Shown: one piece after another, positions 1-64,000 of the stretch
Layout of the letters: the number at the start of each line of letters is the position of its first letter
Position numbering within the stretch: position 1 is the stretch's first letter
Virus record (IMG/VR): IMGVR_UViG_3300008117_006248
Coordinates: 1 to 64,000 of that record
DNA: 64,000 bases
From: a virus
Direction: 5' to 3' (one strand)
Position numbers and translations under genes: made by a program
The notes under the pieces: generated by a model
Told to the model about the DNA's origin: nothing
The model's input: only the letters and a program-made list of their open reading frames with translations
Database searches by the model: none

Positions 1-236
1 CGCTACTGGTGGCACAGGCGGTACTGGCGGCACTGGTGGAATAGGATCCACCGGTTCGATAGGATCTGTAGGTAGTAGAGGTTCTATTGGTGGCACTGGC
101 GGCACTGGCGCTACTGGTGGCACAGGCGGTACAGGCGGTACTGGCGGCATAGGATCTACTGGATCAATAGGATTCACAGGTGGCACTGGTGGAACCGGCG
201 GAACAGGTGGTACTGGAGGAATAGGAAGTACGGGTG
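1..236 (+). repeat. Collagen-like coding repeat block 1
   Basis: This stretch is a run of 9-nt units encoding Gly-X-Thr and Gly-X-Ile triplets ([18 protein letters not shown]). Its first 66 bases recur almost identically at about 927-993, and bases 41-85 recur at 1201-1245 with few changes. The block is cut by the window edge. It is protein-coding, not a CRISPR array, because unit length varies and the reading frame stays open. Confidence 0.9.
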
Positions 237-1078
237 CTACTGGTAATCCATTCGGGGGAGGAACGTTTACTGGAGACGTTACTTTTCAAGGTCTTGCTAC
301 AAGTCAAAAAGGTGTTTCTGATGTAACTGGTTCTGCAAATAACGCTACTCCATTAAGATTAACTCATCCAGGAGGCGGAGCTTATGCGACTAATGCAGCA
401 TCAATAACAGGAGCAATAAAAATAAGACTCCCTTTAAATGCTTATCGTTCTAGCACAATGATGAGAATGACTGTAAAAATTTATCTTTATAGCGGCGGAT
501 CTACAGGTAATTCAAGAACAATAGACATTGGTGGTTACAATTATAACTTAGGTGGATGGTACAATATATTTGCTTATCAAAATTCAATGAATGGTGTGGC
601 CGCATTGAATGTTAGATTTGGTTTTGAAGGTGGATATAACGTAATTTGGATTGGAGAAACAAATACTGTTTGGGATTACCCACAAGTATTTATAGAAGAT
701 TTTCAAGCGGGTTACAGCGCTACCGATCAAAGTAGGTGGGCTAGCGGTTGGGATATTAGTTTTATAACAACTTTTGGCACTGTTGAAAATGGTCCTATAA
801 CAGCGGCTCTTTCTATGGGCTCAACAGGAAGTACTGGCGGCACAGGCGGAACGGGAGGCACAGGTGGAACAGGCGGAATTGGATCAACGGGATCTACTGG
901 CGCTACAGGAGGAACTGGTGGCACTGGCGCTACTGGTGGCACAGGCGGTACTGGCGGCACTGGTGGAATAGGGTCCACCGGTTCAATAGGATCTACTGGA
1001 TCAATAGGATTCACAGGTGGCACTGGTGCTACAGCGGCACTGGTGCTACAGGCGGCACAGGCGGTACTGGTGGAATAG
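2..1078 (+). CDS. Collagen-like tail fibre, 5'-truncated, frame broken near 1034
   Basis: The frame is open from the window edge, so the N-terminus is missing. Order: a collagen-like block (to about 236), a non-collagen region of about 190 residues rich in Gly, Asn, Tyr and Trp (about 240-815), then a second collagen-like block. Collagen-like stems separating globular beta-rich domains are a known design in phage tail fibres, where Gly-X-Y forms a trimeric triple helix. The repeat register is lost near 1034, where one G is missing from the expected ACAGGCGGC context. The frame then runs into non-repeat residues and stops at 1076-1078. Adding one G would fuse this reading frame to the one ending at 1797. 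The fibre role is inferred from composition and from the downstream adhesin and chaperone genes. Confidence 0.8.
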
Positions 1079-1320
1079 GATCAACTGGGTCGATAGGATC
1101 AACTGGGTCGATAGGATCATCAGGAGCTACAGGAGGTACTGGCGCTACTGGTGGTACTGGTGGCACTGGCGCTACTGGTGGCACTGGTGGCACTGGTGGA
1201 ATAGGATCGACCGGTTCGATAGGATCTGTAGGCAGTAGAGGTTCTACGGGTTCATCAGGAGCAACAGGTGGCACCGGCGCTACAGGCGGTACAGGCGGTA
1301 CAGGCGGTACAGGGGGCACA
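825..1320 (+). repeat. Collagen-like coding repeat block 2
   Basis: About 55 Gly-X-Y triplets are encoded by near-identical 9-nt units (GGTGGCACT, GGCGGTACA and similar). Long stretches match block 1: 927-993 against 1-66, and 1201-1245 against 41-85. The reading frame changes once inside the block, near 1034. The high self-similarity makes the region prone to slippage, recombination and assembly error. Confidence 0.9.
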
Positions 1321-1797
1321 GGCTCAGCGGCTATAACAAATAATACTGATAATAATGTTTTAACTGCTACTGGCTCAGCTACAATAAATGGTGAAGTTAA
1401 CTTACAATTTGATGGTAATAATTTCTATGTTAATGGCGCAGTAGTACAAGATAGCGCATCACAATCTATTAGCGGGACCGCTGCTCTTACAATTGACGTT
1501 CAAGCTGCGAACTTGCATGTGATATCAGTTGCGGCAGGAACGGTAACATCGAGTATAACATATAACAACAGAGGTAATAATCCGAAAGTTAATACTTTAA
1601 TTTTAGTATTTAAATATTCAGGTACACATACTATTACATGGACTAACGTTTTATGGGCAAATAATACAACTCCAACAGTAACAGGCGCAAACACTTACGC
1701 TGACGTATATATGTTAACATCTTATCAAGGTGGCGCAGGCACTCCAAGTTGGATTGGAACGGTTGTCGCGCAAGGCTTAATAAGTACAACTCTATAA
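1036..1797 (+). CDS. Tail fibre C-terminal part (continuation of the broken collagen-like gene)
   Basis: This frame has no proper start. It is the +1-base continuation of the preceding fibre frame and stays open through the rest of the collagen block (about 30 more triplets) and a 155-residue C-terminal domain. That domain is rich in Thr, Val, Asn and Ala, has alternating hydrophobic strands with several Trp residues, and ends at TAA 1795-1797. This looks like a beta-structured fibre tip, the part that would contact the receptor. If the one-base gap upstream is real, this tip is made only by frameshifting or not at all; if it is an assembly error, the two pieces are one fibre of more than 590 residues. 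The adhesin gene starts 3 nt after the stop. Confidence 0.7.
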
Positions 1798-1800
1798 TCT

Positions 1801-2568
1801 ATGCTTACAAGTATTGCATCAAATTTAAACGGAAGCGCCTTCCCATACAACCCTTCCGCCGCAGCTACGGTTAACAGATTTAATTTAAGCCAAGGTAGAA
1901 GTTATAACCCAAAGAAATCTACCAGCAACTTTTTAGATGTATCTGGTAATGGTGTAGTTGGGACAGCGTATTCTGTATCAAATGAATATTACCCATGGAA
2001 ATATGGTGGCATGGTTTATTTAAATAACACTACAGGTTATAACCCAACACCAGGTAGCGGTCAAACTATTTATTTAAATGTTGGCACTACCAATGAATAT
2101 ACATTTATAGTAGCATGGGAATATGTAGCGTCTAATTTAACATACGGCGCAGATATCATAGCAGGTGCTTATGCTAATAGTACTCACGACTGGTGGATTG
2201 GGCAGGTTGATTATAATCCTGCTAACCCTTATCGTTATTCCCGGAATGGCACAGGTTATACTTTAGGAGGTGCTCCAGTAGCTGGGAGACGTTACATTGC
2301 AGTAGTTGGGAATAGCTTTGCGACAAACACTGGATATTTTTATTTATTTGATAGTGCTGGTAATTCGAATAGTAACGTTAGCATTGGCGGTGTTGCGTTA
2401 AACACATCAGGTAAAATTGCTCTTGGTAGATATGGAGACTATGGATTTGATAACTATATGCCTAGATGCTATTTCGGAGATGCAATTTATAGTAGCACAT
2501 TTTTATCTGGCGCAAATGCTTTAGCAATAAAAGATCAAATCAAATACAGATACGGAATAACAGTTTAA
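1801..2568 (+). CDS. Putative tail-associated adhesin with a LamG/concanavalin-like fold
   Basis: The protein has 255 residues and no recognisable catalytic motif. It is rich in Tyr, Asn, Gly and Ser, with the alternating strands expected of a jelly-roll (LamG/concanavalin-like) carbohydrate-binding domain. The segments around residues 98-130 (strand, Trp, strand) and the C-terminal 'GDAIYSS..LS..' portion resemble phage and marine lectin-like domains that end in a helix with Ile-Lys-Tyr-Arg. It starts 3 nt after the collagen-like fibre and is followed at once by a fibre-assembly-like gene, so a fibre-tip or receptor-binding role is reasonable. No signal peptide is visible. The fold assignment is inference from pattern only. 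Confidence 0.5.
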   Translation: MLTSIASNLNGSAFPYNPSAAATVNRFNLSQGRSYNPKKSTSNFLDVSGNGVVGTAYSVSNEYYPWKYGGMVYLNNTTGYNPTPGSGQTIYLNVGTTNEYTFIVAWEYVASNLTYGADIIAGAYANSTHDWWIGQVDYNPANPYRYSRNGTGYTLGGAPVAGRRYIAVVGNSFATNTGYFYLFDSAGNSNSNVSIGGVALNTSGKIALGRYGDYGFDNYMPRCYFGDAIYSSTFLSGANALAIKDQIKYRYGITV

Positions 2569-2569
2569 T

Positions 2570-3127
2570 ATGAACACGAATCTTTACTTTTTAATTCAAA
2601 AAAATTCAGACGGATCTATCACGATTCTAAATGGACCAGATTATTTGCCTATTACTTTCCTTAATGTTAGTAATTTTAATAATCTTGAAAAAGACGCGCC
2701 TCAATTACTAAAAAATCTAGATTGGCTAGACAGGCCCACGTTAAGTTTTTGGCAGGCTGTTATTGGAGTTAAGCCAGTAGGCGTTTTTAGTAAAAAAATT
2801 GTATCTGAAAATAATGTAAACCCTGAATCAGAAACAGTAAATGTTGTCTATATCGAAGTAGATTTAACACCTCAAGAACAAGAGGAAAAAAAACAACTTC
2901 TTAAAAATAGATACACCCCAGTAAGAGACTCTTGTTTGAAACTCACAGACTTCACTCAGTTAGCCGACGCTCCTATTTCCGAACAAGCTAGAATCGATTT
3001 TTCTAATTTCAGGCAACAGTTGAGAGCAATGTTTGATATTTCTGATTATAGTCAATTAGCTTGGCCTGCGATTCCTACGTCTGCTCCAAATATAACTATA
3101 CCACCATTTCCGCCAATAGAAAAATAA
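2570..3127 (+). CDS. Tail fibre assembly / tail assembly chaperone-like protein
   Basis: The protein has 185 residues. The N-terminal half is unassigned. The C-terminal part (about residues 115-178) follows the pattern of phage tail fibre assembly proteins: Arg/Lys-rich start, 'D..LKLTDFTQLADAP', then 'FRQQLR', then 'WPAIP'. In known families this reads 'L..TDWTQLPDAP...YRQALRDI...WP..P'. Such proteins help fold or attach distal fibre subunits, which fits the two preceding genes. The ATG follows the previous stop as TAATATG, with no Shine-Dalgarno sequence. The very C-terminus is proline-rich. Confidence 0.65.
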   Translation: MNTNLYFLIQKNSDGSITILNGPDYLPITFLNVSNFNNLEKDAPQLLKNLDWLDRPTLSFWQAVIGVKPVGVFSKKIVSENNVNPESETVNVVYIEVDLTPQEQEEKKQLLKNRYTPVRDSCLKLTDFTQLADAPISEQARIDFSNFRQQLRAMFDISDYSQLAWPAIPTSAPNITIPPFPPIEK

Positions 3128-3161
3128 AGTTAGAACTCTTATTCTTGTGTAATTAACTAAT

Positions 3162-3686
3162 ATGAAGGTTGTTGATATAGCTCAAGAAATTTATTTTGAT
3201 TTAAATAGCCCAAGCGATTTAAGCATAGCGGCTATATCTTTTTGGGTAAGAGCTAACGTCGGGGCTTTAAATAGTTTCTTGTTTTCTAATTTTGTTATAG
3301 ATGGAACTACTTATGAAATAGTAGACGCAGATGATAACAATGCCGAAATAAATATTAATGCTGTGGCGATATTAAAAAAGATGTACATGATACATCGTTA
3401 CGCCGTAATTATTAGATCTAAATTAACTTCTACAGATTCAGACGACGTAATAGAAGTAACGCATAACGACACAAAAGTAAGAAAAATAGACAAAAATCAA
3501 ATCATTAAAACAGTTAGCGCAGAAAAGAAACAAGAAGAAGAATCTCTCAAGCTTCTAATTAGCGCATATAGAGGAAAACAATTTACCCCAGAACAGGTAG
3601 TCGGAGACGATATTGTCGCTGGAGCATTCCCAGACAATTATCCATACATTAGATCTGGCAGAACTTATGGATATACAGCTTATTAA
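3162..3686 (+). CDS. Small virion-type protein, possibly a connector
   Basis: The protein has 174 residues, with a helical, acidic N-terminal two-thirds and a C-terminal tail rich in Tyr, Gly and Arg. The middle segment ('INAVAILKKMYMIHRYAVII') and the following 'VRKIDKNQIIKTV..EKKQEEE' recall small phage neck or connector proteins that carry a helix, a short beta pair and a Lys/Glu-rich helix, but no family can be named with certainty. It is the last gene of the plus-strand fibre locus. Its TAA overlaps the stop codon of the convergent minus-strand gene by two bases. Confidence 0.4.
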   Translation: MKVVDIAQEIYFDLNSPSDLSIAAISFWVRANVGALNSFLFSNFVIDGTTYEIVDADDNNAEININAVAILKKMYMIHRYAVIIRSKLTSTDSDDVIEVTHNDTKVRKIDKNQIIKTVSAEKKQEEESLKLLISAYRGKQFTPEQVVGDDIVAGAFPDNYPYIRSGRTYGYTAY

Positions 3687-3880
3687 AGATCTGAGTTTTC
3701 TTCTATTATTTTTTCTATTTGAGTTATTTCAAAAAGAATCTTACTCTTTAGACTCTTCAACTCATTAAGCACAGCGGCGGCTTGTTTTTTAGATTTGGCT
3801 TTTTCTAGTTTTTTTATAAGTCTGTCTGATTCTTTTTCATAAAACTCCGCCGTCTTGAGCATCATTTGCAAATGGTCCAT
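3683..3880 (-). CDS. Small coiled-coil protein
   Basis: The protein has 65 residues and is almost entirely helical and highly charged, with heptad-like Leu/Ile spacing and a 'KKLEKAKSKKQAAAVLNELKSLKSK' type pattern. This suggests a short coiled coil. No enzyme motif is present. It starts 12 nt downstream (minus strand) of a strong stem-loop, so it is either expressed by read-through of that hairpin from the upstream small gene or from a promoter not recognised here. Function unknown. Confidence 0.55.
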   Translation of the reverse strand: MDHLQMMLKTAEFYEKESDRLIKKLEKAKSKKQAAAVLNELKSLKSKILFEITQIEKIIEENSDL

Positions 3881-3891
3881 ATAAAATGAAA

Positions 3892-3919
3892 GAGGGGAGC
3901 TTTCGCTCCCCTCAGTTTT
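3892..3919 (-). terminator. Strong stem-loop, probable Rho-independent terminator or attenuator
   Basis: GAGGGGAGC (3892-3900) pairs perfectly with GCTCCCCTC (3905-3913). On the minus strand the loop is GAAA and the stem is followed by a pyrimidine-rich tract (TCTTTCATTTTAT). It lies 11 nt past the stop of the small gene at 3925-4113 and 12 nt before the coiled-coil gene. On the plus strand it is followed by AGTTTT, so it may also stop transcription of the plus-strand fibre genes. Confidence 0.75.
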
Positions 3920-3924
3920 GTATT

Positions 3925-4113
3925 TTAACGCTTACGTCGAGCCGCTCGCTTACTTAGGGTTTGTGGGTCAGATGCAGTTGCGAAACCGAATGCATTACGC
4001 GCAATACGCTTGGTGTCGGTTCGATGTTGGTTGATCTTAACAACCTTCTGGACATCAGTCACTGTTAGCCTACCGCAGTCAGACTCGGTAACCGTAATAG
4101 AGTACTTATTCAT
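3925..4113 (-). CDS. Small basic protein of unknown function, under a leaderless early promoter
   Basis: The protein has 62 residues. A beta-like N-terminus ('KYSITVTESDCGRLTVTDVQKVVKI') is followed by a basic C-terminus ending KRAARRKR, which suggests nucleic-acid or ribosome contact. No family is recognised. It has its own sigma-70-type promoter at 4121-4150, whose expected transcription start falls on or next to the ATG, and a strong stem-loop follows the stop, so it looks like a monocistronic early gene. It resembles the small highly expressed early host-takeover proteins of other phages only in size and setting. Confidence 0.6.
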   Translation of the reverse strand: MNKYSITVTESDCGRLTVTDVQKVVKINQHRTDTKRIARNAFGFATASDPQTLSKRAARRKR

Positions 4114-4120
4114 AGCATCT

Positions 4121-4150
4121 ATATTGTTGCTGAAAAATAGAAAAAGTCAA
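4121..4150 (-). promoter_or_regulatory. Sigma-70-type early promoter for the 62-residue gene
   Basis: Minus strand: TTGACT (4150-4145), 18-nt spacer, CAATAT (4126-4121). Seven bases separate the -10 box from the ATG at 4113, so the predicted transcript is leaderless or nearly so. The geometry matches the other early promoters listed here. Confidence 0.6.
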
Positions 4151-4485
4151 GTTATTTTTACAGAAATTTCCCTGCTTTCTGGGTTTTCTTTTTCCGGCAA
4201 AGAAACATTTAAAACACCGTTTTCTAGTTCAGCGGAAGTTTTTGCAAGATCGCAATCTTTTGGCAAAATAAATACGATTGACTTGGATTTTCTTTTGTTT
4301 TCTTTAGAGGGTGCAGCTTTAATAATCAATCTGCCTTGCTTGGTTTTAACAGAAACCTCTTCTTTAGAAAATCCGGGGACATCAAAAGAAAGCAAATACT
4401 TTCCATTTTCATGCCGCCAATCATATTCAATGTTAGAGGTGCTATCGATTAGGTTATAAAATAATGAATTATATGTATTGTCCAT
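4147..4485 (-). CDS. Small heat shock protein (Hsp20 / alpha-crystallin family)
   Basis: The protein has 112 residues and is a compact alpha-crystallin domain. It begins with a strand-rich 'YLLSFDVPGFSKEEVSVKT..GRLIIKA', continues with 'ILPKDCDLAKTSAELENGVLNVSLPE', which carries the family's A..xNGVL signature, and ends in a short 'ISVKIT' tail. Hsp20 proteins bind unfolding proteins without ATP. Copies occur in cyanophages and other large phages, where they are thought to aid capsid or fibre folding. The usual N-terminal extension is short here. It is the last gene of the HNH-dNMP kinase operon, 30 nt after the kinase stop. Confidence 0.92.
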   Translation of the reverse strand: MDNTYNSLFYNLIDSTSNIEYDWRHENGKYLLSFDVPGFSKEEVSVKTKQGRLIIKAAPSKENKRKSKSIVFILPKDCDLAKTSAELENGVLNVSLPEKENPESREISVKIT

Positions 4486-4515
4486 AGGTACTTTTTAAAA
4501 GCAAAGGCTGTGCCG

Positions 4516-5202
4516 TTAGATTTGGCTTAGATTTTCTATGTTTTTCTTGTTTTTCCGAGACTTGGAGGAACTTTTTGTCTCACTAAGTGCGCCATAGATG
4601 AGACTAAATAACTCATAAACAGACTGCTTAGAAAAATGGCTCTCTTCAGGAGGCTTCGGAGATGTGTCTTGCCATTCTAAAACATAATCAGCGAGGGCTT
4701 CGACCTTTGGAGTATGAGTCGCTTCTTGATTGTTGACTGGGATTGAAAATGTTTTTTTGAAAGGGGATGCGCTTTCTATTTTATACTTTTTGACATGAAT
4801 TAAAATACCGCCATTTTTCTTTAACCAATAAACTTCATCGTTTTCATATTCAGCGTGTCTAATATCTGGAATGCAAATTATTCTTTCGTTTTTTGTTTTC
4901 TCGAACTTGGCTATGGCTTTAGAGATCTTGTCGGTCCAATGAGTGCCTCTGGTTTCAATGCGCTTAACTTTGCCATGAAAAACCAAAAAGTCTCGTATTT
5001 TACTCTTGTCTTCTCTTGAACAAATTATTGGGTCTATGCCGTAGAGAGACAAAAGAGCTTCTTTGCATTCTTCTTTAATAGAATCTGCCAAAGCAATTCT
5101 TTCAAATTCATAGCCCATTTCTTCGAACAACTCTCTAAGCATATTGCATAAAGAGTCTTTGCCGTCGCCAGCTAATCCTGATATTCCTATTAATTTATTC
5201 AT
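4516..5202 (-). CDS. Deoxynucleoside monophosphate kinase-like P-loop kinase
   Basis: The protein has 228 residues from the ATG that overlaps the upstream HNH stop as ATGA. Residues 3-15 form a P-loop, 'LIGISGLAGDGKDSL' (GxxGxGKD), typical of phage dNMP kinases such as T4 gp1. Later come an 'ICIPDIRHAEYENDEV' segment (strand, Asp, Arg, as in the family's 'DVRFENE' motif) and a 'GGILIHVKK' strand. The predicted reaction is dNMP + ATP to dNDP + ADP, feeding phage DNA synthesis with the dUTPase and ribonucleotide reductase of this window. The Ser/Pro-rich C-terminus is poorly conserved. An upstream in-frame TTG at 5220 exists, but the ATGA overlap is the better start. Confidence 0.75.
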   Translation of the reverse strand: MNKLIGISGLAGDGKDSLCNMLRELFEEMGYEFERIALADSIKEECKEALLSLYGIDPIICSREDKSKIRDFLVFHGKVKRIETRGTHWTDKISKAIAKFEKTKNERIICIPDIRHAEYENDEVYWLKKNGGILIHVKKYKIESASPFKKTFSIPVNNQEATHTPKVEALADYVLEWQDTSPKPPEESHFSKQSVYELFSLIYGALSETKSSSKSRKNKKNIENLSQI

Positions 5203-5810
5203 TTGATAAAAACATTCCAATCTATATGATTTTTAAATTCTATTAAATCTGTTGCCAGAATGGGCGGCATGGCTTTGGGCTTTCTTATGAGTTTCAGCCC
5301 AGCTTCTTCTGGGGTTTTGTTTCCTTTTTTAGAGTTTATGTCTTTATGACATAGCACCATGTTTTCCCAAGTGTTTGGGCCTCCTCTAGACTTTGGAAAA
5401 GGGTGGTCTATATTTGCTTCTTCTGGTTTTAACTTTTTGCCGCTGTATTGGCAAATTCCTTTGTCTCTGATCCAAATGTTGTTCTTGGTAGGGCGGAATG
5501 TCTTTACTGGGATTTCAGCGTATTTAGAAGAGGCAATAATTGTAGGAACTCTAATTGACATTTTACTTGTTCTTATTTCTAGGTCACATTCTCTAACTGG
5601 GAGCGTTATCCATTCTTCCCATTTGACCGCTTGAATATCTTCTACTTCAGAAAAATTTAAAGAACCATCTTTATTTTTACCGTAGAGAACATTAAGCGCC
5701 ACGCAGTTAGGATTAACAAGCTCGCTAAAAGCGTCTCTAACAGACTTAACTCCAATAGGTTGCCACCTCTTGTTAAGACATAGACATATAATTTTGTCCT
5801 CTATACCCAT
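5199..5810 (-). CDS. HNH endonuclease
   Basis: The protein has 203 residues. The HNH nuclease module lies at about residues 108-170: 'RDKGICQYSGKKL' (one Cys replaced relative to the usual CxxC knuckle), 'NIDHPFPKSRGG' with the catalytic Asp-His, then 'TWENMVLCHKDINSKKGNKT'. This is the free-standing or McrA-like HNH type. The N-terminal hundred residues ('LNKRWQPIGVKSVRDAFSELV') match the domain often found before HNH in phage and bacterial endonucleases. It could be a homing-type enzyme, a host-DNA degrading nuclease or a packaging-associated nuclease. It is first in an operon with the dNMP kinase and Hsp20, driven by a promoter at 5817-5845. Confidence 0.85.
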   Translation of the reverse strand: MGIEDKIICLCLNKRWQPIGVKSVRDAFSELVNPNCVALNVLYGKNKDGSLNFSEVEDIQAVKWEEWITLPVRECDLEIRTSKMSIRVPTIIASSKYAEIPVKTFRPTKNNIWIRDKGICQYSGKKLKPEEANIDHPFPKSRGGPNTWENMVLCHKDINSKKGNKTPEEAGLKLIRKPKAMPPILATDLIEFKNHIDWNVFIK

Positions 5811-5816
5811 GCATTA

Positions 5817-5845
5817 AGTATGATTTTTTTTCTTATTAATGTCAA
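5817..5845 (-). promoter_or_regulatory. Sigma-70-type promoter for the HNH-kinase-Hsp20 operon
   Basis: Minus strand: TTGACA (5845-5840), 17-nt spacer, CATACT (5822-5817), then six bases and the ATG at 5810. The predicted transcription start coincides with the start codon. Confidence 0.7.
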
Positions 5846-5854
5846 GATTTTTTC

Positions 5855-5882
5855 TAGATTTTTTTAACGTTATTTTTAGAAT
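5855..5882 (+). promoter_or_regulatory. Possible leaderless promoter for the mini-collagen gene
   Basis: Plus strand: TAGATT (5855-5860), 16-nt spacer, TAGAAT (5877-5882), six bases, then ATG at 5889. The -35 box is weaker than in the other members, but the spacing is the same. It lies back to back with the HNH promoter. Confidence 0.45.
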
Positions 5883-5888
5883 GAATTG

Positions 5889-6044
5889 ATGAAGAAAAAT
5901 TCTACTTCTAAAAATGCTATAAAGAAGGCGGCTAAGAAGCCAACGTCTTCTGGCAACGCAGGTAACACAGGCAACACAGGTAATGTTGGCAAGGGAGGCC
6001 AGCCAGGAAGTTCTGGTAGCTCGGGCTCCGCTAAAAAGCGATAA
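5889..6044 (+). CDS. Mini collagen-like small protein
   Basis: The protein has 51 residues. A Lys-rich, likely cationic N-terminus (KKNSTSKNAIKKAAKKPTS) is followed by about nine uninterrupted Gly-X-Y triplets (GNA GNT GNT GNV GKG GQP GSS GSS GSA) and a basic tail, KKR. It is an isolated gene between two divergent or convergent early operons, followed within 6 nt by a perfect Rho-independent terminator, and a weak promoter with correct spacing lies upstream. The composition is close to the collagen-like tail fibre and to the Gly-Ser linkers of the giant virion protein. Nine triplets are too few for a stable helix by themselves, so a role as a nucleic-acid-binding or fibre-associated peptide is only a guess. 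Confidence 0.65.
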   Translation: MKKNSTSKNAIKKAAKKPTSSGNAGNTGNTGNVGKGGQPGSSGSSGSAKKR

Positions 6045-6049
6045 AACAC

Positions 6050-6075
6050 GGCGCGATGAAAATCGCGCCTTTTTT
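6050..6075 (+). terminator. Rho-independent terminator between convergent genes
   Basis: GGCGCGAT (6050-6057), a GAAA loop and ATCGCGCC (6062-6069) form a perfect 8-bp stem followed by TTTTTT on the plus strand. On the minus strand the same stem is followed by GTGTTTTATC, so it can also close the dUTPase operon. Confidence 0.92.
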
Positions 6076-6077
6076 AT

Positions 6078-6278
6078 TTAATAAATTAAGAAAGACTCGT
6101 CAGAGCAATCTTCCCAGTCTAAAGATTCAGAGGCTTTGGATTTTCTTTTGAATTGACTATAGCACACAGCGGCTCTTTGTTTTTGCTGCGGGAAATCCTT
6201 GTTCATTGTAGGATCCCCCATGCATTTTGATACAAACTCGCTTTGCTTTTCGTTCTTTCTAGGTTTAGGTAATGGCAT
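6078..6278 (-). CDS. Conserved small phage protein with a C-M...FP..QR.AVCY motif
   Basis: The protein has 66 residues. The N-terminal 45 residues follow a pattern seen in many phage genomes: 'MPLPKP', Glu-rich helix, 'FVSKCMGD', 'FPQQKQRAAVCYSQF'. The motif is often found as a free small protein or at the edge of prohead or portal-associated genes, and its function is unknown. Two Cys residues are part of the motif. The C-terminal 20 residues are acidic (LDWEDCSDES). It is the last gene of the dUTPase operon, ending just before the shared terminator. Confidence 0.65.
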   Translation of the reverse strand: MPLPKPRKNEKQSEFVSKCMGDPTMNKDFPQQKQRAAVCYSQFKRKSKASESLDWEDCSDESFLIY

Positions 6279-6293
6279 ATAATCGTATTACAC

Positions 6294-6473
6294 CTAATTA
6301 AGAGACCTAATATCAAAAATATCAACAGAAACTAAGGTATCTCCGTTTGATACAATGAACGTCTCCTCATCCTTTACGGCTGTAACCTCTCCGATCCACT
6401 CTCCTTCTGGATCTAAAATCTTTACAGTTTTGCCAATTAACCTTGAATTGATATCAAGTCTGGATTCTTTCAT
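6294..6473 (-). CDS. Short beta-rich protein, SH3/KOW-like
   Basis: The protein has 59 residues. Its pattern of short strands and turns ('RLIGKTVKILDPEGEWIGEVTAVKDEETFIVSNGDTLVSV') resembles a small SH3-like or KOW-like barrel, as in modulators that bind RNA or protein; this is inference from pattern only. The ATG at 6473 overlaps the stop of the upstream gene as ATGA, which supports it as a real translationally coupled gene. Fifteen nt separate its stop from the next gene. Confidence 0.6.
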   Translation of the reverse strand: MKESRLDINSRLIGKTVKILDPEGEWIGEVTAVKDEETFIVSNGDTLVSVDIFDIRSLN

Positions 6474-6769
6474 TTGATTTTTATTATTTTGTCTGAATAT
6501 GGGAATGTTATGCTTATGTTTGAATAAGTTTTATTCGGATCTAATATTTCAGCAAGAATTTTGATGGTATCTTGAGAAAACTTCTCTGCGATTTCAACAT
6601 ATTTGCTTTCATGGATTTCAGTAGCTGCCTTATTTGAGCAGTTGCATTTCGACAAACTGTCTATACAAAAAGACAGCGCTTCTACTAATTCTGAGGATCT
6701 TGACACTTCTGTCGGGCTTGTCGAGATGGCTTTGCAAAATTCTATTAGTCCCTTAATTTCTATTTCCAT
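6470..6769 (-). CDS. Hypothetical protein in the dUTPase operon
   Basis: The protein has 99 residues and is mostly helical, with a Cys-rich patch (CNCSNKAA) near the middle and a strand-rich end (ISITFPYSDKIIKIK). No family is recognised. It overlaps the upstream membrane-protein gene by 17 nt and the downstream gene by 4 nt (ATGA), so it belongs to the same transcript as dUTPase. No signal peptide is visible. Confidence 0.55.
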   Translation of the reverse strand: MEIEIKGLIEFCKAISTSPTEVSRSSELVEALSFCIDSLSKCNCSNKAATEIHESKYVEIAEKFSQDTIKILAEILDPNKTYSNISITFPYSDKIIKIK

Positions 6770-7112
6770 GGTTAAACATTATATCTACAGTTTTGTATAG
6801 TATTACATACACAAAATAAACAAAAAAAACAAATTGAATTTTTGAAACAGCAAAACATAACCAAAAGCCCAAACAATATGGGCAGCTCAATAATCTAGTA
6901 AAAAAATTATTGTTCTTGAGAAGCAAGAAGTCAAAATAATTTGTCTTGCCATTGTTTTGAATTTTAAAACATTTATACTCAATGTCTCTGGTAAAAGACA
7001 AAATTTTAAATATCTTGCCGTATTCGACAATGAAATCTGTCTTATAAAGCAAAATAGAAATCGCCGCGCAAGAGGCGGCTTGGACAATATTATCCTGAAT
7101 GCCCATAGCCAC
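6753..7112 (-). CDS. Small inner-membrane protein with a CPYCLGFW motif (DUF1360-like)
   Basis: The protein has 119 residues. There is an amphipathic or partly hydrophobic N-terminal segment (about residues 8-22) and a strongly hydrophobic stretch near residues 80-110 (WLCFAVSKIQFVFFVYFVYVILY). Just before the second lies 'LLSCPYCLGFW', the CPxCxGFW signature of a small phage and bacterial membrane-protein family (DUF1360-like). Its function is unknown; the Cys pair could bind metal or take part in redox at the membrane face. It overlaps the dUTPase gene by 23 nt. Confidence 0.6.
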   Translation of the reverse strand: MAMGIQDNIVQAASCAAISILLYKTDFIVEYGKIFKILSFTRDIEYKCFKIQNNGKTNYFDFLLLKNNNFFTRLLSCPYCLGFWLCFAVSKIQFVFFVYFVYVILYKTVDIMFNHGNRN

Positions 7113-7512
7113 CCTCGCCTCGCTTGGTTGAAGTTAGGTCGTTAGACTTTACAAAATTAACATGAGCGCATGGCTCAATTATTATTTGAGCAATTTTGTC
7201 TCCAGCTTTCACATTAAAATCAACATTGTTGTCGGTGTTATACAAAATAACACCAATATCGCCCCTGTAGTCAGAGTCTATTACACCGGCTAAAACGTCA
7301 ATTCCATTTTTATATGCCAGTCCAGATCTTGGAGCTATTCTTCCATAGTGGTTCATGGGAATGGCCATGCTGACGTTTGTCTTAATCAATGCCCTGCCAA
7401 GTCTGGGAATAATTGCGCTTTCAGCAGCATACAAATCGTATCCAGCAGAAAATGCAGTAGCTTGCGTAGGAATCTTGGCCAAGTCGCTTAACAGTTTGAT
7501 GTGTATGTCCAC
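7090..7512 (-). CDS. dut: dUTP diphosphatase
   Basis: The protein has 140 residues, the usual size of trimeric dUTPases. All five motifs are visible in order: 'AGYDLYAA' (1), 'APRSGLA' (2), 'GVIDSDYRGDIGV' with the catalytic Asp (3), 'GDKIAQIII' (4) and a C-terminal 'RGEGGYGHSG' (5, usually RG.GGFGSTG). It hydrolyses dUTP to dUMP and pyrophosphate, keeping uracil out of phage DNA and supplying dUMP. It begins with GTG (7512-7510). That start is supported by the N-terminal strand and by the promoter placed six bases upstream. It is first in a five-gene minus-strand operon. Confidence 0.96.
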   Translation of the reverse strand: MDIHIKLLSDLAKIPTQATAFSAGYDLYAAESAIIPRLGRALIKTNVSMAIPMNHYGRIAPRSGLAYKNGIDVLAGVIDSDYRGDIGVILYNTDNNVDFNVKAGDKIAQIIIEPCAHVNFVKSNDLTSTKRGEGGYGHSG

Positions 7513-7518
7513 GACGAT

Positions 7519-7546
7519 ATTATGCAGCTATAGTAAAAAAAGTCAA
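7519..7546 (-). promoter_or_regulatory. Sigma-70-type leaderless promoter for dut
   Basis: Minus strand: TTGACT (7546-7541), 16-nt spacer, CATAAT (7524-7519), six bases, then the GTG start codon at 7512. Transcription should begin at the G of GTG. Confidence 0.8.
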
Positions 7547-7554
7547 CTTAAAAT

Positions 7555-7583
7555 TTGATTTTTTTACTTTTTGAGATCATATT
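7555..7583 (+). promoter_or_regulatory. Sigma-70-type leaderless promoter, divergent from dut
   Basis: Plus strand: TTGATT (7555-7560), 17-nt spacer, CATATT (7578-7583), five bases, then GTG at 7589. The two -35 boxes of the divergent promoters are only 8 nt apart, so the RNA polymerases would compete. Confidence 0.7.
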
Positions 7584-7588
7584 AAAGT

Positions 7589-7996
7589 GTGAACATCATT
7601 GAATGTTATCAGCTACTCAACGAGTACTTCAACAGCCGCAGTTGCTTCAATCTAAAGAAAAATAGGAAAGAAGTGATTTTGGTGTCTGACGATGAACCAT
7701 CGGAAAACGCGGCGCTTGTCTGCGCTCTGAGAGAAATGGAAAAAGCCAATGTGCTTCGCTCATGCGTTCTAGACGGCGAAGAATATTGGGTTTTAGTGAA
7801 GTCTCTTGAGTCCTTTTCTCAGACGATAGAAGTAAGCGGGCTGGTAGCCGCTGGCATAGCTTCTATTATTAATAATATGTGCCAAGAGTTAAACAGCGAG
7901 TCAGAGAAGTGCGACGTTTTAAATATTACAGAAAAGGATTTAAAGAATTTAATTTATATCGCTTCTAAGGCCACTCCAGACTCGCTTAAGAAATGA
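7589..7996 (+). CDS. Hypothetical early protein
   Basis: The protein has 135 residues from a GTG start that sits five bases after a good -10 box. The N-terminal 75 residues (helix, 'RKEVILVSDDEPSENAALVCALREMEKANVL', then strands with Trp) have the look of a winged-helix-like or small alpha/beta domain. A Gly/Ala-rich helix follows (VSGLVAAGIASIINNMC), and the rest is acidic helices. No family is recognised. The gene stands alone between the dUTPase promoter and the structured-RNA region. A regulatory role is possible but unsupported. Confidence 0.6.
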   Translation: MNIIECYQLLNEYFNSRSCFNLKKNRKEVILVSDDEPSENAALVCALREMEKANVLRSCVLDGEEYWVLVKSLESFSQTIEVSGLVAAGIASIINNMCQELNSESEKCDVLNITEKDLKNLIYIASKATPDSLKK

Positions 7997-7997
7997 T

Positions 7998-8025
7998 TTG
8001 ACTTTTCCAGAAAACAGGTCATAGT
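7998..8025 (+). promoter_or_regulatory. Sigma-70-type promoter for the structured-RNA region
   Basis: TTGACT (7998-8003), 16-nt spacer, CATAGT (8020-8025), starting 2 nt after the stop of the previous gene. The box matches the early-promoter set, but here no start codon follows; the transcript would start near 8032 and run into the non-coding stretch. Confidence 0.75.
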
Positions 8026-8031
8026 CATCCA

Positions 8032-8468
8032 GACTGTTGTGCAGAGGTAACCTGAGCAAAACCATGCTCACTTAAGAATAAAATCTTATTTAAACTCGTA
8101 AGAGACAGCAAGCCCGTTGAAAGACGATAGGAAATTGGAGGAAACTCCAGCGTGCGTTCGGGAGAGGTCGCGTCGTAACTGAGTCCTATTTAAAACTACT
8201 AGAAACTTCATTCCTCTCAAAGGAAAAGGCGATGGTGGAACGTCTGAAAAAAAGTCGCTGCGCAAACAACAGTCTAGCATAGCCAAAAGTAGTCACTAGC
8301 TAAACGGACTCACTAAAGCCGGAGATGCGATGACTGATGTGGGTACTTTTGGGTGAATAATATCTTAGATAACAACATCTAAGCTGACCTACTATTGCTT
8401 AATAGCCAACTCAAGGAAAAGTTATAAGGCGATGGTGGAGAGGCAAAGTCTCTGTGGCAACACAGAGC
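8032..8468 (+). ncRNA. Putative large structured RNA (novel or unidentified class)
   Basis: No convincing gene lies in 7997-8484 on either strand. Instead there are many stems. TGAGC/GCTCA 8053-8070. ATAGGA 8127-8132 with TCCTAT 8184-8189, enclosing TGGAG-GAAA-CTCCA 8136-8149. TTCCT/AGGAA 8211-8225. AGTC-TAGC 8271-8278 with GCTA 8299-8302 and GACT 8307-8310. CTTAGAT/ATCTAAG 8364-8383. CTCTGTG-GCAA-CACAGAG 8450-8467. Two loops are GNRA tetraloops. A 12-nt motif, GGCGATGGTGGA, occurs twice exactly 200 nt apart (8228, 8428), each after AAGGAAAAG. A dedicated promoter lies just upstream. I could not match it to RNase P, tmRNA, group I or II intron cores; its size recalls large phage RNAs such as GOLLD or ROOL, but no identity is claimed. 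No terminator is seen, so it could also be the 5' leader of the sigma-like gene. Confidence 0.65.
8220..8439 (+). repeat. Direct repeat inside the putative RNA: AAGGAAAAG + GGCGATGGTGGA
   Basis: Copy 1 occupies 8220-8239 and copy 2 occupies 8413-8439. The 12-nt parts start at 8228 and 8428, exactly 200 nt apart; copy 2 has an extra TTATAA between its two parts. A third AAGGAAAAAG is at 8472-8481, just before the ATG of the sigma-like gene. Outside the motif the two copies diverge, which suggests a conserved functional element, not a recent duplication. Confidence 0.75.
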
Positions 8469-8484
8469 ATTAAGGAAAAAGTTT

Positions 8485-9093
8485 ATGTCTAAATCAAAAT
8501 CTATTAAAGATCTTGATCTTGTTTTAGTTAATAAGATCAAAGATAATAACTGCAACGACAGTTTCGAAAAATTATCAGGTTCTTACGATAATTTTTATTT
8601 CTCTATCGCAAGAAAATATTCTCAAGCATTAAACAGAATGGGAATGAGCAAAGAAGAGATAAAGTCTGAAAAAGATTTTATTCTTTACAAAGCAATTCAG
8701 TCTTTTGATGCGAAGCAGAAAACGAAGTTTTCAACTTGGTTTTGCAACTGTGCGAGATATCATTTTCTTAATTACATTAATTCAAACAAAAAATACATCT
8801 TGAACGAGGGTTTAGGTGTTGATGTTTATATTAATAAAGATATCTTAACTGTAACAGATAAGAATAATGATTTATTTGATTATTTGTCTTCTCTTCTTTC
8901 TTCTTTCAAAGATCCTAGAGTTAATGAGGTATATAAATTAAGGTATTTTTCTAACACGGCTAAACCTGTTACATGGAATAAGATCGCTAAAAAACTAAAT
9001 ATAAGCACACAGACAGCAATCAACCTGCACGAAAAGGCTAGAGTTTTCCTAAAAAACAAGATTCTTAGTAAAAATTCTTTCGATTTGGTTTGA
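8485..9093 (+). CDS. RNA polymerase sigma-70-like factor
   Basis: The protein has 202 residues. Residues about 10-95 follow sigma region 2: a helix with 'FEKLSGSYDNFYFSIARKYS', a 'KSEKDFILYKAIQSFDAKQKTKFSTWFCNCARYHF' core (region 2.2-2.4 pattern A...FD...KFSTW) and an Asn/Lys-rich end. Residues about 155-195 form a helix-turn-helix like region 4: 'VTWNKIAKKLNISTQTAINLHEKARVFL'. This two-domain layout is that of ECF or T4 gp55-type late sigma factors. It probably redirects host RNA polymerase to late promoters. It is the one gene here with a plausible Shine-Dalgarno sequence (AAGGA, 8 nt before ATG), and it lies directly after the putative structured RNA. Confidence 0.75.
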   Translation: MSKSKSIKDLDLVLVNKIKDNNCNDSFEKLSGSYDNFYFSIARKYSQALNRMGMSKEEIKSEKDFILYKAIQSFDAKQKTKFSTWFCNCARYHFLNYINSNKKYILNEGLGVDVYINKDILTVTDKNNDLFDYLSSLLSSFKDPRVNEVYKLRYFSNTAKPVTWNKIAKKLNISTQTAINLHEKARVFLKNKILSKNSFDLV

Positions 9094-9117
9094 CTTTTTG
9101 GTTTTTTGGGTCATAAT
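9090..9117 (+). promoter_or_regulatory. Sigma-70-type early promoter
   Basis: TTGACT (9090-9095) overlaps the stop codon of the sigma-like gene; a 16-nt spacer and CATAAT (9112-9117) follow. The ATG at 9127 lies nine bases after the -10 box, giving a leader of about 0-3 nt. Confidence 0.8.
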
Positions 9118-9126
9118 GTGTTTAGC

Positions 9127-9423
9127 ATGAATGCTACCAAGACTGAAAACAAGTGGGATAACCGCGAACTGGGCGCCTTGTGGACGAAAGTCAGCAAGGA
9201 TAAATCACAGAAGTATATGACTGGTCATATTAACACCTCTTTGGAGGGAAAGATTGACATTGTCATTTTCTCGAACAAGGAAAAGAAAACCGATAAATCT
9301 CCAGATTTTCGGATTTATGCTTCTGATCGCTCGGACAAGCAAAAGGATCAGGCTAGCAAAACCTCTCCAGCACTTGCCCAAAAAGTGCAATCGGAGTCTG
9401 AGGATGACGACGGAGTTCTATAA
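9127..9423 (+). CDS. DUF736-like small acidic-tailed protein
   Basis: The protein has 98 residues. The core 'LGALWTKVSKDKSQKYMTGHI' followed by 'IDIVIFSNKEKKTDKSPDFRIYASD' matches the pattern of DUF736-type proteins (G..W.K.S..G..Y.......I.......K..D..PDYR.Y...), small beta-barrel proteins common in phages and plasmids, with no settled function. The acidic C-terminus (ESEDDDGVL) recalls SSB-like tips. In-frame TTG (9106) and GTG (9118) codons precede the chosen ATG, but they fall inside or right after the promoter boxes. It is followed by a strong terminator, so it is monocistronic. Confidence 0.65.
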   Translation: MNATKTENKWDNRELGALWTKVSKDKSQKYMTGHINTSLEGKIDIVIFSNKEKKTDKSPDFRIYASDRSDKQKDQASKTSPALAQKVQSESEDDDGVL

Positions 9424-9445
9424 TAAAAAGTAGAAAATCCTTTTC

Positions 9446-9475
9446 ACCTACCTATAACAATAGGTAGGTTTTTTT
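9446..9475 (+). terminator. Rho-independent terminator abutting the next start codon
   Basis: ACCTACCTAT (9446-9455), loop AACA, ATAGGTAGGT (9460-9469), then a run of T to 9475. The stem is a perfect 10 bp. The ATG of the glycosyltransferase gene begins at 9476, directly at the end of the T run. Confidence 0.95.
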
Positions 9476-10558
9476 ATGCAATTTGCCGTTCAAGTTCCGC
9501 TAAATTCTTTGAGCTTTGGCCAAGTTAGTTTTAATTTGCTTTACGAGTTTTACAAGCTCGGGCTTAATCCACATATTTTCAAATCTTCTGACCATCAGAT
9601 AGACTTTTCAGCTTATGACTTTGAACAAGACTTTACCAACTGGATCATTAAAAATCACAATGAAGCACTATTGAAGCATAATAGAAATATTCCATGTATA
9701 AGACTTTGGCATATTAATGATTCACTCAGGACATATTCAAATAGGCAAATTCTTTTAACTTTCCACGAAACGGATCAACTTACTCCTATTGAAGCAAATA
9801 TCTTAAAAAATAGCGAAGTTTGCGTGACTTCAAAATACACTCAAGATGTTTTCGCGGACGCTGGCGTTTCTTCTTCTATCGTACATCTTGGATTTGATTC
9901 TAATCACTTTAAGATTTTAGATAAAAAATATTTTGATGACGGAAGAATAACTTTTAATCTTTGCGGCAAGTACGAAAAACGCAAGCATCATACAAAGATT
10001 GTAAAGACATGGATTAAAAAATTTGGTAAAGATAAGAGATATTCTTTGCAATGCGCTTTACACAATCCGTTTTATCAAGACCCCGCTGAATTAAAAGGAG
10101 TATTCTCAAATATGTTAGACGGCAAGCCCGTTTTTAACGTTACATTTTTGACATCGATGCCAAAAAATTCCACCTACAATGATTTTCTAAATTCTTCAGA
10201 TATCGTTATCGCAATGTCTGGCGCAGAAGGCTGGGGCCTTCCAGAGTTTCAATCTGTAGGGCTTGGCAAGCACGCAGTTGTTTTAAATGCCACATCTTAC
10301 AAAGAGTGGGCTAATAAAGAAAACTCTATAATTGTCGAGCCAAATAATAAAATTGAAGTCTATGATGGAAAGTTTTTCTCTAAGGGAGCGCCATTCAACC
10401 AGGGAAATATTTTTGATTTTAGTGAAGATGAATTCATTGCTGGCTGTGAAGAAGCGATTAAGAGGGTCGAATCAGATAGAGTTAATCACGAAGGATTAAA
10501 ACTCCAAGAAAAATTCAAGTATTCAGATACGGCTAATAAACTGCTATCAATGATTTAA
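9476..10558 (+). CDS. Glycosyltransferase, GT4-like (GT-B fold)
   Basis: The protein has 360 residues. The N-terminal strand-turn 'FAVQVPLNSLSFGQVSFNLLYEF' starts a Rossmann domain. The C-terminal domain has 'ITFNLCGKYEKRKHHTKIVKTW' and the nucleotide-sugar region 'SSDIVIAMSGAEGWGLPEFQSVGLGKHAVV', the EGWGLP..EA type motif of GT4 enzymes. It likely transfers a sugar from an NDP donor onto a phage or host glycan, or onto DNA. The ATG sits exactly at the end of the preceding terminator's T run with no room for a leader; AGGTAGG in the terminator stem is the only Shine-Dalgarno-like sequence. It is the first gene of the glycan cluster. Confidence 0.8.
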   Translation: MQFAVQVPLNSLSFGQVSFNLLYEFYKLGLNPHIFKSSDHQIDFSAYDFEQDFTNWIIKNHNEALLKHNRNIPCIRLWHINDSLRTYSNRQILLTFHETDQLTPIEANILKNSEVCVTSKYTQDVFADAGVSSSIVHLGFDSNHFKILDKKYFDDGRITFNLCGKYEKRKHHTKIVKTWIKKFGKDKRYSLQCALHNPFYQDPAELKGVFSNMLDGKPVFNVTFLTSMPKNSTYNDFLNSSDIVIAMSGAEGWGLPEFQSVGLGKHAVVLNATSYKEWANKENSIIVEPNNKIEVYDGKFFSKGAPFNQGNIFDFSEDEFIAGCEEAIKRVESDRVNHEGLKLQEKFKYSDTANKLLSMI

Positions 10559-10559
10559 T

Positions 10560-10934
10560 ATGCCAATTTATCTATTTAAGAACCCTAAAACCGGCAAAAT
10601 TGTTTCTGTTTTTCAGCAAATGAATGAAGAACATGTTCATTCTGAAGATGGAATTAAGTATGAAAGAGTCTTTACAGTACCTAACGCTCAAATTGATGCC
10701 GATATTGATGTTGATTCTTCTGAAAAGTTTATAGAAAAAACAGGAAAAATGAAAGGCACACTTGGAGAAATTTGGGACTACTCTCAAGAATTAAGTAACA
10801 AAAGAGCTGAAAAAAACGGTGGTATTGATCCTGTGCGTCAAAAAGCAGAAGAAAAATATTCCAAAAAGCGCAGGGGTATGAAATATAAAAACAAGATAAA
10901 CCCTTCGGAAATGCCCAAGATTCAGCTTGACTAA
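10560..10934 (+). CDS. FmdB-like small protein lacking zinc cysteines
   Basis: The protein has 124 residues. The start 'MPIYLFKNPKTGKIVSVFQ' mirrors the FmdB zinc-ribbon signature (MPIYEF.C..CG..FE), but the Cys residues are absent, so the fold would be kept without metal. The rest is charged and helical with a Lys-rich tail. FmdB-like proteins are frequent in phages, and their role is unclear. Start TAATATG follows the glycosyltransferase directly. Confidence 0.55.
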   Translation: MPIYLFKNPKTGKIVSVFQQMNEEHVHSEDGIKYERVFTVPNAQIDADIDVDSSEKFIEKTGKMKGTLGEIWDYSQELSNKRAEKNGGIDPVRQKAEEKYSKKRRGMKYKNKINPSEMPKIQLD

Positions 10935-10971
10935 TTCTATTTTCCGGGAATATTGTGTAAACCATCATCCT

Positions 10972-12942
10972 ATGAGCATTCTATCTAAAGATTTTATTTC
11001 AAAATATAAAGGCAAACAACCAAACTGGGGCTTCAATGGTTTGGGCTATGTTGTCTACAAAAGAACATACGCAAGACTCAAGGAAGATGGCTCTACCGAA
11101 GAGTGGCATGAAACTGTAGAGCGTTGCGTAAATGGGGCGCAAAAGATTGGCGCTGGATACACAGAAGAAGAGGCCGAAAGAATATATGATTATGTATTTA
11201 ATCTAAAGTGCAATTTTGCCGGAAGAATGCTTTGGCAGCTTGGTACATCTACAGTTGATCGCTTTGGGGCTAATTCATTGCTTAATTGCTGGGCTGTAGC
11301 AATGCGAGAGCCTAATGCATTTTTGTTTCTTTTTGAGAATCTGATGCTTGGTGGTGGCGTTGGTTATAGTATCCGAAGAGAAGATGTTCATGAGTTACCT
11401 AAAATAAAGAAAAGTGTAAAGGTTATTCATGAAGGCTCTAAAGATGCTGATTACATTGTCCCTGATAAGCGCGAAGGCTGGGTTAACTTGCTATCTAAAG
11501 TCTTGGATGCTTTTTATGTCACTGGCAAATCGTTTTCTTATTCGACCATTCTTATCAGAGGGTATGGAGAACCAATCAAAGGCTTTGGGGGAAAAGCTAG
11601 CGGCCCACAAGTCCTTATTGATGGAATCGATAAGATCACAAAAATTTTCCAGTCTAGAGAAGGCAAAAAACTTCGTTCGCTCGATGTTCTAGATATCTGC
11701 AATATAATTGGCAGCATTGTTGTCGCTGGTAATGTTCGTCGAAGTGCTGAAATCGCTCTTGGCGACCCTGACGACATTCTTTATTTGCGAGCAAAGAATT
11801 GGGGCACTGGCAATGTTCCAAACTGGAGAGCTATGAGCAATAATACTATTTATGCTGATAGCTACAGTCATGTTCTTGAAGAAATTTGGAAAAACGGCTA
11901 TGAAATAAACCCAGACAGCGGATACGCGAACGGAGAGCCTTATGGCTTTTTTAATCTACCGCTTTCTCAAAAATTCGGAAGAATTAAAGATGGCGACATT
12001 TCTCAAAACGCAATGTATCCGACAGATATAGATAATTGCGAAATGACCAATCCATGCGCTGAAATTAGCCTTTCTAATTATGAATGCTGCAATCTTTGCG
12101 AACTGTATTTAAATAATATCTCTAGTAAAGAAGAGCTTCTTGATTGCTCTCAGCTTCTTTATAAAACTCAAAAAGCAATAGCTTCTCTCCCTTTCATCCA
12201 TGAAGAAACTAATAAAATCGTTCACAAGAACATGCGCCTTGGCCTTGGCATTACTGGTGTATGTCAGTCTCTTGATAAGCTTTCTTGGCTTGATGATTGC
12301 TATGTTGCTCTTCGCGCTTTTGATAGGGCTTGGAGCAAGAAGCGCGGATGGCCTGAAAGCATTAAGCTCACGACTGTTAAACCCAGCGGCACATTAAGCT
12401 TGCTTGGCGGAGCTACCCCCGGAGTACATCCAGCATTTAGCCAATATTATATGCGCACAGTTCGCATGTCTAGTTCTGATGCGTTAGTTCAAATTTGTAA
12501 GGACATGGGTTATCATGTTGAGTTTCTTGTTAATTTTGACGGGACAGAAAACAGAGATACTGTTGTTGTTTATTTCCCATGCAAAACACCAGAAGGATCA
12601 ATCTTGGCTAAAGATATGGACGTTTTGAAGCAGCTTGACATGGTGAAAAAGCTTCAAACAGATTGGTCTGACAACGCCGTGTCCGTAACTGCTTATTATA
12701 AACCAGAAGAACTTGATTCATTAAAAGCTTGGCTTAAGGAAAATTACGAGCATAATGTAAAGAGCGTTAGCTTCTTGCTGTTTAAAAACCACGGATTTAA
12801 GCAGGCTCCCTATCAAGAGATTGACGAAGAAACATATTTGTTAGCTTCGTCTAAAGTTAAACCAATATCTTCTTTATCTATCAACAGCACTGAAATGCTA
12901 GATATGGCTGAGTGCGCTACTGGCGCTTGCCCAATCCGCTAA
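10972..12942 (+). CDS. nrdJ: Adenosylcobalamin-dependent (class II) ribonucleoside-triphosphate reductase
   Basis: The protein has 656 residues from the ATG at 10972 (an upstream in-frame TTG at 10927 lies inside the previous gene). The spacing of key residues matches the monomeric Lactobacillus enzyme: Cys106 in 'LLNCWAV', Cys362 and Glu364 in 'NPCAEISL', Cys373 eleven residues on, and the C-terminal redox pair Cys648/Cys653 in 'ECATGACPIR'. It reduces NTPs to dNTPs with a thiyl radical generated by coenzyme B12, so it needs cobalamin from the host. It is about 80 residues shorter than the Lactobacillus protein. A TTGACT at 10927-10932 could be a -35 box, but the -10 is poor. The symbol follows common class II use. 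Confidence 0.93.
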   Translation: MSILSKDFISKYKGKQPNWGFNGLGYVVYKRTYARLKEDGSTEEWHETVERCVNGAQKIGAGYTEEEAERIYDYVFNLKCNFAGRMLWQLGTSTVDRFGANSLLNCWAVAMREPNAFLFLFENLMLGGGVGYSIRREDVHELPKIKKSVKVIHEGSKDADYIVPDKREGWVNLLSKVLDAFYVTGKSFSYSTILIRGYGEPIKGFGGKASGPQVLIDGIDKITKIFQSREGKKLRSLDVLDICNIIGSIVVAGNVRRSAEIALGDPDDILYLRAKNWGTGNVPNWRAMSNNTIYADSYSHVLEEIWKNGYEINPDSGYANGEPYGFFNLPLSQKFGRIKDGDISQNAMYPTDIDNCEMTNPCAEISLSNYECCNLCELYLNNISSKEELLDCSQLLYKTQKAIASLPFIHEETNKIVHKNMRLGLGITGVCQSLDKLSWLDDCYVALRAFDRAWSKKRGWPESIKLTTVKPSGTLSLLGGATPGVHPAFSQYYMRTVRMSSSDALVQICKDMGYHVEFLVNFDGTENRDTVVVYFPCKTPEGSILAKDMDVLKQLDMVKKLQTDWSDNAVSVTAYYKPEELDSLKAWLKENYEHNVKSVSFLLFKNHGFKQAPYQEIDEETYLLASSKVKPISSLSINSTEMLDMAECATGACPIR

Positions 12943-12962
12943 TCACATAAAAAATTACAAAA

Positions 12963-13004
12963 TTAGGGTCTAATTTTATGGAAATTTCCATAGTTAGGCC
13001 CTAA
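12963..13004 (+). other. Long imperfect inverted repeat between nrdJ and the glycan genes
   Basis: TTAGGG(T)CTAA at 12963-12973 pairs with TTAG(G)CCCTAA at 12994-13004, and ATGGA/TCCAT (12978-12982, 12987-12991) forms an inner stem. The following bases (TACATTTTAATAAC) are not a good T run on plus; on minus the stem is followed by a six-T stretch. It may be a weak terminator, a processing site or a regulator site. Confidence 0.6.
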
Positions 13005-13018
13005 TACATTTTAATAAC

Positions 13019-13795
13019 ATGAAATTTTACGTCAGAGGCGGGGTGGGCGATTTTTTACAATGCTCTTGGTTTATACAAAATAACAAAACCAAAGAATTTA
13101 TTGTCCACACACATTTTAAAGAGGCCGAATCTTTTTTCAAAAACTTAAATGCAGAAAATGTTTTCTTTTACTATTTTGATACTATAGAAGAACACGATAA
13201 ACAAATAGATAAAATTCTTGAAAACCATGGAGAAAACTCTACCACCAACATAAGAGAATGCCCCAGAAGTTATTATTCTAACATTAATTTTTCTCAACAA
13301 TTCAAAGACGAAGCTGAATCTTTTATTAAAAAGTTTTCTAATAAAAAACCAATAATAGGTATTCATCCTTTCGGAAGCAATTTTTCTTGCGACACTTATT
13401 CTCGTTTCAATTTACCTATAAAATATTTATCTCCAGAGATAGTTTCAGAAATGATTAGCGAAAATTATAATTATATTATATTTGGATCTAAATCTCAACT
13501 AGAGTCTTACGGAATACCACAGTCTGAAAATATACTACACACTGACATTAGCATTGAATCCTGTTTGGAGTTAGTGAAACTCTGCTGTAAATTTTTTGGC
13601 ACAGACAGCTGCTTTAAAACAATGTCTTCTATGTCAAGAATACCAACATATTGCGTTTTAGGAGATTTCGAGGATACTATAAGAGATCAATTTTTTATTA
13701 ATCAATACGAAAAAGACAATGTTATGAAAGTTTTTAGATTCAAAGATGCCTATTCTGAAAAAAACAAGCTAATTGACTTTTTAAAACTAAATTGA
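13019..13795 (+). CDS. GT9-like glycosyltransferase (heptosyltransferase family)
   Basis: The protein has 258 residues, shorter than full heptosyltransferases (about 320-350). The N-terminal 'MKFYVRGGVGDFLQCSWFI' resembles the 'R..GLGDvl...P' start. The C-terminal half has 'PIIGIHPFGSNF' and 'FFGTDSCFKTMSSMSRIPTYCVLGD', like the 'igvhPGas' and 'G.DSG..H.A.A...P.i.lfGp' motifs of the family, with His replaced. It probably transfers a heptose or related sugar. It follows the inverted repeat with no clear Shine-Dalgarno sequence; the next gene starts 1 nt after the stop. Confidence 0.65.
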   Translation: MKFYVRGGVGDFLQCSWFIQNNKTKEFIVHTHFKEAESFFKNLNAENVFFYYFDTIEEHDKQIDKILENHGENSTTNIRECPRSYYSNINFSQQFKDEAESFIKKFSNKKPIIGIHPFGSNFSCDTYSRFNLPIKYLSPEIVSEMISENYNYIIFGSKSQLESYGIPQSENILHTDISIESCLELVKLCCKFFGTDSCFKTMSSMSRIPTYCVLGDFEDTIRDQFFINQYEKDNVMKVFRFKDAYSEKNKLIDFLKLN

Positions 13796-13796
13796 T

Positions 13797-14534
13797 ATGA
13801 AATTTTCTTTATTTCTAAATACAAGAAATAGACCTCACCTACTTAGAAATTTTTTAAATTCTGTCTATCAAACTACAAGCGATAAAAATTCTATAGAAAT
13901 TATTATTACTTATGATGACGATGACGAGCTAACTCACGCTATTTCTAAAAATAATTTTGGACTGGATATAAGGTTTATCAGAGGTCCAAGGCCTGATAAT
14001 TTAATTGCCTCTTACAACAGAATGGTCAGAGTTGCAAAAGGAGAAAATCTTTTTGTTTGCAACGATGATATCTCTATTTTAACTAAAAGCTGGGATGAAA
14101 TAGCCTTAAATAAAATAAATGAATACAAGGAAATTCATGGATTTTCTGATAATATTTATTATTGCAAAACCCACTGCAATAGCGCAGATAGAGACATAAC
14201 CGCAGGATATTGTTCTTTTCCAATAATTTCCAAAAAAGCGACCGAGGTTTTAGGGTTTTTCATGTATGAATCTTTTAAAACTTTAGGAGGAGACACTTCT
14301 ATATACAGACTCTATAAAGAAATAGAAAGAATTATAGATTTACAAGAAATAAAAATAGATCATATTTTGCATAATACTGTTTCTGCGGTTTGTTCTCCTG
14401 ATAAAGTAGCCGAAGAATATAGACATAAATTTTTTTCTAATGTAATAAACCCACTGACTTTTGATGTATCTAAAGAAGCTAAATTACTAATAGATTATAT
14501 AAATGAAAATTCTGAATCTAAGTTCTTTGAATAA
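13797..14534 (+). CDS. GT2-like glycosyltransferase
   Basis: The protein has 245 residues. 'FSLFLNTRNRPHLLRNFLNSVYQT' and 'IIITYDDDDELT' match the GT-A N-terminus of GT2 enzymes, and 'ENLFVCNDDISIL' is the DXD-like metal and NDP-sugar site. The acceptor side is less conserved. It likely adds one sugar in the glycan built by this cluster. It overlaps the next gene by 32 nt. Confidence 0.7.
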   Translation: MKFSLFLNTRNRPHLLRNFLNSVYQTTSDKNSIEIIITYDDDDELTHAISKNNFGLDIRFIRGPRPDNLIASYNRMVRVAKGENLFVCNDDISILTKSWDEIALNKINEYKEIHGFSDNIYYCKTHCNSADRDITAGYCSFPIISKKATEVLGFFMYESFKTLGGDTSIYRLYKEIERIIDLQEIKIDHILHNTVSAVCSPDKVAEEYRHKFFSNVINPLTFDVSKEAKLLIDYINENSESKFFE

Positions 14535-15045
14535 CTGCAAAATAAAAGACCTTTTTGTTCTTCAGCCAGAAACTTTTAGCGATTTTAGAGGGGAAAATTT
14601 TGAAGGATACAACGACTGCTCCTATCAAAAAATTTTTTCTTCTAGCGAAAGGTGGTCGAAAGCAAGCCCCAAATTTATAGTAGATAGTTTTTCTAAATCT
14701 AGAAAAGATGTCTTGCGTGGATTTCATGGAGATATTTTTACATGGAAACTTATAGAGTGTCTGAAAGGATCAATATACTTTGCCGTCATAGACTTAAGGA
14801 AAGATTCTGAAACATTCGGTGAACATCAAACATTTACTCTCACAGAACATAATAAGTACCAAGTGCTTGTACCGAATGGGTGCGTTAATGCGCATTTATG
14901 TGTCAGTGAAGAATGCTTATTTCATTATAAATTTACGCATGAATACGTTGCGCAAAAAGACCAGATGCATGTAAAATGGAACGACCCAAAATATAATATT
15001 TTTTGGCCTATAAACAATCCAATCCTTTCTGAAAGAGATAAATGA
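14503..15045 (+). CDS. dTDP-4-dehydrorhamnose 3,5-epimerase-like sugar epimerase
   Basis: The protein has 180 residues, a normal RmlC size. Visible family landmarks: 'KDVLRGFHGD' (active-site His segment, RGLH in RmlC), 'LIECLKGSIYFAVIDLRKDSETFG', 'YQVLVPNGCVNAHLCVSEE' and 'YKFTHEYVAQKDQMHVKWNDP'. The cupin enzyme epimerises a 4-keto-6-deoxy sugar nucleotide at C3 and/or C5. No rmlA, rmlB or rmlD is in the window, so the substrate may be a GDP- or CDP-keto sugar made by neighbouring genes, or host dTDP sugar. Its ATG lies 32 nt inside the previous gene. Confidence 0.8.
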   Translation: MKILNLSSLNNCKIKDLFVLQPETFSDFRGENFEGYNDCSYQKIFSSSERWSKASPKFIVDSFSKSRKDVLRGFHGDIFTWKLIECLKGSIYFAVIDLRKDSETFGEHQTFTLTEHNKYQVLVPNGCVNAHLCVSEECLFHYKFTHEYVAQKDQMHVKWNDPKYNIFWPINNPILSERDK

Positions 15046-15551
15046 AAAATTTTATAATAGTCTCTGCGATAAAAGAAGAGTTTCCATTTGACGAAGATTT
15101 TCCAATTATTTACACTGGAATCGGCAAAGTAAACGCTGCGATTGGTTTGTGTAATTACTTAAATCTTAATCCAAAAATAGATATTGTTATAAATTTAGGA
15201 TCTGCTGGAGGATTAAATTGCGAAATTGGATCAATTGTTGAATGCGGTATTTTTATAGACGGCCAATTAGACTATCCCGGATATATACAAGAGCAAATAG
15301 TATTTGGAATTAATAAAAAAACATGTTGCACTTTTGATAATTTTGTAACTGAAAAACCAAAAATTTATGCAAATTGTGTCGATATGGAGGCGGCGGCTCT
15401 CGCCAAAACTTGCATGCAAAAAGAACTTAAATTTTTGTGTTTTAAATATATTTCTGATATAATAGGTGAAGAAAAACAAACAACTAAATGGCTTAAAAAT
15501 TATAAAGAAGGTAAAAATCTTCTGAGAAAAGCTCTAGAAAACATAATATGA
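15042..15551 (+). CDS. Nucleoside phosphorylase/nucleosidase-like protein (MTAN family)
   Basis: The protein has 169 residues, about 60 shorter than bacterial MTA/SAH nucleosidases. The N-terminal 'IIVSAIKEE', then 'YTGIGKVNAAIGL', 'IDIVINLGSAGGLN' and 'VDMEAAALAKTC' with the ribose-binding Glu, and 'KYISDIIGEE' with the Asp near the base, follow the PNP/UDP phosphorylase family in order. Strands in the middle are missing, so activity is uncertain. A nucleosidase among sugar genes is unusual; it might recycle S-adenosylhomocysteine or 5'-deoxyadenosine made by the methyltransferase and radical SAM enzyme nearby. ATGA overlap with the previous gene. Confidence 0.7.
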   Translation: MKNFIIVSAIKEEFPFDEDFPIIYTGIGKVNAAIGLCNYLNLNPKIDIVINLGSAGGLNCEIGSIVECGIFIDGQLDYPGYIQEQIVFGINKKTCCTFDNFVTEKPKIYANCVDMEAAALAKTCMQKELKFLCFKYISDIIGEEKQTTKWLKNYKEGKNLLRKALENII

Positions 15552-16483
15552 AAATTTTAATCACAGGGGGCGCGGGATATTTAGGCTCAGTATTAACTGA
15601 AAACTTACTTAAAGAAGGTAACGAAGTAACTATTTTAGATAATTTATGCTATAATCAGTTATCTCTGAGCGGATTTTTTTCTAATAAACTGTTTAAATTT
15701 GTACTGGGAGACGTTAGAGAAAAATCTCTTTTAGAAAAACTTGTAAGTGAAAATGATGTAATTATACCATTGGCAGCTATTGTTGGAATGCCAGCTTGCA
15801 AAAGCAATCCCCAAGCCGCAATCGATATAAATCTAAATCAAATAAAAAATATAATTAAATTTTCTAGTAAAAACCAAAGAATCATATTGCCTAATACTAA
15901 TAGTCAATATGGCTCATCTTCTGAAATAATTACAGAAAGTAGTCCTTTCAAACCCCTATCTCTTTATGCAGAAACCAAATGCGATGCCGAAAAAGCGCTT
16001 CTTGACTCTGGAAATGGAATTGCTCTAAGACTAGCTACTGTTTTTGGTATGTCTTATAGAATGAGAATGGATCTTTTAGTTAACGATCTTGTATTTAAAT
16101 CTTTGACTGATGGATATCTTGTTCTTTTTGAATCTCATTTTATCAGAAATTATATTCATGTAAGAGATGTTTCTAAGGCTTTCTCTTTTATGATATATAG
16201 ATACCTAAATTGCAATAATAACGCTTTCAATGTAGGTCTTTCTGATGCTAATTTAAATAAATTGCAATTAGCAGAAACTATCAAAAAGTTTATTCCTGAA
16301 TTAGTTATCGTGCAAAATGAATTCAAAAAAGATTTTGACCAAAGAAATTATAGAGTGTCAAATAAAAAAATAGAATCATATGGATGGTCTCCAGATTTTT
16401 CTCTAGAATCCGGCATAAAAGAATTGATTAATGGGTATCAGCAAATAATAAAATATAAAAATAAAGATTTTACTAACTTGTAA
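15548..16483 (+). CDS. NAD-dependent sugar-nucleotide epimerase/dehydratase (extended SDR)
   Basis: The protein has 311 residues. 'ILITGGAGYLGSVL' at the N-terminus is the GxxGxxG NAD(P) site. Tyr140 and Lys144 in 'YAETK' form the YxxxK catalytic pair, preceded by 'IILPNTNSQYGSS'. The 'FIRNYIHVRDVSKAF' segment is the typical substrate-side motif. It resembles UDP-glucose-4-epimerase or GDP-6-deoxy sugar enzymes; the exact substrate cannot be read. It overlaps the nucleosidase gene by 4 nt. Confidence 0.85.
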   Translation: MKILITGGAGYLGSVLTENLLKEGNEVTILDNLCYNQLSLSGFFSNKLFKFVLGDVREKSLLEKLVSENDVIIPLAAIVGMPACKSNPQAAIDINLNQIKNIIKFSSKNQRIILPNTNSQYGSSSEIITESSPFKPLSLYAETKCDAEKALLDSGNGIALRLATVFGMSYRMRMDLLVNDLVFKSLTDGYLVLFESHFIRNYIHVRDVSKAFSFMIYRYLNCNNNAFNVGLSDANLNKLQLAETIKKFIPELVIVQNEFKKDFDQRNYRVSNKKIESYGWSPDFSLESGIKELINGYQQIIKYKNKDFTNL

Positions 16484-16490
16484 TTTATTT

Positions 16491-18011
16491 ATGGATATAT
16501 TATTTGTTTCTCCCGGTAACGCCTCTGGAATTTACCAAGACCTTTCTGAAAACTATTCTGCGATAGAACCTCCGACTTGGGCATTACTTTTAGCTCAATC
16601 TTGCAGATCTATAGGTCTTAGCGTAGGAATTCTTGATATAAACGCTGAAAAGCTAAATAACGATAAAGTCTTACAAAGAATAAATGCACTCAATCCCAAT
16701 CTGATTTGTTTTGTCGTCTACGGTCAAAATGTTAATTCTGGGACCGTCAATATGTCTGGGGCATTATATACTTCTAATTTTTTAAAGGAAAAAGACGTAA
16801 AAATTCCAATCTCATACGTAGGTTCATATATGCAGGCTGTTCCTTTCAAAGTAATGAAAGACGAGCCTTCTATTGATTTTGCTTTTACGAATGAAGCGGT
16901 TTACGCTTTAAGAAATGTAGCCAAGCTTAAAGATTTTTCTAATTTAGAAAATATAAATGGAATTATTTGGAGAAAGAATGGAGTTATAACAATAAACCCT
17001 CCAGAAAAATCTGTTCCAAACGATAGGATGGATATAGACTTACCTGGTTACGCTTGGGATCTTCTTCCTTATCAAAATAAACCGCTAGATTTATATAGAT
17101 CTCCATTATGGCATTCTGAATATAATGAAGACAATAGAACACCATACGCCGCTATACAAACATCTTTAGGATGCCAATTTTCTTGCAGTTTTTGCATGAT
17201 TAATATCATTAACAGAAATGATAACGATGAAATAGGCGTAGCTGGCAAATATAGCGGCATGAGATATTGGAGTCCTGATTTTATTATTAAAGAATTCGAA
17301 AAACTGTATTCTCTTGGAGTTAGAACAATAAAAATAACAGACGAAATGTTTTTATTAAATAAAAAATTTTATGCCCCGCTTTGCGAAATGCTACGCGATA
17401 GAGGTTATGGCAAAAACTTAAGAATGTGGGCATATTCAAGGATAGACACAGTAAGAAATCCTGAGCTTCTTAAATTAGTAAGATCTGCTGGAATTAGATG
17501 GCTGGCCCTCGGCATAGAAAGCGCAGATAAAACAGTAAGACTAGAAGTATCTAAAGGAAAATTCGAAGATGTAGACATTAAAAGAGTTATATCTCAAATC
17601 CATGACGCTAACATTGAAGTAATGGCGAATTATATATTTGGCCTTCCCGGAGACACTGTTGAAAGCATGCGTAAAACTCTTGACTTTTCTAAAGATTTAT
17701 GTACATCTGGATGGAATGCTTATGCCGCCATGGCATTACCAGGAAGTCAATTGTATAAAGATGCTATCTTAAAAAATACAAAATTGCCAGACTCTTATGA
17801 AGGATATTCTTTTCATGGCTACGAGACTCTTCCCCTGCCAACAGAATCGTTGTCCGCTGAAGAAGTGTTAAAATTCAGGGATTCGGCTTTTTCCGAATAC
17901 CACTCTTCTGGCGCTTTTTTGGATAGAATAAAAAATAAATTTGGGGAAAACGCTGTAAAAAATATAAAAGACATGTTAAAGATAAAAATAGTTAGAAAAA
18001 TCTATAATTAA
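16491..18011 (+). CDS. Radical SAM protein with a B12-binding-like N-terminus
   Basis: The protein has 506 residues. Cys228, Cys232 and Cys235 form the CxxxCxxC site for a [4Fe-4S] cluster in 'SLGCQFSCSFCMINI'. Downstream, 'IKITDEMFLL' and 'WLALGIESADKTVRLEVSKGK' and 'NYIFGLPGDTVESMRKTL' fit the B12-binding-domain radical SAM subfamily (SPASM-free, HemN-like strand order). The first 190 residues have the alternating strand-helix pattern of a cobalamin-binding domain (PPTWALLLAQSCRSIGLSVGILDINAE), but the usual DxHxxG signature is not seen. It could methylate or rearrange a sugar. In a phage this is rare. Confidence 0.8.
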   Translation: MDILFVSPGNASGIYQDLSENYSAIEPPTWALLLAQSCRSIGLSVGILDINAEKLNNDKVLQRINALNPNLICFVVYGQNVNSGTVNMSGALYTSNFLKEKDVKIPISYVGSYMQAVPFKVMKDEPSIDFAFTNEAVYALRNVAKLKDFSNLENINGIIWRKNGVITINPPEKSVPNDRMDIDLPGYAWDLLPYQNKPLDLYRSPLWHSEYNEDNRTPYAAIQTSLGCQFSCSFCMINIINRNDNDEIGVAGKYSGMRYWSPDFIIKEFEKLYSLGVRTIKITDEMFLLNKKFYAPLCEMLRDRGYGKNLRMWAYSRIDTVRNPELLKLVRSAGIRWLALGIESADKTVRLEVSKGKFEDVDIKRVISQIHDANIEVMANYIFGLPGDTVESMRKTLDFSKDLCTSGWNAYAAMALPGSQLYKDAILKNTKLPDSYEGYSFHGYETLPLPTESLSAEEVLKFRDSAFSEYHSSGAFLDRIKNKFGENAVKNIKDMLKIKIVRKIYN

Positions 18012-18012
18012 A

Positions 18013-18621
18013 ATGAAACAATATTCTGAAAAAGATTTATTAGATTTTGAAGAAGACATCGCAAAAGAATTTAATTCAGGCAAAATAAAGGCTCCGATTC
18101 ATCTTCACAATGGAAATGAGAAAGAAATAATAGAAATATTTAAAAACATAAATCCTAAAGATTGGATTCTATGCAGCTGGAGAAGTCATTATCACTGCCT
18201 GCTTAAAGGAGTGCCTCCAGAAGAATTAAAACAAAATATAATGGACGGAAAATCTATAGCTCTTTGTTTCCCAGAGTATAATATTTTTTCTTCAGCTATC
18301 GTAACCGGCATTCTTCCTATCGCGGTAGGAATAGGTATGGCGTCAAAAATGAATGGTGATGGAAGATGGGTGTATTGTTTTGTCGGCGACATGACATCTG
18401 AGACAGGATGTTTCGAAGAGTGTTATAAATATGTTTGCAACCACGATCTTCCAGTCAAATTTATAATAGAAGATAATGGCAAATCTGTTTGTACAGATAC
18501 TCGGAAAATATGGAACACCATAAGACTTAGCAAAGAAGGCTTATTTAATAAGCATCTTTACTATTATAAATATGAAACAAAATGGCCTCACGCTGGAGCC
18601 GGACAAAGAGTTCAATTTTAA
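18013..18621 (+). CDS. Thiamine-diphosphate enzyme, E1-alpha/transketolase N-terminal-like subunit
   Basis: The protein has 202 residues. 'WILCSWRSHYHCLLKGVPPEELKQNIMDG', 'GILPIAVGIGMASK' and 'YCFVGDMTSETGCFEECYKYVCNHDLPVKFIIEDNG' align by pattern with the alpha subunit of pyruvate/acetoin dehydrogenase E1 (in those, GDG(A)..G...E and ENN). The GDM..EDN variant of the ThDP-Mg motif is a departure. It is about 130 residues shorter than normal E1-alpha. The next gene is the matching beta-like half, one base downstream (TAATATG). No E2/E3 lipoyl genes are in the window, so a carboligase or transketolase type reaction on a keto-sugar is more likely than oxidative decarboxylation. Confidence 0.75.
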   Translation: MKQYSEKDLLDFEEDIAKEFNSGKIKAPIHLHNGNEKEIIEIFKNINPKDWILCSWRSHYHCLLKGVPPEELKQNIMDGKSIALCFPEYNIFSSAIVTGILPIAVGIGMASKMNGDGRWVYCFVGDMTSETGCFEECYKYVCNHDLPVKFIIEDNGKSVCTDTRKIWNTIRLSKEGLFNKHLYYYKYETKWPHAGAGQRVQF

Positions 18622-18622
18622 T

Positions 18623-19153
18623 ATGAAATATTTTGATGAATTAAAAAGATCAATGGATTATCTAGCGGCTCATCCGGACACTTTATTTATTGGCCAAGCT
18701 GTTGAGTATGCTGGCACAGCAATGAGCAACACTTTAAAAGATGTACCAAATAATAAAAAACTAGAGCTTCCTGTTTGCGAAGATTTGCAAGCTGGAATGA
18801 CAAATGGCTTTGCTTTATCTGGCAAAATTCCAATAAGCATCTATCCACGATGGAATTTCTTTTTGCTCGCCACAAATCAAGTAGTTAATCATTTAGATAA
18901 GATCCCAATGATTTCTGATTTTAAAACTAAAGCAATTATTAGAACTGGAATTGGTTCGGAAAGACCTCTTCATCCGCAGCATCAACACGTTGGCGATTTC
19001 ACTGATGCATTTAATCTTATGCTCAAAAATGTAGAAGTAATTAGGCTTGACGAGCCAGAAGATATATTTCCAGCTTATGAAAAAGCTTTAAATAGAACCG
19101 ATGGCAAATCAACTATTTTAGTTGAGTGGGGAGATTTTTATAACGAAAAATAA
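18623..19153 (+). CDS. Thiamine-diphosphate enzyme, E1-beta/transketolase pyrimidine-binding-like subunit
   Basis: The protein has 176 residues from the ATG that forms TAATATG with the previous stop (an in-frame ATG at 18572 lies inside the alpha gene). 'HPDTLFIGQAVEYAGTAM' matches the start of E1-beta; Glu53 in 'ELPVCED' is at the place of the ThDP-activating Glu. 'GFALSGKIPISIYPRWNFFLLATNQVVNHLDKIP' and 'IIRTGIG' complete the Pyr domain. The usual C-terminal transketolase domain is absent. With the preceding gene it makes a two-subunit ThDP enzyme, which would sit in the cytoplasm. Confidence 0.78.
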   Translation: MKYFDELKRSMDYLAAHPDTLFIGQAVEYAGTAMSNTLKDVPNNKKLELPVCEDLQAGMTNGFALSGKIPISIYPRWNFFLLATNQVVNHLDKIPMISDFKTKAIIRTGIGSERPLHPQHQHVGDFTDAFNLMLKNVEVIRLDEPEDIFPAYEKALNRTDGKSTILVEWGDFYNEK

Positions 19154-19171
19154 AAACTGCAATTAAAGATA

Positions 19172-19993
19172 ATGGATTTCTCTTTTTTAATTGCCTCTAA
19201 AAAACCGTATGATGACTACGCTCGAAAATCTGTTGATTCCATTTGTGCGATAGATACTAAATTAAAATACGAAATCATAATATGCCACCAAGATGAAATA
19301 AGAGACAGCAGAGTCAGATGGATAAAAGACGATAAGCTATCTGGATCTTGTTATGCTTATAATACTTGCTATAAATATTCTTCTGGTAAATATATTTTTA
19401 TTTTTACAGATGATGCTATTTTGCATGGAGACATTTACGGAACAATTGATTTTCTTGAGTCTGATTTATTTAAAAATAAAAAATTTAAGATAACAACTTT
19501 GCCTGGAATGCTGCGAGATAAAACAAGCCCTATTAATATTACAAAATTTGAAAAAGAACCGTCCTATCCTGATATATTAAAATTAACAGATTGTTATATT
19601 ATTTGTCCGCCGTTTAATGTTCCATGTTTCCCAATATTTTCTAGGGAAACCGTAGATAATTTTTTGGGTGGCATTCTTTTCCATCCAAGCGTAAAAATAT
19701 GTCATGACTGGTGGCTTGGGGCTTTTTTGTATTTTAATGGCGAACCAATAGTGCAGTACGACAAAGCTTTAATTATTGGAGATCCTATTTTAGCAATACC
19801 ACATGAAGATTTAATTTTGGAAGATACAAAAGTAAAATTTTTTGGAGAAAGCTATGTGAATACATATAGAATTATTAAAAACTATTTCAAAGGCATGCCT
19901 TACGTATACGATGAAGGAAAAAGTTATATTTCAGAGCAAGAAATCCTAAAATTAAAAAATGAAAGAAAAACATCACATCCTATTTGTAACTGA
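19172..19993 (+). CDS. GT2-like glycosyltransferase
   Basis: The protein has 273 residues. 'FSFLIASKKPYDDYARKSVDSI', 'YEIIICHQDEIRDSRVRWIKDDKLSGSCYAYNT' and 'YIFIFTDDAILH' follow the GT-A fold of family 2, the last carrying the DXD-type site. A later 'ICHDWWLGAF' resembles the acceptor ED/HDW motif of some GT2 enzymes. It overlaps the next gene by 35 nt. Sugar and acceptor unknown. Confidence 0.65.
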   Translation: MDFSFLIASKKPYDDYARKSVDSICAIDTKLKYEIIICHQDEIRDSRVRWIKDDKLSGSCYAYNTCYKYSSGKYIFIFTDDAILHGDIYGTIDFLESDLFKNKKFKITTLPGMLRDKTSPINITKFEKEPSYPDILKLTDCYIICPPFNVPCFPIFSRETVDNFLGGILFHPSVKICHDWWLGAFLYFNGEPIVQYDKALIIGDPILAIPHEDLILEDTKVKFFGESYVNTYRIIKNYFKGMPYVYDEGKSYISEQEILKLKNERKTSHPICN

Positions 19994-20933
19994 AAAGTGG
20001 TTCAATGGCTGCCCGCAGCTTTCATTCACAAATAATTTTCACAATTTATTCAATACATTTAACTCGGCCGTAGGTGAAGATTTTTCCTGGAACACAATTC
20101 ACATAGATGAATCGTATTCTATTTATGGAAAACATGTAGATGAAATAATCTTAAACTACTGTTTATACAATAACGTATCCGTTGTTTTTTATTCTCTTTT
20201 AGGCACTGACCCCAGAAATCCAACAATAAAAACATATCAAGCTCTTAAAAATGCTAAAATAAAGCAATGTTTTATGTGGCCAGATACTGCTGGCTGGGCT
20301 ATAGAAAAAATAAAAGAACTTGACAGTTTATCTGATCTTCACATCTCTTGGGATAATCCATCTATTAAAATTGGATATTCAAATAAGCATTTATCTATGT
20401 GGGTTCCTCAAGATCAATTTTTATTTTGCCCAGACGAACAAAATATAGATGTTAATTTTTCTGGCAGCAAGCATCAGGAAGACAGAATAGAATATTTAAA
20501 TTTTTTAATTAAAAAACTAAATGCAATATCAATTAGAGGCGGGCAAGCGGAAGAAAGGCTAAGCCCTCAGCTATATGCATTTTTGATAAGAAGAAGCAAA
20601 ATAAATCTTAATTTCCCACTGCACCCTTTCGGATTTGATCAGGTTAAAGGAAGAGTGTTTGAAGTTTTGGCTTCTAAATCTTTGCTTTTGGAAAAGGCTA
20701 ATAGCGAAACAAAAAAATTATTAATTCCAAATGAAGAATACGTTGAGTTTTACAGCCCCCAAGATGCTTTAGGCAAAATTAAATATTTTTTAAACAACGA
20801 AGAGCACAGAATCGACATAGCTCGAAAAGGATATGAAAAATATAGAGAAAAATATTCGTCTGATATATTTTGGAAAACTATAATTAATAAACTGTTTGCG
20901 TCTCAAATTTATGAAATTAACAATAATTTTTAA
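19959..20933 (+). CDS. Glycosyltransferase family 1-like (CgeB-type) protein
   Basis: The protein has 324 residues. The N-terminal half has no clear donor motif, but the C-terminal 'GFDQVKGRVFEVLASKSLLLEKANSETKKLLIPNEEYVEFYSPQDALGKIKYFLNNEE...IARKGYEKYREKYS' is the typical end of Glyco_trans_1_2/CgeB-like enzymes (glycan or spore-coat glycosylation). It probably transfers a sugar in the same pathway. The next gene begins 23 nt inside it. Confidence 0.7.
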   Translation: MKEKHHILFVTEKWFNGCPQLSFTNNFHNLFNTFNSAVGEDFSWNTIHIDESYSIYGKHVDEIILNYCLYNNVSVVFYSLLGTDPRNPTIKTYQALKNAKIKQCFMWPDTAGWAIEKIKELDSLSDLHISWDNPSIKIGYSNKHLSMWVPQDQFLFCPDEQNIDVNFSGSKHQEDRIEYLNFLIKKLNAISIRGGQAEERLSPQLYAFLIRRSKINLNFPLHPFGFDQVKGRVFEVLASKSLLLEKANSETKKLLIPNEEYVEFYSPQDALGKIKYFLNNEEHRIDIARKGYEKYREKYSSDIFWKTIINKLFASQIYEINNNF

Positions 20934-21906
20934 TACATGCGGAATATCCGGCAATGAAAATGTAGAAAGATACATTTCTTCAATAAATAGCATTCTTAAT
21001 CAAAAATTTGATGACTTTAGAGTTGTTTTGTCTAGTTGCTTAAACTCCAATAAAACAAAAAACAGACTTATAAACGAATTTAAAAATAAAATTTCTTATA
21101 GCTTTATAGACGAACTTTTACCTGTAAACATAACTTTTAATAAAAGCGTTCAAAGCTCAGTAGCTCATATTGGCAAATCCGATGGATACTTATATGTTGA
21201 TTCTGGTATTGATATGTCAAATGATTTAAATACTTTGTCTAAATTGTATGATTTGCATAAGTCTGGACCAAACGGAATGACCGCTTCTAGAGTAGATTGT
21301 GACGCTGGCTATTGGCTTTGGTTCGGCCAAAATGTTCCGGGATGGTCTCCTTATCATAATCCAACTCCGGAGCAGGATTTCGAATGCAGCCAAGCAATGT
21401 TTAAAAATGGTAATTTTACCGTCCCAATTGGCAAAACAGTTAATTTACACCTTCAGATTTTTGACAATTCTATATTTGAGTCTTTTGATAACAGATTAAT
21501 GCCTGATATTTTTGCCTCTCACTCTACGGAAGGCACTTTCACTTTCATTAATTCTTGTTTAAATAAAAAATTCGTTGTTCATAAAGATGTTTCAGTCAAC
21601 CATTTCACCAGCATGGATGGAGGAAGCTCTGGATTTAGGCCAGAAAGAGCAGGCGTCCCTGGATATCAACACACGATAAATTTTAGCAAAAAAACTATAA
21701 TGGACGCAGTTAATAGCCAAGAAGCGAAAGAATGCGGGTTCGGTTATGAGGAATGCCAAAATATACTAATTCATGATGAATCTAAATTTGATGAAAATGG
21801 ATTTTCAAAAAATCCAGAAAGATTAAAGAAATTTTTATTAGAAGGCTTTTATCTTTCAAAAGAAGAGTTTAGTTACGAAAACATCAATCATGTTTTCTTT
21901 AAATAA
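20911..21906 (+). CDS. GT2-like glycosyltransferase, divergent
   Basis: The protein has 331 residues from ATG 20911 ('MKLTIIFNTCGISGNENVERYISSINSIL'), inside the end of the preceding gene; an upstream in-frame TTG is less likely. The GT-A start and 'SDGYLYVDSGIDMS' (DXD-like) support family 2. The middle has an unusual insert with 'GYWLWFGQNVPGWSPYHNP' and 'HFTSMDGGSSG', which could be an acceptor-binding part. Substrate unknown. Confidence 0.6.
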   Translation: MKLTIIFNTCGISGNENVERYISSINSILNQKFDDFRVVLSSCLNSNKTKNRLINEFKNKISYSFIDELLPVNITFNKSVQSSVAHIGKSDGYLYVDSGIDMSNDLNTLSKLYDLHKSGPNGMTASRVDCDAGYWLWFGQNVPGWSPYHNPTPEQDFECSQAMFKNGNFTVPIGKTVNLHLQIFDNSIFESFDNRLMPDIFASHSTEGTFTFINSCLNKKFVVHKDVSVNHFTSMDGGSSGFRPERAGVPGYQHTINFSKKTIMDAVNSQEAKECGFGYEECQNILIHDESKFDENGFSKNPERLKKFLLEGFYLSKEEFSYENINHVFFK

Positions 21907-21907
21907 T

Positions 21908-22666
21908 ATGATAAAACTTTCAGTTATAATACCAGGAATAAGACCTCAAAATTGGCAAAAAATTTATGAAAGCGTTAAGGATTCTTTAGGTTCTTATCAG
22001 TTTGAAATGGTCGCTATAGGCCCAAACTTACCAAGTTCTTTTTTTAACGACAAATTAAATTTTAAATACGTAAGAGATTTTGGACACCCCAGCAGATGTT
22101 TGCAAATAGCTTCGATTTTATCTTCTGGAGAATATCTATGTTGGCTTCCTGATGACATTATTTTAGAATCAGGCTCTCTTGGTAAATGCGTCGAATTTAT
22201 GATTGGAAAATCATCTTTGGACGGAATGACGCTAAGATATTCGGAAGGGCAAGGATTTACAGGCTCTCAAGACAAAGATGACTCTTATTGGATCGGATAC
22301 ACCCACCCAGACCAAAGATTTCCGCATGTAAACAAAGATTGGAAAATAGCGCCAGTGTTTTTATATAACAGAAACCATTTTATATCAATTGGAGGTTTGG
22401 ATTGTAGATTCGAGCATATAAATTTTAATACTCATGATTTTGCTTATAGAACTCAAGCTTTAGGTGGCAAAATTTACCTTTCTCCAACTAAAGTTTTTAG
22501 CGCAGACTGGACTCCAAACGATCCTATTATATCTGGGGCTCATTATGAAAATGACGCGCCATTATTCGCTCAAATATATTCTCAACAAAATTTTATTAGA
22601 AACGTGAGCATTGATAATTGGAAAGACCAACCAAATTATTGGCCAAGAAGAAATTATAAAATATGA
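21908..22666 (+). CDS. GT2-like glycosyltransferase
   Basis: The protein has 252 residues from ATG 21908 (TAATATG after the previous stop); an in-frame ATG 18 nt upstream is possible. 'IKLSVIIPGIRPQNWQKIYESVKDSL' and 'GEYLCWLPDDIILESGSL' give the GT-A start and the DD(I/A) metal site. It ends with a Trp/Pro/Arg-rich tail. ATGA overlap with the methyltransferase gene. Confidence 0.75.
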   Translation: MIKLSVIIPGIRPQNWQKIYESVKDSLGSYQFEMVAIGPNLPSSFFNDKLNFKYVRDFGHPSRCLQIASILSSGEYLCWLPDDIILESGSLGKCVEFMIGKSSLDGMTLRYSEGQGFTGSQDKDDSYWIGYTHPDQRFPHVNKDWKIAPVFLYNRNHFISIGGLDCRFEHINFNTHDFAYRTQALGGKIYLSPTKVFSADWTPNDPIISGAHYENDAPLFAQIYSQQNFIRNVSIDNWKDQPNYWPRRNYKI

Positions 22667-23220
22667 AACTGCACCTAGGCTGTTATCGCAAAAAAATTCA
22701 CGGCTATACTAATATAGACATACGAGAAGAAGTAAATCCAGACTTAGTTGACGATGTTTTCTCTTTAGAAAAAATCTCAAATAATTCAGCGGAATTAATT
22801 TATGCCTGTCATGTTTTAGAGCATGCTAGACTGGATGAGGCTAAAAAAGCTTTTGCAAGATGGAATTCTATATTAAAGCCAGAAGGTGTTCTCAGAATAG
22901 CCGTTCCCGATTTGGAAGCTGTTTTTGATTATTATAAACAAACTGGAAATATTGCAGAGCTTAGATCTTTTATATATGGTTCTCAAAAGCATCCATACGA
23001 TATCCATTACACTGGATGGGATTTTCATTCTCTAAAGAATGACTTGGAACAATGTGGATTTAAAAATGTACGCAGATACGACTGGAGAGAAACTGATCAT
23101 TTTTATATTGATGATTATAGCCAATCTTATATGCCTAAAATTTCCTATAAATCAAGAAGAATCAACGATATAATAGAAGGAAAATTAATGAGCTTAAATG
23201 TAGAGGCCACTAAACAATGA
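22663..23220 (+). CDS. SAM-dependent methyltransferase (class I)
   Basis: The protein has 185 residues. 'KLHLGCYRKKIHGYTNIDIRE' is motif I, with a GCG-type SAM loop replaced by GCY, followed by the acidic post-I residue. 'AELIYACHVLEHARLDEAKKAFARWNSILKPEGVLRIAVPDLE' is the Methyltransf_11 core (HvLEH...L...R.LkPGG.l.i..pd). It probably methylates a sugar on the phage-encoded glycan; a small-molecule role is also possible. Overlaps: 4 nt with both neighbours. Confidence 0.85.
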   Translation: MKLHLGCYRKKIHGYTNIDIREEVNPDLVDDVFSLEKISNNSAELIYACHVLEHARLDEAKKAFARWNSILKPEGVLRIAVPDLEAVFDYYKQTGNIAELRSFIYGSQKHPYDIHYTGWDFHSLKNDLEQCGFKNVRRYDWRETDHFYIDDYSQSYMPKISYKSRRINDIIEGKLMSLNVEATKQ

Positions 23221-24146
23221 AAATTCTAGTAACAGGAGGCAATGGATTAGTCGGCAATGCTATCAAAAAAATTGCATCAAAAAATCCACAATTTGATTTT
23301 ATTTTTGTCGGCAGAGAAGATTGCGATTTAACTAAAGAAAGCCAAGTCGAGTCTCTCTTTTTAAACTATAAGCCAAATTATGTCATTCATACCGCCGCTA
23401 AAGTAGGTGGAATTGGTGGCAATATGATCGGCCACGCTGACTATTTTTATCAAAATATTTTAATTAATTCTTTTCTAATACACTATTCGTGGAAATATAA
23501 TGTAGAAAAACTTTTAGCATTTTCTTCGGTTTGCGTTTTCCCAGATGACTCTCAAATTCTTAAAGAAGAGAATATGCATAATGGGCCTCCATTTTCTGGA
23601 AATTTTGCCTATGCTTTTGCGAAAAGAATGGTTGATGTTCAAATAAGAGCTTACAAACACCAGCACAATATTAAAAATTATTGCTCTATTATTCCTTCCA
23701 ACATAATTGGAACTCATGATTTTTATAATTTGCAACACGGGCATGTTCTTCCGAGCTTAATACACAAAATTTATTTAGCCAAAAAAAACAACTCTAACCT
23801 AGAAGTTTGGGGAGACGGCAAGTCCCTTAGAGAGTTTATTTTTGCCGATGATCTTGCCCTAGCTTTGGTTGATTTGCTAAAGAAAAGCAACATACCTGAA
23901 AGACTAACTATAGCTGGAAACAAACAGTATTCTATAAAAGATATTGTAGATATGCTTGTTAAAGCTTCAGGATTTGCAGGAGAGGTCATTTTCAATGGTG
24001 CTAAACCCAACGGCCAAAGAAATCGACAATCCGATTTATCTTTATTCAACAGCTTATTTCCAAATTTTAATTTTACAAACATCGAAGAAGCTGTTAAAAT
24101 TAGTTACGACTGGTTCGAGAAAAACTATCCCAACATAAGACTATGA
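23217..24146 (+). CDS. GDP-L-fucose synthase / GDP-L-colitose synthase-like epimerase-reductase
   Basis: The protein has 309 residues. 'KILVTGGNGLVGNAI' (NADP site), 'HTAAKVGGIGGN', 'LLAFSSVCVFPD', Tyr132 and Lys136 in 'YAFAKRM', 'QHGHVLPSLIHK' and 'EVWGDGKSLREFIFADDLA' are the hallmarks of the GDP-fucose synthase (Fcl/WcaG) family. It epimerises and reduces a GDP-4-keto-6-deoxymannose. The ColC enzyme of colitose synthesis belongs to this same family and would act on the 3-deoxy product of ColD, encoded by the next gene. The two activities cannot be told apart by eye. Confidence 0.85.
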   Translation: MKILVTGGNGLVGNAIKKIASKNPQFDFIFVGREDCDLTKESQVESLFLNYKPNYVIHTAAKVGGIGGNMIGHADYFYQNILINSFLIHYSWKYNVEKLLAFSSVCVFPDDSQILKEENMHNGPPFSGNFAYAFAKRMVDVQIRAYKHQHNIKNYCSIIPSNIIGTHDFYNLQHGHVLPSLIHKIYLAKKNNSNLEVWGDGKSLREFIFADDLALALVDLLKKSNIPERLTIAGNKQYSIKDIVDMLVKASGFAGEVIFNGAKPNGQRNRQSDLSLFNSLFPNFNFTNIEEAVKISYDWFEKNYPNIRL

Positions 24147-25324
24147 ATATAAAATGGCCATTAATGCACAACAATATCTCTCGCTCAGACGCGAATGCTA
24201 TTATTGATTTTTTGTCTCAAGACCCGCTGCCTATTCTTACCAACGCTTCGAAAGTAAAAGAGTTTGAGCAAAAGTGGGGCGAATGGTTGGGTACTAAATA
24301 CAACGTGATGGTGAACTCGGGCAGCGCAGCGAATGAGCTATCTTTGCTTTATCTTAAGCATAAATTCCCTCAAGGAGGAGAGGTCATTGTTCCCCCTATG
24401 GCGTGGGTTTCAGACGTCGCTGCCGTTTTGCAAAATGATTTTACTCCTGTTTTTTGCGATATTAAATTAAACAACCTTGCCCTCGATATCGAAGATGTTA
24501 AAAAGAAAATCACACCCAGAACAAGAGCTATTATTTTAATACATATCCTTGGATACAACGGTATTTCAGATGAGCTAATCCAAATCTGCAAAGAAAAAAA
24601 TATCTTATTGATTGAAGATGTTTGTGAGTCTCATGGGGCCACATTCAAAGGCCAAAAAGTCGGCACATTTGGTGATATTTCTAATTTTTCATTTTATTAT
24701 GCCCATCACATGACCTCTATCGAAGGAGGGATGATAAGCACAAATAATCATGACATATATCAATTAATTAGAGCTTTTAGATCTCACGGCATGCTTAGAG
24801 AAACCACGGACGAAAGTTTAAAGCAAAAAGTTTTAAATGAACATCCAGATCTTAATAAAGATTTCGTTTTCCTAGAAGCTGCTCATAATTTTAGATCAAC
24901 AGAAATCAACGCTATATTAGCCCTAAATCAAATACAAAATCTAGACGAAAATAATAAAATACGAGCAGAAAATTTAGATATATTTTTAAATAATTTAAAC
25001 CCAGAAAAGTTTTTCGTTGATTTCGACAGAGTAGGCAACTCTAATTACGCTTTCACGTTAATTCTAAAAAAACCAGATTGGGCATTAAGAATTAATGTAG
25101 AAACAGCATTGCGCAATGCAGGTATTGAGTTTAGGCGAGGTTTGTCTGGCGGAGGCAACCAACTACGTCAACCCTATCTTAAGAGATTATTTGGAAATAG
25201 TTATCTTAATTTTCCAATAACTGATCACTGCCATAACTTTGGCTGGTACATTGGAAACTACCCAGAACTTCCAAAACAGCGAATTACAGAGCTTACTTCT
25301 ATCGTAAATGATTTACCTTCATGA
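24143..25324 (+). CDS. colD: ColD-like GDP-4-keto-6-deoxymannose 3-dehydratase (DegT/DnrJ family)
   Basis: The protein has 393 residues of the DegT/DnrJ/EryC1 PLP fold: 'NVMVNSGSAANELSLLYLK', 'IEDVCESHGAT', 'GDISNFSFYYAHHMTSIEGGMI'. In aminotransferases the last motif carries the PLP lysine (SFHATKNLTTGEGG); here that position is His188. As I recall, His replaces Lys at the same residue number in E. coli ColD, which uses it to dehydrate GDP-4-keto-6-deoxymannose at C3. With gmd at 27030 and the Fcl/ColC-like gene before it, the set points to GDP-L-colitose or a related 3,6-dideoxy sugar. The His-for-Lys change makes an aminotransferase role unlikely. Confidence 0.85.
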   Translation: MNIKWPLMHNNISRSDANAIIDFLSQDPLPILTNASKVKEFEQKWGEWLGTKYNVMVNSGSAANELSLLYLKHKFPQGGEVIVPPMAWVSDVAAVLQNDFTPVFCDIKLNNLALDIEDVKKKITPRTRAIILIHILGYNGISDELIQICKEKNILLIEDVCESHGATFKGQKVGTFGDISNFSFYYAHHMTSIEGGMISTNNHDIYQLIRAFRSHGMLRETTDESLKQKVLNEHPDLNKDFVFLEAAHNFRSTEINAILALNQIQNLDENNKIRAENLDIFLNNLNPEKFFVDFDRVGNSNYAFTLILKKPDWALRINVETALRNAGIEFRRGLSGGGNQLRQPYLKRLFGNSYLNFPITDHCHNFGWYIGNYPELPKQRITELTSIVNDLPS

Positions 25325-26298
25325 TTTTAGTCAAATCTCCATTTAGAGTATCATTTTTTGGCGGATCAACCGACTATGCTGATTTTTATGAGCAGCATGG
25401 CTCTTTTATATTCGGGTGTGCTATCAATAAATATGCATATCTTTCTATCAGAAACAAGCCTAAAATTTTATCAGAAGCCAGCACCATAAGTTATTCTAAG
25501 TTTGAACGAGTTAAAGATTTAAGAGATATAGAAAATCCTTTGATCAGAGAAACTTTAAAATATTTCGGAGTAAATGGATCAATAGAATTTATCTCTTTTT
25601 CTGATATTCCATCTAGAACTGGCCTAGGAGGCTCTTCTTCTTATTGCGTCGGCATGAGCCATCTTTTAAGAACCTTTTTAGGCAAAGAAATATCAAAAAA
25701 ACAAATAGCAAAAGATGCTATAGAAATAGAAAGGAATATTCTCAAAGAAAGCGGAGGAATCCAAGACCAGATTTGGGCAGCGTATGGCGGTTTAAATACG
25801 ATAGAAATACAAAAAAATGGAAACTTCTTTGTAAAACCATTGCCAATCACAAATGAATTCAAGCAGCATCTCCGCGATTCAATGATTCTAATTTATTCTA
25901 ACGAGCAAAGAATTTCTGATAACGTAGCTAAATCTCACGAAAATAAAGATAAAATGCCAATCTTGAAATTGGCTTACGAAGCTTATAATCATTTACTTTC
26001 CGAAGACATTAAATCTATGGGAAATCTTATGTACAATGCTTGGCTCGAAAAATCTAAAATTTCCAGCCATGTTTCTACCAAATCTGTTGAGTCTATAATA
26101 TCTTCATGTATGAACGCTGGGGCTTATGGAGCTAAATTGCTAGGAGCTGGAGGATGTGGATTCGTCTTGGTTTTATGCGACCCCTCCGTTAAGAAAAAAA
26201 TATCAGAAATTTTTGCAGATAATATTTTAGAATTTGATTTTGACTATAATGGAGCTTATACAATCTTTGATAATTCATATGGATCATCCATTAAATGA
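25321..26298 (+). CDS. GHMP-family sugar kinase (heptose-7-phosphate kinase/HddA-like)
   Basis: The protein has 325 residues. 'KSPFRVSFFGGSTDYADFYEQHG' (N-terminal sugar-binding motif), 'SRTGLGGSSSYCVGMSHLL' (the P..GLGSSS ATP motif 2) and 'AGAYGAKLLGAGGCGFVLVL' (motif 3) are the GHMP signatures. The pattern is closest to D-glycero-D-manno-heptose 7-phosphate 1-kinase (HddA) or fucokinase-like enzymes. It would phosphorylate a sugar at C1 ahead of nucleotide activation by the next gene. ATGA overlap with the ColD-like gene. Confidence 0.85.
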   Translation: MILVKSPFRVSFFGGSTDYADFYEQHGSFIFGCAINKYAYLSIRNKPKILSEASTISYSKFERVKDLRDIENPLIRETLKYFGVNGSIEFISFSDIPSRTGLGGSSSYCVGMSHLLRTFLGKEISKKQIAKDAIEIERNILKESGGIQDQIWAAYGGLNTIEIQKNGNFFVKPLPITNEFKQHLRDSMILIYSNEQRISDNVAKSHENKDKMPILKLAYEAYNHLLSEDIKSMGNLMYNAWLEKSKISSHVSTKSVESIISSCMNAGAYGAKLLGAGGCGFVLVLCDPSVKKKISEIFADNILEFDFDYNGAYTIFDNSYGSSIK

Positions 26299-26725
26299 TT
26301 TTAGAGTCGGTATCGTATCTGGATATTTTAATCCAATACACTATGGACATATAGAATATATCGATGGCGCAAAAGATAATTGCGACCTTTTGATAGCTAT
26401 AGTCAATAGCGATTTACAAGTTTTTTTGAAAGGAAGCAAGCGCTTCATGGACGAAGAGCATAGAAGAAAAATCGTTTCTAGATTAAAATCTGTTGATATA
26501 GCTACTATTTCCATTGACAAAGATAAAACTCAATGCGCTACTTTAATTAAAATAAGAGAGATGTTTCCTAAATATAAAATGTACTTTTTTAATAGCGGAG
26601 ATAGAAAGGAAGGCAACCTCGTATCGGCAGAATCTGAAACATGTAAAGCTCATAATATTTTTGAAATCGTATTAGATTTGCCTAAAATATATTCATCAAG
26701 TGATTTATTAAAAAATAATTTATGA
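26279..26725 (+). CDS. Cytidylyltransferase-like nucleotidyltransferase (HldE/TagD type)
   Basis: The protein has 148 residues from ATG 26279, 20 nt inside the kinase gene (two earlier in-frame ATGs lie further inside). 'VGIVSGYFNPIHYGHIEYI' carries the HxGH nucleotide motif (HYGH), and 'FNSGDRKEGN' and 'IYSSSDLLK' match the GDR and SSS ends of the HldE-C/RfaE-type domain. It likely joins NTP to a sugar 1-phosphate (ADP- or CDP-linked). With the GHMP kinase it forms a kinase-nucleotidyltransferase pair for a second activated sugar. Confidence 0.82.
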   Translation: MDHPLNDFRVGIVSGYFNPIHYGHIEYIDGAKDNCDLLIAIVNSDLQVFLKGSKRFMDEEHRRKIVSRLKSVDIATISIDKDKTQCATLIKIREMFPKYKMYFFNSGDRKEGNLVSAESETCKAHNIFEIVLDLPKIYSSSDLLKNNL

Positions 26726-27030
26726 CATTCAAAGAATATTACCAAATGTATTTGACTTTGCACAAAAATAAATGGAACAGAAGACTTCATGTTCTTGGGC
26801 AATTAGTCACGATTGCTTATTTTATTGCGTGTGTTTATTTGGTGTTTTGGAAGTCTTTGTTTTTCTTACCGTTGTTTATAGCTCTTCCTTTCGTAGTGTA
26901 CCCATTTGCATGGAGCGGTCATTTTTTCATTGAGAAAAATAAGCCAGCTGCTTTTAAGAATCCTATTTGGGCTAAAGCCGCAGATTGGGTAATGTTAAAA
27001 GATATCATCCTCGGCAGAATTGAATTCTAA
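26722..27030 (+). CDS. DUF962/Mpo1-like membrane protein
   Basis: The protein has 102 residues. 'YYQMYLTLHKNKWNRRLHVLGQ', two hydrophobic spans (about residues 30-44 and 48-64) and 'FAWSGHFFIEKNKPAAFKNPIWAKAADWVMLKDIILGRI' match the DUF962/Mpo1 family pattern (H..N..NR..H..G; SGHf.iE..kPa.f). Yeast Mpo1 is an iron-dependent lipid (2-hydroxy fatty acid) dioxygenase using conserved His. Why a phage keeps it is unknown; it might modify a lipid-linked glycan or host membrane lipid. TAATG overlap with gmd. Confidence 0.8.
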   Translation: MTFKEYYQMYLTLHKNKWNRRLHVLGQLVTIAYFIACVYLVFWKSLFFLPLFIALPFVVYPFAWSGHFFIEKNKPAAFKNPIWAKAADWVMLKDIILGRIEF

Positions 27031-28160
27031 TGAAAATTATTGTCACAGGCATACTTGGCCAAGATGGCGCCAATATGGTGGAGTATTTATTAAAAAATAC
27101 TACCGCTGAAATTTATGGAATGATTAGAAGAAGCTCTAATCCAAATTTTATAAATTGTTTAAATTTTATTGGAGATTCTAGATTTAAATTGGTTTATGGA
27201 GACCTTTCGGATAGCGTAAGCATAGATAATCTAGTAAGAGAAATCCAGCCAGATTATTTTATTAATTTTGCTGCTCAAAGTTTTGTAGGATGTAGTTGGA
27301 ATATTCCGCTTCAGACATTCGACACTAACGCTACAGGCGTAGTAAGATGCTTAGAAGCTATAAGAAGATTTAAGCCAAACTGCCGATTTTACTCTGCTGG
27401 ATCTAGTGAAGAATTTGGCGACGTTTCTGCTATTCCCCAAGACATAACCCACCCCATCCGCCCAAGGAGTCCATATGGTGCATCCAAAGCTGCTGCAAGA
27501 CATGCTGTTAAAGTTTACAGAGAGTCTTATAACTTATACGCTATACATGGAATTCTTTTTAATCACGAAGGAACTAAGAGAGGAGAAGAGTTTGTAACCA
27601 GAAAGATAACAAAGGGTGTTGCTAGAATATATCACGCTCTTAAAAATAATAAGACATTTAATCCGATAGAATTAGGTAATTTAGATGCTAAAAGAGACTG
27701 GTCCGACTCTGAAGATTTTGTTGATGGTGTATGGAAAATGTTAAATCAAGAAATTTATAGAAAAGAAGATTTTCAACCAGAACTTTATAGAGAAGAATCT
27801 TATAGTAAAAATTTACTTAAAAACATAAAAGATTATGTTCTTTCTAGCGACGAGACTCATTCTATTAGAGAATTTATTGAAATTGCATTTAATGAAATTG
27901 GAATTGAAGGAGTTTGGCACGGAACTGGAATTTTAGAAGAATATAGTATTTCTACAAAGTACGCCATCGCAAATGATCCATTGTCTTCTGTTTTAATTAA
28001 AGTAAATGAAAAATTTTACAGACCAGCAGAAGTCGATTTATTGATGGGAGACTCTACGCCAGCCAGAACAGAACTTAATTGGCTTCCAAAAACTGATTTC
28101 CAAGGTCTGGTGAAAAAGATGGTCGCCCACGACATATCTCTCCTTGACAAATCGGCTTGA
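27030..28160 (+). CDS. gmd: GDP-mannose 4,6-dehydratase
   Basis: The protein has 376 residues. 'KIIVTGILGQDGANMVEYLL' is the GxxGQDG NADP site specific to Gmd, followed by 'YGMIRRSSNPN', 'YFINFAAQSFVGCSWNIPLQTFDTNATG', 'FYSAGSSEEFGDV', Tyr149 and Lys153 in 'YGASKAA', and 'ILFNHEGTKRGEEFVTRKI'. It converts GDP-D-mannose to GDP-4-keto-6-deoxy-D-mannose, the shared precursor of fucose, colitose, perosamine and rhamnose nucleotides. An insert near residues 245-275 (charged, YSKN..) is longer than usual. The -35 box of the next operon's promoter lies inside its 3' end. Confidence 0.95.
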   Translation: MKIIVTGILGQDGANMVEYLLKNTTAEIYGMIRRSSNPNFINCLNFIGDSRFKLVYGDLSDSVSIDNLVREIQPDYFINFAAQSFVGCSWNIPLQTFDTNATGVVRCLEAIRRFKPNCRFYSAGSSEEFGDVSAIPQDITHPIRPRSPYGASKAAARHAVKVYRESYNLYAIHGILFNHEGTKRGEEFVTRKITKGVARIYHALKNNKTFNPIELGNLDAKRDWSDSEDFVDGVWKMLNQEIYRKEDFQPELYREESYSKNLLKNIKDYVLSSDETHSIREFIEIAFNEIGIEGVWHGTGILEEYSISTKYAIANDPLSSVLIKVNEKFYRPAEVDLLMGDSTPARTELNWLPKTDFQGLVKKMVAHDISLLDKSA

Positions 28161-28172
28161 TCAGGCAATACT
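28144..28172 (+). promoter_or_regulatory. Sigma-70-type leaderless promoter for the recombination-replication operon
   Basis: TTGACA (28144-28149), inside the gmd coding end, 17-nt spacer, AATACT (28167-28172), six bases, then the GTG start codon at 28179. The geometry equals that of dut. Confidence 0.75.
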
Positions 28173-28178
28173 AGGCGG

Positions 28179-28538
28179 GTGACTGCGAAAACCAAAAAGC
28201 CCAGAAGTCTAAGCAAGCAACAACAATTAATCATAAATTTTTTATTAGAAACTAAGTCTTGTAATTGGCCTAACGAGATGCGAATCGCAAATATGCTTAT
28301 TAAAGAGCATGGCTTTGAGTGGCTCATGAGCCTTAGAGGCAGGACCAAAGTTATATCGCTTGTTTGGTTTTTGGGCGAAAACGGGAAAAATTTTCTAAGA
28401 GACATCAAAAAATATCAATCCCTTTCTTTTGAAAAGGAGAAAATAATTCTAGAAGATAAACCTGTTGCCCCAGAAGTCGAAGTAAATAAAAAACCAACCT
28501 CAGTCAAAGAGTTCTTAAATCTTTTTAACAAAAAATAA
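28179..28538 (+). CDS. Hypothetical protein heading the recA-helicase operon
   Basis: The protein has 119 residues from a GTG start directly after the promoter. It is helical and basic in the first 85 residues ('LSKQQQLIINFLLETKSCNWPNEMRIANMLIKEHG', then 'RTKVISLVWFLGENGKNFL'), with a flexible, acidic then Lys-rich C-terminus. The layout hints at a replication or recombination accessory factor such as a helicase loader, but no family is recognised. It is followed after one base by the RecA-like gene. Confidence 0.6.
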   Translation: MTAKTKKPRSLSKQQQLIINFLLETKSCNWPNEMRIANMLIKEHGFEWLMSLRGRTKVISLVWFLGENGKNFLRDIKKYQSLSFEKEKIILEDKPVAPEVEVNKKPTSVKEFLNLFNKK

Positions 28539-28539
28539 T

Positions 28540-29655
28540 ATGGCAAGACCCAAGAAAGAAGTGCAAGAAGTAGCAGAAGAATCAAACGCTTCAGGAAAAC
28601 TAAAGGTTCTAGATAGCATCCTAAGCCGCAACAAAGATCACCATTATGCTTTTGATAATAATATTGATTATATCGTCAGCAGCGGCAGCTTGACTCTCGA
28701 TATTGAAATGGGCGGCGGCATTCACCCCGGTATAGTACGGTCTTCTGGAATCACTGAAGGCGGCAAGACCAGCAACGCTCTTGCCTTCGCCCGTAATTTT
28801 CAAGTATTGCACCCTGAGAAAGGTTGTATTATTTATATCAAATCAGAGGGCCGTCTTAGCGAAAATATGGTCGCTAGGTCTGGTGTTGATACAGATCCAG
28901 CAAAATGGCGAGTCATTCCTACAAACGATTATGAGTTTGTGACCGACACAATGCGCGAATTGATTAAAGATAATGATGAAGGCAACATTTACTTTTTTAT
29001 AATTGATAGCCTCGACGCTTTGGTTCCCAGAAATGATCTAGCCAAGTCTGCTACTGAAGCGAACAAAACCGCTGGAGCGGCTTTGCTCACATCAGATCTG
29101 TTGCGCAAGATGGCTGCGGCCTTTTCTTCTAGAGGCCATATTTGCTTCATTATTTCTCAAGTTAGATCTTCGATCAAGATTAACCCGTACGAGAAAGGCG
29201 ACCCAAAGGTCACTAACGCAAGCGGCGGAAATGCTGCTCTGCACTACTCCGATTGGATCCTTGAATTCCAGCAGCGGTGGAATAAAGATTTTATTTATGC
29301 TAACGCTAAAGGCGATGGCAACCCTGTTGGTCATTGGTGCAAGATAGTCTTTAGAAAGACGCCTAATGAAAAGTCTGGTAGAGAGGTCCGCTATCCAATC
29401 AAATATGGACGCTCTAACGGCTCTAGTGTTTGGGTGGAATACGAAATCGTAGACCAACTTTTAGCTTGGGAATTTGCCCACGCCAAAGGAGCGTGGATTA
29501 CCATTACCGACGAGCTTATCAAAGAACTTGCTGACAATAGTCTTGAGATGCCAAAACAACATCAAGGCGAGGCCAATCTTAAAAATTTCCTTGAAGAGCA
29601 TCAAGACATTACACAGTATTTATTCAATAAATTTATAAGCGCTCTTAAAAAGTGA
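28540..29655 (+). CDS. RecA/UvsX-like recombinase
   Basis: The protein has 371 residues. Residues 70-77 'GITEGGKT' form the Walker A loop (GxxxxGKT); 'GNIYFFIIDSLDALVPRNDL' is Walker B; 'CFIISQVRSSIKINPY' contains the strand-Gln region that senses ATP; 'NASGGNAALHYSDWILEF' matches the end of the RecA core. It catalyses homologous strand exchange on phage DNA. The N-terminal 40 residues are Lys/Glu-rich and lie outside the core. It is translationally coupled (GTGA) with the following nuclease. Confidence 0.88.
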   Translation: MARPKKEVQEVAEESNASGKLKVLDSILSRNKDHHYAFDNNIDYIVSSGSLTLDIEMGGGIHPGIVRSSGITEGGKTSNALAFARNFQVLHPEKGCIIYIKSEGRLSENMVARSGVDTDPAKWRVIPTNDYEFVTDTMRELIKDNDEGNIYFFIIDSLDALVPRNDLAKSATEANKTAGAALLTSDLLRKMAAAFSSRGHICFIISQVRSSIKINPYEKGDPKVTNASGGNAALHYSDWILEFQQRWNKDFIYANAKGDGNPVGHWCKIVFRKTPNEKSGREVRYPIKYGRSNGSSVWVEYEIVDQLLAWEFAHAKGAWITITDELIKELADNSLEMPKQHQGEANLKNFLEEHQDITQYLFNKFISALKK

Positions 29656-30068
29656 AGCTTTACAATGTGTACGGAAAGATAGTTAGCAAAAATGTCTCTC
29701 AATATTTGATTGACTGGGACGCTAATTCTCGATCCAAAGTACAATTCAACACAAAGCAATTCTTAAGGACTTACTGGAAAAATCATATAGTATACGAAGA
29801 GTTTCCCGTCTTTGGCTCTAGACTGAAAGTAGATATCGTCAACGCTACCCTCAGAATAGCCGTTGAAGTACACGGCAAGCAACACACTTCATATAATAAA
29901 TTTTTTCATGGTGAGTCTCGTCTAAACTATCTTAAATCTATTAAAAGAGATGTAGCTAAAGAGAAGTGGCTATCTATAAATAAGTTCCAACTTGTGGAAA
30001 TTTATGAAGACGAAGTCAAAAATCTTTCCGCTCAGTTTTTTAAGGATAAATTTAATATAATTCTTTAA
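29652..30068 (+). CDS. Small PD-(D/E)XK-type endonuclease
   Basis: The protein has 138 residues from GTG (29652), which overlaps the RecA-like stop as GTGA. 'SRLKVDIVNATLRIAVEVHGKQHT' gives the fold's Asp then Glu-X-Lys/Gln (D...EVHGKQ), followed by 'RDVAKEKWLSINKFQLVEIYEDE', like Vsr/DUF559-type nucleases that act on mismatched or branched DNA. A Holliday-junction or repair role next to RecA is plausible. The next gene starts on its stop (TAATG). Confidence 0.75.
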   Translation: MKLYNVYGKIVSKNVSQYLIDWDANSRSKVQFNTKQFLRTYWKNHIVYEEFPVFGSRLKVDIVNATLRIAVEVHGKQHTSYNKFFHGESRLNYLKSIKRDVAKEKWLSINKFQLVEIYEDEVKNLSAQFFKDKFNIIL

Positions 30069-31531
30069 TGGCCATATACTCGCTACAGGTAGAAAAATAC
30101 GTCTTGTCTGGTCTTATCAGACATCCAGCTTCTTTCGCTGACATAGAAAGCTTTATTAATGAAAGTGATTTTATTAATGATGTGCATTACACCATCTTCT
30201 GCGTCTTCAAGGAAACGTTTAACAAAGGCGAGCAGATTGACAAGATCTTGATTTCTCAAAAATGCAAGAATCTTGGGATTACATTTAAGGATCAATCTAT
30301 TGATATCTTTAGTTATGTTAACAGCATCTGTTTGATACCAACCTCTCAGGCTGGTCTTATTGAAGGCGCTAAAGAGTTGCTTAAACTGCGCGTCAGGCGA
30401 GAAATCGAGCAGACCGGGGACGAGATCAAAAAGTTTGCTAATTCTTGCGCCGAAAAGCCAATTGAAGAAATCATTACAGAATCTGATAAGATTTACAATA
30501 GCAAAATTTGCACCTACGCCTCTGAAAATAATAAACCAGAAGACATAACTAATAATGTCATTGAAATTATTGAAGAGCGCGGCAACAACCCCATCGAAGA
30601 CACAGGCCTAACAAGCCCTTACGCGAACTTTAATCGCCTCTATGGCGGAATTCGACCCGGCAATCTGTATGCTTGGGTAAGCAGGCCAAAGCATGGCAAG
30701 TCAACGATCCTAAATGATCTCGCCATCAAAATTACTTCAATTAACAAAGGATGCAAGGCGCTGGTTCTTGATACAGAAATGTCTACCATAGATATGAAGT
30801 TTAGAATAGCTTCATCTTTGACTGGAATTCCAGTATGGTATCTTGAAACTGGAAACTGGAAAAAGAACAATAATCTATATCAAAAGTTTGAGCAAAGTAA
30901 GGATAAAATTCGTGCTCTTAATAATCAAGTCGATCATTTACAAGTCGCAGGCAAACCAATTGAAGAGGTTGTTTCTATTGTCAAGCGCTGGTATTTCTCG
31001 AAGGTAGGTCGTGGCAATCAATGTGTTGTTGTTTACGATTATATTAAATTAACCGGAGAATCAGATAAGAATAAACAAGAATATCAGCTAATCGGCGAAA
31101 AAGTCAATGCCTTAAAGGAGCTTTGCTCTGAGCTTAATATTCCCATTCTTACTGCTTGCCAATTAAATCGTAGCGCAGAAAGCGGCGTTGATGATAGCAG
31201 CGCGATCTCTCAGTCTGATCGGTTGCAATGGTTCGCTTCATTTGTAGCTATTTTTAGACGCAAAAGTGTTGAAGAAATAGCTGACGACGGCCCAGAATTT
31301 GGTTCTCATAAGCTCATACCGCTTGCCACCCGCTTTCAAGGAAAAGATTCTGCTGGCCATCACGACTTAGTCAGAATCCAAGAAGGCAAAAAAGTTAAAT
31401 ATATGCCTAACTATATAAGCTTTAACATTAATAATTTTAATGTTCAAGAGACTGGAACGCTTGAGGATATTCTGTCTGCGAGAGCGTTGAAACCTGAGCT
31501 TGATGATTCTGGCGATGGCGAAGTTCTATGA
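30068..31531 (+). CDS. Replicative DNA helicase, DnaB-like
   Basis: The protein has 487 residues. The N-terminal DnaB-type helical domain starts 'SLQVEKYVLSGLIRHPASFADIESFINESDF'. The RecA-fold core contains the Walker A loop at 205-213 ('SRPKHGKST'), 'KALVLDTEMSTIDMKFRIAS' and 'QCVVVYDYIKLTGE' (Walker B), and 'ILTACQLNR' (the Q sensor). It is the hexameric 5'-3' replicative helicase. It overlaps the primase gene by 4 nt, as expected for a primosome pair. The acidic end (DDSGDGEVL) is like that of a nearby small protein. Confidence 0.93.
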   Translation: MAIYSLQVEKYVLSGLIRHPASFADIESFINESDFINDVHYTIFCVFKETFNKGEQIDKILISQKCKNLGITFKDQSIDIFSYVNSICLIPTSQAGLIEGAKELLKLRVRREIEQTGDEIKKFANSCAEKPIEEIITESDKIYNSKICTYASENNKPEDITNNVIEIIEERGNNPIEDTGLTSPYANFNRLYGGIRPGNLYAWVSRPKHGKSTILNDLAIKITSINKGCKALVLDTEMSTIDMKFRIASSLTGIPVWYLETGNWKKNNNLYQKFEQSKDKIRALNNQVDHLQVAGKPIEEVVSIVKRWYFSKVGRGNQCVVVYDYIKLTGESDKNKQEYQLIGEKVNALKELCSELNIPILTACQLNRSAESGVDDSSAISQSDRLQWFASFVAIFRRKSVEEIADDGPEFGSHKLIPLATRFQGKDSAGHHDLVRIQEGKKVKYMPNYISFNINNFNVQETGTLEDILSARALKPELDDSGDGEVL

Positions 31532-32463
31532 ATGACTGCGAATCTGTAAGAAAAATACTTACTGACATAGGATATGTTTTAACTGATCATGGCCGAGAAT
31601 ATCGGACAAGACCTCTTTATAGAGATTCCGGTAACGATAATGTTCTTAGAATTTGGAAGAATTCTGGCCAATGGGTGGACTTCAAAGAAAACATTAGCGG
31701 TTCTATTGAAGATTTAGTAAAACTTACCCTAAAACTTAAAACGATTGACGATGCTAAAAAGTGGATTTCTGAGAAAGGGATAGACACATCTTATTCTGAA
31801 GACCACCAGCAAAGAGTCACCACCACCCAAACTACTGTTTTCGATAAATCTTTATTAATAAAGCTCTCAAGAGACGATTCTTATTGGGAAGGAAGAGGTA
31901 TTTCAACTCAAACCTTGCAACCGTTCCAAGGAGGCGTTGCTTCTACAGGCAAGATGTTTAATAGATATGTTTTTCCCATCTTTAACTGCAAAGATGAGAT
32001 AGTCGGATTCGCTGGGAGAGATGTTTCTAAAACAAGTCTAGAAGGACGACCTAAGTGGAAGCTTATTGGAGATAAAAAAGAGTGGGCCTTCCCGCTAAAG
32101 GTTAATGCTAAAGACATCAAGTCTTCTAAAATAATTATCTTAGTAGAAAGCATAGGCGATATGCTGGCGCTTAGAGAAAATGGAATTAATAATTCTATTG
32201 TTTCTTTTGGTTTAAACCTTTCTCCTAAAATTATTTACTCTTTGATTGGCTATAATCCTAAAAAAATTATCATTGCTTTCAACGACGACTCTTTTAATAA
32301 TGCTGCCGGAAATCTGGCGGCAGAATCAGCGCAGCAAAGGCTTTTAAATTACTTTGATCCAAGTCAAGTGCAAATCAAGCTTCCTTTCGGAGCAAAAGAT
32401 TTTGGAGAAATGCATTTAAAAGATAGATCTTTAGTTTTTAACTGGTATAATTCTATCCAATGA
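31528..32463 (+). CDS. DNA primase (DnaG-like) with a metal-free N-terminal domain
   Basis: The protein has 311 residues. The N-terminal 'YVLTDHGREYRTRPLYRDSGNDNVLRI....GQWVDFKENISGSIEDLVKLT' has the shape of the DnaG zinc ribbon (Y....CPFH...PSF.v...F.CF.CG.GGD...), but none of the Cys/His ligands. The catalytic part follows: 'GRGISTQTLQPFQGG', 'RYVFPIFNCKDEIVGFAGRDV', Toprim acidic motif 'ILVESIGDMLAL' and the Asp pair in 'IIIAFNDDS'. It synthesises RNA primers at the phage fork. It lacks a separate C-terminal helicase-binding domain. Confidence 0.85.
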   Translation: MNDCESVRKILTDIGYVLTDHGREYRTRPLYRDSGNDNVLRIWKNSGQWVDFKENISGSIEDLVKLTLKLKTIDDAKKWISEKGIDTSYSEDHQQRVTTTQTTVFDKSLLIKLSRDDSYWEGRGISTQTLQPFQGGVASTGKMFNRYVFPIFNCKDEIVGFAGRDVSKTSLEGRPKWKLIGDKKEWAFPLKVNAKDIKSSKIIILVESIGDMLALRENGINNSIVSFGLNLSPKIIYSLIGYNPKKIIIAFNDDSFNNAAGNLAAESAQQRLLNYFDPSQVQIKLPFGAKDFGEMHLKDRSLVFNWYNSIQ

Positions 32464-33407
32464 GCAACGTAGAAAAAGTAAAGCTAAGCGCTAGTAAAAT
32501 CAAAACTGCCGAAGGTTGCAGTTGGCTTTACTATACTAAATATATCCTTAAGCTGCCAGATACATCAAACTCTGGCGCATCTAGAGGAACAATCTGCCAT
32601 TTAATTTTTGAGCTTCTCTTAACTGACAGACACAAGAAATATTTTGAAGATCTATGCTCTGGTAAAGCTGGCGTGATTAAAAACCCAGCTATTCATAGAC
32701 TTATTCTAAAACACGCTAAAAAACTAAAAGTAGATGATGAAGAAAATCTAGATCTGATTTATAACATGATTCAGACTGGTCTTCAAAGCGACTTTTTTTG
32801 CAACGGAGCGTTACTTGTAGAAGCAGAGTCTGAGTTCAAGCTAGAAGAAGAAGACTACATCATCAATGGCTTCATCGACAAGCTCGCAAAATTCAGCGAC
32901 ACAGAATATAAAATATACGACTACAAATCAAGCAAGGGAAAATTCTCTAAAGAAGAAATTGACTTCAATCTTCAAAACTTGATGTATTCTTTAGCTGTAT
33001 TTAAAACTAAGGGGCACATTCCTGACGTATCTTTTATATTTCTTAAGTTTAAAAAGCAACCGATTCAAGAAGCCCCGAAACCAACCGCAGAACAGCTAGA
33101 AGGTTTTAAGGCCTATCTAAGTTATGTAGCTGGTTATATTTCTTCTTTTGATGAAAAGAAAGCTATCGAAAATCTTGCTGCAAGCTCGCCAAAGAAAAAA
33201 TGGATGTGTGGAAGCGATGTCCCCGGCAAGTGGATTTGCCCGTCGAGATCTCCAGTTACTTATTACGTTGGGGTTGACGAGAATGATAAATTTATAAAGT
33301 CTTCATTTAAAAAAGAAGATCTAATTAATGATGCAAAGGTAAAGTTAATAAACAAAAAAGACTACAAAGGCTGCCCCTTCTGGCGCAAGGATGACCCAAC
33401 TTTCTGA
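32460..33407 (+). CDS. RecB/Cas4-like PD-(D/E)XK exonuclease
   Basis: The protein has 315 residues. 'LSASKIKTAEGCSWLYYTKYILKLP', 'SRGTICHLIFELLL' (GT..H), 'IINGFIDKLAKF...KIYDYKSSKGKFSKEEID' (Asp, then DYK) and 'NLQNLMYSLAVF' (QxxxY) are the RecB-family nuclease motifs. Cys20, Cys250, Cys260 and Cys305 are placed as in the Fe-S cluster of Cas4/AddB-type enzymes, one near the N-terminus and three near the C-terminus. It probably degrades ssDNA ends during recombination. It is not near a CRISPR array. ATGA overlap with the primase gene. Confidence 0.85.
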   Translation: MSNVEKVKLSASKIKTAEGCSWLYYTKYILKLPDTSNSGASRGTICHLIFELLLTDRHKKYFEDLCSGKAGVIKNPAIHRLILKHAKKLKVDDEENLDLIYNMIQTGLQSDFFCNGALLVEAESEFKLEEEDYIINGFIDKLAKFSDTEYKIYDYKSSKGKFSKEEIDFNLQNLMYSLAVFKTKGHIPDVSFIFLKFKKQPIQEAPKPTAEQLEGFKAYLSYVAGYISSFDEKKAIENLAASSPKKKWMCGSDVPGKWICPSRSPVTYYVGVDENDKFIKSSFKKEDLINDAKVKLINKKDYKGCPFWRKDDPTF

Positions 33408-33436
33408 TTGACTCTCTCCGAAAACCACGCCATAAT
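33408..33436 (+). promoter_or_regulatory. Sigma-70-type leaderless promoter for the split polymerase operon
   Basis: TTGACT (33408-33413), overlapping the end of the Cas4-like gene, 17-nt spacer, CATAAT (33431-33436), five bases, ATG at 33442. Confidence 0.85.
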
Positions 33437-33441
33437 CCATC

Positions 33442-34206
33442 ATGTACTCGGCTGTCCCTTTATTTAAGTCTCACTATAGTCTTGGCAAATCTGTTCTAAC
33501 TCTTGCGAAAGCCGGATCAAGCGAGCCTGATGAACCGAGTTCTGTAATAGACATTGCTAAAAAACTAAATCTTAGTAAAATATATTTAGTAGATGATTCT
33601 ATTTCTGGCTTCCTTGAAGCTTGCAAATCTTGTGAAGACGCCAAATTAGATTTTACTTTTGGCCTTCGCTTGACTGTCTGCGACGACATCAATAATAAAA
33701 CAGCTGAATCCAGAGAGAAAGAGCACAAGATAATAGTCTTCATTAAAAAATCAGAAGGCTATCAGAATCTTATTAAGATATCTACCGTAGCAAGCACTAA
33801 TGGATTTTACTATTATCCGAGAATAGACTGTAAAACTTTAAGAGAGCTTTGGAATAATGAGAATCTTTTGCTTTGCATTCCATTCTACGACTCTTATGTT
33901 TACAAAAACAATTTGACTTACAGCATTTGCGCCCCTGACTTCAGCTTTTGCAATCCAACCTATTTTATTGAAGATAATAATCTTCCGTTTGATGGTATAT
34001 TAAAGAAGAAAGTAGAGGAAATAGTTCCTGATAAAAATCTTGTAGTCAAAGCTCAGTCTATTTATTACGAAAACAAAGAAGATTTCTTGGCATACCTTAC
34101 TTTTAGGTGCATCTCAGAAAGAACAACTTTGAGCAAACCCAACTTAGAGCACTGCTCTTCAAACGAATTCTGCGCCGAGTCATTCAAGGAAAAATATGGA
34201 AAATGA
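33442..34206 (+). CDS. DNA polymerase III alpha, PHP-domain piece (degenerate metal site)
   Basis: The protein has 254 residues and equals the N-terminal PHP part of bacterial DNA polymerase III alpha as a separate protein. 'AVPLFKSHYSLGKSVLTLAK' aligns with the 'VHLHVHTEYSLLDG' start, 'LNLSKIYLVDDSISGFLEACKSCEDAKLDFTFGLRLTV' with 'LAITDH.N..G...F...G..PI.G.E', and 'KIIVFIKKSEGYQNLIKISTVA' with the 'LLA.N..GY.NL..L.S' motif. The metal-binding HxH and Asp-His are lost, so it is probably structural. It overlaps the exonuclease gene by 11 nt. Confidence 0.8.
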   Translation: MYSAVPLFKSHYSLGKSVLTLAKAGSSEPDEPSSVIDIAKKLNLSKIYLVDDSISGFLEACKSCEDAKLDFTFGLRLTVCDDINNKTAESREKEHKIIVFIKKSEGYQNLIKISTVASTNGFYYYPRIDCKTLRELWNNENLLLCIPFYDSYVYKNNLTYSICAPDFSFCNPTYFIEDNNLPFDGILKKKVEEIVPDKNLVVKAQSIYYENKEDFLAYLTFRCISERTTLSKPNLEHCSSNEFCAESFKEKYGK

Positions 34207-34834
34207 ACTACTGAGATTTGATAAGTCTAAAAAGCTTGTCTTTATTGATTGCGAGACTTTGAATCTCTGCCTTAACTTCTGCCAAAATCTTCCTTGGCAG
34301 ATTGCGATGCTGCATACTGTTGGCGGCAAAAAGGTTGACGAAAGAGATTTCTTGATCAAATGGGAAACCAACCTTAAGATATCAGACGATGCAAGACGAA
34401 TCACAAGATATCCGGAACAACTTATCCAAACAACTGGCAAGAAATTTGACGATATCTTTGATACTGTTAGGGATTGGCTTGACTCTGCTGACTATATTGT
34501 CGGTCACAATATTCTTGGCTTCGATCTATATCTCATAAAGGAGATGTACCTGTTGAAAGGATTAAGGTCGAATCATTTAGTTGACAAAATTTTAGACACC
34601 AACTGCTTAGCTAAAGGAATTAAGTACGGGATTCCAAAACTCCAAAAGGAATCCCTTGTAGAATATCAATATAAATTACTGCACACTTATAAAAAAGGAA
34701 TCAAGACAAATCTAACAGCACTTGGTAAAGACTATAATATCGATCATGATTATGATAATCTCCACAACGCTATAATAGATTTGGAGCTTAACTTAAAAGT
34801 CTGGAACAAAATTAAATTTCAAGTCGAAATATGA
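34196..34834 (+). CDS. DnaQ-like 3'-5' proofreading exonuclease (DEDDh)
   Basis: The protein has 212 residues. Asp18 and Glu20 in 'FIDCETLN' are motif I, Asp110 in 'GHNILGFDLYL' is motif II, and His190 and Asp195 in 'LHNAIIDLEL' are motif III, so the DEDDh set is complete. It is the proofreading subunit. It lies between the PHP piece and the polymerase piece, overlapping them by 11 and 4 nt, which recreates the PHP-Exo-Pol order of PolC-type enzymes in three proteins. Confidence 0.92.
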   Translation: MENELLRFDKSKKLVFIDCETLNLCLNFCQNLPWQIAMLHTVGGKKVDERDFLIKWETNLKISDDARRITRYPEQLIQTTGKKFDDIFDTVRDWLDSADYIVGHNILGFDLYLIKEMYLLKGLRSNHLVDKILDTNCLAKGIKYGIPKLQKESLVEYQYKLLHTYKKGIKTNLTALGKDYNIDHDYDNLHNAIIDLELNLKVWNKIKFQVEI

Positions 34835-37398
34835 GCAACTTTCACGATAATTTTTCTAATGTCAAGCTGCCTTTTCATGGCGTTAGATTGCCTGAATTCA
34901 ATATCGAGTCTCGCTTAAAAAAGCAATATGGGCTAAAAGAAGATTCTTCTAACTACGATTTCTTGATGCAGGTATGCAGAACCAACTTCAAGAAACTAAA
35001 TATCGCCAAAGAAGACTTTCCAAAGTATTCGGAAAGAGTAAAATATGAACTTGAGACCATTAAAGAACTTGGGTTTCTTGATTATATTCTTTTGGTTTGG
35101 ACTGTTATTAACTACTGTAACGAAAATTCCATACCTGTCGGCCTTGGGCGCGGTTCTGCTGCTGGTAGTCTTATTCTTTATTTACTTGGCGTCACGAAGG
35201 TAGATCCAATTAAATACGAACTATTCTTTGAGCGTTTCATTTCTAAGATTCGCGCAAAGAAACAGGTAGTAGATGGAATCACTTATCTTGACGGATCCTT
35301 GATGTGCGATGTCGATATCGATATCTGTTATTATAATCGCCATAAAGTAATTAAGTATCTTGACCAGCTTTTCTCTGGCAGAACTTCGAAAATCCTCACT
35401 CTTACCACCTTGAGCGGCAAACTGCTTATCAAAGAATGCGGTAAAATCATTGAGGAGAAGCAGGAATCAGAAATGAACGATGTAAGCTCTCTGATTCCAA
35501 AGGTGTTCGGCCAAGTGAAAGACTTGAAAGAGGCTTACGCCGAAGTCCCAGAATTTCAAACTTGGTGCGACAATAATCCAAGAGCCTATAAGACAGCTTT
35601 GCGTTTGCGTAATCTTATTAAGAATAAGAGCGTTCACGCCTCCGGGATGATGCTTTCATACTACCCGATAGATCAAAGCTGCCCTGTTGAACTTACCAGC
35701 GACAAAGAACAGGTATCTAGTTATGACATGAATTGGATTTCCATCTTCAATGTAAAACTAGACCTGCTTGGCCTTAGAAGCGTTTCAATTGTTGATAGAG
35801 TCTGCAAGCTTGTCGGGATTAAAGTTTCTGATATTGATTTTAATGATTCTTTAATCTATCAGCAACTTCAAGATCTCAAAACTCCTCATGGATGCTTCCA
35901 AATTGAAGCTGAAACGAACTTTAAGGTATGCAAAAAGGTAAAACCTAAAAACCTAGAAGAACTTAGCGGTGTATTGGCGCTGGCTAGACCTGGAGCATTA
36001 GAGTTCGTAGATCAGTACGCTAACTTTACAAATAATAATGTTTACGAACCGATCCACCCATTCTTCGACTCTGTACTTAGCAAGAGCGGCGGCGTTGCTC
36101 TTTATCAAGAGCAGTTGATGAAAATGTCTAATAAAATCGGATTCACGCTAGACGAAGCAGAAGTTCTTCGGCGTATCGTAGGTAAAAAGAAGGTTGAAGA
36201 GGTGAAGAAATGGAAAGAAAAGATTTCCGATAAAATCAAGGAGAATAATCTAGCCCCAGAAGTCGGAGATATTCTATGGCGTATTCTTGAAAATTCTGCT
36301 AATTATTCTTTCAATAAGTCTCACTCAATGAGCTATGCTGCTTTGGCGGCTTGTACAGTGTATCTCAAGTTCAAGCACTCCAAAGAATTCTTCTTGGCTT
36401 TGCTTGAGATGACGAAGCACGAACCTGCTCCTTTGGAAGAAATATCTAAGATTCAAAAGGAATTGCGTCATTTTGGCATTCAACTTCTTGGGCCTCATAT
36501 CTTAAAATCAGAAACAGATTTTTCTATTCAAGGCAATAATATTAGATTTGGCCTTTCTTCTATTAAGGGCATTTCTGAGAAGACAATGGATAAGCTCAAG
36601 CTTTTCAAGAGTGAGCAATCTAGTAAATTTGAAGTTTTCCAAGCAGCTAAAGAAGTCGGCTTGTCTATTGGCGTATTGTCTGCGTTGATTCAAGCTGGTG
36701 CGCTTGACGGCTTCTCTAGCTCAAGAAGCAGAGTCGTCCTAGAAGCTCAGCTATGGAATGTATTAACAGATAAAGAGAAAGTCCTAGCCATGGAGTATGG
36801 CCCTCAATGCGAAAACGATCTTCTTAAAACTGTTAAAAAACTTTCAGAGACCAAAAATGAGAACGGTAAACTTCTTATCAAAGAAACCCGTTTAGCCACC
36901 ATTAAAAAGAAATATGATCCATATTTAAAGATCTATCAGCAGAATAATAAATCAGAAAGCTTTGCAAACTGGTTTTATGAAAATAAGCTATTAGGCTATA
37001 GCTACGACAAATCTCTCAATGGCATATTCTCGCAAAAAATGCCAAATCTAATCACAACTTCTCAGGCTTTGGAATGCTCTGATAATCAGACAGTTTATGT
37101 GGTTGGCAAGGTTGACGATTCATCCGAATGGATATCTAAAAACGAGAAGAAAACCAAAACATTTAAGATGATTGTTTCTGATGAATTTGGTTCCATCCCA
37201 ATTCTTACTTTCAATGATAAGATAGAATTTAATAAATCAGCAAATGGTGATAAACTACCTGAGAAAGACGATATAGTTATCGTTAAAGGACAAAAGAAAA
37301 AAGACTGCATTTTCGGCGACACAATAGGTATCCAAACCCTCAAAATCTACACAAAATTATCAGAACTGAAAGAAAAAAATCTTGACAATCAAGAGTAA
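34831..37398 (+). CDS. DNA polymerase III alpha, catalytic piece
   Basis: The protein has 855 residues and begins at the palm. 'GLGRGSAAGSLILYLLGVT' at 104-122 and 'MCDVDIDIC' with Asp162 and Asp164 match the 'PGRGSGAGSLV' and 'PDFDVDF' catalytic motifs; Asp311 in 'FNVKLDLLGLRSV' is the third carboxylate. 'FYEQLM.MS..IGFTL.EA..LRR.VGKK' and the C-terminal OB fold (residues about 745-840, 'NQTVYVVGKVDDS') complete the C-family (DnaE/PolC) polymerase. It is the phage replicative polymerase. It ends 19 nt before the SSB-like gene. Confidence 0.95.
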   Translation: MSNFHDNFSNVKLPFHGVRLPEFNIESRLKKQYGLKEDSSNYDFLMQVCRTNFKKLNIAKEDFPKYSERVKYELETIKELGFLDYILLVWTVINYCNENSIPVGLGRGSAAGSLILYLLGVTKVDPIKYELFFERFISKIRAKKQVVDGITYLDGSLMCDVDIDICYYNRHKVIKYLDQLFSGRTSKILTLTTLSGKLLIKECGKIIEEKQESEMNDVSSLIPKVFGQVKDLKEAYAEVPEFQTWCDNNPRAYKTALRLRNLIKNKSVHASGMMLSYYPIDQSCPVELTSDKEQVSSYDMNWISIFNVKLDLLGLRSVSIVDRVCKLVGIKVSDIDFNDSLIYQQLQDLKTPHGCFQIEAETNFKVCKKVKPKNLEELSGVLALARPGALEFVDQYANFTNNNVYEPIHPFFDSVLSKSGGVALYQEQLMKMSNKIGFTLDEAEVLRRIVGKKKVEEVKKWKEKISDKIKENNLAPEVGDILWRILENSANYSFNKSHSMSYAALAACTVYLKFKHSKEFFLALLEMTKHEPAPLEEISKIQKELRHFGIQLLGPHILKSETDFSIQGNNIRFGLSSIKGISEKTMDKLKLFKSEQSSKFEVFQAAKEVGLSIGVLSALIQAGALDGFSSSRSRVVLEAQLWNVLTDKEKVLAMEYGPQCENDLLKTVKKLSETKNENGKLLIKETRLATIKKKYDPYLKIYQQNNKSESFANWFYENKLLGYSYDKSLNGIFSQKMPNLITTSQALECSDNQTVYVVGKVDDSSEWISKNEKKTKTFKMIVSDEFGSIPILTFNDKIEFNKSANGDKLPEKDDIVIVKGQKKKDCIFGDTIGIQTLKIYTKLSELKEKNLDNQE

Positions 37399-37413
37399 AA
37401 CCCTCATCATATA
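37382..37413 (+). promoter_or_regulatory. Probable early promoter for the SSB-like gene
   Basis: TTGACA (37382-37387) at the end of the polymerase gene, followed by CATCAT (37405-37410) or the overlapping CATATA (37408-37413), then ATG at 37418. Spacing is less clean than in the other members, but the -35-to-start distance (36 nt) is the same. Confidence 0.55.
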
Positions 37414-37417
37414 ACGT

Positions 37418-37993
37418 ATGCTTCAATTCTACAAGCCTAACTCTAAGAATACTGGTTGCGGTTGTTCCTTTAAATATTCTGCCAAGGATGACTGTATTTT
37501 TGTCAATATGATCAAGCAAGCCAGTTGGGATGATCAAACCAAGCGAGGATCATTCGCTGGTAATGCTCAAAACCCAAAGGCGTCTTGCTCTGTAAAGCTC
37601 AGCCTAACGGAGGCCGCTGATATTATTTCTGCCGTCCGTCGTAATGGAGAAGTTTCAGCTTTCCATGATTCTGCGAAACAAGTAACCAGAATCAAGTTCT
37701 CGCCTTATGTTCGACCCACCAAGGATGACCCAAGCAAGACTGCTCAAGTAGGCTATTCTTTTTCAATCTCCAAGGAAAGTAAGGAAAACGCTCAAGACAA
37801 GACGTCTTTTCTAATTGGCTTTACTTTTGGAGAGGGAGTACGTCTTGAGTCTTTCTTTTGCTATGCTCTAGCTAAAAGTTTTGAAAAGGCTTCACTAGAT
37901 CAAGATAATAGATCAGCCGCTATTCCTCCAGCAGCCTCTCCTAAGAAAGAGGAGGCTCCGAAGCAGGAATCGTCGGATGACGATCTATGGTAA
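37418..37993 (+). CDS. Putative single-stranded DNA-binding protein
   Basis: The protein has 191 residues. Its core (residues about 35-150, 'RGSFAGNAQNPKASCSVKLSLTEAADIISAVRRNGEVSAFHDS..QVTRIKFSPY') is beta-rich with a helix, similar in outline to ssDNA-binding PC4/whirly-like folds. The C-terminus is a flexible Pro/Glu/Ser tail ending SSDDDLW, an acidic-hydrophobic tip like the SSB tail (DDDIPF) that docks partner proteins. It follows the replicative polymerase. The family is inferred; no standard OB motif is visible. Confidence 0.6.
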   Translation: MLQFYKPNSKNTGCGCSFKYSAKDDCIFVNMIKQASWDDQTKRGSFAGNAQNPKASCSVKLSLTEAADIISAVRRNGEVSAFHDSAKQVTRIKFSPYVRPTKDDPSKTAQVGYSFSISKESKENAQDKTSFLIGFTFGEGVRLESFFCYALAKSFEKASLDQDNRSAAIPPAASPKKEEAPKQESSDDDLW

Positions 37994-39852
37994 AAAAGAA
38001 AAAGATACTTTATCACAGCGATTTTGCTTTGTCTAAGACTGGCTTTGGTAGAAATACCAAGGCCATTCTTTCTTATTTATATAAGACTGGCAAGTATGAA
38101 ATTGTATCTCTTAGTGGCGGCCTAACATTAAACCATCCAGAGCTAGAAAGAACTCCCTGGAAAAGCTACGGCTCTTATCCTACCTCCGGTGCAGCTTTAG
38201 AAGACGCAAATACAAACTCAGATAAAAGCAGGCTTTATTCTTATGGCGCGTTTGAGTTAGACAAAGTAATAGAATTAGAAAAGCCAGATATATATATTGG
38301 CGTCCAAGATTTTTGGGGAGTAGATTATGCCATCGAAAAGCCTTGGTTCAATAGGCTTAACCATGTACTTTGGGTTACTTTAGATTCTTTACCGCTTCTT
38401 CCTTCTGCCGTAGCTGCTGCTCCTAAAGTTAAAAATTATTGGGTGTGGTCTAGTTTTGCTGAAAAAGAAATGCATAAGCTCGGGCATACTCACGTTAAAA
38501 CTGTTCACGGAGCAATCGACATTTCCGACTTTAAGCCTCTATCAAAAGAAGATAAACGAAGTATAAGAAAAAAGAACGATATTTCTAATGATGACTTTAT
38601 AATTGGTTTCGTTTTTAGAAATCAATTAAGAAAGTCTGTACCAAATCTTCTACAAGGTTTTAAAATTTTCAAAGAGAAAAATCCTCAATGTAAAGCCAAA
38701 CTTCTTTTTCATACACATTGGAAAGAGGGCTGGGGTATTGAAAAGCTGTGCAAAGAAACCGGAGTAGATATAACTGAAATATTAACCACTTATATTTGCA
38801 AAAAGTGCAGAAACTACGATGTGCGCTCGTTCGACGGTCACGAAGTAAACTGCAAGAAGTGCCAAAGCGAAAAGTCTTGCGTTACTACTTCTACATCTTT
38901 AGGAACTACTGAGGCGCAACTCAATGAAGTTTATAATTTGATGGATGTTTACTGTCATCCATTCACAAGCGGAGGCCAAGAAATTCCCATACAAGAAGCA
39001 AAATTAACTGGATTAATTACTCTTGTAACTAATTATAGTTGCGGAGAAGAGATGTGTGTTCCTGAAGCGAACTCTATCCCGCTTGAATGGAGTCAATATA
39101 GAGAATTTGGTACAGAGTTTATTAAAGCTTCCACTTGCCCTAATTCTATTGCTGAAAAATTAGGTATAGTTTTTTCTATGCCTGAAGAACAAAGAATCAA
39201 AATGGGAAGAGCCGCTAGAAAATGGGCTATTGATAATTTTTCTGTAGATAGCGTTGGTCAAAAAATCGAAAAGTTCTTGGATTCTTGCGATGTCAAAGAA
39301 TATACTACGGAAAAAGATCCGCCCAAGCTTAACGATCCAGACGCCTCTATACCAGACACAGAAGACGAAGTCAAGTGGCTAAAATCTTTATACTCTTTAA
39401 TCTTAAAGAGAGATATCGCTGACAATGATGACGGCTTGATTCACTGGATTGAAAAAATTAAAAGCGGCGTTTCAAGGCCAACAATAGATCAATACTTTAG
39501 AGAGGTCGCTCGTAAAGAAAATGACAAAAATAGAACTTTTAAATTAGAAGACTTATTTGGAGACACCCAACCAGAAGATAGAATCTTTGTTTCTATAAAT
39601 TCAACAATAGAAAATATATTCTTATCCACTAAAATAATTTCTTCTATAAAAGAAAAATATCCTAACAAACACATCTTTGTTTCTTCTAATGAGCAAAGCC
39701 AACCCATATTCTCCGGCAACACTAATATAAAAGAAGCATTTATACAAACAAAGCAATTCTCTGATCCAGAATTTTTAAGAAAGAATTTCTTTGAGAGTTA
39801 TTGCTTAGATAATTTTTCAATCAACAATCATCATTCTGTTCTAATCAAATGA
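37987..39852 (+). CDS. Multidomain glycosyltransferase: GT4 + zinc ribbon + DUF4214-like + GT9-like piece
   Basis: The protein has 621 residues. Residues 1-440 form a GT-B enzyme: 'KKILYHSDFALSKTGFGRNTKAIL', 'IIGFVFRNQLRKSVPNLLQGFKIF' and 'YCHPFTSGGQEIPIQEAKLTGL'. Inside the C-terminal lobe a zinc ribbon is inserted (Cys271, Cys274, Cys289, Cys292: CX2C-X14-CX2C). About 462-510 matches DUF4214 (LYSLILKRDIADNDDGLIHWIEKIKSGVS), usually an extracellular repeat. The end (about 530-621) resembles the N-terminal half of GT9 heptosyltransferases ('RIFVSINSTIENIFLSTKIISSIKEKYP'). It overlaps the SSB-like gene by 7 nt. Why it sits in the replication region is unclear. Confidence 0.75.
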   Translation: MVKKKKILYHSDFALSKTGFGRNTKAILSYLYKTGKYEIVSLSGGLTLNHPELERTPWKSYGSYPTSGAALEDANTNSDKSRLYSYGAFELDKVIELEKPDIYIGVQDFWGVDYAIEKPWFNRLNHVLWVTLDSLPLLPSAVAAAPKVKNYWVWSSFAEKEMHKLGHTHVKTVHGAIDISDFKPLSKEDKRSIRKKNDISNDDFIIGFVFRNQLRKSVPNLLQGFKIFKEKNPQCKAKLLFHTHWKEGWGIEKLCKETGVDITEILTTYICKKCRNYDVRSFDGHEVNCKKCQSEKSCVTTSTSLGTTEAQLNEVYNLMDVYCHPFTSGGQEIPIQEAKLTGLITLVTNYSCGEEMCVPEANSIPLEWSQYREFGTEFIKASTCPNSIAEKLGIVFSMPEEQRIKMGRAARKWAIDNFSVDSVGQKIEKFLDSCDVKEYTTEKDPPKLNDPDASIPDTEDEVKWLKSLYSLILKRDIADNDDGLIHWIEKIKSGVSRPTIDQYFREVARKENDKNRTFKLEDLFGDTQPEDRIFVSINSTIENIFLSTKIISSIKEKYPNKHIFVSSNEQSQPIFSGNTNIKEAFIQTKQFSDPEFLRKNFFESYCLDNFSINNHHSVLIK

Positions 39853-41003
39853 ATCTATTAAAGTCTTTTCAATCCACAACTGGTTTAGAGCCCGGCAAAG
39901 GACATATCTATGAAAAAATATATCCACTGCCATTTGATAATTTTATAGTTTTAGATACTCAGTCTGCTGATGCTAACAGGAATTACAGTTTCTGGTTCAG
40001 AGTAATAGAGCTAATCGAACCAATACTATCAAAGCAAAAAATTAATATTGTTCAATTTGTGGAAGACAAGAAGTATCACTTTAATCATACTTATATTGAC
40101 AATAGCGTTCACTTAAGCCAAAAAACCTATCTTCTTAAAAAAGCAAAATTCTTTTGCGGCGCTTCCAAAATATACTCTCTAATCTGTTCTGAGTATGGCG
40201 TGAAGCAATGCTACCTTAAATATGATTACTATTTAGAAAATACTCTAGTAGAAGATGATTGCATCATTCATTCTAATTACAAAAGAAAAAACTTTGTAAA
40301 TCCAACTAATGCTCCAATAAATAATATTAGGCCGGAAGAAATAGCCAGAAAAATTATACAAATGATTTTGGGCTATGAACCTGAATTTGATAGCACAATA
40401 TCTATCGGCAGGGTTTACGCAACTCAAAGCATAGAAATTATTCCCGATAATGTTTTTGATATAAAAGCGGATGGTAAAAATGAAATAATTATAAGAATGG
40501 ATTACCTTTTTTCTGAAGCTCATTTAGATAAGCAGCTTAAGATTTTGCCCGCCTTCATAGTTACGAACAAGCCAATAGATAAAAACATCCTACTACGCAA
40601 TAGAAAAAATATCAAAAAAATATACTTTAAAATAGAAAAAAATTCTGAAGAAAATTTTGTAGCAGAATTAAGCAAAATAGGCATCGATTGTGATCTTATA
40701 ACAGGCTTAACCGGAGAAGATTTAGATAAAGAAAAAATCAAATACCTAGATTTTAAAAAAATCAATAGATTAAATGTTTTAGATTTAAGCTTTCTAGACG
40801 GCCTTGATAAGTCTAAAGTTTATTATAAAGTAAATAAAATCGTGGTAAAGTCTAGTAAAACATTTTGTAGCAGATGGAACGCCAAAGCATCTTTGAGCCA
40901 CTCAAATGTAAGAGAAGCGGAATGCGCTTTGCCGCCTTCTTTCGATGATGCTTTCAAAGAAGAGGCCGACTATTTTTATTTCTTGACAAAAGAGAAGCTG
41001 TAG
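39849..41003 (+). CDS. Glycan-related hypothetical protein, GT9-like N-terminal half
   Basis: The protein has 384 residues, coupled (ATGA) to the multidomain transferase. Its first 170 residues ('LPFDNFIVLDTQSADANRNYSFWFRVIELIEPIL', 'VHLSQKTYLLKKAKFFCGASKIYSLICSEYGVKQCYLKY') look like the C-terminal lobe of a GT9-type enzyme, complementing the GT9-like end of the previous protein, as if one transferase were split across both genes. The C-terminal half is unassigned, with Ile/Lys-rich strands. The -35 box of the next gene's promoter overlaps its 3' end. Confidence 0.5.
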   Translation: MNLLKSFQSTTGLEPGKGHIYEKIYPLPFDNFIVLDTQSADANRNYSFWFRVIELIEPILSKQKINIVQFVEDKKYHFNHTYIDNSVHLSQKTYLLKKAKFFCGASKIYSLICSEYGVKQCYLKYDYYLENTLVEDDCIIHSNYKRKNFVNPTNAPINNIRPEEIARKIIQMILGYEPEFDSTISIGRVYATQSIEIIPDNVFDIKADGKNEIIIRMDYLFSEAHLDKQLKILPAFIVTNKPIDKNILLRNRKNIKKIYFKIEKNSEENFVAELSKIGIDCDLITGLTGEDLDKEKIKYLDFKKINRLNVLDLSFLDGLDKSKVYYKVNKIVVKSSKTFCSRWNAKASLSHSNVREAECALPPSFDDAFKEEADYFYFLTKEKL

Positions 41004-41011
41004 GTCATAAT
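40983..41011 (+). promoter_or_regulatory. Sigma-70-type leaderless promoter
   Basis: TTGACA (40983-40988), 17-nt spacer, CATAAT (41006-41011), six bases, ATG at 41018. One of the clearest members of the set. Confidence 0.85.
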
Positions 41012-41017
41012 CATCCG

Positions 41018-41710
41018 ATGAGTATTCCTCCAAAAGTTCTCAAGAGAAATGAGTACGGTCTTCTTGAAGACCCTCCCATCCCGTACGTATTTAATGATGA
41101 CGGATACGTTAACTGGCGCAAAATGATCCGTCCAGAGTTCCTTGTGCCTAACAAGCAAAGAACTCAAGAAACCGACATCTCGAAGCTAGAAGATAAAGAC
41201 CTATTGATTCTTTTGGGCGGCATTAAAGAACTCGCTCAAATCAGAGGTTTTACTTGCGTTTCTTATGATGTGCCAGAAGCTGGGCCTAATTACGTAATTG
41301 CTAGTTGCTATATTAATTGGATTGGCAATTATGAGACTTCTAATGTAGATGTGTCTTTCCAAGCCTTGGCTGACGCCTCTCCCGACAATACTCAAAGTTT
41401 TGCAAGAAACTACTTAGCTGCCATTGCCGAAAATAGAGCTTTCGTTAGATGCGTCAGAAACTTTCTAAAGATCAATATTGTCGGCCAAGAAGAAATCGGC
41501 ACAAAGGTTGTTGATGAGCCAGCTCCAGAAAATCCAATGTCTCCTGCTACTGTTCTTTACAATCTCATGAAAGAAAAGAACATCTCTTTTGAGCAAATTC
41601 AAAAGAGACTAGTCAAAGACAAGTACGAAAAGGCAGAAGAAATTACATCTATCAACGACCTTTCTAAGCCAAAGATTTTCGAGCTTATCGAAAGAATTAA
41701 GAAGGCTTAA
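41018..41710 (+). CDS. Putative ssDNA-annealing/recombination protein
   Basis: The protein has 230 residues. The segment 'VSFQALADASPDNTQSFARNYLAAIAENRAFVRCVRNFLKINIVGQEE' resembles the 'A.ASP.N........AETRA..RALR..L.I' signature of Rad52-type phage annealing proteins (Sak/DUF1071-like). An N-terminal 'PYVFNDDGYVNWRKMIRPEFLVPNK' and a C-terminal charged helical tail flank it. It has its own early promoter and is the last plus-strand gene before the late genes. Function is inferred from the short motif only. Confidence 0.55.
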   Translation: MSIPPKVLKRNEYGLLEDPPIPYVFNDDGYVNWRKMIRPEFLVPNKQRTQETDISKLEDKDLLILLGGIKELAQIRGFTCVSYDVPEAGPNYVIASCYINWIGNYETSNVDVSFQALADASPDNTQSFARNYLAAIAENRAFVRCVRNFLKINIVGQEEIGTKVVDEPAPENPMSPATVLYNLMKEKNISFEQIQKRLVKDKYEKAEEITSINDLSKPKIFELIERIKKA

Positions 41711-41974
41711 TTACCACCTGTTAGCAGGGCAGCTTTCGTAGTCGGCTTTTACTTTCATCGACACGAAACATCCGCAAATCGTGCATCGACCTAGATCTCT
41801 ATCTAGGTCTTTGCATTTACTACATATGTCTAGTCTTTCTTGAGCTTTGTCTTTTTGAGATATTATCGGTCTTCCATTAGCTATTGCTGATCCAGCTTTC
41901 ACCGCAGATCCGCTTAAACTTTTTGAAACCTTCGCTGCTTCTTTAAATAAATCGCTGAAGTCATTTAAGTTCAT
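41711..41974 (-). CDS. Small zinc-finger protein (CxxC...CxxCGCF...CP..W)
   Basis: The protein has 87 residues. The C-terminal 40 carry 'LDICSKCKDLDRDLGRCTICGCFVSMKVKADYESCPANRW', a five- or six-Cys metal-binding pattern very common in phage small proteins next to structural genes; its role is unknown. The N-terminal half is an Ala/Ser-rich amphipathic helix. It is the last gene of the late operon and converges with the annealing-like gene with adjacent stop codons. Confidence 0.7.
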   Translation of the reverse strand: MNLNDFSDLFKEAAKVSKSLSGSAVKAGSAIANGRPIISQKDKAQERLDICSKCKDLDRDLGRCTICGCFVSMKVKADYESCPANRW

Positions 41975-44900
41975 ATTTTTATTGTTCCTGGAAACATATT
42001 TGCGTATGTAAAATCTATTGCTTTAGAATAAGAGTCTCCGCATCCGTAAGTACAGAATATAGCTTCTCCATTTATTCTCCCATTAGAAACTGATAATGCT
42101 TGCGCCGTTCCTCTTGCATTGGCTTCTATAGTGCCGCCTGCATTATAAAATTGAAAATAAGTATTAGGAACAGTATTAGCTGTCGGGAGCAAAGTCCCCG
42201 GAGGCACATATTTTTCATAGCTATCATTATTTAAACCACGACAACCAATTGCTGTATATCCCCCTACTCCTATTGGCGCGCTATTATTAACGCAAGACGT
42301 TGTTTGTTCTGTAACTATTCCTAATATTTTTCTTCTAAATGTTCTTAAATAACTTTCTTTAAATGCTCCCGCCATCAAAGGGTGCAAGAAAGGCTTAAAG
42401 CTTAAAGTCATTGAATCTTCAGAAGAAACTTTATATATTCCTTGAGCCAAACCTAAAGGCTCAGCTTTATCTGATTTTAATTCTACTCTTCCTACACTTC
42501 TAGAAGCAGAAACTGCAATAGAAGAGTTTATTGGCAAATAAAGACTAGCTTCATTTGTTAGGGCTTCTTTTGTTCCATTTGTATTAAATGAAATCAAATC
42601 AAATTCATTATCTCCTAAAGACGACTCGAACCAAGCATTATAAGAATTCTTTTGATCTACAGCCCAAATCATTGGTAAAATAACTCTAACTTCATTAAGA
42701 TTATTTATCCCCATAACTAGTCTATTGAACATCTCTGCTCTAGGCAGCATGTTTGGCAAAGGACCGAAGCCGTATTGCCCATCTCCTCTCACAGAAAGAG
42801 GCAGCAGCGTGAGCCATGGAGGAGGAGTAAACCTGCTCGTAGAGAAAACTGCTGCGCTGCCATCTGGCACAACAGTCAAATTATTTAAAGAAAACAATTC
42901 TGGAACCCCACCATCAGCGCTCTTTTGTTCTACATTTGGATTTAAAGAAACTGGAGTTATAGCACTAGAATCTTTTGTTGGCTCTATTGTGCTTGAAATC
43001 GTCGAGTCTTCCACTTCGCTCACGCCCGCGTCCGTATCTTCGGTATAAATTTGGCTATTTTCTAGTGGATTTGTAAATTTATCTGTATATAATTTTGAAA
43101 TTATATTCCAAGTTTCATCTAATATTCCTATAGAAGACACATCTTTCTCTTCTGGCGTTGCGTCAAGATCGTAAAAAGCTACAGAATTTTCTGAGTTTGG
43201 CTGCTCTTCTGGTATAGAAAAATTTAAATATTCATCGAGCCTAGCCTTTTGCTCTACGGAAAAAGGATTTCCATTGTTTTGCTCAAGTCTTTGTTTGTCA
43301 GAATATACGCTTGCCAGTCTCACTCCGCCTTCAATAGACGCTTTTAGATTGTCTCTATCAAAAGAATTATTCTGCAAAACCAATACGCTCCTGTTTATAT
43401 TTAAATCATTAGCTACTATTTGGAAAGATCTTTTAACAAAAGGAACAAGGTCTGTGAAAGTCTGCTCTCTTTTGCTTTGTAAATTTTTGAATAAAGAATA
43501 ACCGTGCCCCGGATCAGTTATTTGTATGCCCACTATTTTTCCATATTCATTTAACTTTACTATTCCCTCTGCTCGCTTGCCGCCCTGCGACTCAGGAACT
43601 AAGTTTGGAGGAGGTATTTTTAAAGTAGGAGGAATAAGGAATACATCTTTAGGCACTGAAGGTAAAAGAATAGAATTTACTGTACCTTCTAATACTGGAT
43701 CTCTGTAAAAAACATCATATTCGCACGCTAATTTATAAAATATTTTAAAGTCAAATGTAGACGACGAAGATCTCCCATCTGAAGTTGTGATGCCTTTCAG
43801 TTCATCATATTTATAAAAACCAGCTTCAGGTATTCTAATGCCCCTCAAAACTGGGCTATTTAAGTCTAAATTTATCTTTTTGTCTTTTTCGCTTCTTGTT
43901 TCGGCATTTAATGGCACATACTTATCGTAAGCAATGTATCTCCAGTAAGGTGGAATTAGTAATTTAGAAAAACTCAGAGACTTTGTCCTTCCACTTGATG
44001 TGCATTCTACTTCATGTTTTACCACCAGAAGTCTTAAGTTATCATTTTTGTTATCTTCTAATTCGTCTATTCTATCAAATAAAGATCTTTGCGCCGCGAT
44101 AATATCCACATCTCGCTCTATTGATAAAACAAATTTTTGAGATTTGGTAAAGAAACCAAATTTTTTGTTTTCCGTAGCCGAAGTCGTAGTTGGATCTTTT
44201 GTTATTGTTATTGCTTTAGTTAAATCTACATAAGAAGCTCCACTTTTATATTGTAATTTTACCTGGAAAAGCGTTGTTTTAATTGATATTTTATTTTCAA
44301 AAAAAGAATAGTCGAAAAAGTCATCATTTATTTTCCAGAATAAAACTATCGATTTATTAGCTAATCCTTCTTTGTTAGTTATTATACATGGATGTATTTC
44401 TGTAACTGAAGCTGGATAAAAATACCCCTTTGTTTCATTATTTGTTTTTGTATAATTAGGCTCATAGTAGAAAAAATCATTTCCTACTCCATTCGTAAAA
44501 TAATAATTTCCTATATCCAATCCTTTAAAAACTGAAGTATCTAAAAAACCATGCGAATAAGTGGGTTCTGCGCTCGTAATCTCATCACCTTGAATTGATT
44601 CTGTCCGATTATTTGATATTGTATAAACCTCAGAAAATTTAGTATATATTTCGTATCTTAAAGTTGCTGGATTAACTACATCTATTATATTTGTTGATAT
44701 AGAAGAATCTATTGGTCTTTGTGGTTCTGCATTGTCTATGTTATCAAAGAAAAGAGTCTTTTGCTCTGTAGTTTGAGGCGTAAACCTATCAAAACTAACC
44801 TTTATATAAAAATCAAAATACCCTCCAGAGTCTGATCTTATTATAGATTGCTTATTAAAATTAAAAATATAACCACTAATTTTTCCTTTGCTATCTTTTC

Positions 44901-45468
44901 TAGCTAAATATTTATCCTTACTTAGAATTATAGTTTTCCAACTTTCTGCGTCTTTTCTCTTATAAAAAAGCTCTAACCCTGATAAAGCAGATATATTGAA
45001 CTCTTCTGTCGGCGCTAACACTAATTGCGCATTTACTAAATCATAAGTTTTAGGCTCTCTTTTTATAGAAAAGCTTTCTATGACGCTTGTTGGTAAATCT
45101 GTTATAGTTGAACTCGATGGATCTATGGTAATAGGCTCGGTGGATACTGTCCCAATAGAATTAGAAGCCGTTAATATGAATCTAGTTTTATATACTCTGT
45201 CTACCTCAAAAGACTTGAACTTTACAGTTTGTGCGTCAAATAATTCTGGCTCTCCTACGGGTTCTTCATCTCCATTTTTGGTAGTAAAAAATTGCTTTGA
45301 TAAAACAGCCGAAGAAGCATTTAAAACTATTATTATTAAATTAAACTTATCTAAATTGTTTTCGTATTTTTCTACGGTTAGGCCCACTGTAGGCAAAGAA
45401 GATGTTCCCGGGTCTTCTCTATTTACAGCTATTGGATATGATTTTTGTTGTGTTAATCTTATTGGCAT
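41971..45468 (-). CDS. Large virion protein of unknown function
   Basis: The protein has 1165 residues. It is Ser, Asn, Tyr and Phe rich with many beta strands. The first 120 residues ('TVKFKSFEVDRVYKTRFILTASNSIGTVSTEPITIDPS') have the rhythm of an Ig-like or fibronectin-like domain. One segment ('VKLNEYGKIVGIQITDPGHGYSLF') matches the GxGY repeat seen in the gene at 61814. The C-terminus is Gly/Asn-rich (GVGGYTAIGCRGLNNDSY). It overlaps the preceding virion gene by 3 nt (TAATG). No similarity to a named baseplate protein is visible; virion assignment is from size, composition and operon. Confidence 0.65.
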   Translation of the reverse strand: MPIRLTQQKSYPIAVNREDPGTSSLPTVGLTVEKYENNLDKFNLIIIVLNASSAVLSKQFFTTKNGDEEPVGEPELFDAQTVKFKSFEVDRVYKTRFILTASNSIGTVSTEPITIDPSSSTITDLPTSVIESFSIKREPKTYDLVNAQLVLAPTEEFNISALSGLELFYKRKDAESWKTIILSKDKYLARKDSKGKISGYIFNFNKQSIIRSDSGGYFDFYIKVSFDRFTPQTTEQKTLFFDNIDNAEPQRPIDSSISTNIIDVVNPATLRYEIYTKFSEVYTISNNRTESIQGDEITSAEPTYSHGFLDTSVFKGLDIGNYYFTNGVGNDFFYYEPNYTKTNNETKGYFYPASVTEIHPCIITNKEGLANKSIVLFWKINDDFFDYSFFENKISIKTTLFQVKLQYKSGASYVDLTKAITITKDPTTTSATENKKFGFFTKSQKFVLSIERDVDIIAAQRSLFDRIDELEDNKNDNLRLLVVKHEVECTSSGRTKSLSFSKLLIPPYWRYIAYDKYVPLNAETRSEKDKKINLDLNSPVLRGIRIPEAGFYKYDELKGITTSDGRSSSSTFDFKIFYKLACEYDVFYRDPVLEGTVNSILLPSVPKDVFLIPPTLKIPPPNLVPESQGGKRAEGIVKLNEYGKIVGIQITDPGHGYSLFKNLQSKREQTFTDLVPFVKRSFQIVANDLNINRSVLVLQNNSFDRDNLKASIEGGVRLASVYSDKQRLEQNNGNPFSVEQKARLDEYLNFSIPEEQPNSENSVAFYDLDATPEEKDVSSIGILDETWNIISKLYTDKFTNPLENSQIYTEDTDAGVSEVEDSTISSTIEPTKDSSAITPVSLNPNVEQKSADGGVPELFSLNNLTVVPDGSAAVFSTSRFTPPPWLTLLPLSVRGDGQYGFGPLPNMLPRAEMFNRLVMGINNLNEVRVILPMIWAVDQKNSYNAWFESSLGDNEFDLISFNTNGTKEALTNEASLYLPINSSIAVSASRSVGRVELKSDKAEPLGLAQGIYKVSSEDSMTLSFKPFLHPLMAGAFKESYLRTFRRKILGIVTEQTTSCVNNSAPIGVGGYTAIGCRGLNNDSYEKYVPPGTLLPTANTVPNTYFQFYNAGGTIEANARGTAQALSVSNGRINGEAIFCTYGCGDSYSKAIDFTYANMFPGTIKI

Positions 45469-48278
45469 TATTGTATCTCCGAGTCTAGGATTGGTTGATA
45501 TTTAGCTTGGAACACAGCGTCTGTATCATTAAAAAGAGTGCTGTTTTGTATTTTAAATTTAAAAATATATTCAGTCACTCTTTCTGAAATTACACCATCT
45601 AAGTCTTTATTAGAGTCGGCTGATTCAAGTAGCAAAATTTCAGGCTTGTAGTTTGAGTTCAAATAGCTAGAATAATTCCCTACAGGAATTACATTTCCAT
45701 CAACATCTTTTAACTGCAAAAACGCCCAAAAAAATTCTCCCTTTGTTATCTCAGATATTTCTGTACTCAATATATTCGATGAATAATCAGAATATAAAAT
45801 AACTTCTGCTTCCCCTATTTTAGACGGCACAGAGTATGAGTTAGAAGAGGTTTGAGTGCTTTCTGCTTTAGATGGATTCGCTGCAGATATTATATTCCTA
45901 ACTGTTGCTCTAGCCCTCAGAGATGTAACTTGATTATTTATTTTTATGTTATTTATTTGTATTGTTCTTTGCCTAGTCAATCCAGATGTAAAGTAATATT
46001 CTATATCATCAAATTTTTCTTTTATTAATATAGGACCATATAGCTGCTGATCATTTTGATCTATAATAGAGTATTCGACCTCATCCGCATAAGTATAAGT
46101 CAAAGGAAAAGATATCGACGCATTTGGGTAATCAAGCTGCACTCTAGACAAAGAAAAAGAATTACAAACCGGAGGATTAGAAACTGAAGTGTTTAAGAAT
46201 GTGAAAGGAAAATTAAATGGCACTTCTCCATCTGCTAAAAATGAAAGAATTATTCTATTTTCTTTATCTAATAATCTAAATAAGTTAGACTTTGTTATCA
46301 CTGCCGAAGAAACCCCGGCGCTTAAAACCATCGGCCTCAAAGTCGGATCATTCCCTAATCTTAAAAACATCGAAGAATATTTAGTATTAACTAAACTATA
46401 AGCTAATTGGAATGTGTAAGATCCCCCCTCCGTTATATAATCTGAAAAAACAGTATAGTCAAGTATTTGATCTTGAGACAAGTCAGTAAATGTTAAAGAA
46501 CTAGACGAATTTCTATTTTCGTCATAGATTGTTTTTGTTACGCCTCCTATTTTTATTGTTAAAGTAAAAGCTGGTATTGTTATGTTTCTAATTAATTCTA
46601 TTGATTGTTCGTCCGTTGAGTATTGATTTCTTATTGTATTTCCAAAATCATAATAGAAATTAAATGCTTTGCAAGAAAAAGTCCCGACTTTTCCTGTCGA
46701 GCTTATTATTGTTGTTTGATTTGTCCCATTAGCAGTGTCTGTCACGTTCACAGAAATGGTTGATTCTTGATTAAATCTATAGACTAACCTTGTAGCAAAA
46801 TCAGTTTTGATTATAATTTGTTTTGCTTCAGTGTCCTCGTCTATTGAAACTATTCTTGGAATTTTAATTTCGACAGGAATATCCAAAGAATAATCTGTTC
46901 CATCAGCATCTGTCTCTACTACCTTAAAAACCCTGAATCTTAATGTTATGGCTGTTATTGTTCCTGAGTCGGATAGAACCGTTCCATCAGAAATTTCTTT
47001 AATGCTAAAGTATTTTGACAAATCTAAAACTTGGTCTATATAAGATACAGTCGCTGAAGCAACGCTTCCGTTATCCTTGAAAGCATGATAAACCGTTCCA
47101 TCAAAATATTTTATATATCTAAAATTATATCCCCATATGTCTGCTTTTACTGTATTAACCGATGCGAAGTTTTTGTATAATTCTAGTGTTTGATCTGCTT
47201 TTAATGAAAAAACTGCTATTACTGTTTTTGCTGTTCCATTAATTGGACAAATTTGTTGATCTTCAAATATTTTTATTACTCCATTTACATTTACGGAAAC
47301 TTCTCCAGCATTACTTGTGCATGTTATTGTATTATTAGGAGCTACAGATACTGAAGAATTGCAAACGTCAACATATTCAAATGATATTTCAGACGATATG
47401 TTTTCTAAAGTAGCGTCGTTAGTTTTTTCTAATTGAAAAGAAACTGGTCCATGAAAAACACTTTTAGTCACCCATCCATCTGACGTAACTAGAAGGATAA
47501 AAGGACAAAAATAGTCGCTTAACTTGATCGAACATTCTGTTAGTTGATCATCTAAATAATATCTTTGCGTGCCTGGATCATAATAAAATTTATTAGAAAA
47601 ATCTTCTAAATAATCATGACTTTTATTTTCTATCAAAATTAAATTTTTATAGTAAAAAGTAGCGGGTGATGCGGTGGGAGTAATTTTATAATTTAAAATT
47701 TTGCAATAACTATAGTTTATATAAACATTATTTGTAGGCACTTTATTTATGTCTATATCAGACATATTAAAAGAAAGCATCGTGGCAGAACTACCATCTC
47801 CAGAAGGAAGCAATTTATGATATATTTTATTTATTAGCAGCGCGGAATAAGAATATATATCGACCTCAAATACGCTAAGAGCTTCTGCGCTTACTATTGT
47901 TCTTCTTTCTATAAAATTTCCTGCTCCCAATTGCACGTTGCCCATGGTCCCGCCTACGCCATTACTCCCAGCGCCACCATTATCGCTAACGCATTTTAAT
48001 TGGCCTGATCTATAACCGGCAGATAAGTAAAGATTTGATATGTCTAAAGCTGTACCGCCGCCATCTAAACCCAAAGCATCAGTCCAAAATAAATTAGCAT
48101 TATTAGCCACCCCGAGATGGTCTAAATAATTTCTAGCTACACCCTTAACATAAGTTGGACTGTTAAAAGCCTCCGAAGGAGAAGTCAAATACTGATTATC
48201 GCTAAATATAGAAGCGTAAGAATCAGAAAAAGCATTATCCGCATAAAAAAAATCAGCTCTTACATAAAAAGATGACAT
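45468..48278 (-). CDS. Large virion protein of unknown function
   Basis: The protein has 936 residues and is beta-rich, with abundant Ser, Thr, Ile, Asn and Tyr. The segment near residues 80-125 is Gly-rich ('SDNGGAGSNGVGGTMGNVQLGAGNFIE'). Several stretches of 'VxIxFxxxxxxxYxFxxE' type recall Ig-like repeats, but no domain can be fixed. It starts at ATG 48278, separated from the giant gene's TAA by one base (TAATATG), and ends overlapping the next virion gene. Probably part of a tail, fibre or baseplate structure. Confidence 0.6.
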   Translation of the reverse strand: MSSFYVRADFFYADNAFSDSYASIFSDNQYLTSPSEAFNSPTYVKGVARNYLDHLGVANNANLFWTDALGLDGGGTALDISNLYLSAGYRSGQLKCVSDNGGAGSNGVGGTMGNVQLGAGNFIERRTIVSAEALSVFEVDIYSYSALLINKIYHKLLPSGDGSSATMLSFNMSDIDINKVPTNNVYINYSYCKILNYKITPTASPATFYYKNLILIENKSHDYLEDFSNKFYYDPGTQRYYLDDQLTECSIKLSDYFCPFILLVTSDGWVTKSVFHGPVSFQLEKTNDATLENISSEISFEYVDVCNSSVSVAPNNTITCTSNAGEVSVNVNGVIKIFEDQQICPINGTAKTVIAVFSLKADQTLELYKNFASVNTVKADIWGYNFRYIKYFDGTVYHAFKDNGSVASATVSYIDQVLDLSKYFSIKEISDGTVLSDSGTITAITLRFRVFKVVETDADGTDYSLDIPVEIKIPRIVSIDEDTEAKQIIIKTDFATRLVYRFNQESTISVNVTDTANGTNQTTIISSTGKVGTFSCKAFNFYYDFGNTIRNQYSTDEQSIELIRNITIPAFTLTIKIGGVTKTIYDENRNSSSSLTFTDLSQDQILDYTVFSDYITEGGSYTFQLAYSLVNTKYSSMFLRLGNDPTLRPMVLSAGVSSAVITKSNLFRLLDKENRIILSFLADGEVPFNFPFTFLNTSVSNPPVCNSFSLSRVQLDYPNASISFPLTYTYADEVEYSIIDQNDQQLYGPILIKEKFDDIEYYFTSGLTRQRTIQINNIKINNQVTSLRARATVRNIISAANPSKAESTQTSSNSYSVPSKIGEAEVILYSDYSSNILSTEISEITKGEFFWAFLQLKDVDGNVIPVGNYSSYLNSNYKPEILLLESADSNKDLDGVISERVTEYIFKFKIQNSTLFNDTDAVFQAKYQPILDSEIQ

Positions 48279-48279
48279 A

Positions 48280-51200
48280 TTATTTTCTATTTATAATTTT
48301 AATTACAGAAGATTTAGAGAAATCGTCAAATTTAATATCTGGCGCACTCTTTATCTTGCTTATTGTTATATTCACTTCTATATCAGAATTATTAATTATA
48401 TTATAATTTGCATCTACTGTATTTTCTGGGAACAAGCTTTCTACATAAAGACCGCCTATTTCCATTTCGCTTTGTGGCAGTAAAGTATTGTCGGCTGTTT
48501 GAGATTGACCCAATAGCTTTTTGATATTATTTATTTGAGTTGGGTTTAGATTTGCGTCTAAGCCAATCGTAAGCTGTCTATTATCAGGCATCTGCCTAAC
48601 TGGGCTCAAAGCAGAAAAGAACGAATAATTATAATTAAATATAGGAGACCTAAGCCCCGTCTTCTTTATCTCGCATCTTTTAAATGTTATTGTTTTATTT
48701 GTGCCTTCTAGATTTATAGTTATAGTTTGGCTGTTGTCGATAGCGCTAATAGTCCACCAATCATCAACGTAATCGGAGTTTAACCAAAAAGCCGACTGGT
48801 CTCTTGGTATCCAAGCTATAATACTATTTGCAGTTGACTTGTACGCATTTCTAATTTGAGCTTTGAATAACTCAAGTTGATCCACGGCGACCTCTTCTTC
48901 TTCAGTTATGCTTGCGTCTGCCCCACCTTCTTCCCCTTTCTCCTCGGCTTTATTAAACGGCCTGTCTATGTCTTCTACGACTTTATACAAACGAACGAAA
49001 TTAGGATACTTTATTTCATAAGTTGTTACATCTTCTCCCACAAATGTCTCGCCATCTGAATAAAACTTTCCTTTATATTTTAAATAAGGCAACTCTGTAG
49101 TGTTGGTAAACGCCGTGTCTGTTGGTATATTTATATTATCAAAAAAGCTCTGGCTTATGCTTACTTGATATTTAATTCCATTTTGTATGCCCGGCAAAGT
49201 ATAAGTCGATTGGTAGGCATCAAAGAATAAAAATCTATAAATTGTTTCATGGCCGATTCCTACTTCGTATCCTACCACATTAGAAGGCGAATCCGTTGGT
49301 ATGTCTTTGCCATTATAGTAATTTCTAAGAGCCAGATTTATTGTCGTAGAAGTTCCATCTTTAGATAATAGTTTAACATATGATTTTTGCTCCACTTGAT
49401 TGTCGTCTAGTATTGGCAAAAGCTCTTCATTTCTTATTATTCCCAAATTTAGAGTTATTTCTCTCTGTGTCGATATCGCCGTGTTAGGATTGAATATGCA
49501 ATAAAATTCGTCCCTAGCTTTTGCTTTTTTCAAATATCTAGAAACAACTCCGCTTGTCGGACCAGCTTCTACGATCATCACTGAATTTCTATAGACTTTT
49601 CTTCTTCTATTTTCATCACTTAATATATTTACAAAAATATCTCTTGGACAATTATTTATCAAGAAAATTTGCTGCCCATAGCTTGGTGCAGTTACCGTCA
49701 AGTCATTATTATTATCTGTTAATAGATAATGCCCGGCTGTTGTTATTCTATAGACTGGTTTTAACAAATTATACGATTGAGTATTATTTGTTAAATTCAT
49801 CGAAGCTAAATTTGTTATATATATGCCTCTGAAATTATTAACTACTGTTTCTATAATGGCTTGATCAGCATAATAATAAGAAGAAGCGTACGTCTCGTCT
49901 TTTATTAAAGGAGTGATTATGATATTTTTATTATCTTTATCTGACTCTTTTTCCCCAGCAAAACTAACGTAATCATAAATACCATTCAAGAAAAACTTCA
50001 AATCAGTTTTTAATAAATAGTTCGTAGAAGAATCTTTCTTTGATATATAATAAATTCCTTTTTCGTAAGACCCCAAGAAACTAACTCTGGAATCACTTAT
50101 TTCTATAAAAGATTTTGGCGGTATAGAACAAAAAGTCTCTGTAGCAAAATCAAAAAAGATGCTTAAATAATAAGGTGTATTATTGTAAATATAGAACTTT
50201 TCTGATCCAAGAAGCCCAGCGTTTAATAGCTTCAAACTATACGAGTCGAAGAAATTGCCAGAACTGTTTACTTGAGAAGAGCCGTAAATAAACAATTTAC
50301 TATTAGCATCATAAGAAGTTAAATCTTTAAGGTCAAGAACTCCGAATTCTCTGTTTTTTATTATTATTTCTTCTGCTTTATTTTTTGAGTTATATCTAAA
50401 TAAATATGTATACTTGCTATTGCCTATATTTTGAATGACCTTTATTCTTGCTCCAAATTTTAGATTTGGATAAAGTTCATTTACTGTTTGTGTTAGATTT
50501 TCTGGCGCTCTTCCTTCTGCATAGTTGAGCGTTGTCACTGAAAAAACTGACGAAGCATTTAAATCTAAGCTAGATGCAGTAAACAAGTTTTGAGTGGCAT
50601 TTCTAATTACTCTTGTCAAAGCTCCATTGCCTAGCAACGAATTATTAGAGCCAATGTACATTCTATATTTGCAAGGATTAAAAACATAAAAATCTCTAAA
50701 TGATTTATCAATAAAACTATTGATGTCTACATTGAATCTATTAAAATTTGGAAGATATAAAAACTCATTGCCCCCTACTATTTCCGTGGTTGATAGCCCA
50801 GATATTCCTTTCAGATTTCTAGCCGTAGCAAATACTTTTTTAACTTGAGGCAAACTAGATGTTTCCTTTACCCAAGCAGAGCCGCTCACAGAATATAAAG
50901 CTATTGAATTTACATCAAGTAAATTGCTAGTCACCGCTGTGGAATAATTATAAATTGAATTCGGAGCAGAAGAATCTGACTTTACTAAATTAACAAATAA
51001 TATCTTTTTGCCCGATAGCAATGAAGCCAAAGTCGAACCACCAATACTTATATCAAGATTTGGCAAGTAAAATTTAGATGAGTATTTAGTTATTGGAATT
51101 AATATAACATTTGGCAAACCATTTATTGCATTTTGTGATTTAAAAAACTTAGTTAAATCAGTATGATTTGTATCTATAACTTTTAAATTATATGCCCCGG

Positions 51201-54200
51201 CGTTGAACTCATCACTTACTCTGTCGGTCAAATAAAATTGCTCCTTCTTTATCTTTGTTCCATCGTAAGATGCAAAAAGATAAAAATCATTGACAATATA
51301 CTTTTTATCGCCTAATTGAGTTATGTCGATAGCTTTTCTCCCATAGCAGTAAATAATTTTCGAAGTTGAAACTGATACGGAAGAATAAACGTCAAAAACT
51401 GAATAATCAATATCCAGTTTAATAGCGTCACCATCTATATCAATAAACGCATCTTGTATTAAATCTATCTTAGAAAAACCAGCCGCCCACAAGGAAGCCA
51501 AAGGATGTTCTGCTTCTAAATCAAAGGCTTGATTACTTAGCGCTATAGAGGTCGGCAAATAAGACACGTTTTCTACTTCGCCAAAAATGTTTGAATCGCT
51601 AAAATCAGTAGTATCTGTAGTAACTGTGTAAGGCGCTCCAGTATATGTAAACAATTTTTGATTATTACCAGAAGATGGCAAAAGCGTATGCACAAGAACT
51701 CCACTCAATGTTTTTATTTCATATGGCCTTCCTGAAACATTTTTAATTACAAAAGAAATCGTTGCTGAAATATCCGGCAAAATAATAGAATCTACATCTG
51801 CTTTGTCTGCTTCTATTATATAATAAAATGTTGTGCCTCCTGATTTTCTAGTATTAGTTCTTTCAGAATTTACTTGCGCTATGAAGAATTCTTTGTTATT
51901 GTATATTGGATATACATAATTCGCTCCAGAGTTTTTTACTAAGCGGTTTTTCTTAAGAGTTTTTGTAACTGAATCTACTGAAACTGTAACAGTATCATAA
52001 GCAAAATTTATTAAAATCTGATCTGTCGCTAATGCATTAGGAAAGCTTTTAGCAGTCGATCCGCTCTCACTTTCGTAACTGAATATTCTGGCGTCCGGTA
52101 TTAAAGGCTTAGAAGCCTGAAGTCTTCCATTAACATACTCATCTGGAGCATAATCAAAATCAATAGAATTAACTTCTTTTATTCTATATAGATTATTGCC
52201 ATCCGCTGAATCAAATGATTGTATTCCGACGGATTGTTCCAATGTCGGCAAAAATATCTTTCCTTTATACCCATATTTTCTATTATAGCTATCTTTTATT
52301 GTAAATGTGTCTATTTGGCTATTTCTAATATAAAAATAGTCTTCATGATATCTATCTATTACATTATCCTCTAAATCAATAACAGTGCCGTTTACATTTC
52401 TGCTTAAGAAACTTGTTCTTTGCAATATTGGCAAAGCGTCAGAACTTGAACCAGTTACCCTTAAACATATTGAATTTTGAGCTAAATCCCCTATTTCATT
52501 TATTTCCAATGTAGAAGGATTATCTTCTGTAGATATTATGTTCTCGGTATCTTTTACTGATTCTTTATTAATTTTATTTGGTAAAAATCTATTTCTGCAA
52601 ATCAGGAACAGTTCTTTATTTTGAAGGCTAGAGGCAGGCGGCAAGTTGATTTGAGTTCCGCAGAAATTCAAGTCTAAAATATTAATAGAAGACGAAATCA
52701 AAGAATTATCTATATCAAAATAAAAATGACTCAGAGTTTCGTTTAGGATATCTAATCTGACAACTTGCGTCGAGCCTACTGTCACCAACATTGCTCTTGC
52801 TATTTGGTTTTCTGCTAGCGTATAGACTATATTTTCCTGGGTATTTCTATAGAAAAATACCGATTGGCTATTTTTATTTACAAAATAAACGAAAGACTCT
52901 TTCGGCAACCCTGCGTCTAAAGATTTAAGATCTATATATTGAACCAAATCACCTTTAAGCAAAACTAATTGCTCTCTTGAATTTGACAACTCAAAGAATG
53001 GCGAAGAAGAAGGATATATAATAGAGTAAGTCACCAGTGAAGCAGATTTTTGCGTTACTGTTAACTTGAAATCTTGATATTGCCTTTGCAAAACTTCTAT
53101 AGAAGAGCCATTAATTATTCTTATATTTAATGCTCTATTTATAGATTCATCTTTCAGGAAAAAATAATCTCTAGTCGTTCCAACGGCGGTTGAGAATTGG
53201 GACAGGATTATATCTGTATCGTCTTTTAAGAGTTTAGTAGAATCTTCTTCTGTTTCTTTAGCTTTTAAATATATTTTTATTCCATCAAAATAAGTTTTCT
53301 GAGATTTTGAAGCGGATGAGCCATTCCAAGAAACATAGTTGAAAGAATCCGCATCTAAACTCAAACCATTGATAACTAATGAGTCTTTAGAAAAATTATA
53401 AATTGGCAGATTTGCAAAAGAATCAGCCGAAGAAAATTCTCCAGTTGTATGATTAAAATTTATAAACCCTTCTTTAGGATGATAAATTTTAGAGTCTTGC
53501 ATTGTTACATTTGAATATGTACTTTGCGTTTGGATAGACTTAGTCACTCCATCGTCTGAAAACAACAGTTTTTTTGTTTGATTTGCCGATATAGAAACCG
53601 TAGATCCAAATGTTACGTTTATAGAAGAATTAGAGTCGTTTACTAGAGTTAAAGTTTTCGACGCTATTGAGCTGCTATTTAAAACAGTTACGTTCGCACT
53701 TAAATAAAGAATATCATCATCTTGTTCTGCGTCTAGTAGATCAAAAGAAGAAGAAGGAAGCGAAGCAGCATTTGCTACAGTAATCACCCCATTGTTGGAT
53801 ATTTTAGCGTATTGATTAGTGTTTACTGATGATCCCCCTACAAAACAACTTGCGTTTCCAGTGTTTAAAACATAAGATTCAAACGAAGATGGAATATTCT
53901 CTAAAGATGCGTCCGCCTTGTCTGTCACGAAATAATATTCATTATAATCTTGATTTATTTTGAAACCAGAGGTTTTAGACTCAGGGTTATTGAAGTCTAA
54001 CAGTTGACTATAAGTTGGGCTAGAAACGCTTACCGGAGTGTAAGAAGCCACATTCTCGAACTTTGTTACTGTGTTTTGCTGGGAGTTTGAGTCCCCAACT
54101 TCAAAACCATATTCGCTGGCTAGAGTTTCTTTTTTCTTTACGACAGAAGATTTTATTCCGGAAACTACAATATCATAATAATTATTGCCATTGGCACCGA

Positions 54201-57200
54201 AATTATAAACTCCTAGATCCACATTTCTTTGACTAACATCTGGTATAACATATGAAAAACTATTAATTCCAGAAGGCTCCGATCTTAAGAATGTCAGTTT
54301 GTTGTTTCTATCTTTCTGATATATATTGTAATAACCACATCCAGCAACCTCATTCCAATCTACCTTAATCGGCAAAAAGTTTGTTTTTTTGATTACATTC
54401 GCTGAGTCAGAAGAAACTACTAATTTTTCTTGCTTAAAAATCCTAAATTCGTAATTCGCATCGTCTAAGAAAAGTGGCAAATTAGTCTTGAAAGCCACCA
54501 TTGATAAATAATTTGGCGTCTCTAAGTCCTCTGCTGAAAAATAATAAGGAGATATCGCCGAATATTCCGCTGAAATAATATCTTTCGAGAACCCAACGTC
54601 TTTCGACATCGTTGTCCACCCAGTAGAAGCCCCAGGGCCAGAAGATCCAGACGATCCAGAAGATCCAGCAGGTGCAGTTTTTAACTTGTATTGCAAATCA
54701 TACTCCCATCCATAATTAAAATTTATGGAATATGGAGATCCAGCATCGCCTATTAAAACTAAGTCCTTAGTATAAAAGTTATATTTTACTTTAGTTATCT
54801 GAAGCCTTCTTGTGTTCCTGAATCGCCCCTTGCCGTCTAGCACTTCTGTTGAAGGCCTTAATTTTGTTATGTAGCCATTTTCTAGTGTTTCTAAGACATA
54901 ATTTGATTCGTATTTTTTAGAAGTTTCGTTTTCTTCTTTTATGTAAATATGATTTTCAAACAATCCGTCGCTTAAAGCGTTTATAGAAGATGTCGTGATT
55001 GGTTTGCCCTCATAGTTTTTAGAGGTATAAGAGCCATTCGGGAAAAAGAATAATGTCGAAAGAAGTTCTTTGGTTTCTTCTTTATCGTCTTGAAAAAATC
55101 TAGGTTCAGAGAAATTAGAAGAATCTCTTGAGCCGTAGATATTATTATTTATTGGATTTTGATTAAAAAGTGTCCATTGATGATTTTCTAAATTTGCTAC
55201 TACTTTATAATTATATGTTTGTATATTAATTCTAACTTTGGAAGGATCTAAAAGTGAACCAGAGTTATTTGCTATTGTGGTATTAATATATGATTTTGTT
55301 ATCTTTGCATCGCCTTCGTTTTCTTCTTGTTGAAAAACTGAATTTGTTAGTCCTTGTTTTATAAACTTCAAAACCACCAAATTTGAGAAAGACGCAGAAG
55401 TGGCAGATTCGCCGTTTTGCACATTACTCTTTATAAAAGACAGCGGAGCAGAAGAACTATTATATCCATATAAATGATAAGAATAAGATTTTGTATCTTG
55501 GTTCGATATTGTTATATTTGATGGAGGGGCGGCAGTCGCAGACCAAGCTCTAAAATTCGAAGTATCATCATAGCTAAAGCTGTTGCCAGTCACATATTCA
55601 ATTCTGAACAATTTTTCCACTTCAATATCTTGGTCTTTGAACGATACTGCCCCGAAATTTTCGCCTGTCTGATAAGATAAACTGGCGGCAGAATTTTCCA
55701 AAAATCTTCTAAAAGACACTTCTTCATTGTAATCTTGCGCTGGATAGTAGTAATTTTGTTTACTTATTGTAAAACTATTAGCTTCGTATGGCTCATATGT
55801 TTGAACGCAGTAGAGTTTTTCGACCTCTTCAGCCGCTAAATCTGCGTCTCCCGGCGTATAAACTCCGCTTAAAATAGCTTGGTTAAGCTCAAATGCTTCG
55901 TTTGCTTTGTAAGACTTGGTGTATATTTCTCTTTCTACAAACACCCTAGGAGCTTTCGCGGTATTAGAACTAAAAGAATTCACTCCATCTGCGATAGCCG
56001 GGCCGCCTATTCTCTCATTTACATCTCGCAAAGCTTGAGAAAACAAAGTATTATAACTATTTTCTGATAAAGAAGGATAAACATTAAAAGATGCTACATA
56101 ATTTTTAGTATAAAAATAATTAACCGCTTTAAGCCAAGACTCTTGATTTACGTAATTATTTTTTGTTATTACCCCATCGCTTTGTATTTGAGTAACTGAA
56201 CCGTTTTGTATTTTTAAACCGTCTGAAGCGTATCTGTTGTTATCAAAAAGCGCTGTGTCTCCCTTGCAAAGTCCTGTAGCGTCTATAAAATAGCCATCAC
56301 AAGTAGAGTTTACTACAGTTCTAAAAACAGGCTCTGAAGCAGTCGAATTTTTATCTTCATTAATATAATAAGCCAAAACCCCGAACTGATCTCCACAAGA
56401 CACAAAAGTAGGGCTTAATCCATAGTTTGACAGAGGAGTAACTATGTAACTTTCTCCGGTATTTAGATAATTTGAATAGAAGTCTCTAGTTATTATTTTT
56501 TTAGGAAGAGGAAAATTCGGCAAAGCTGTTTTATAAACAGGCATTTCATTATTTGCTTCCGTTAGCAAGTCTTGATCATTTTGGTCTATTTCAGCTCTGG
56601 TTTCCCAAGCCTCAGTATTTTCTGCCCTAGAATCCTCTTCTCCAAAATCATCGTTATAAGCTTTAGCTAAAGCATCAAAATTATCCTGTATTGTTTTAGC
56701 CAATTGACTTTGGTCTTCTTCGTCTCCTGCTTCTGGAATTTGTATATCTTGAGCGTATTTTTCTGATTCATTTAATTGCTCTACGTCAATCAAATCTTGA
56801 ACGTTTTCATATCCGAATGGCTCACCATCTTCGCTTATTCTTGGATAAACTGCGCCACCTGCATTTAATGATATATTAACAGCACCAGCTCCTAGATTAT
56901 AACTTGACATGACATACCCAGAAACCGCTGGTTTTTCTCTTGTGTTATATCTTTCTACTTGGACATCTAATTTATAAATTTCTTCTGTATCGCCAGTAGT
57001 TAGGAGAATAAACTTAAACAAGTTATCGCTTTTGCTTAATTTGAATCCAGTGAAGAATGAGTCGTTCTTGATTTCTCTTGTTTTTATTTTGTCTGTATCT
57101 AATATATTTTGGAACTCTTCTTTAGTGAAAGAAATCTCTGTCACAGGTTCAAATGCATAACTTATTTGGCCATCTATTACTCCAGAGACCTCTTCCTTGT

Positions 57201-57996
57201 ATTTAGAGTAGTCTATTATAGCCTTGCCATCTGCCGTTAAATCTGCATAATCATAAATACCAAGTGGCTCGCTTGCTCTAGAAATTCTATACTTTAAAGA
57301 AGTTTGGTTCTCTAACTGGAACGGTATTTCAAAAATTGAATTATCCTGCGGTAAAGAATATCCACTATCATTATATAAAAATTTGTATCTAGTTGTTACT
57401 TCATTTCTATAGCCCACATATCCAGAATCAATATATGAATAAGTAGCATCAGTATTATTAGTGTATAGTGAAATATTAGTATTAGCCCAGTCTTCGCCAG
57501 AAACAGTTAATAGATCATTATTTGTTGACTGAGATTTTGTTAAACCTGTAATCTCATATCTTCTATATACTTTGCCAGGAAAGTCCATATCTGGCATAAT
57601 AACATTTGGCTTTGACCCAGAAACGAATCTATCTGTTATTTCAAAATCTCTTAAGTAATTGTAACCATCAATACCTAATAGCCCTTCTGTTATAAAAAAC
57701 CTTGCTTTTGGGGCTTCTCCTTCGAAGTTGATGATAGAGAACTTTTTGCCTGTGACTGTAAATTTTGATGCGACGATGTCTTCCACCAACGGTCTTGGGA
57801 CAGAATATCCATTAGGGCTATGGTTTGGGTTTTCGAAAAACGAAATCCAAAGGCCGTAAGTATATTTAGAAAAATCTGGTGTTATTCCAGAGCCCCCGCC
57901 GCTGCCAGAAGAACCAGATGAGCCAGAAGATCCTGATGAACCTACAGCACCTAAAACTGTTGTTATAAAATTTTTATTGTCTGTTTCTACGCTCAT
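48280..57996 (-). CDS. Giant virion protein (3238 residues), Gly-Ser-linked, Ig/FN3-like
   Basis: The protein has 3238 residues from the ATG that follows the previous stop as TAACATG; an in-frame TTG at 58011 is less likely. After about 18 residues comes a flexible linker, GSSGSSGSSGSSGSGGGSG, and a similar one, GSSGSSGSSGPG, sits near residue 1110. Between and after these are thousands of beta-prone residues. Around 1205-1290 a fibronectin-III-like pattern is visible ('IKVDWNEVAGCGYYNIYQKDRNNKLTF', then a Pro/Asn turn and a Tyr-rich strand). It carries few Cys. Its length suits a long tail fibre or tape-like surface protein, not a helical tape measure, because coiled coil is absent. No enzymatic motif was found. 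Confidence 0.7.
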   Translation of the reverse strand: MSVETDNKNFITTVLGAVGSSGSSGSSGSSGSGGGSGITPDFSKYTYGLWISFFENPNHSPNGYSVPRPLVEDIVASKFTVTGKKFSIINFEGEAPKARFFITEGLLGIDGYNYLRDFEITDRFVSGSKPNVIMPDMDFPGKVYRRYEITGLTKSQSTNNDLLTVSGEDWANTNISLYTNNTDATYSYIDSGYVGYRNEVTTRYKFLYNDSGYSLPQDNSIFEIPFQLENQTSLKYRISRASEPLGIYDYADLTADGKAIIDYSKYKEEVSGVIDGQISYAFEPVTEISFTKEEFQNILDTDKIKTREIKNDSFFTGFKLSKSDNLFKFILLTTGDTEEIYKLDVQVERYNTREKPAVSGYVMSSYNLGAGAVNISLNAGGAVYPRISEDGEPFGYENVQDLIDVEQLNESEKYAQDIQIPEAGDEEDQSQLAKTIQDNFDALAKAYNDDFGEEDSRAENTEAWETRAEIDQNDQDLLTEANNEMPVYKTALPNFPLPKKIITRDFYSNYLNTGESYIVTPLSNYGLSPTFVSCGDQFGVLAYYINEDKNSTASEPVFRTVVNSTCDGYFIDATGLCKGDTALFDNNRYASDGLKIQNGSVTQIQSDGVITKNNYVNQESWLKAVNYFYTKNYVASFNVYPSLSENSYNTLFSQALRDVNERIGGPAIADGVNSFSSNTAKAPRVFVEREIYTKSYKANEAFELNQAILSGVYTPGDADLAAEEVEKLYCVQTYEPYEANSFTISKQNYYYPAQDYNEEVSFRRFLENSAASLSYQTGENFGAVSFKDQDIEVEKLFRIEYVTGNSFSYDDTSNFRAWSATAAPPSNITISNQDTKSYSYHLYGYNSSSAPLSFIKSNVQNGESATSASFSNLVVLKFIKQGLTNSVFQQEENEGDAKITKSYINTTIANNSGSLLDPSKVRINIQTYNYKVVANLENHQWTLFNQNPINNNIYGSRDSSNFSEPRFFQDDKEETKELLSTLFFFPNGSYTSKNYEGKPITTSSINALSDGLFENHIYIKEENETSKKYESNYVLETLENGYITKLRPSTEVLDGKGRFRNTRRLQITKVKYNFYTKDLVLIGDAGSPYSINFNYGWEYDLQYKLKTAPAGSSGSSGSSGPGASTGWTTMSKDVGFSKDIISAEYSAISPYYFSAEDLETPNYLSMVAFKTNLPLFLDDANYEFRIFKQEKLVVSSDSANVIKKTNFLPIKVDWNEVAGCGYYNIYQKDRNNKLTFLRSEPSGINSFSYVIPDVSQRNVDLGVYNFGANGNNYYDIVVSGIKSSVVKKKETLASEYGFEVGDSNSQQNTVTKFENVASYTPVSVSSPTYSQLLDFNNPESKTSGFKINQDYNEYYFVTDKADASLENIPSSFESYVLNTGNASCFVGGSSVNTNQYAKISNNGVITVANAASLPSSSFDLLDAEQDDDILYLSANVTVLNSSSIASKTLTLVNDSNSSINVTFGSTVSISANQTKKLLFSDDGVTKSIQTQSTYSNVTMQDSKIYHPKEGFINFNHTTGEFSSADSFANLPIYNFSKDSLVINGLSLDADSFNYVSWNGSSASKSQKTYFDGIKIYLKAKETEEDSTKLLKDDTDIILSQFSTAVGTTRDYFFLKDESINRALNIRIINGSSIEVLQRQYQDFKLTVTQKSASLVTYSIIYPSSSPFFELSNSREQLVLLKGDLVQYIDLKSLDAGLPKESFVYFVNKNSQSVFFYRNTQENIVYTLAENQIARAMLVTVGSTQVVRLDILNETLSHFYFDIDNSLISSSINILDLNFCGTQINLPPASSLQNKELFLICRNRFLPNKINKESVKDTENIISTEDNPSTLEINEIGDLAQNSICLRVTGSSSDALPILQRTSFLSRNVNGTVIDLEDNVIDRYHEDYFYIRNSQIDTFTIKDSYNRKYGYKGKIFLPTLEQSVGIQSFDSADGNNLYRIKEVNSIDFDYAPDEYVNGRLQASKPLIPDARIFSYESESGSTAKSFPNALATDQILINFAYDTVTVSVDSVTKTLKKNRLVKNSGANYVYPIYNNKEFFIAQVNSERTNTRKSGGTTFYYIIEADKADVDSIILPDISATISFVIKNVSGRPYEIKTLSGVLVHTLLPSSGNNQKLFTYTGAPYTVTTDTTDFSDSNIFGEVENVSYLPTSIALSNQAFDLEAEHPLASLWAAGFSKIDLIQDAFIDIDGDAIKLDIDYSVFDVYSSVSVSTSKIIYCYGRKAIDITQLGDKKYIVNDFYLFASYDGTKIKKEQFYLTDRVSDEFNAGAYNLKVIDTNHTDLTKFFKSQNAINGLPNVILIPITKYSSKFYLPNLDISIGGSTLASLLSGKKILFVNLVKSDSSAPNSIYNYSTAVTSNLLDVNSIALYSVSGSAWVKETSSLPQVKKVFATARNLKGISGLSTTEIVGGNEFLYLPNFNRFNVDINSFIDKSFRDFYVFNPCKYRMYIGSNNSLLGNGALTRVIRNATQNLFTASSLDLNASSVFSVTTLNYAEGRAPENLTQTVNELYPNLKFGARIKVIQNIGNSKYTYLFRYNSKNKAEEIIIKNREFGVLDLKDLTSYDANSKLFIYGSSQVNSSGNFFDSYSLKLLNAGLLGSEKFYIYNNTPYYLSIFFDFATETFCSIPPKSFIEISDSRVSFLGSYEKGIYYISKKDSSTNYLLKTDLKFFLNGIYDYVSFAGEKESDKDNKNIIITPLIKDETYASSYYYADQAIIETVVNNFRGIYITNLASMNLTNNTQSYNLLKPVYRITTAGHYLLTDNNNDLTVTAPSYGQQIFLINNCPRDIFVNILSDENRRRKVYRNSVMIVEAGPTSGVVSRYLKKAKARDEFYCIFNPNTAISTQREITLNLGIIRNEELLPILDDNQVEQKSYVKLLSKDGTSTTINLALRNYYNGKDIPTDSPSNVVGYEVGIGHETIYRFLFFDAYQSTYTLPGIQNGIKYQVSISQSFFDNINIPTDTAFTNTTELPYLKYKGKFYSDGETFVGEDVTTYEIKYPNFVRLYKVVEDIDRPFNKAEEKGEEGGADASITEEEEVAVDQLELFKAQIRNAYKSTANSIIAWIPRDQSAFWLNSDYVDDWWTISAIDNSQTITINLEGTNKTITFKRCEIKKTGLRSPIFNYNYSFFSALSPVRQMPDNRQLTIGLDANLNPTQINNIKKLLGQSQTADNTLLPQSEMEIGGLYVESLFPENTVDANYNIINNSDIEVNITISKIKSAPDIKFDDFSKSSVIKIINRK

Positions 57997-57997
57997 G

Positions 57998-60900
57998 TTA
58001 TTGTCTTCCAACCATATTTGGACTTATTGGTACTGATTGATCGCCAGAATTATCATAAGAGTCTCTCATTAGGTCTTCAAATAAATAATCTCCTATAGCA
58101 GAATCATAACCTCCAGGTATATTTATTCCACTTAAACCAGCCCTAATAATAGCTTCTACTTGTCCCGGACTCATTTCAGAACCTTTATTCACAAAACCAT
58201 TACACATTGCTCTTAAATAATATTCCATTTGTATATAATGGTCGGAATACATTATCGTGTTTTTATCGACCTTTGGGATAAGTTTTACAAAGTAAAATCT
58301 TGGATAACAACACCCAAACGGTCTTTGTTTTTGCCAAAAGTTACCATTATCCATTGAAACATCCCCATTTACGCCTCTCGGGCATTGAATGCCAGCCATT
58401 GTATGACAAAGATAATTTATTAATGCATTTTCATCTGTTCTATATGAATCAACATTAACTGCCGCAAACTTTATAAACTCTTGGATTTTGCTACTTAGTC
58501 TTCCTTTAGGAGTTCCATCTCCAGTATTTTGTAATCTATTTTCTATAATTACTTTAACGATATCTGATTTCGGGTCGTATGGATTTAGTCTAACTATTGA
58601 TTTTATTTTATATGGAGGTCTATAAATAGGACAACTAGCTGCAAAGTTTGCTGGATGATTTAAATTTCCGCGCCAGTCTCCGTACTGAGGTTTTGTATTT
58701 GCGCTTTCTATGTAGTTGTATCCAGATGGCGCTTCTACAATCAAAGGCAAATCGTTCGGCTTAGAAGACACATTAGCCAAAGCTTGCTTCACATTCCTTG
58801 ATGTGCCTCTGAATGGCTCAAGAGACTGGCTAGCCGTTAAGCATCTTGCGTTTAAAGCTCCCATTATGTCTCCATACATTGAAGGCTTCCAATAAGAGCT
58901 ATTAGACCAGTGGTATAAATTATAAGTCATGAACATGGTCCATTCGTTACTTATATTGCCAGATGGTTTTTGTTTTATTCCATCTATAATGATTTCTCCC
59001 TTATCTATTCCTTTAATTAAAGAGTCTGGTGTTATTCCATCTAACTCAAAAACTCCGATTGTGCCCGTAGAATACTCTGAAACAAAATAATAATCTCCGC
59101 CCTTGAATGTCGCGCCGTGCTTTAATATTTTCTTTTTATTATTATCTATATATATAACATGAGAATTTGTTCCCCTTAGTGAGGGTTCTAATTCTATCAC
59201 AATATAATCCTTGCCTTTGACTATTGGAATAAATGTTTCTGCTTTTGCGCCTCTTATCGATCTGTTGCCTACTTCAGTAACAGATGGCCCCATGTTTCTG
59301 AAGATATCTACGCCAGTATTTTTCATACCCATTGCGTATCTATTAAAATATAAAACAGAATCGCCATCTTCATTTACTTCATAATCCAATAAAGCTGTTC
59401 TATCAGCCATTCTTACGTTACTAGTTATGAATTTTCTAGCAGATTCATACACTGGATTAGCGCTAACATAAGCATCATTTTGATAAAGAGTTTTCTTTCT
59501 AAAGTTATACGCTACTCCATATCTTATATAATTTGTAAATACTGTTTTAGCAGTATCCGCATTAAAATGCCCTACTGGGTCCATTTGCCCAGCATCTGTT
59601 CCTGCGCCTTCTGTAGTCGCCACTCTCATCATTACATAAGCATCAGCGGCGCTTGGCTTCATTTCTAGAACATGAGCGAACTGTATTGTTATGGCAAAGT
59701 TATTTTTTGTTACTGTTTGAGTTACAATTTTCTTTCCTAAATTTATAGAACCAAAATTATTGTAAGAAGGATTAGGTATTCCATTCGAACCTCTTATCTT
59801 AAAAGAAACACTCCCTTTAACTGGATAAACAAAATAGTGTATTTTATTGAATTGATAAACTTTATAAGTGTTAGCAGAGTTTAAGGAAAGATCATTAACT
59901 ACTCCAGTTCTATTATTTAAAATATACTTATCATTAGAACTCAATGACACAGATTCGTAAATTTCATTATTAACATAAATATCAATAAACATTCCAGATA
60001 ACAGGGACTCCCCGTTCTCCGAAATACCACAAGCTATGTCAGAAGTTTGTATAAAGATAGCCGATAAACAAAATCTATTGTTAGATCCTGGAGGATTAGT
60101 ATTAAAAGCTCTTAATTCTTTGCCAGATTCATCTTGACCTTTAAATAAAAACGTATCGCTAGCATTTGTTGGTAAAAAATAATCATTTGTTGCCGTATTT
60201 TTAACTGCCAAATCAAATGAAATATTCCACAAAAAACTTCCTGGCCCTTCTGGGAAAAGTTCAGGATAGCCAAAAGAGTCATATTTTATTTTTTTATTTC
60301 CCAAGCTATCCGTCTTTATTTTACCCGAAGAATCTAGTTCATATTTTGGTCTAGAATAATTTGGGGCTAAAAGAAATTGTCTTGAAAAAAACTTTTCAAA
60401 ATCAAACCCATGAGTTATCACGGTTCTTCCTTTTATTGAATGTCTAGCTCTTTGATCTTCTGTGCCTCTGAAAAAACTTAAATAATAAAAAATAGCTTGC
60501 TCAATTTGATCTTTGGAAGCATTCTTTTTTCTGAAAATCCCGCCTTTTCCCTCTTGGTCAGGCACATAGCTAGGCGCATATCTTCCTGAAGATATTGCCT
60601 CTGTAACATATCTTAAATGCCTTCTGGCCGCAGAGCATATCCCTAAAGAAGAAAGCTGCAACTCTTTAGTTGATGGCTGCAAGGCATTTCTTGGTAAATA
60701 TTTATAATTTTGCTCAAACGCTAAACAACCTCTTTGTATTTCTGAATCGCTCCATACAATATTTAAGTTCGGATCGCCGCTTATTTTTTTAGGCATTTTG
60801 TCTGGCAGCGCTAGCTCTAAGCCGCTTAATCTAATCGGCTCAGACCAATATCCATGAACTCCATCTCTCGTATTGTCTTTAGTACCATTAGCTTGTGTTA

Positions 60901-61240
60901 CTCTTGCTGCGTTGCCAAAAATCCAAGCCATAAACGGATTGGCCACGTTTGCACCTTGAGCTTCTCCAGCTTGCGCTTCTGGCCAACCAAACTTACCATA
61001 AGTCATTTTCGGCTCTAAATTAGCATAAAATTTAAACCACTCATCTTGCGCTGGAAATTGACTATCTTGAGGATTTCTTATTCCTCTAAACATTGAAAAT
61101 GCGTAGTAAAAGATTCTCCAAGAACAATCTCCTAACCCAGATAAAATTTTCTCATTAAATGCGTCCGCCAACAGATTATGATGCTCGTAATCAGTTGATT
61201 GATTAATTTTTACTTTCTTGGCTAGTGGAAGAGATGGCAT
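57998..61240 (-). CDS. Large virion protein, possibly baseplate or tail
   Basis: The protein has 1080 residues from ATG 61240; an in-frame TTG at 61252 lies within the previous gene. It has more aromatic and Cys residues than its neighbours. Recognisable parts include a Pro/Lys/Tyr-rich 'LRYVTEAISSGRYAPSYVPDQEGKGGIF' stretch and a C-terminal region with 'AGIQCPRGVNGDVSMDNGNFWQKQRPFGCCYPRFYF'. No named family was recognised. The TAATTATG junction upstream and the TAACATG junction downstream show it is part of a tight late operon. Confidence 0.6.
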   Translation of the reverse strand: MPSLPLAKKVKINQSTDYEHHNLLADAFNEKILSGLGDCSWRIFYYAFSMFRGIRNPQDSQFPAQDEWFKFYANLEPKMTYGKFGWPEAQAGEAQGANVANPFMAWIFGNAARVTQANGTKDNTRDGVHGYWSEPIRLSGLELALPDKMPKKISGDPNLNIVWSDSEIQRGCLAFEQNYKYLPRNALQPSTKELQLSSLGICSAARRHLRYVTEAISSGRYAPSYVPDQEGKGGIFRKKNASKDQIEQAIFYYLSFFRGTEDQRARHSIKGRTVITHGFDFEKFFSRQFLLAPNYSRPKYELDSSGKIKTDSLGNKKIKYDSFGYPELFPEGPGSFLWNISFDLAVKNTATNDYFLPTNASDTFLFKGQDESGKELRAFNTNPPGSNNRFCLSAIFIQTSDIACGISENGESLLSGMFIDIYVNNEIYESVSLSSNDKYILNNRTGVVNDLSLNSANTYKVYQFNKIHYFVYPVKGSVSFKIRGSNGIPNPSYNNFGSINLGKKIVTQTVTKNNFAITIQFAHVLEMKPSAADAYVMMRVATTEGAGTDAGQMDPVGHFNADTAKTVFTNYIRYGVAYNFRKKTLYQNDAYVSANPVYESARKFITSNVRMADRTALLDYEVNEDGDSVLYFNRYAMGMKNTGVDIFRNMGPSVTEVGNRSIRGAKAETFIPIVKGKDYIVIELEPSLRGTNSHVIYIDNNKKKILKHGATFKGGDYYFVSEYSTGTIGVFELDGITPDSLIKGIDKGEIIIDGIKQKPSGNISNEWTMFMTYNLYHWSNSSYWKPSMYGDIMGALNARCLTASQSLEPFRGTSRNVKQALANVSSKPNDLPLIVEAPSGYNYIESANTKPQYGDWRGNLNHPANFAASCPIYRPPYKIKSIVRLNPYDPKSDIVKVIIENRLQNTGDGTPKGRLSSKIQEFIKFAAVNVDSYRTDENALINYLCHTMAGIQCPRGVNGDVSMDNGNFWQKQRPFGCCYPRFYFVKLIPKVDKNTIMYSDHYIQMEYYLRAMCNGFVNKGSEMSPGQVEAIIRAGLSGINIPGGYDSAIGDYLFEDLMRDSYDNSGDQSVPISPNMVGRQ

Positions 61241-61242
61241 AA

Positions 61243-61812
61243 TTAACTCCAAACTCCAATTCCGCCGCCTCCGCCTCCGGATTGGGATTTTAAAGTTCTT
61301 GCGCTTATATTAGAATCTCTATAAGATAGATATTGTTTGCCTGCGCCATTTTTTGATTTAAGAGGCCCTTGACTTTGTTGCACAGAAGAATTGTTTATGT
61401 ATGGAGTCTGCGCTATTTTAACTTGAGATATTTTTTCAAAAGAAACAGAAGCGACTAACTGTTCTCCATACTCATAGTTTTTTGAAAGATTGCCTTTCTG
61501 CCCAATAAAAGTAGATGGCATGGCTACCTTAGTAAAAGTTAGCGTCTTTATAAAATTCCTATCGCTTGTTTGTATAGTAGGTCCAAAAAAATTAATTAAA
61601 TTGACTGGAACATTTAGGCATAAAATGTATCCTTTATTATAATTTATAAAATCCTCTTCAAACAATGCGGCGGCTTCTGGCCCCATTTGCGCCGTAACAA
61701 AAGCCCTTAAAGTCGCGCTAACTTTTAAACCTACCGTAGTGTTTTTATCCGATCCATTCCAAGACGCTATATAAGGATAAGCGTCTTTTGCAGCTATTGT
61801 TGATCTTCTCAT
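61243..61812 (-). CDS. Small virion protein with a Gly-rich C-terminus
   Basis: The protein has 189 residues. Its main part is alpha/beta ('FVTAQMGPEAAALFEEDFINYNKGYILCLNVPVNLINFF', 'IKTLTFTKVAMPSTFIGQKGNL'), followed by a flexible Ser/Asn/Gln tail with a run of six Gly residues (GGGGGGIGVWS). Function is unknown. It lies between two large virion genes, with 1-2 nt gaps, so it is probably a virion or assembly component. Confidence 0.55.
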   Translation of the reverse strand: MRRSTIAAKDAYPYIASWNGSDKNTTVGLKVSATLRAFVTAQMGPEAAALFEEDFINYNKGYILCLNVPVNLINFFGPTIQTSDRNFIKTLTFTKVAMPSTFIGQKGNLSKNYEYGEQLVASVSFEKISQVKIAQTPYINNSSVQQSQGPLKSKNGAGKQYLSYRDSNISARTLKSQSGGGGGGIGVWS

Positions 61813-61813
61813 T

Positions 61814-63199
61814 TTATTTTACTCCTGTTATATATCTTTCTATTATATTGTTGTTTATGCCGCTAAGAGTAAGTTTTGCGACTAGTGGATTTTCGTCAAA
61901 TTGAGTGCTATAAATAACTTTAACATTTATAGACGTATCTTCTGTTATGGCAACTCCAGTTTTAACATATCCAGCGGAGCCAGAAACAAAAGAACTATCT
62001 CTATAACTTATCAAATTATTTCCTATTCCGGTAAGCAAATCAAAAAATCCAGTTACACTCTTTGTGTAAAAAGAAGTCTGCGCCGTTCCAGAAGCTATGC
62101 TTGGATTTGTATTATTTAATATTCCGGTGCCCCCAGAAAAGATTACTGTTGGTGCGGATGTATATCCAGAACCAAAATTGGTCATAGTTACATCTACTAC
62201 AGAATCATATGTTGTGCTGTCTATACCAAGAACAGCCACTCCGGAGGCCGATCCCGATGCCCCACCTCCACTAAATATAACACTCGGCGCAGACAAATAT
62301 CCATTGCCTCCACTAGCTACATTTACATCGGTTACCATTCCCATGTAACCAGTAGCTCCAGAAAAATAAGTCAAAGAAATACTTATCGGTAAACTAGCAG
62401 GCACTAGCTCTTCTCTATTAGTAGAATATCCGTAATCTAAAACTAAAGACCCCACTTTAGAAACCCCACTTTCAAATGTTGCTTCTGATATAGAACTTAA
62501 AGAATCAGACCCTTCTTGAATATTAAAAACATACTCTAAGAATGGAACATCAACCCCCGTAACAGTCAACTGACTTGTATAATCTCCAGCGCTTGTATTT
62601 AATGTATAATTTGAAATAAGTTCTCCAAGACCAGGATAGTTTTGTTGTATTAATATTTGCTGACTGCTAGAAGATTTAACTAGTCCCGTAGGAATGCTTT
62701 GAAACGAAAACGAAGATTGAGAATCAAAATCTCCTGAGAAAACTTTGATTCCGCTTAGCGAATTTGTCGTTAGCGTGCCTGTTATATAATTTCCAGTTAT
62801 AAATGTTTGAGGCGTCGTTAAAGAGAGCGTTGGTTTTTCTGAGCTAATACTTATAGAAGAATCTAACGTGCAACCAGTTAAATTAATAAAAAATCTTTCA
62901 GCGTAAAAATCTTCTTTTAGCCCAGATCTTACTATTTGATCTCCATTTATAGCGTAGTCATAAGCAGCCCCTGAAAAATTTGTAGTAATATTAACTTGAT
63001 TATCTGGGGTATAAGAGCCGCAGTATCGATTTTCATTATCAATAATTTTGCCACTTATAAAAGAGATTTTGTAAGTTTTGCTTTGACCACTAAAACCTAT
63101 GTCGCAAACGCCCGTGCAATTATCGAAAGAAAGACCAAATTCTGCTGAAAAGCGGTTCTCTCTTAAAACACTTCTGAATGTATTGCCGGAGATTATCAT
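61814..63199 (-). CDS. Virion protein with GxGYxxAPxVxFSGG repeats
   Basis: The protein has 461 residues. Two adjacent repeats are clear: 'VNVASGGNGYLSAPSVIFSGGGASGSASG' and, after about 20 residues, 'VTMTNFGSGYTSAPTVIFSGGTG'. This GSGYTSAPTV pattern recurs in beta-helical or Ig-like parts of marine phage structural proteins. Surrounding segments are Ser/Thr-rich strands. Two pairs of Cys (CTGVCDIG, YCG, GCTLD) are near the N-terminus. It probably belongs to a tail or fibre accessory structure. ATG overlaps the previous stop by one base. Confidence 0.65.
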   Translation of the reverse strand: MIISGNTFRSVLRENRFSAEFGLSFDNCTGVCDIGFSGQSKTYKISFISGKIIDNENRYCGSYTPDNQVNITTNFSGAAYDYAINGDQIVRSGLKEDFYAERFFINLTGCTLDSSISISSEKPTLSLTTPQTFITGNYITGTLTTNSLSGIKVFSGDFDSQSSFSFQSIPTGLVKSSSSQQILIQQNYPGLGELISNYTLNTSAGDYTSQLTVTGVDVPFLEYVFNIQEGSDSLSSISEATFESGVSKVGSLVLDYGYSTNREELVPASLPISISLTYFSGATGYMGMVTDVNVASGGNGYLSAPSVIFSGGGASGSASGVAVLGIDSTTYDSVVDVTMTNFGSGYTSAPTVIFSGGTGILNNTNPSIASGTAQTSFYTKSVTGFFDLLTGIGNNLISYRDSSFVSGSAGYVKTGVAITEDTSINVKVIYSTQFDENPLVAKLTLSGINNNIIERYITGVK

Positions 63200-63987
63200 T
63201 AGCTTAAGAAGTTAGTGTTTACTAGTTTTATATTTGGTCTATTTTTGTAGATTAAAGTTTGCAAATTTAACGGCTTGCCCGGATAGCTCTGGAAAGAGCA
63301 TTGAATAGTCAAGCCATTTTCTGCTAAAGCAATATTTAATTTCGTTAAACCGTTGTCTACTGTAAGCAAAGACTTTAGCTGATCTGAAATACTAGAACAG
63401 AACAAATCAGCAGAATAACTTACGTTGGGCTGTAATAAAGATGCGGCTTTATAATCATAAATTGATTTTATTTTTTCGTGAAAGCTTTCAAAGGTGTCGA
63501 ATTCATATCTTGGTTTTTGATTTGATCCATATCCTTGGAAATTCATAACTACAGGAGTTCCATCTCCAAAAGCGCCGCCGATTGATTGATTACTAGAGTA
63601 AGACTGCTCCGTCTCGTCTGCGTAAAGCTCTCTTACATTCGGAGTAATATTATTTACATCTAATTCTAGCGAAAACCCTTCGTTGTTCAATATTCTTAGT
63701 ATGTCATCTTTATCTTCTAGCCCGCCTCTAATAAAGTTTTTAAAAGGAGCGAAAATCTGACTAGAACTCTTGCTCTTTAAAGTAACTATATAGTTAACTT
63801 GCGATGGCAAAGTTATATATTCTGATTCTAATCTAGTAGTGTTTACCATTGTGAATGGAACTGGAGTAGGAAATCTTGTGCTTCTTACAAGTATATTGTT
63901 TAAAGCTGGAGACGCCAAAGCTAACATGCCACTAGAAGATTGCAAAGATTTGCTAATGTGAGCTGTCAAGAAAGCGTTCGATGGCAT
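63199..63987 (-). CDS. Virion protein, 262 residues, near the window's right edge
   Basis: The protein has 262 residues and starts 13 nt from the window edge, so its upstream neighbour is not seen. It is alpha/beta with a central helix-rich part ('FESFHEKIKSIYDYKAASLL') and a beta end ('LTIQCSFQSYPGKPLNLQTLIYKNRPNIKLVNTNF'). No motif is recognised; its place first in the visible late operon, upstream of the large proteins, suggests a tail or baseplate part. The 13 bases left of it in the window hold nothing identifiable. Confidence 0.55.
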   Translation of the reverse strand: MPSNAFLTAHISKSLQSSSGMLALASPALNNILVRSTRFPTPVPFTMVNTTRLESEYITLPSQVNYIVTLKSKSSSQIFAPFKNFIRGGLEDKDDILRILNNEGFSLELDVNNITPNVRELYADETEQSYSSNQSIGGAFGDGTPVVMNFQGYGSNQKPRYEFDTFESFHEKIKSIYDYKAASLLQPNVSYSADLFCSSISDQLKSLLTVDNGLTKLNIALAENGLTIQCSFQSYPGKPLNLQTLIYKNRPNIKLVNTNFLS

Positions 63988-64000
63988 TTTTCTTGTTATA

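Follow-up and report, generated by a model that had tools for sequence, protein, structure and literature searches.

What fills the long gene-free gap ahead of a sigma-factor-like gene in this viral genome, and what could it do for the phage? In the window, meaning the whole stretch of 64,000 nt that was analysed, the 488 nt at 7997-8484 contain no recognisable gene. They lie between a forward-strand gene at 7589-7996 with no family match and the ATG at 8485 of the sigma-factor-like gene (8485-9093, forward strand; Sigma70_r2, 7.9e-6; phrog_351, 1.7e-10). Five stretches of at least 150 nt in the window carry no ORF of at least 70 aa on either strand; this one ranks second in length and no other lies right of 6469, which agrees with the gene-free gap reported in an earlier note on this DNA; a 66-aa ORF on the reverse strand lies inside it at 8086-8286. 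The largest ORF-poor gap, at 5811-6469, holds a small collagen-like ORF with glycine-rich repeats (GNAGNTGNTGNVG...) at 5886-6044 on the forward strand, and a B12-dependent (class II) ribonucleotide reductase is encoded at 10927-12942 on the same strand, near the sigma gene.

The earlier note proposed that the gap holds a large structured RNA, and the segment 8031-8439 (forward strand), from the 5' strand of helix P1 to the end of a repeated element termed box 2, very likely belongs to a new family of large structured phage RNA. The assignment rests on relatives and covariation, and the true ends of the molecule are undetermined. The family has 28 distinct full or near-full RNAs and two fragments (L067 and L119) in 40 viral records, a count taken from the listed contigs that includes the window's own record and both fragments. 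Members are roughly 410-450 nt long; the window member has about 410 bases and is the single copy in its own record. A search with the sigma protein gave 21 loci, in which the RNA is identical over 454 nt in L002-L005 and diverged in L006-L012. An alignment of the sigma proteins led to 72 loci, and blastn found fragments of the RNA in distant phages, mostly not beside a sigma gene. Pattern scans and profile searches enlarged the set to the 28 RNAs and two fragments. The final pattern scan returned 17 stretches, three from records already known, and two of the other 14 were genuine (L153 and L164, which carry the same RNA). The model R1, run on 48 whole records, gave eight strong matches, all in records already known as carriers; 37 of the remaining 40 records, which may be fragments, had no match and three had weak ones (E 0.027-0.037) that were not counted. 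In the most divergent relative, L008, an extra AT-rich stretch with GAAACTT-like repeats (about 4650-5000) lies between the RNA and the sigma gene.

Outside this set, two exact patterns had no match among bacteria, sampled as a single genome per species (84,980 species), a search that divergent copies would escape. The window RNA had no blastn match in 50,697 phage records, the relative L048 gave just one chance-like match of 27 bases, in a microvirus, and the RNA was not found in plasmid records at the sensitivity used. A literature search of limited scope brought up no paper recognised as describing this family. That the family exists is nearly certain, which cannot be said of its function.

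Known RNA classes do not account for the family. At gathering level Rfam 15 found nothing in the whole window and nothing except tRNAs in the loci of eight relatives. At E<=10, a search of window 7900-8600 gave only ceN108 in the RNA region (E 0.19; 19.7 bits, where the gathering score is 50), along with mir-2208 on the opposite strand within the next gene, and a search of L048 1880-2345 gave only AHBV_epsilon, on the opposite strand (E 5.1). The GOLLD and ROOL covariance models were unmatched in these searches (window and eight relatives at gathering level, window RNA and L048 at E<=10), as were the Rfam models for OLE and HEARO, and those for group I and group II introns at both levels. ARAGORN detected neither tRNA nor tmRNA in the window, and RNase P RNA, tmRNA and the Rfam riboswitches were unmatched there by Rfam and ARAGORN. 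The Rfam check that the earlier note proposed has thus found no known class, and its remark that the RNA is of no recognisable class stands, with no credible match for the window or its relatives. It also left a choice between a member of GOLLD or ROOL and a new class; the new class is the better of the two.

In setting and complexity the RNA is nevertheless like GOLLD and ROOL, while matching neither Rfam model. ROOL is about 580 nt long, so that the present RNA is shorter, and the ROOL model is unmatched here. What the two have in common, as far as the available part of PMC12286853 describes ROOL, is an ornate RNA of phages or prophages that contains several pseudoknots and for which no protein partner is known. 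Like GOLLD, this is a large phage noncoding RNA of undetermined function that sometimes lies near tRNA genes: a tRNA-Gly directly follows it in L013, and tRNAs lie about 4-5 kb away in L009, L110, L111 and L117, which makes five of the 24 RNA-bearing loci scanned, adjacent in one, with stretches of unequal length. ROOL is found in phages or prophages, often close to tRNA islands; all 40 records of the present family are viral, but the tRNA counts from such unequal stretches do not decide whether its setting is that of ROOL. Unlike GOLLD, many members of which exceed 800 nt according to the portion of PMC12286853 at hand, it measures about 410-450 nt and does not match the GOLLD model. OLE is likewise a large, conserved and complex RNA, and one that can dimerise, but it occurs mainly in extremophilic bacteria (both points from the same portion of PMC12286853), and the Rfam OLE model is unmatched here. 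The most abundant transcript of phage ICP1 also comes from ORF-free space, and its authors draw a comparison with GOLLD and ROOL (accessible part of PMC7567579); it resembles the present RNA as a phage RNA from an ORF-free gap and differs in its length of about 800 nt, and the sequences were not directly compared.

A translated product, which would have refuted the proposal of a structured RNA, is not supported either. In 26 RNAs even the longest ORFs are short, and by eye they do not resemble one another; no ORF is common to the relatives. Small peptides starting from an ATG within each box were excluded by eye, the frames being broken in L007 and others. The comparisons show that evolution keeps the fold of this RNA, not a protein.

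The RNA may be transcribed from its own promoter-like site, an inference made without expression data. The site, TTGACT-16-CATAGT at 7998-8025 (forward strand), has 9 of 12 matches. Sites of this 9/12 type number eight in 2 kb against 5.2 +/- 2.1 expected, so that it is unremarkable in a single sequence, and the best upstream sites of 27 relatives have a mean of 8.6 against 7.7 in shuffled upstream DNA (18% of shuffles reach 9). The "clean early promoter" of the earlier note is therefore a promoter-like site that does exist, but on these counts and scores "clean" is an overstatement. Three TTGACT-16-CATAAT/CATAGT sites, at 7519-7546 (reverse strand), 7998-8025 (forward) and 9090-9117 (forward), lie near gene or RNA starts and are possibly one promoter class of the phage.

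The fold is supported first by its stability. Folded as a single sequence, the RNA reaches a minimum free energy of -126.4 kcal/mol, whereas shuffles average -107.4 +/- 6.8 (z -2.79) and one in 100 does as well, which bears out the description of the region as rich in perfect stems. Both reported stems with GNRA loops exist, TGGAG-GAAA-CTCCA at 8136-8149 and CTCTGTG-GCAA-CACAGAG at 8450-8467, but only the first falls within the conserved RNA; the other is 3' of it and has not been maintained among the more distant relatives. Covariation is the stronger evidence. In two MAFFT alignments of 26 RNAs each, made without structure input (A2 and A3), standard pairs fill 90.8% of cells in one and 93.3% in the other, both partners change in 22 of 30 and 13 of 17 pairs, and on both alignments the covariation score was reached by none of 500 shuffles. 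When partners are slid by one to three columns, pairing falls below 49%, a lenient control because the helices were picked by eye on the same sequences. A stricter null simulated columns independently along a FastTree tree, 1000 times. It took in 25 RNAs because of omitted rows: the fragments L067 and L119 are absent from all alignments, the very divergent L008 from A2, L124 from A3 and L153 from both.

Under this tree null no simulation reached the observed covariation of P3, P4, P5, P6 or P8. P3 (8127-8132 with 8184-8189) encloses both the P4 hairpin with its GAAA loop (8136-8140 with 8145-8149) and P5 (8150-8153 with 8170-8173); the window's own P3 pairs were read by eye because its group is offset from the others there in A2. 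P8 pairs CCAAAAGUA at 8283-8291 with UACUUUUGG at 8344-8352 and has changes on both sides in eight of nine pairs. PK2 (AGUCG at 8253-8257 with UGACU at 8331-8335) was reached by 4/1000 simulations, with 99.2% of cells paired and both-side changes in three of five pairs, and P7, a UUCC/GGAA hairpin just before box 1 (8211-8225), by 6/1000. Weaker are the short helix P9 (9/1000) and PK1 (CCCG at 8113-8116 with CGGG at 8159-8162; 24/1000), neither of which is significant by percentage paired (244/1000 and 112/1000). PK1 barely varies; its C-G to U-A change occurs in L014 and L020 and by eye in L008 and L153, both outside the tree test. P1, which joins AGACUGUUG at 8031-8039 to CAACAGUCU at 8267-8275, was tested by permutation of partners in 26 RNAs: cognate duplexes have a mean of -10.05 kcal/mol against -7.68 +/- 0.37 for permuted ones (0/5000), with relatedness ignored. 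In that test the middle stretch of L118 was cut overlong, and the best duplex of L008 used a different 5' strand from the one chosen by eye. All these elements lie on the forward strand. P1, PK2 and P8 interleave, and therefore the fold is knotted: the long-range pairs anticipated by the earlier note are real but pseudoknotted rather than merely nested, and the covariation check it called for finds pairing that covaries across relatives.

A striking feature of the family, not picked up by the earlier note, is a box of 12-17 nt that is present twice, about 200 nt apart. In the window both copies read AAGGCGATGGTGGA (box 1 at 8226-8239, box 2 at 8426-8439, both forward), each preceded by a similar purine-rich lead; other members carry pairs such as AAAGGATAAGCAGTCA, AAAGGCTGACAGTCAA, AAGCTGGCAGTTC, AAAAGACTAGTGGTC and GGAAGGAAGAAGTTAAA. 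The copies are identical within 12 of 13 representatives and differ between phages. The run common to box 1 and box 2 averages 14.4 nt within and 6.2 nt between RNAs (0/50000 permutations, 12 representatives), or 13.8 and 6.1 nt with 13 representatives, where the largest permuted mean was 11.2. The exception is L153, with a run of 6, box ends alike and middles different; in L008 the boxes have only 8 nt in common. In L014, L020, L070 and L117 the copies differ beside the common run, L070 and L117 by small differences after AAGGATAAGCAGT. The 11, 12 or 13 representatives of the box tests were chosen to span box types, with L008 excluded; seven RNAs initially unparsed in the box listing were later shown to have both boxes, and L014 and L020 were cut wrongly there. 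Permutation tests on P1, the boxes and the strands S and S' described below ignore relatedness, except for a set of nine more independent RNAs.

Boxes also tend to pair with themselves. Across 12 boxes self-complementarity averages -7.0 kcal/mol against -3.8 for their own shuffles (0/2000, relatedness ignored). It is clear in L013 (0.0045) and L124 (0.0145) and no better than shuffles in L048, which represents the largest group (0.44), or L118 (0.20). The self-pairs include G-U, which points to contacts of RNA and not DNA. In a scan for partners the best partner of the box was the box itself, a comparison biased to self, and strand S came eleventh of 103 windows.

Strand S (GACCUACUAUUGCUU, 8386-8400, forward) lies 5' of box 2 and is the proposed partner of the box, and the 5' part of strand S' (ACUACUAGAAACUU, 8195-8208, forward) is common with S within an RNA, a likeness equalled by 132/50000 permutations. 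S fits its own box 1 better than those of other RNAs at 1251/50000 (13 representatives), 1509/50000 (nine more independent RNAs), 746/20000 (11 representatives) and 4657/50000 (12 representatives), a signal that would fail correction for the four combinations tried. The other three were not significant, either with 13 representatives (S-box 2 9512, S'-box 1 25731, S'-box 2 3293 of 50000) or with the nine independent RNAs (9866, 14591 and 2669 of 50000). In L153, where the boxes differ, S fits box 1 at -17.4 and box 2 at -9.2 kcal/mol; the S'-box 2 pairing of L153 is not relied on because S' was cut by position and overlaps P3. Local hairpins joining S or S' to the adjacent box were also considered, and permutation tests did not support them.

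The reading preferred here, to which we give a probability of only about 0.4, is that this is a structural noncoding RNA whose copies bind one another, with boxes that exchange pairing partners. Strand S would normally pair with box 1 and close the 3' domain, and box 2 would let the same S contact form with a neighbouring molecule, a domain swap that may yield homo-oligomers. Selection for interchangeable boxes would then explain why they change jointly between phages. The swap is read from the box and S pairing data and from analogy with GOLLD, ROOL and OLE; there are no data on size or oligomers, and the statistical support is weak. According to the part of PMC12286853 available, these three RNAs form RNA-only homo-oligomers, and symmetric loops of OLE and GOLLD switch between palindromes. 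A bolder version is possible but doubtful: the family would be a new class that self-assembles through two interchangeable box copies, and the box, changing as a whole, would confer specificity, so that the RNA of each phage recognises its own kind alone.

Two rivals remain live, although each is unlikely on its own. In the first, the RNA would be a two-state switch whose boxes compete for S (or S') and so alter its 3' end and downstream expression. In the window 45 nt separate the end of box 2 from the sigma ATG, and no terminator turned up between the RNA and that gene, so that it could still be a leader; the likely ribosome-binding site of L009 and L011 is, by eye, covered by a short inverted repeat at the start codon. 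Against this, relatives do not conserve the hairpin ahead of the ATG, and the downstream gene varies: when three proteins are located by tblastn, the nearest downstream is sigma at 8 of 27 loci, a putative P-loop gene (so labelled from its GxxGxGKD motif) at 18, and neither within the retrieved DNA at one, and in L013 the tRNA-Gly intervenes before the P-loop gene. The RNA is therefore not simply a sigma leader, and a general role of that kind is rejected. On the other side of the RNA, tblastn places a relative of the upstream gene no more than 1.4 kb away at 24 of the 27 loci, and adjacency is not constant.

The second live rival would make the RNA a scaffold that offers a pair of identical binding sites to a single protein of phage or host, and the box would change as the specificity of that protein changes. 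The identical boxes behind similar purine-rich leads and their joint change would suit such a role equally; no partner protein has been identified, and the partial co-change of S and S' hints at RNA pairing instead. An intron- or ribozyme-like element that cuts or joins at the boxes and releases the 3' domain is very unlikely: the boxes do flank that domain and the core is pseudoknotted, but neither the window RNA nor L048 has an Rfam intron or ribozyme match at E<=10. Least probable of all is an antisense RNA whose boxes act as a pair of identical seeds against some target in phage or host. The box is short and duplicated, and its own record has one-mismatch complements of the 12-nt core at three places, where conservation is not established, but no exact complement. 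The window has no third exact copy of the box, only a two-mismatch match at 54739 on the opposite strand. A sequence one mismatch from the box core, AGGCGATGCTGG, occurs far from the RNA at window 54740-54751 and at 65660-65671 of the own record, both on the reverse strand.

Related loci also lack the RNA or hold another one. In L045, L062 and L104 the upstream gene is by eye followed directly by the P-loop gene with no RNA between; these records, which may be fragments, had no R1 match. A second, different, structured-looking conserved RNA of about 300 nt occurs at L080 1620-1935. In L080 and L094 it directly precedes the P-loop gene, and blastn matches it in L074, L081, L089 and L100; it had no Rfam match (L080, L094) and no phage match, and has the motif CTCAGGGAAAAG in common with L009 of the present family.

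Few large ornate RNAs are known, and in the parts of PMC7567579 and PMC12286853 available GOLLD and ROOL are given no function. The present RNA is compact, occurs in 40 viral records and comes with a natural experiment in the form of co-changing paired boxes. Related phages without the RNA at this site, or with a different RNA there, permit comparison. If the boxes set pairing partners, RNA self-recognition would be directly testable by box swaps.
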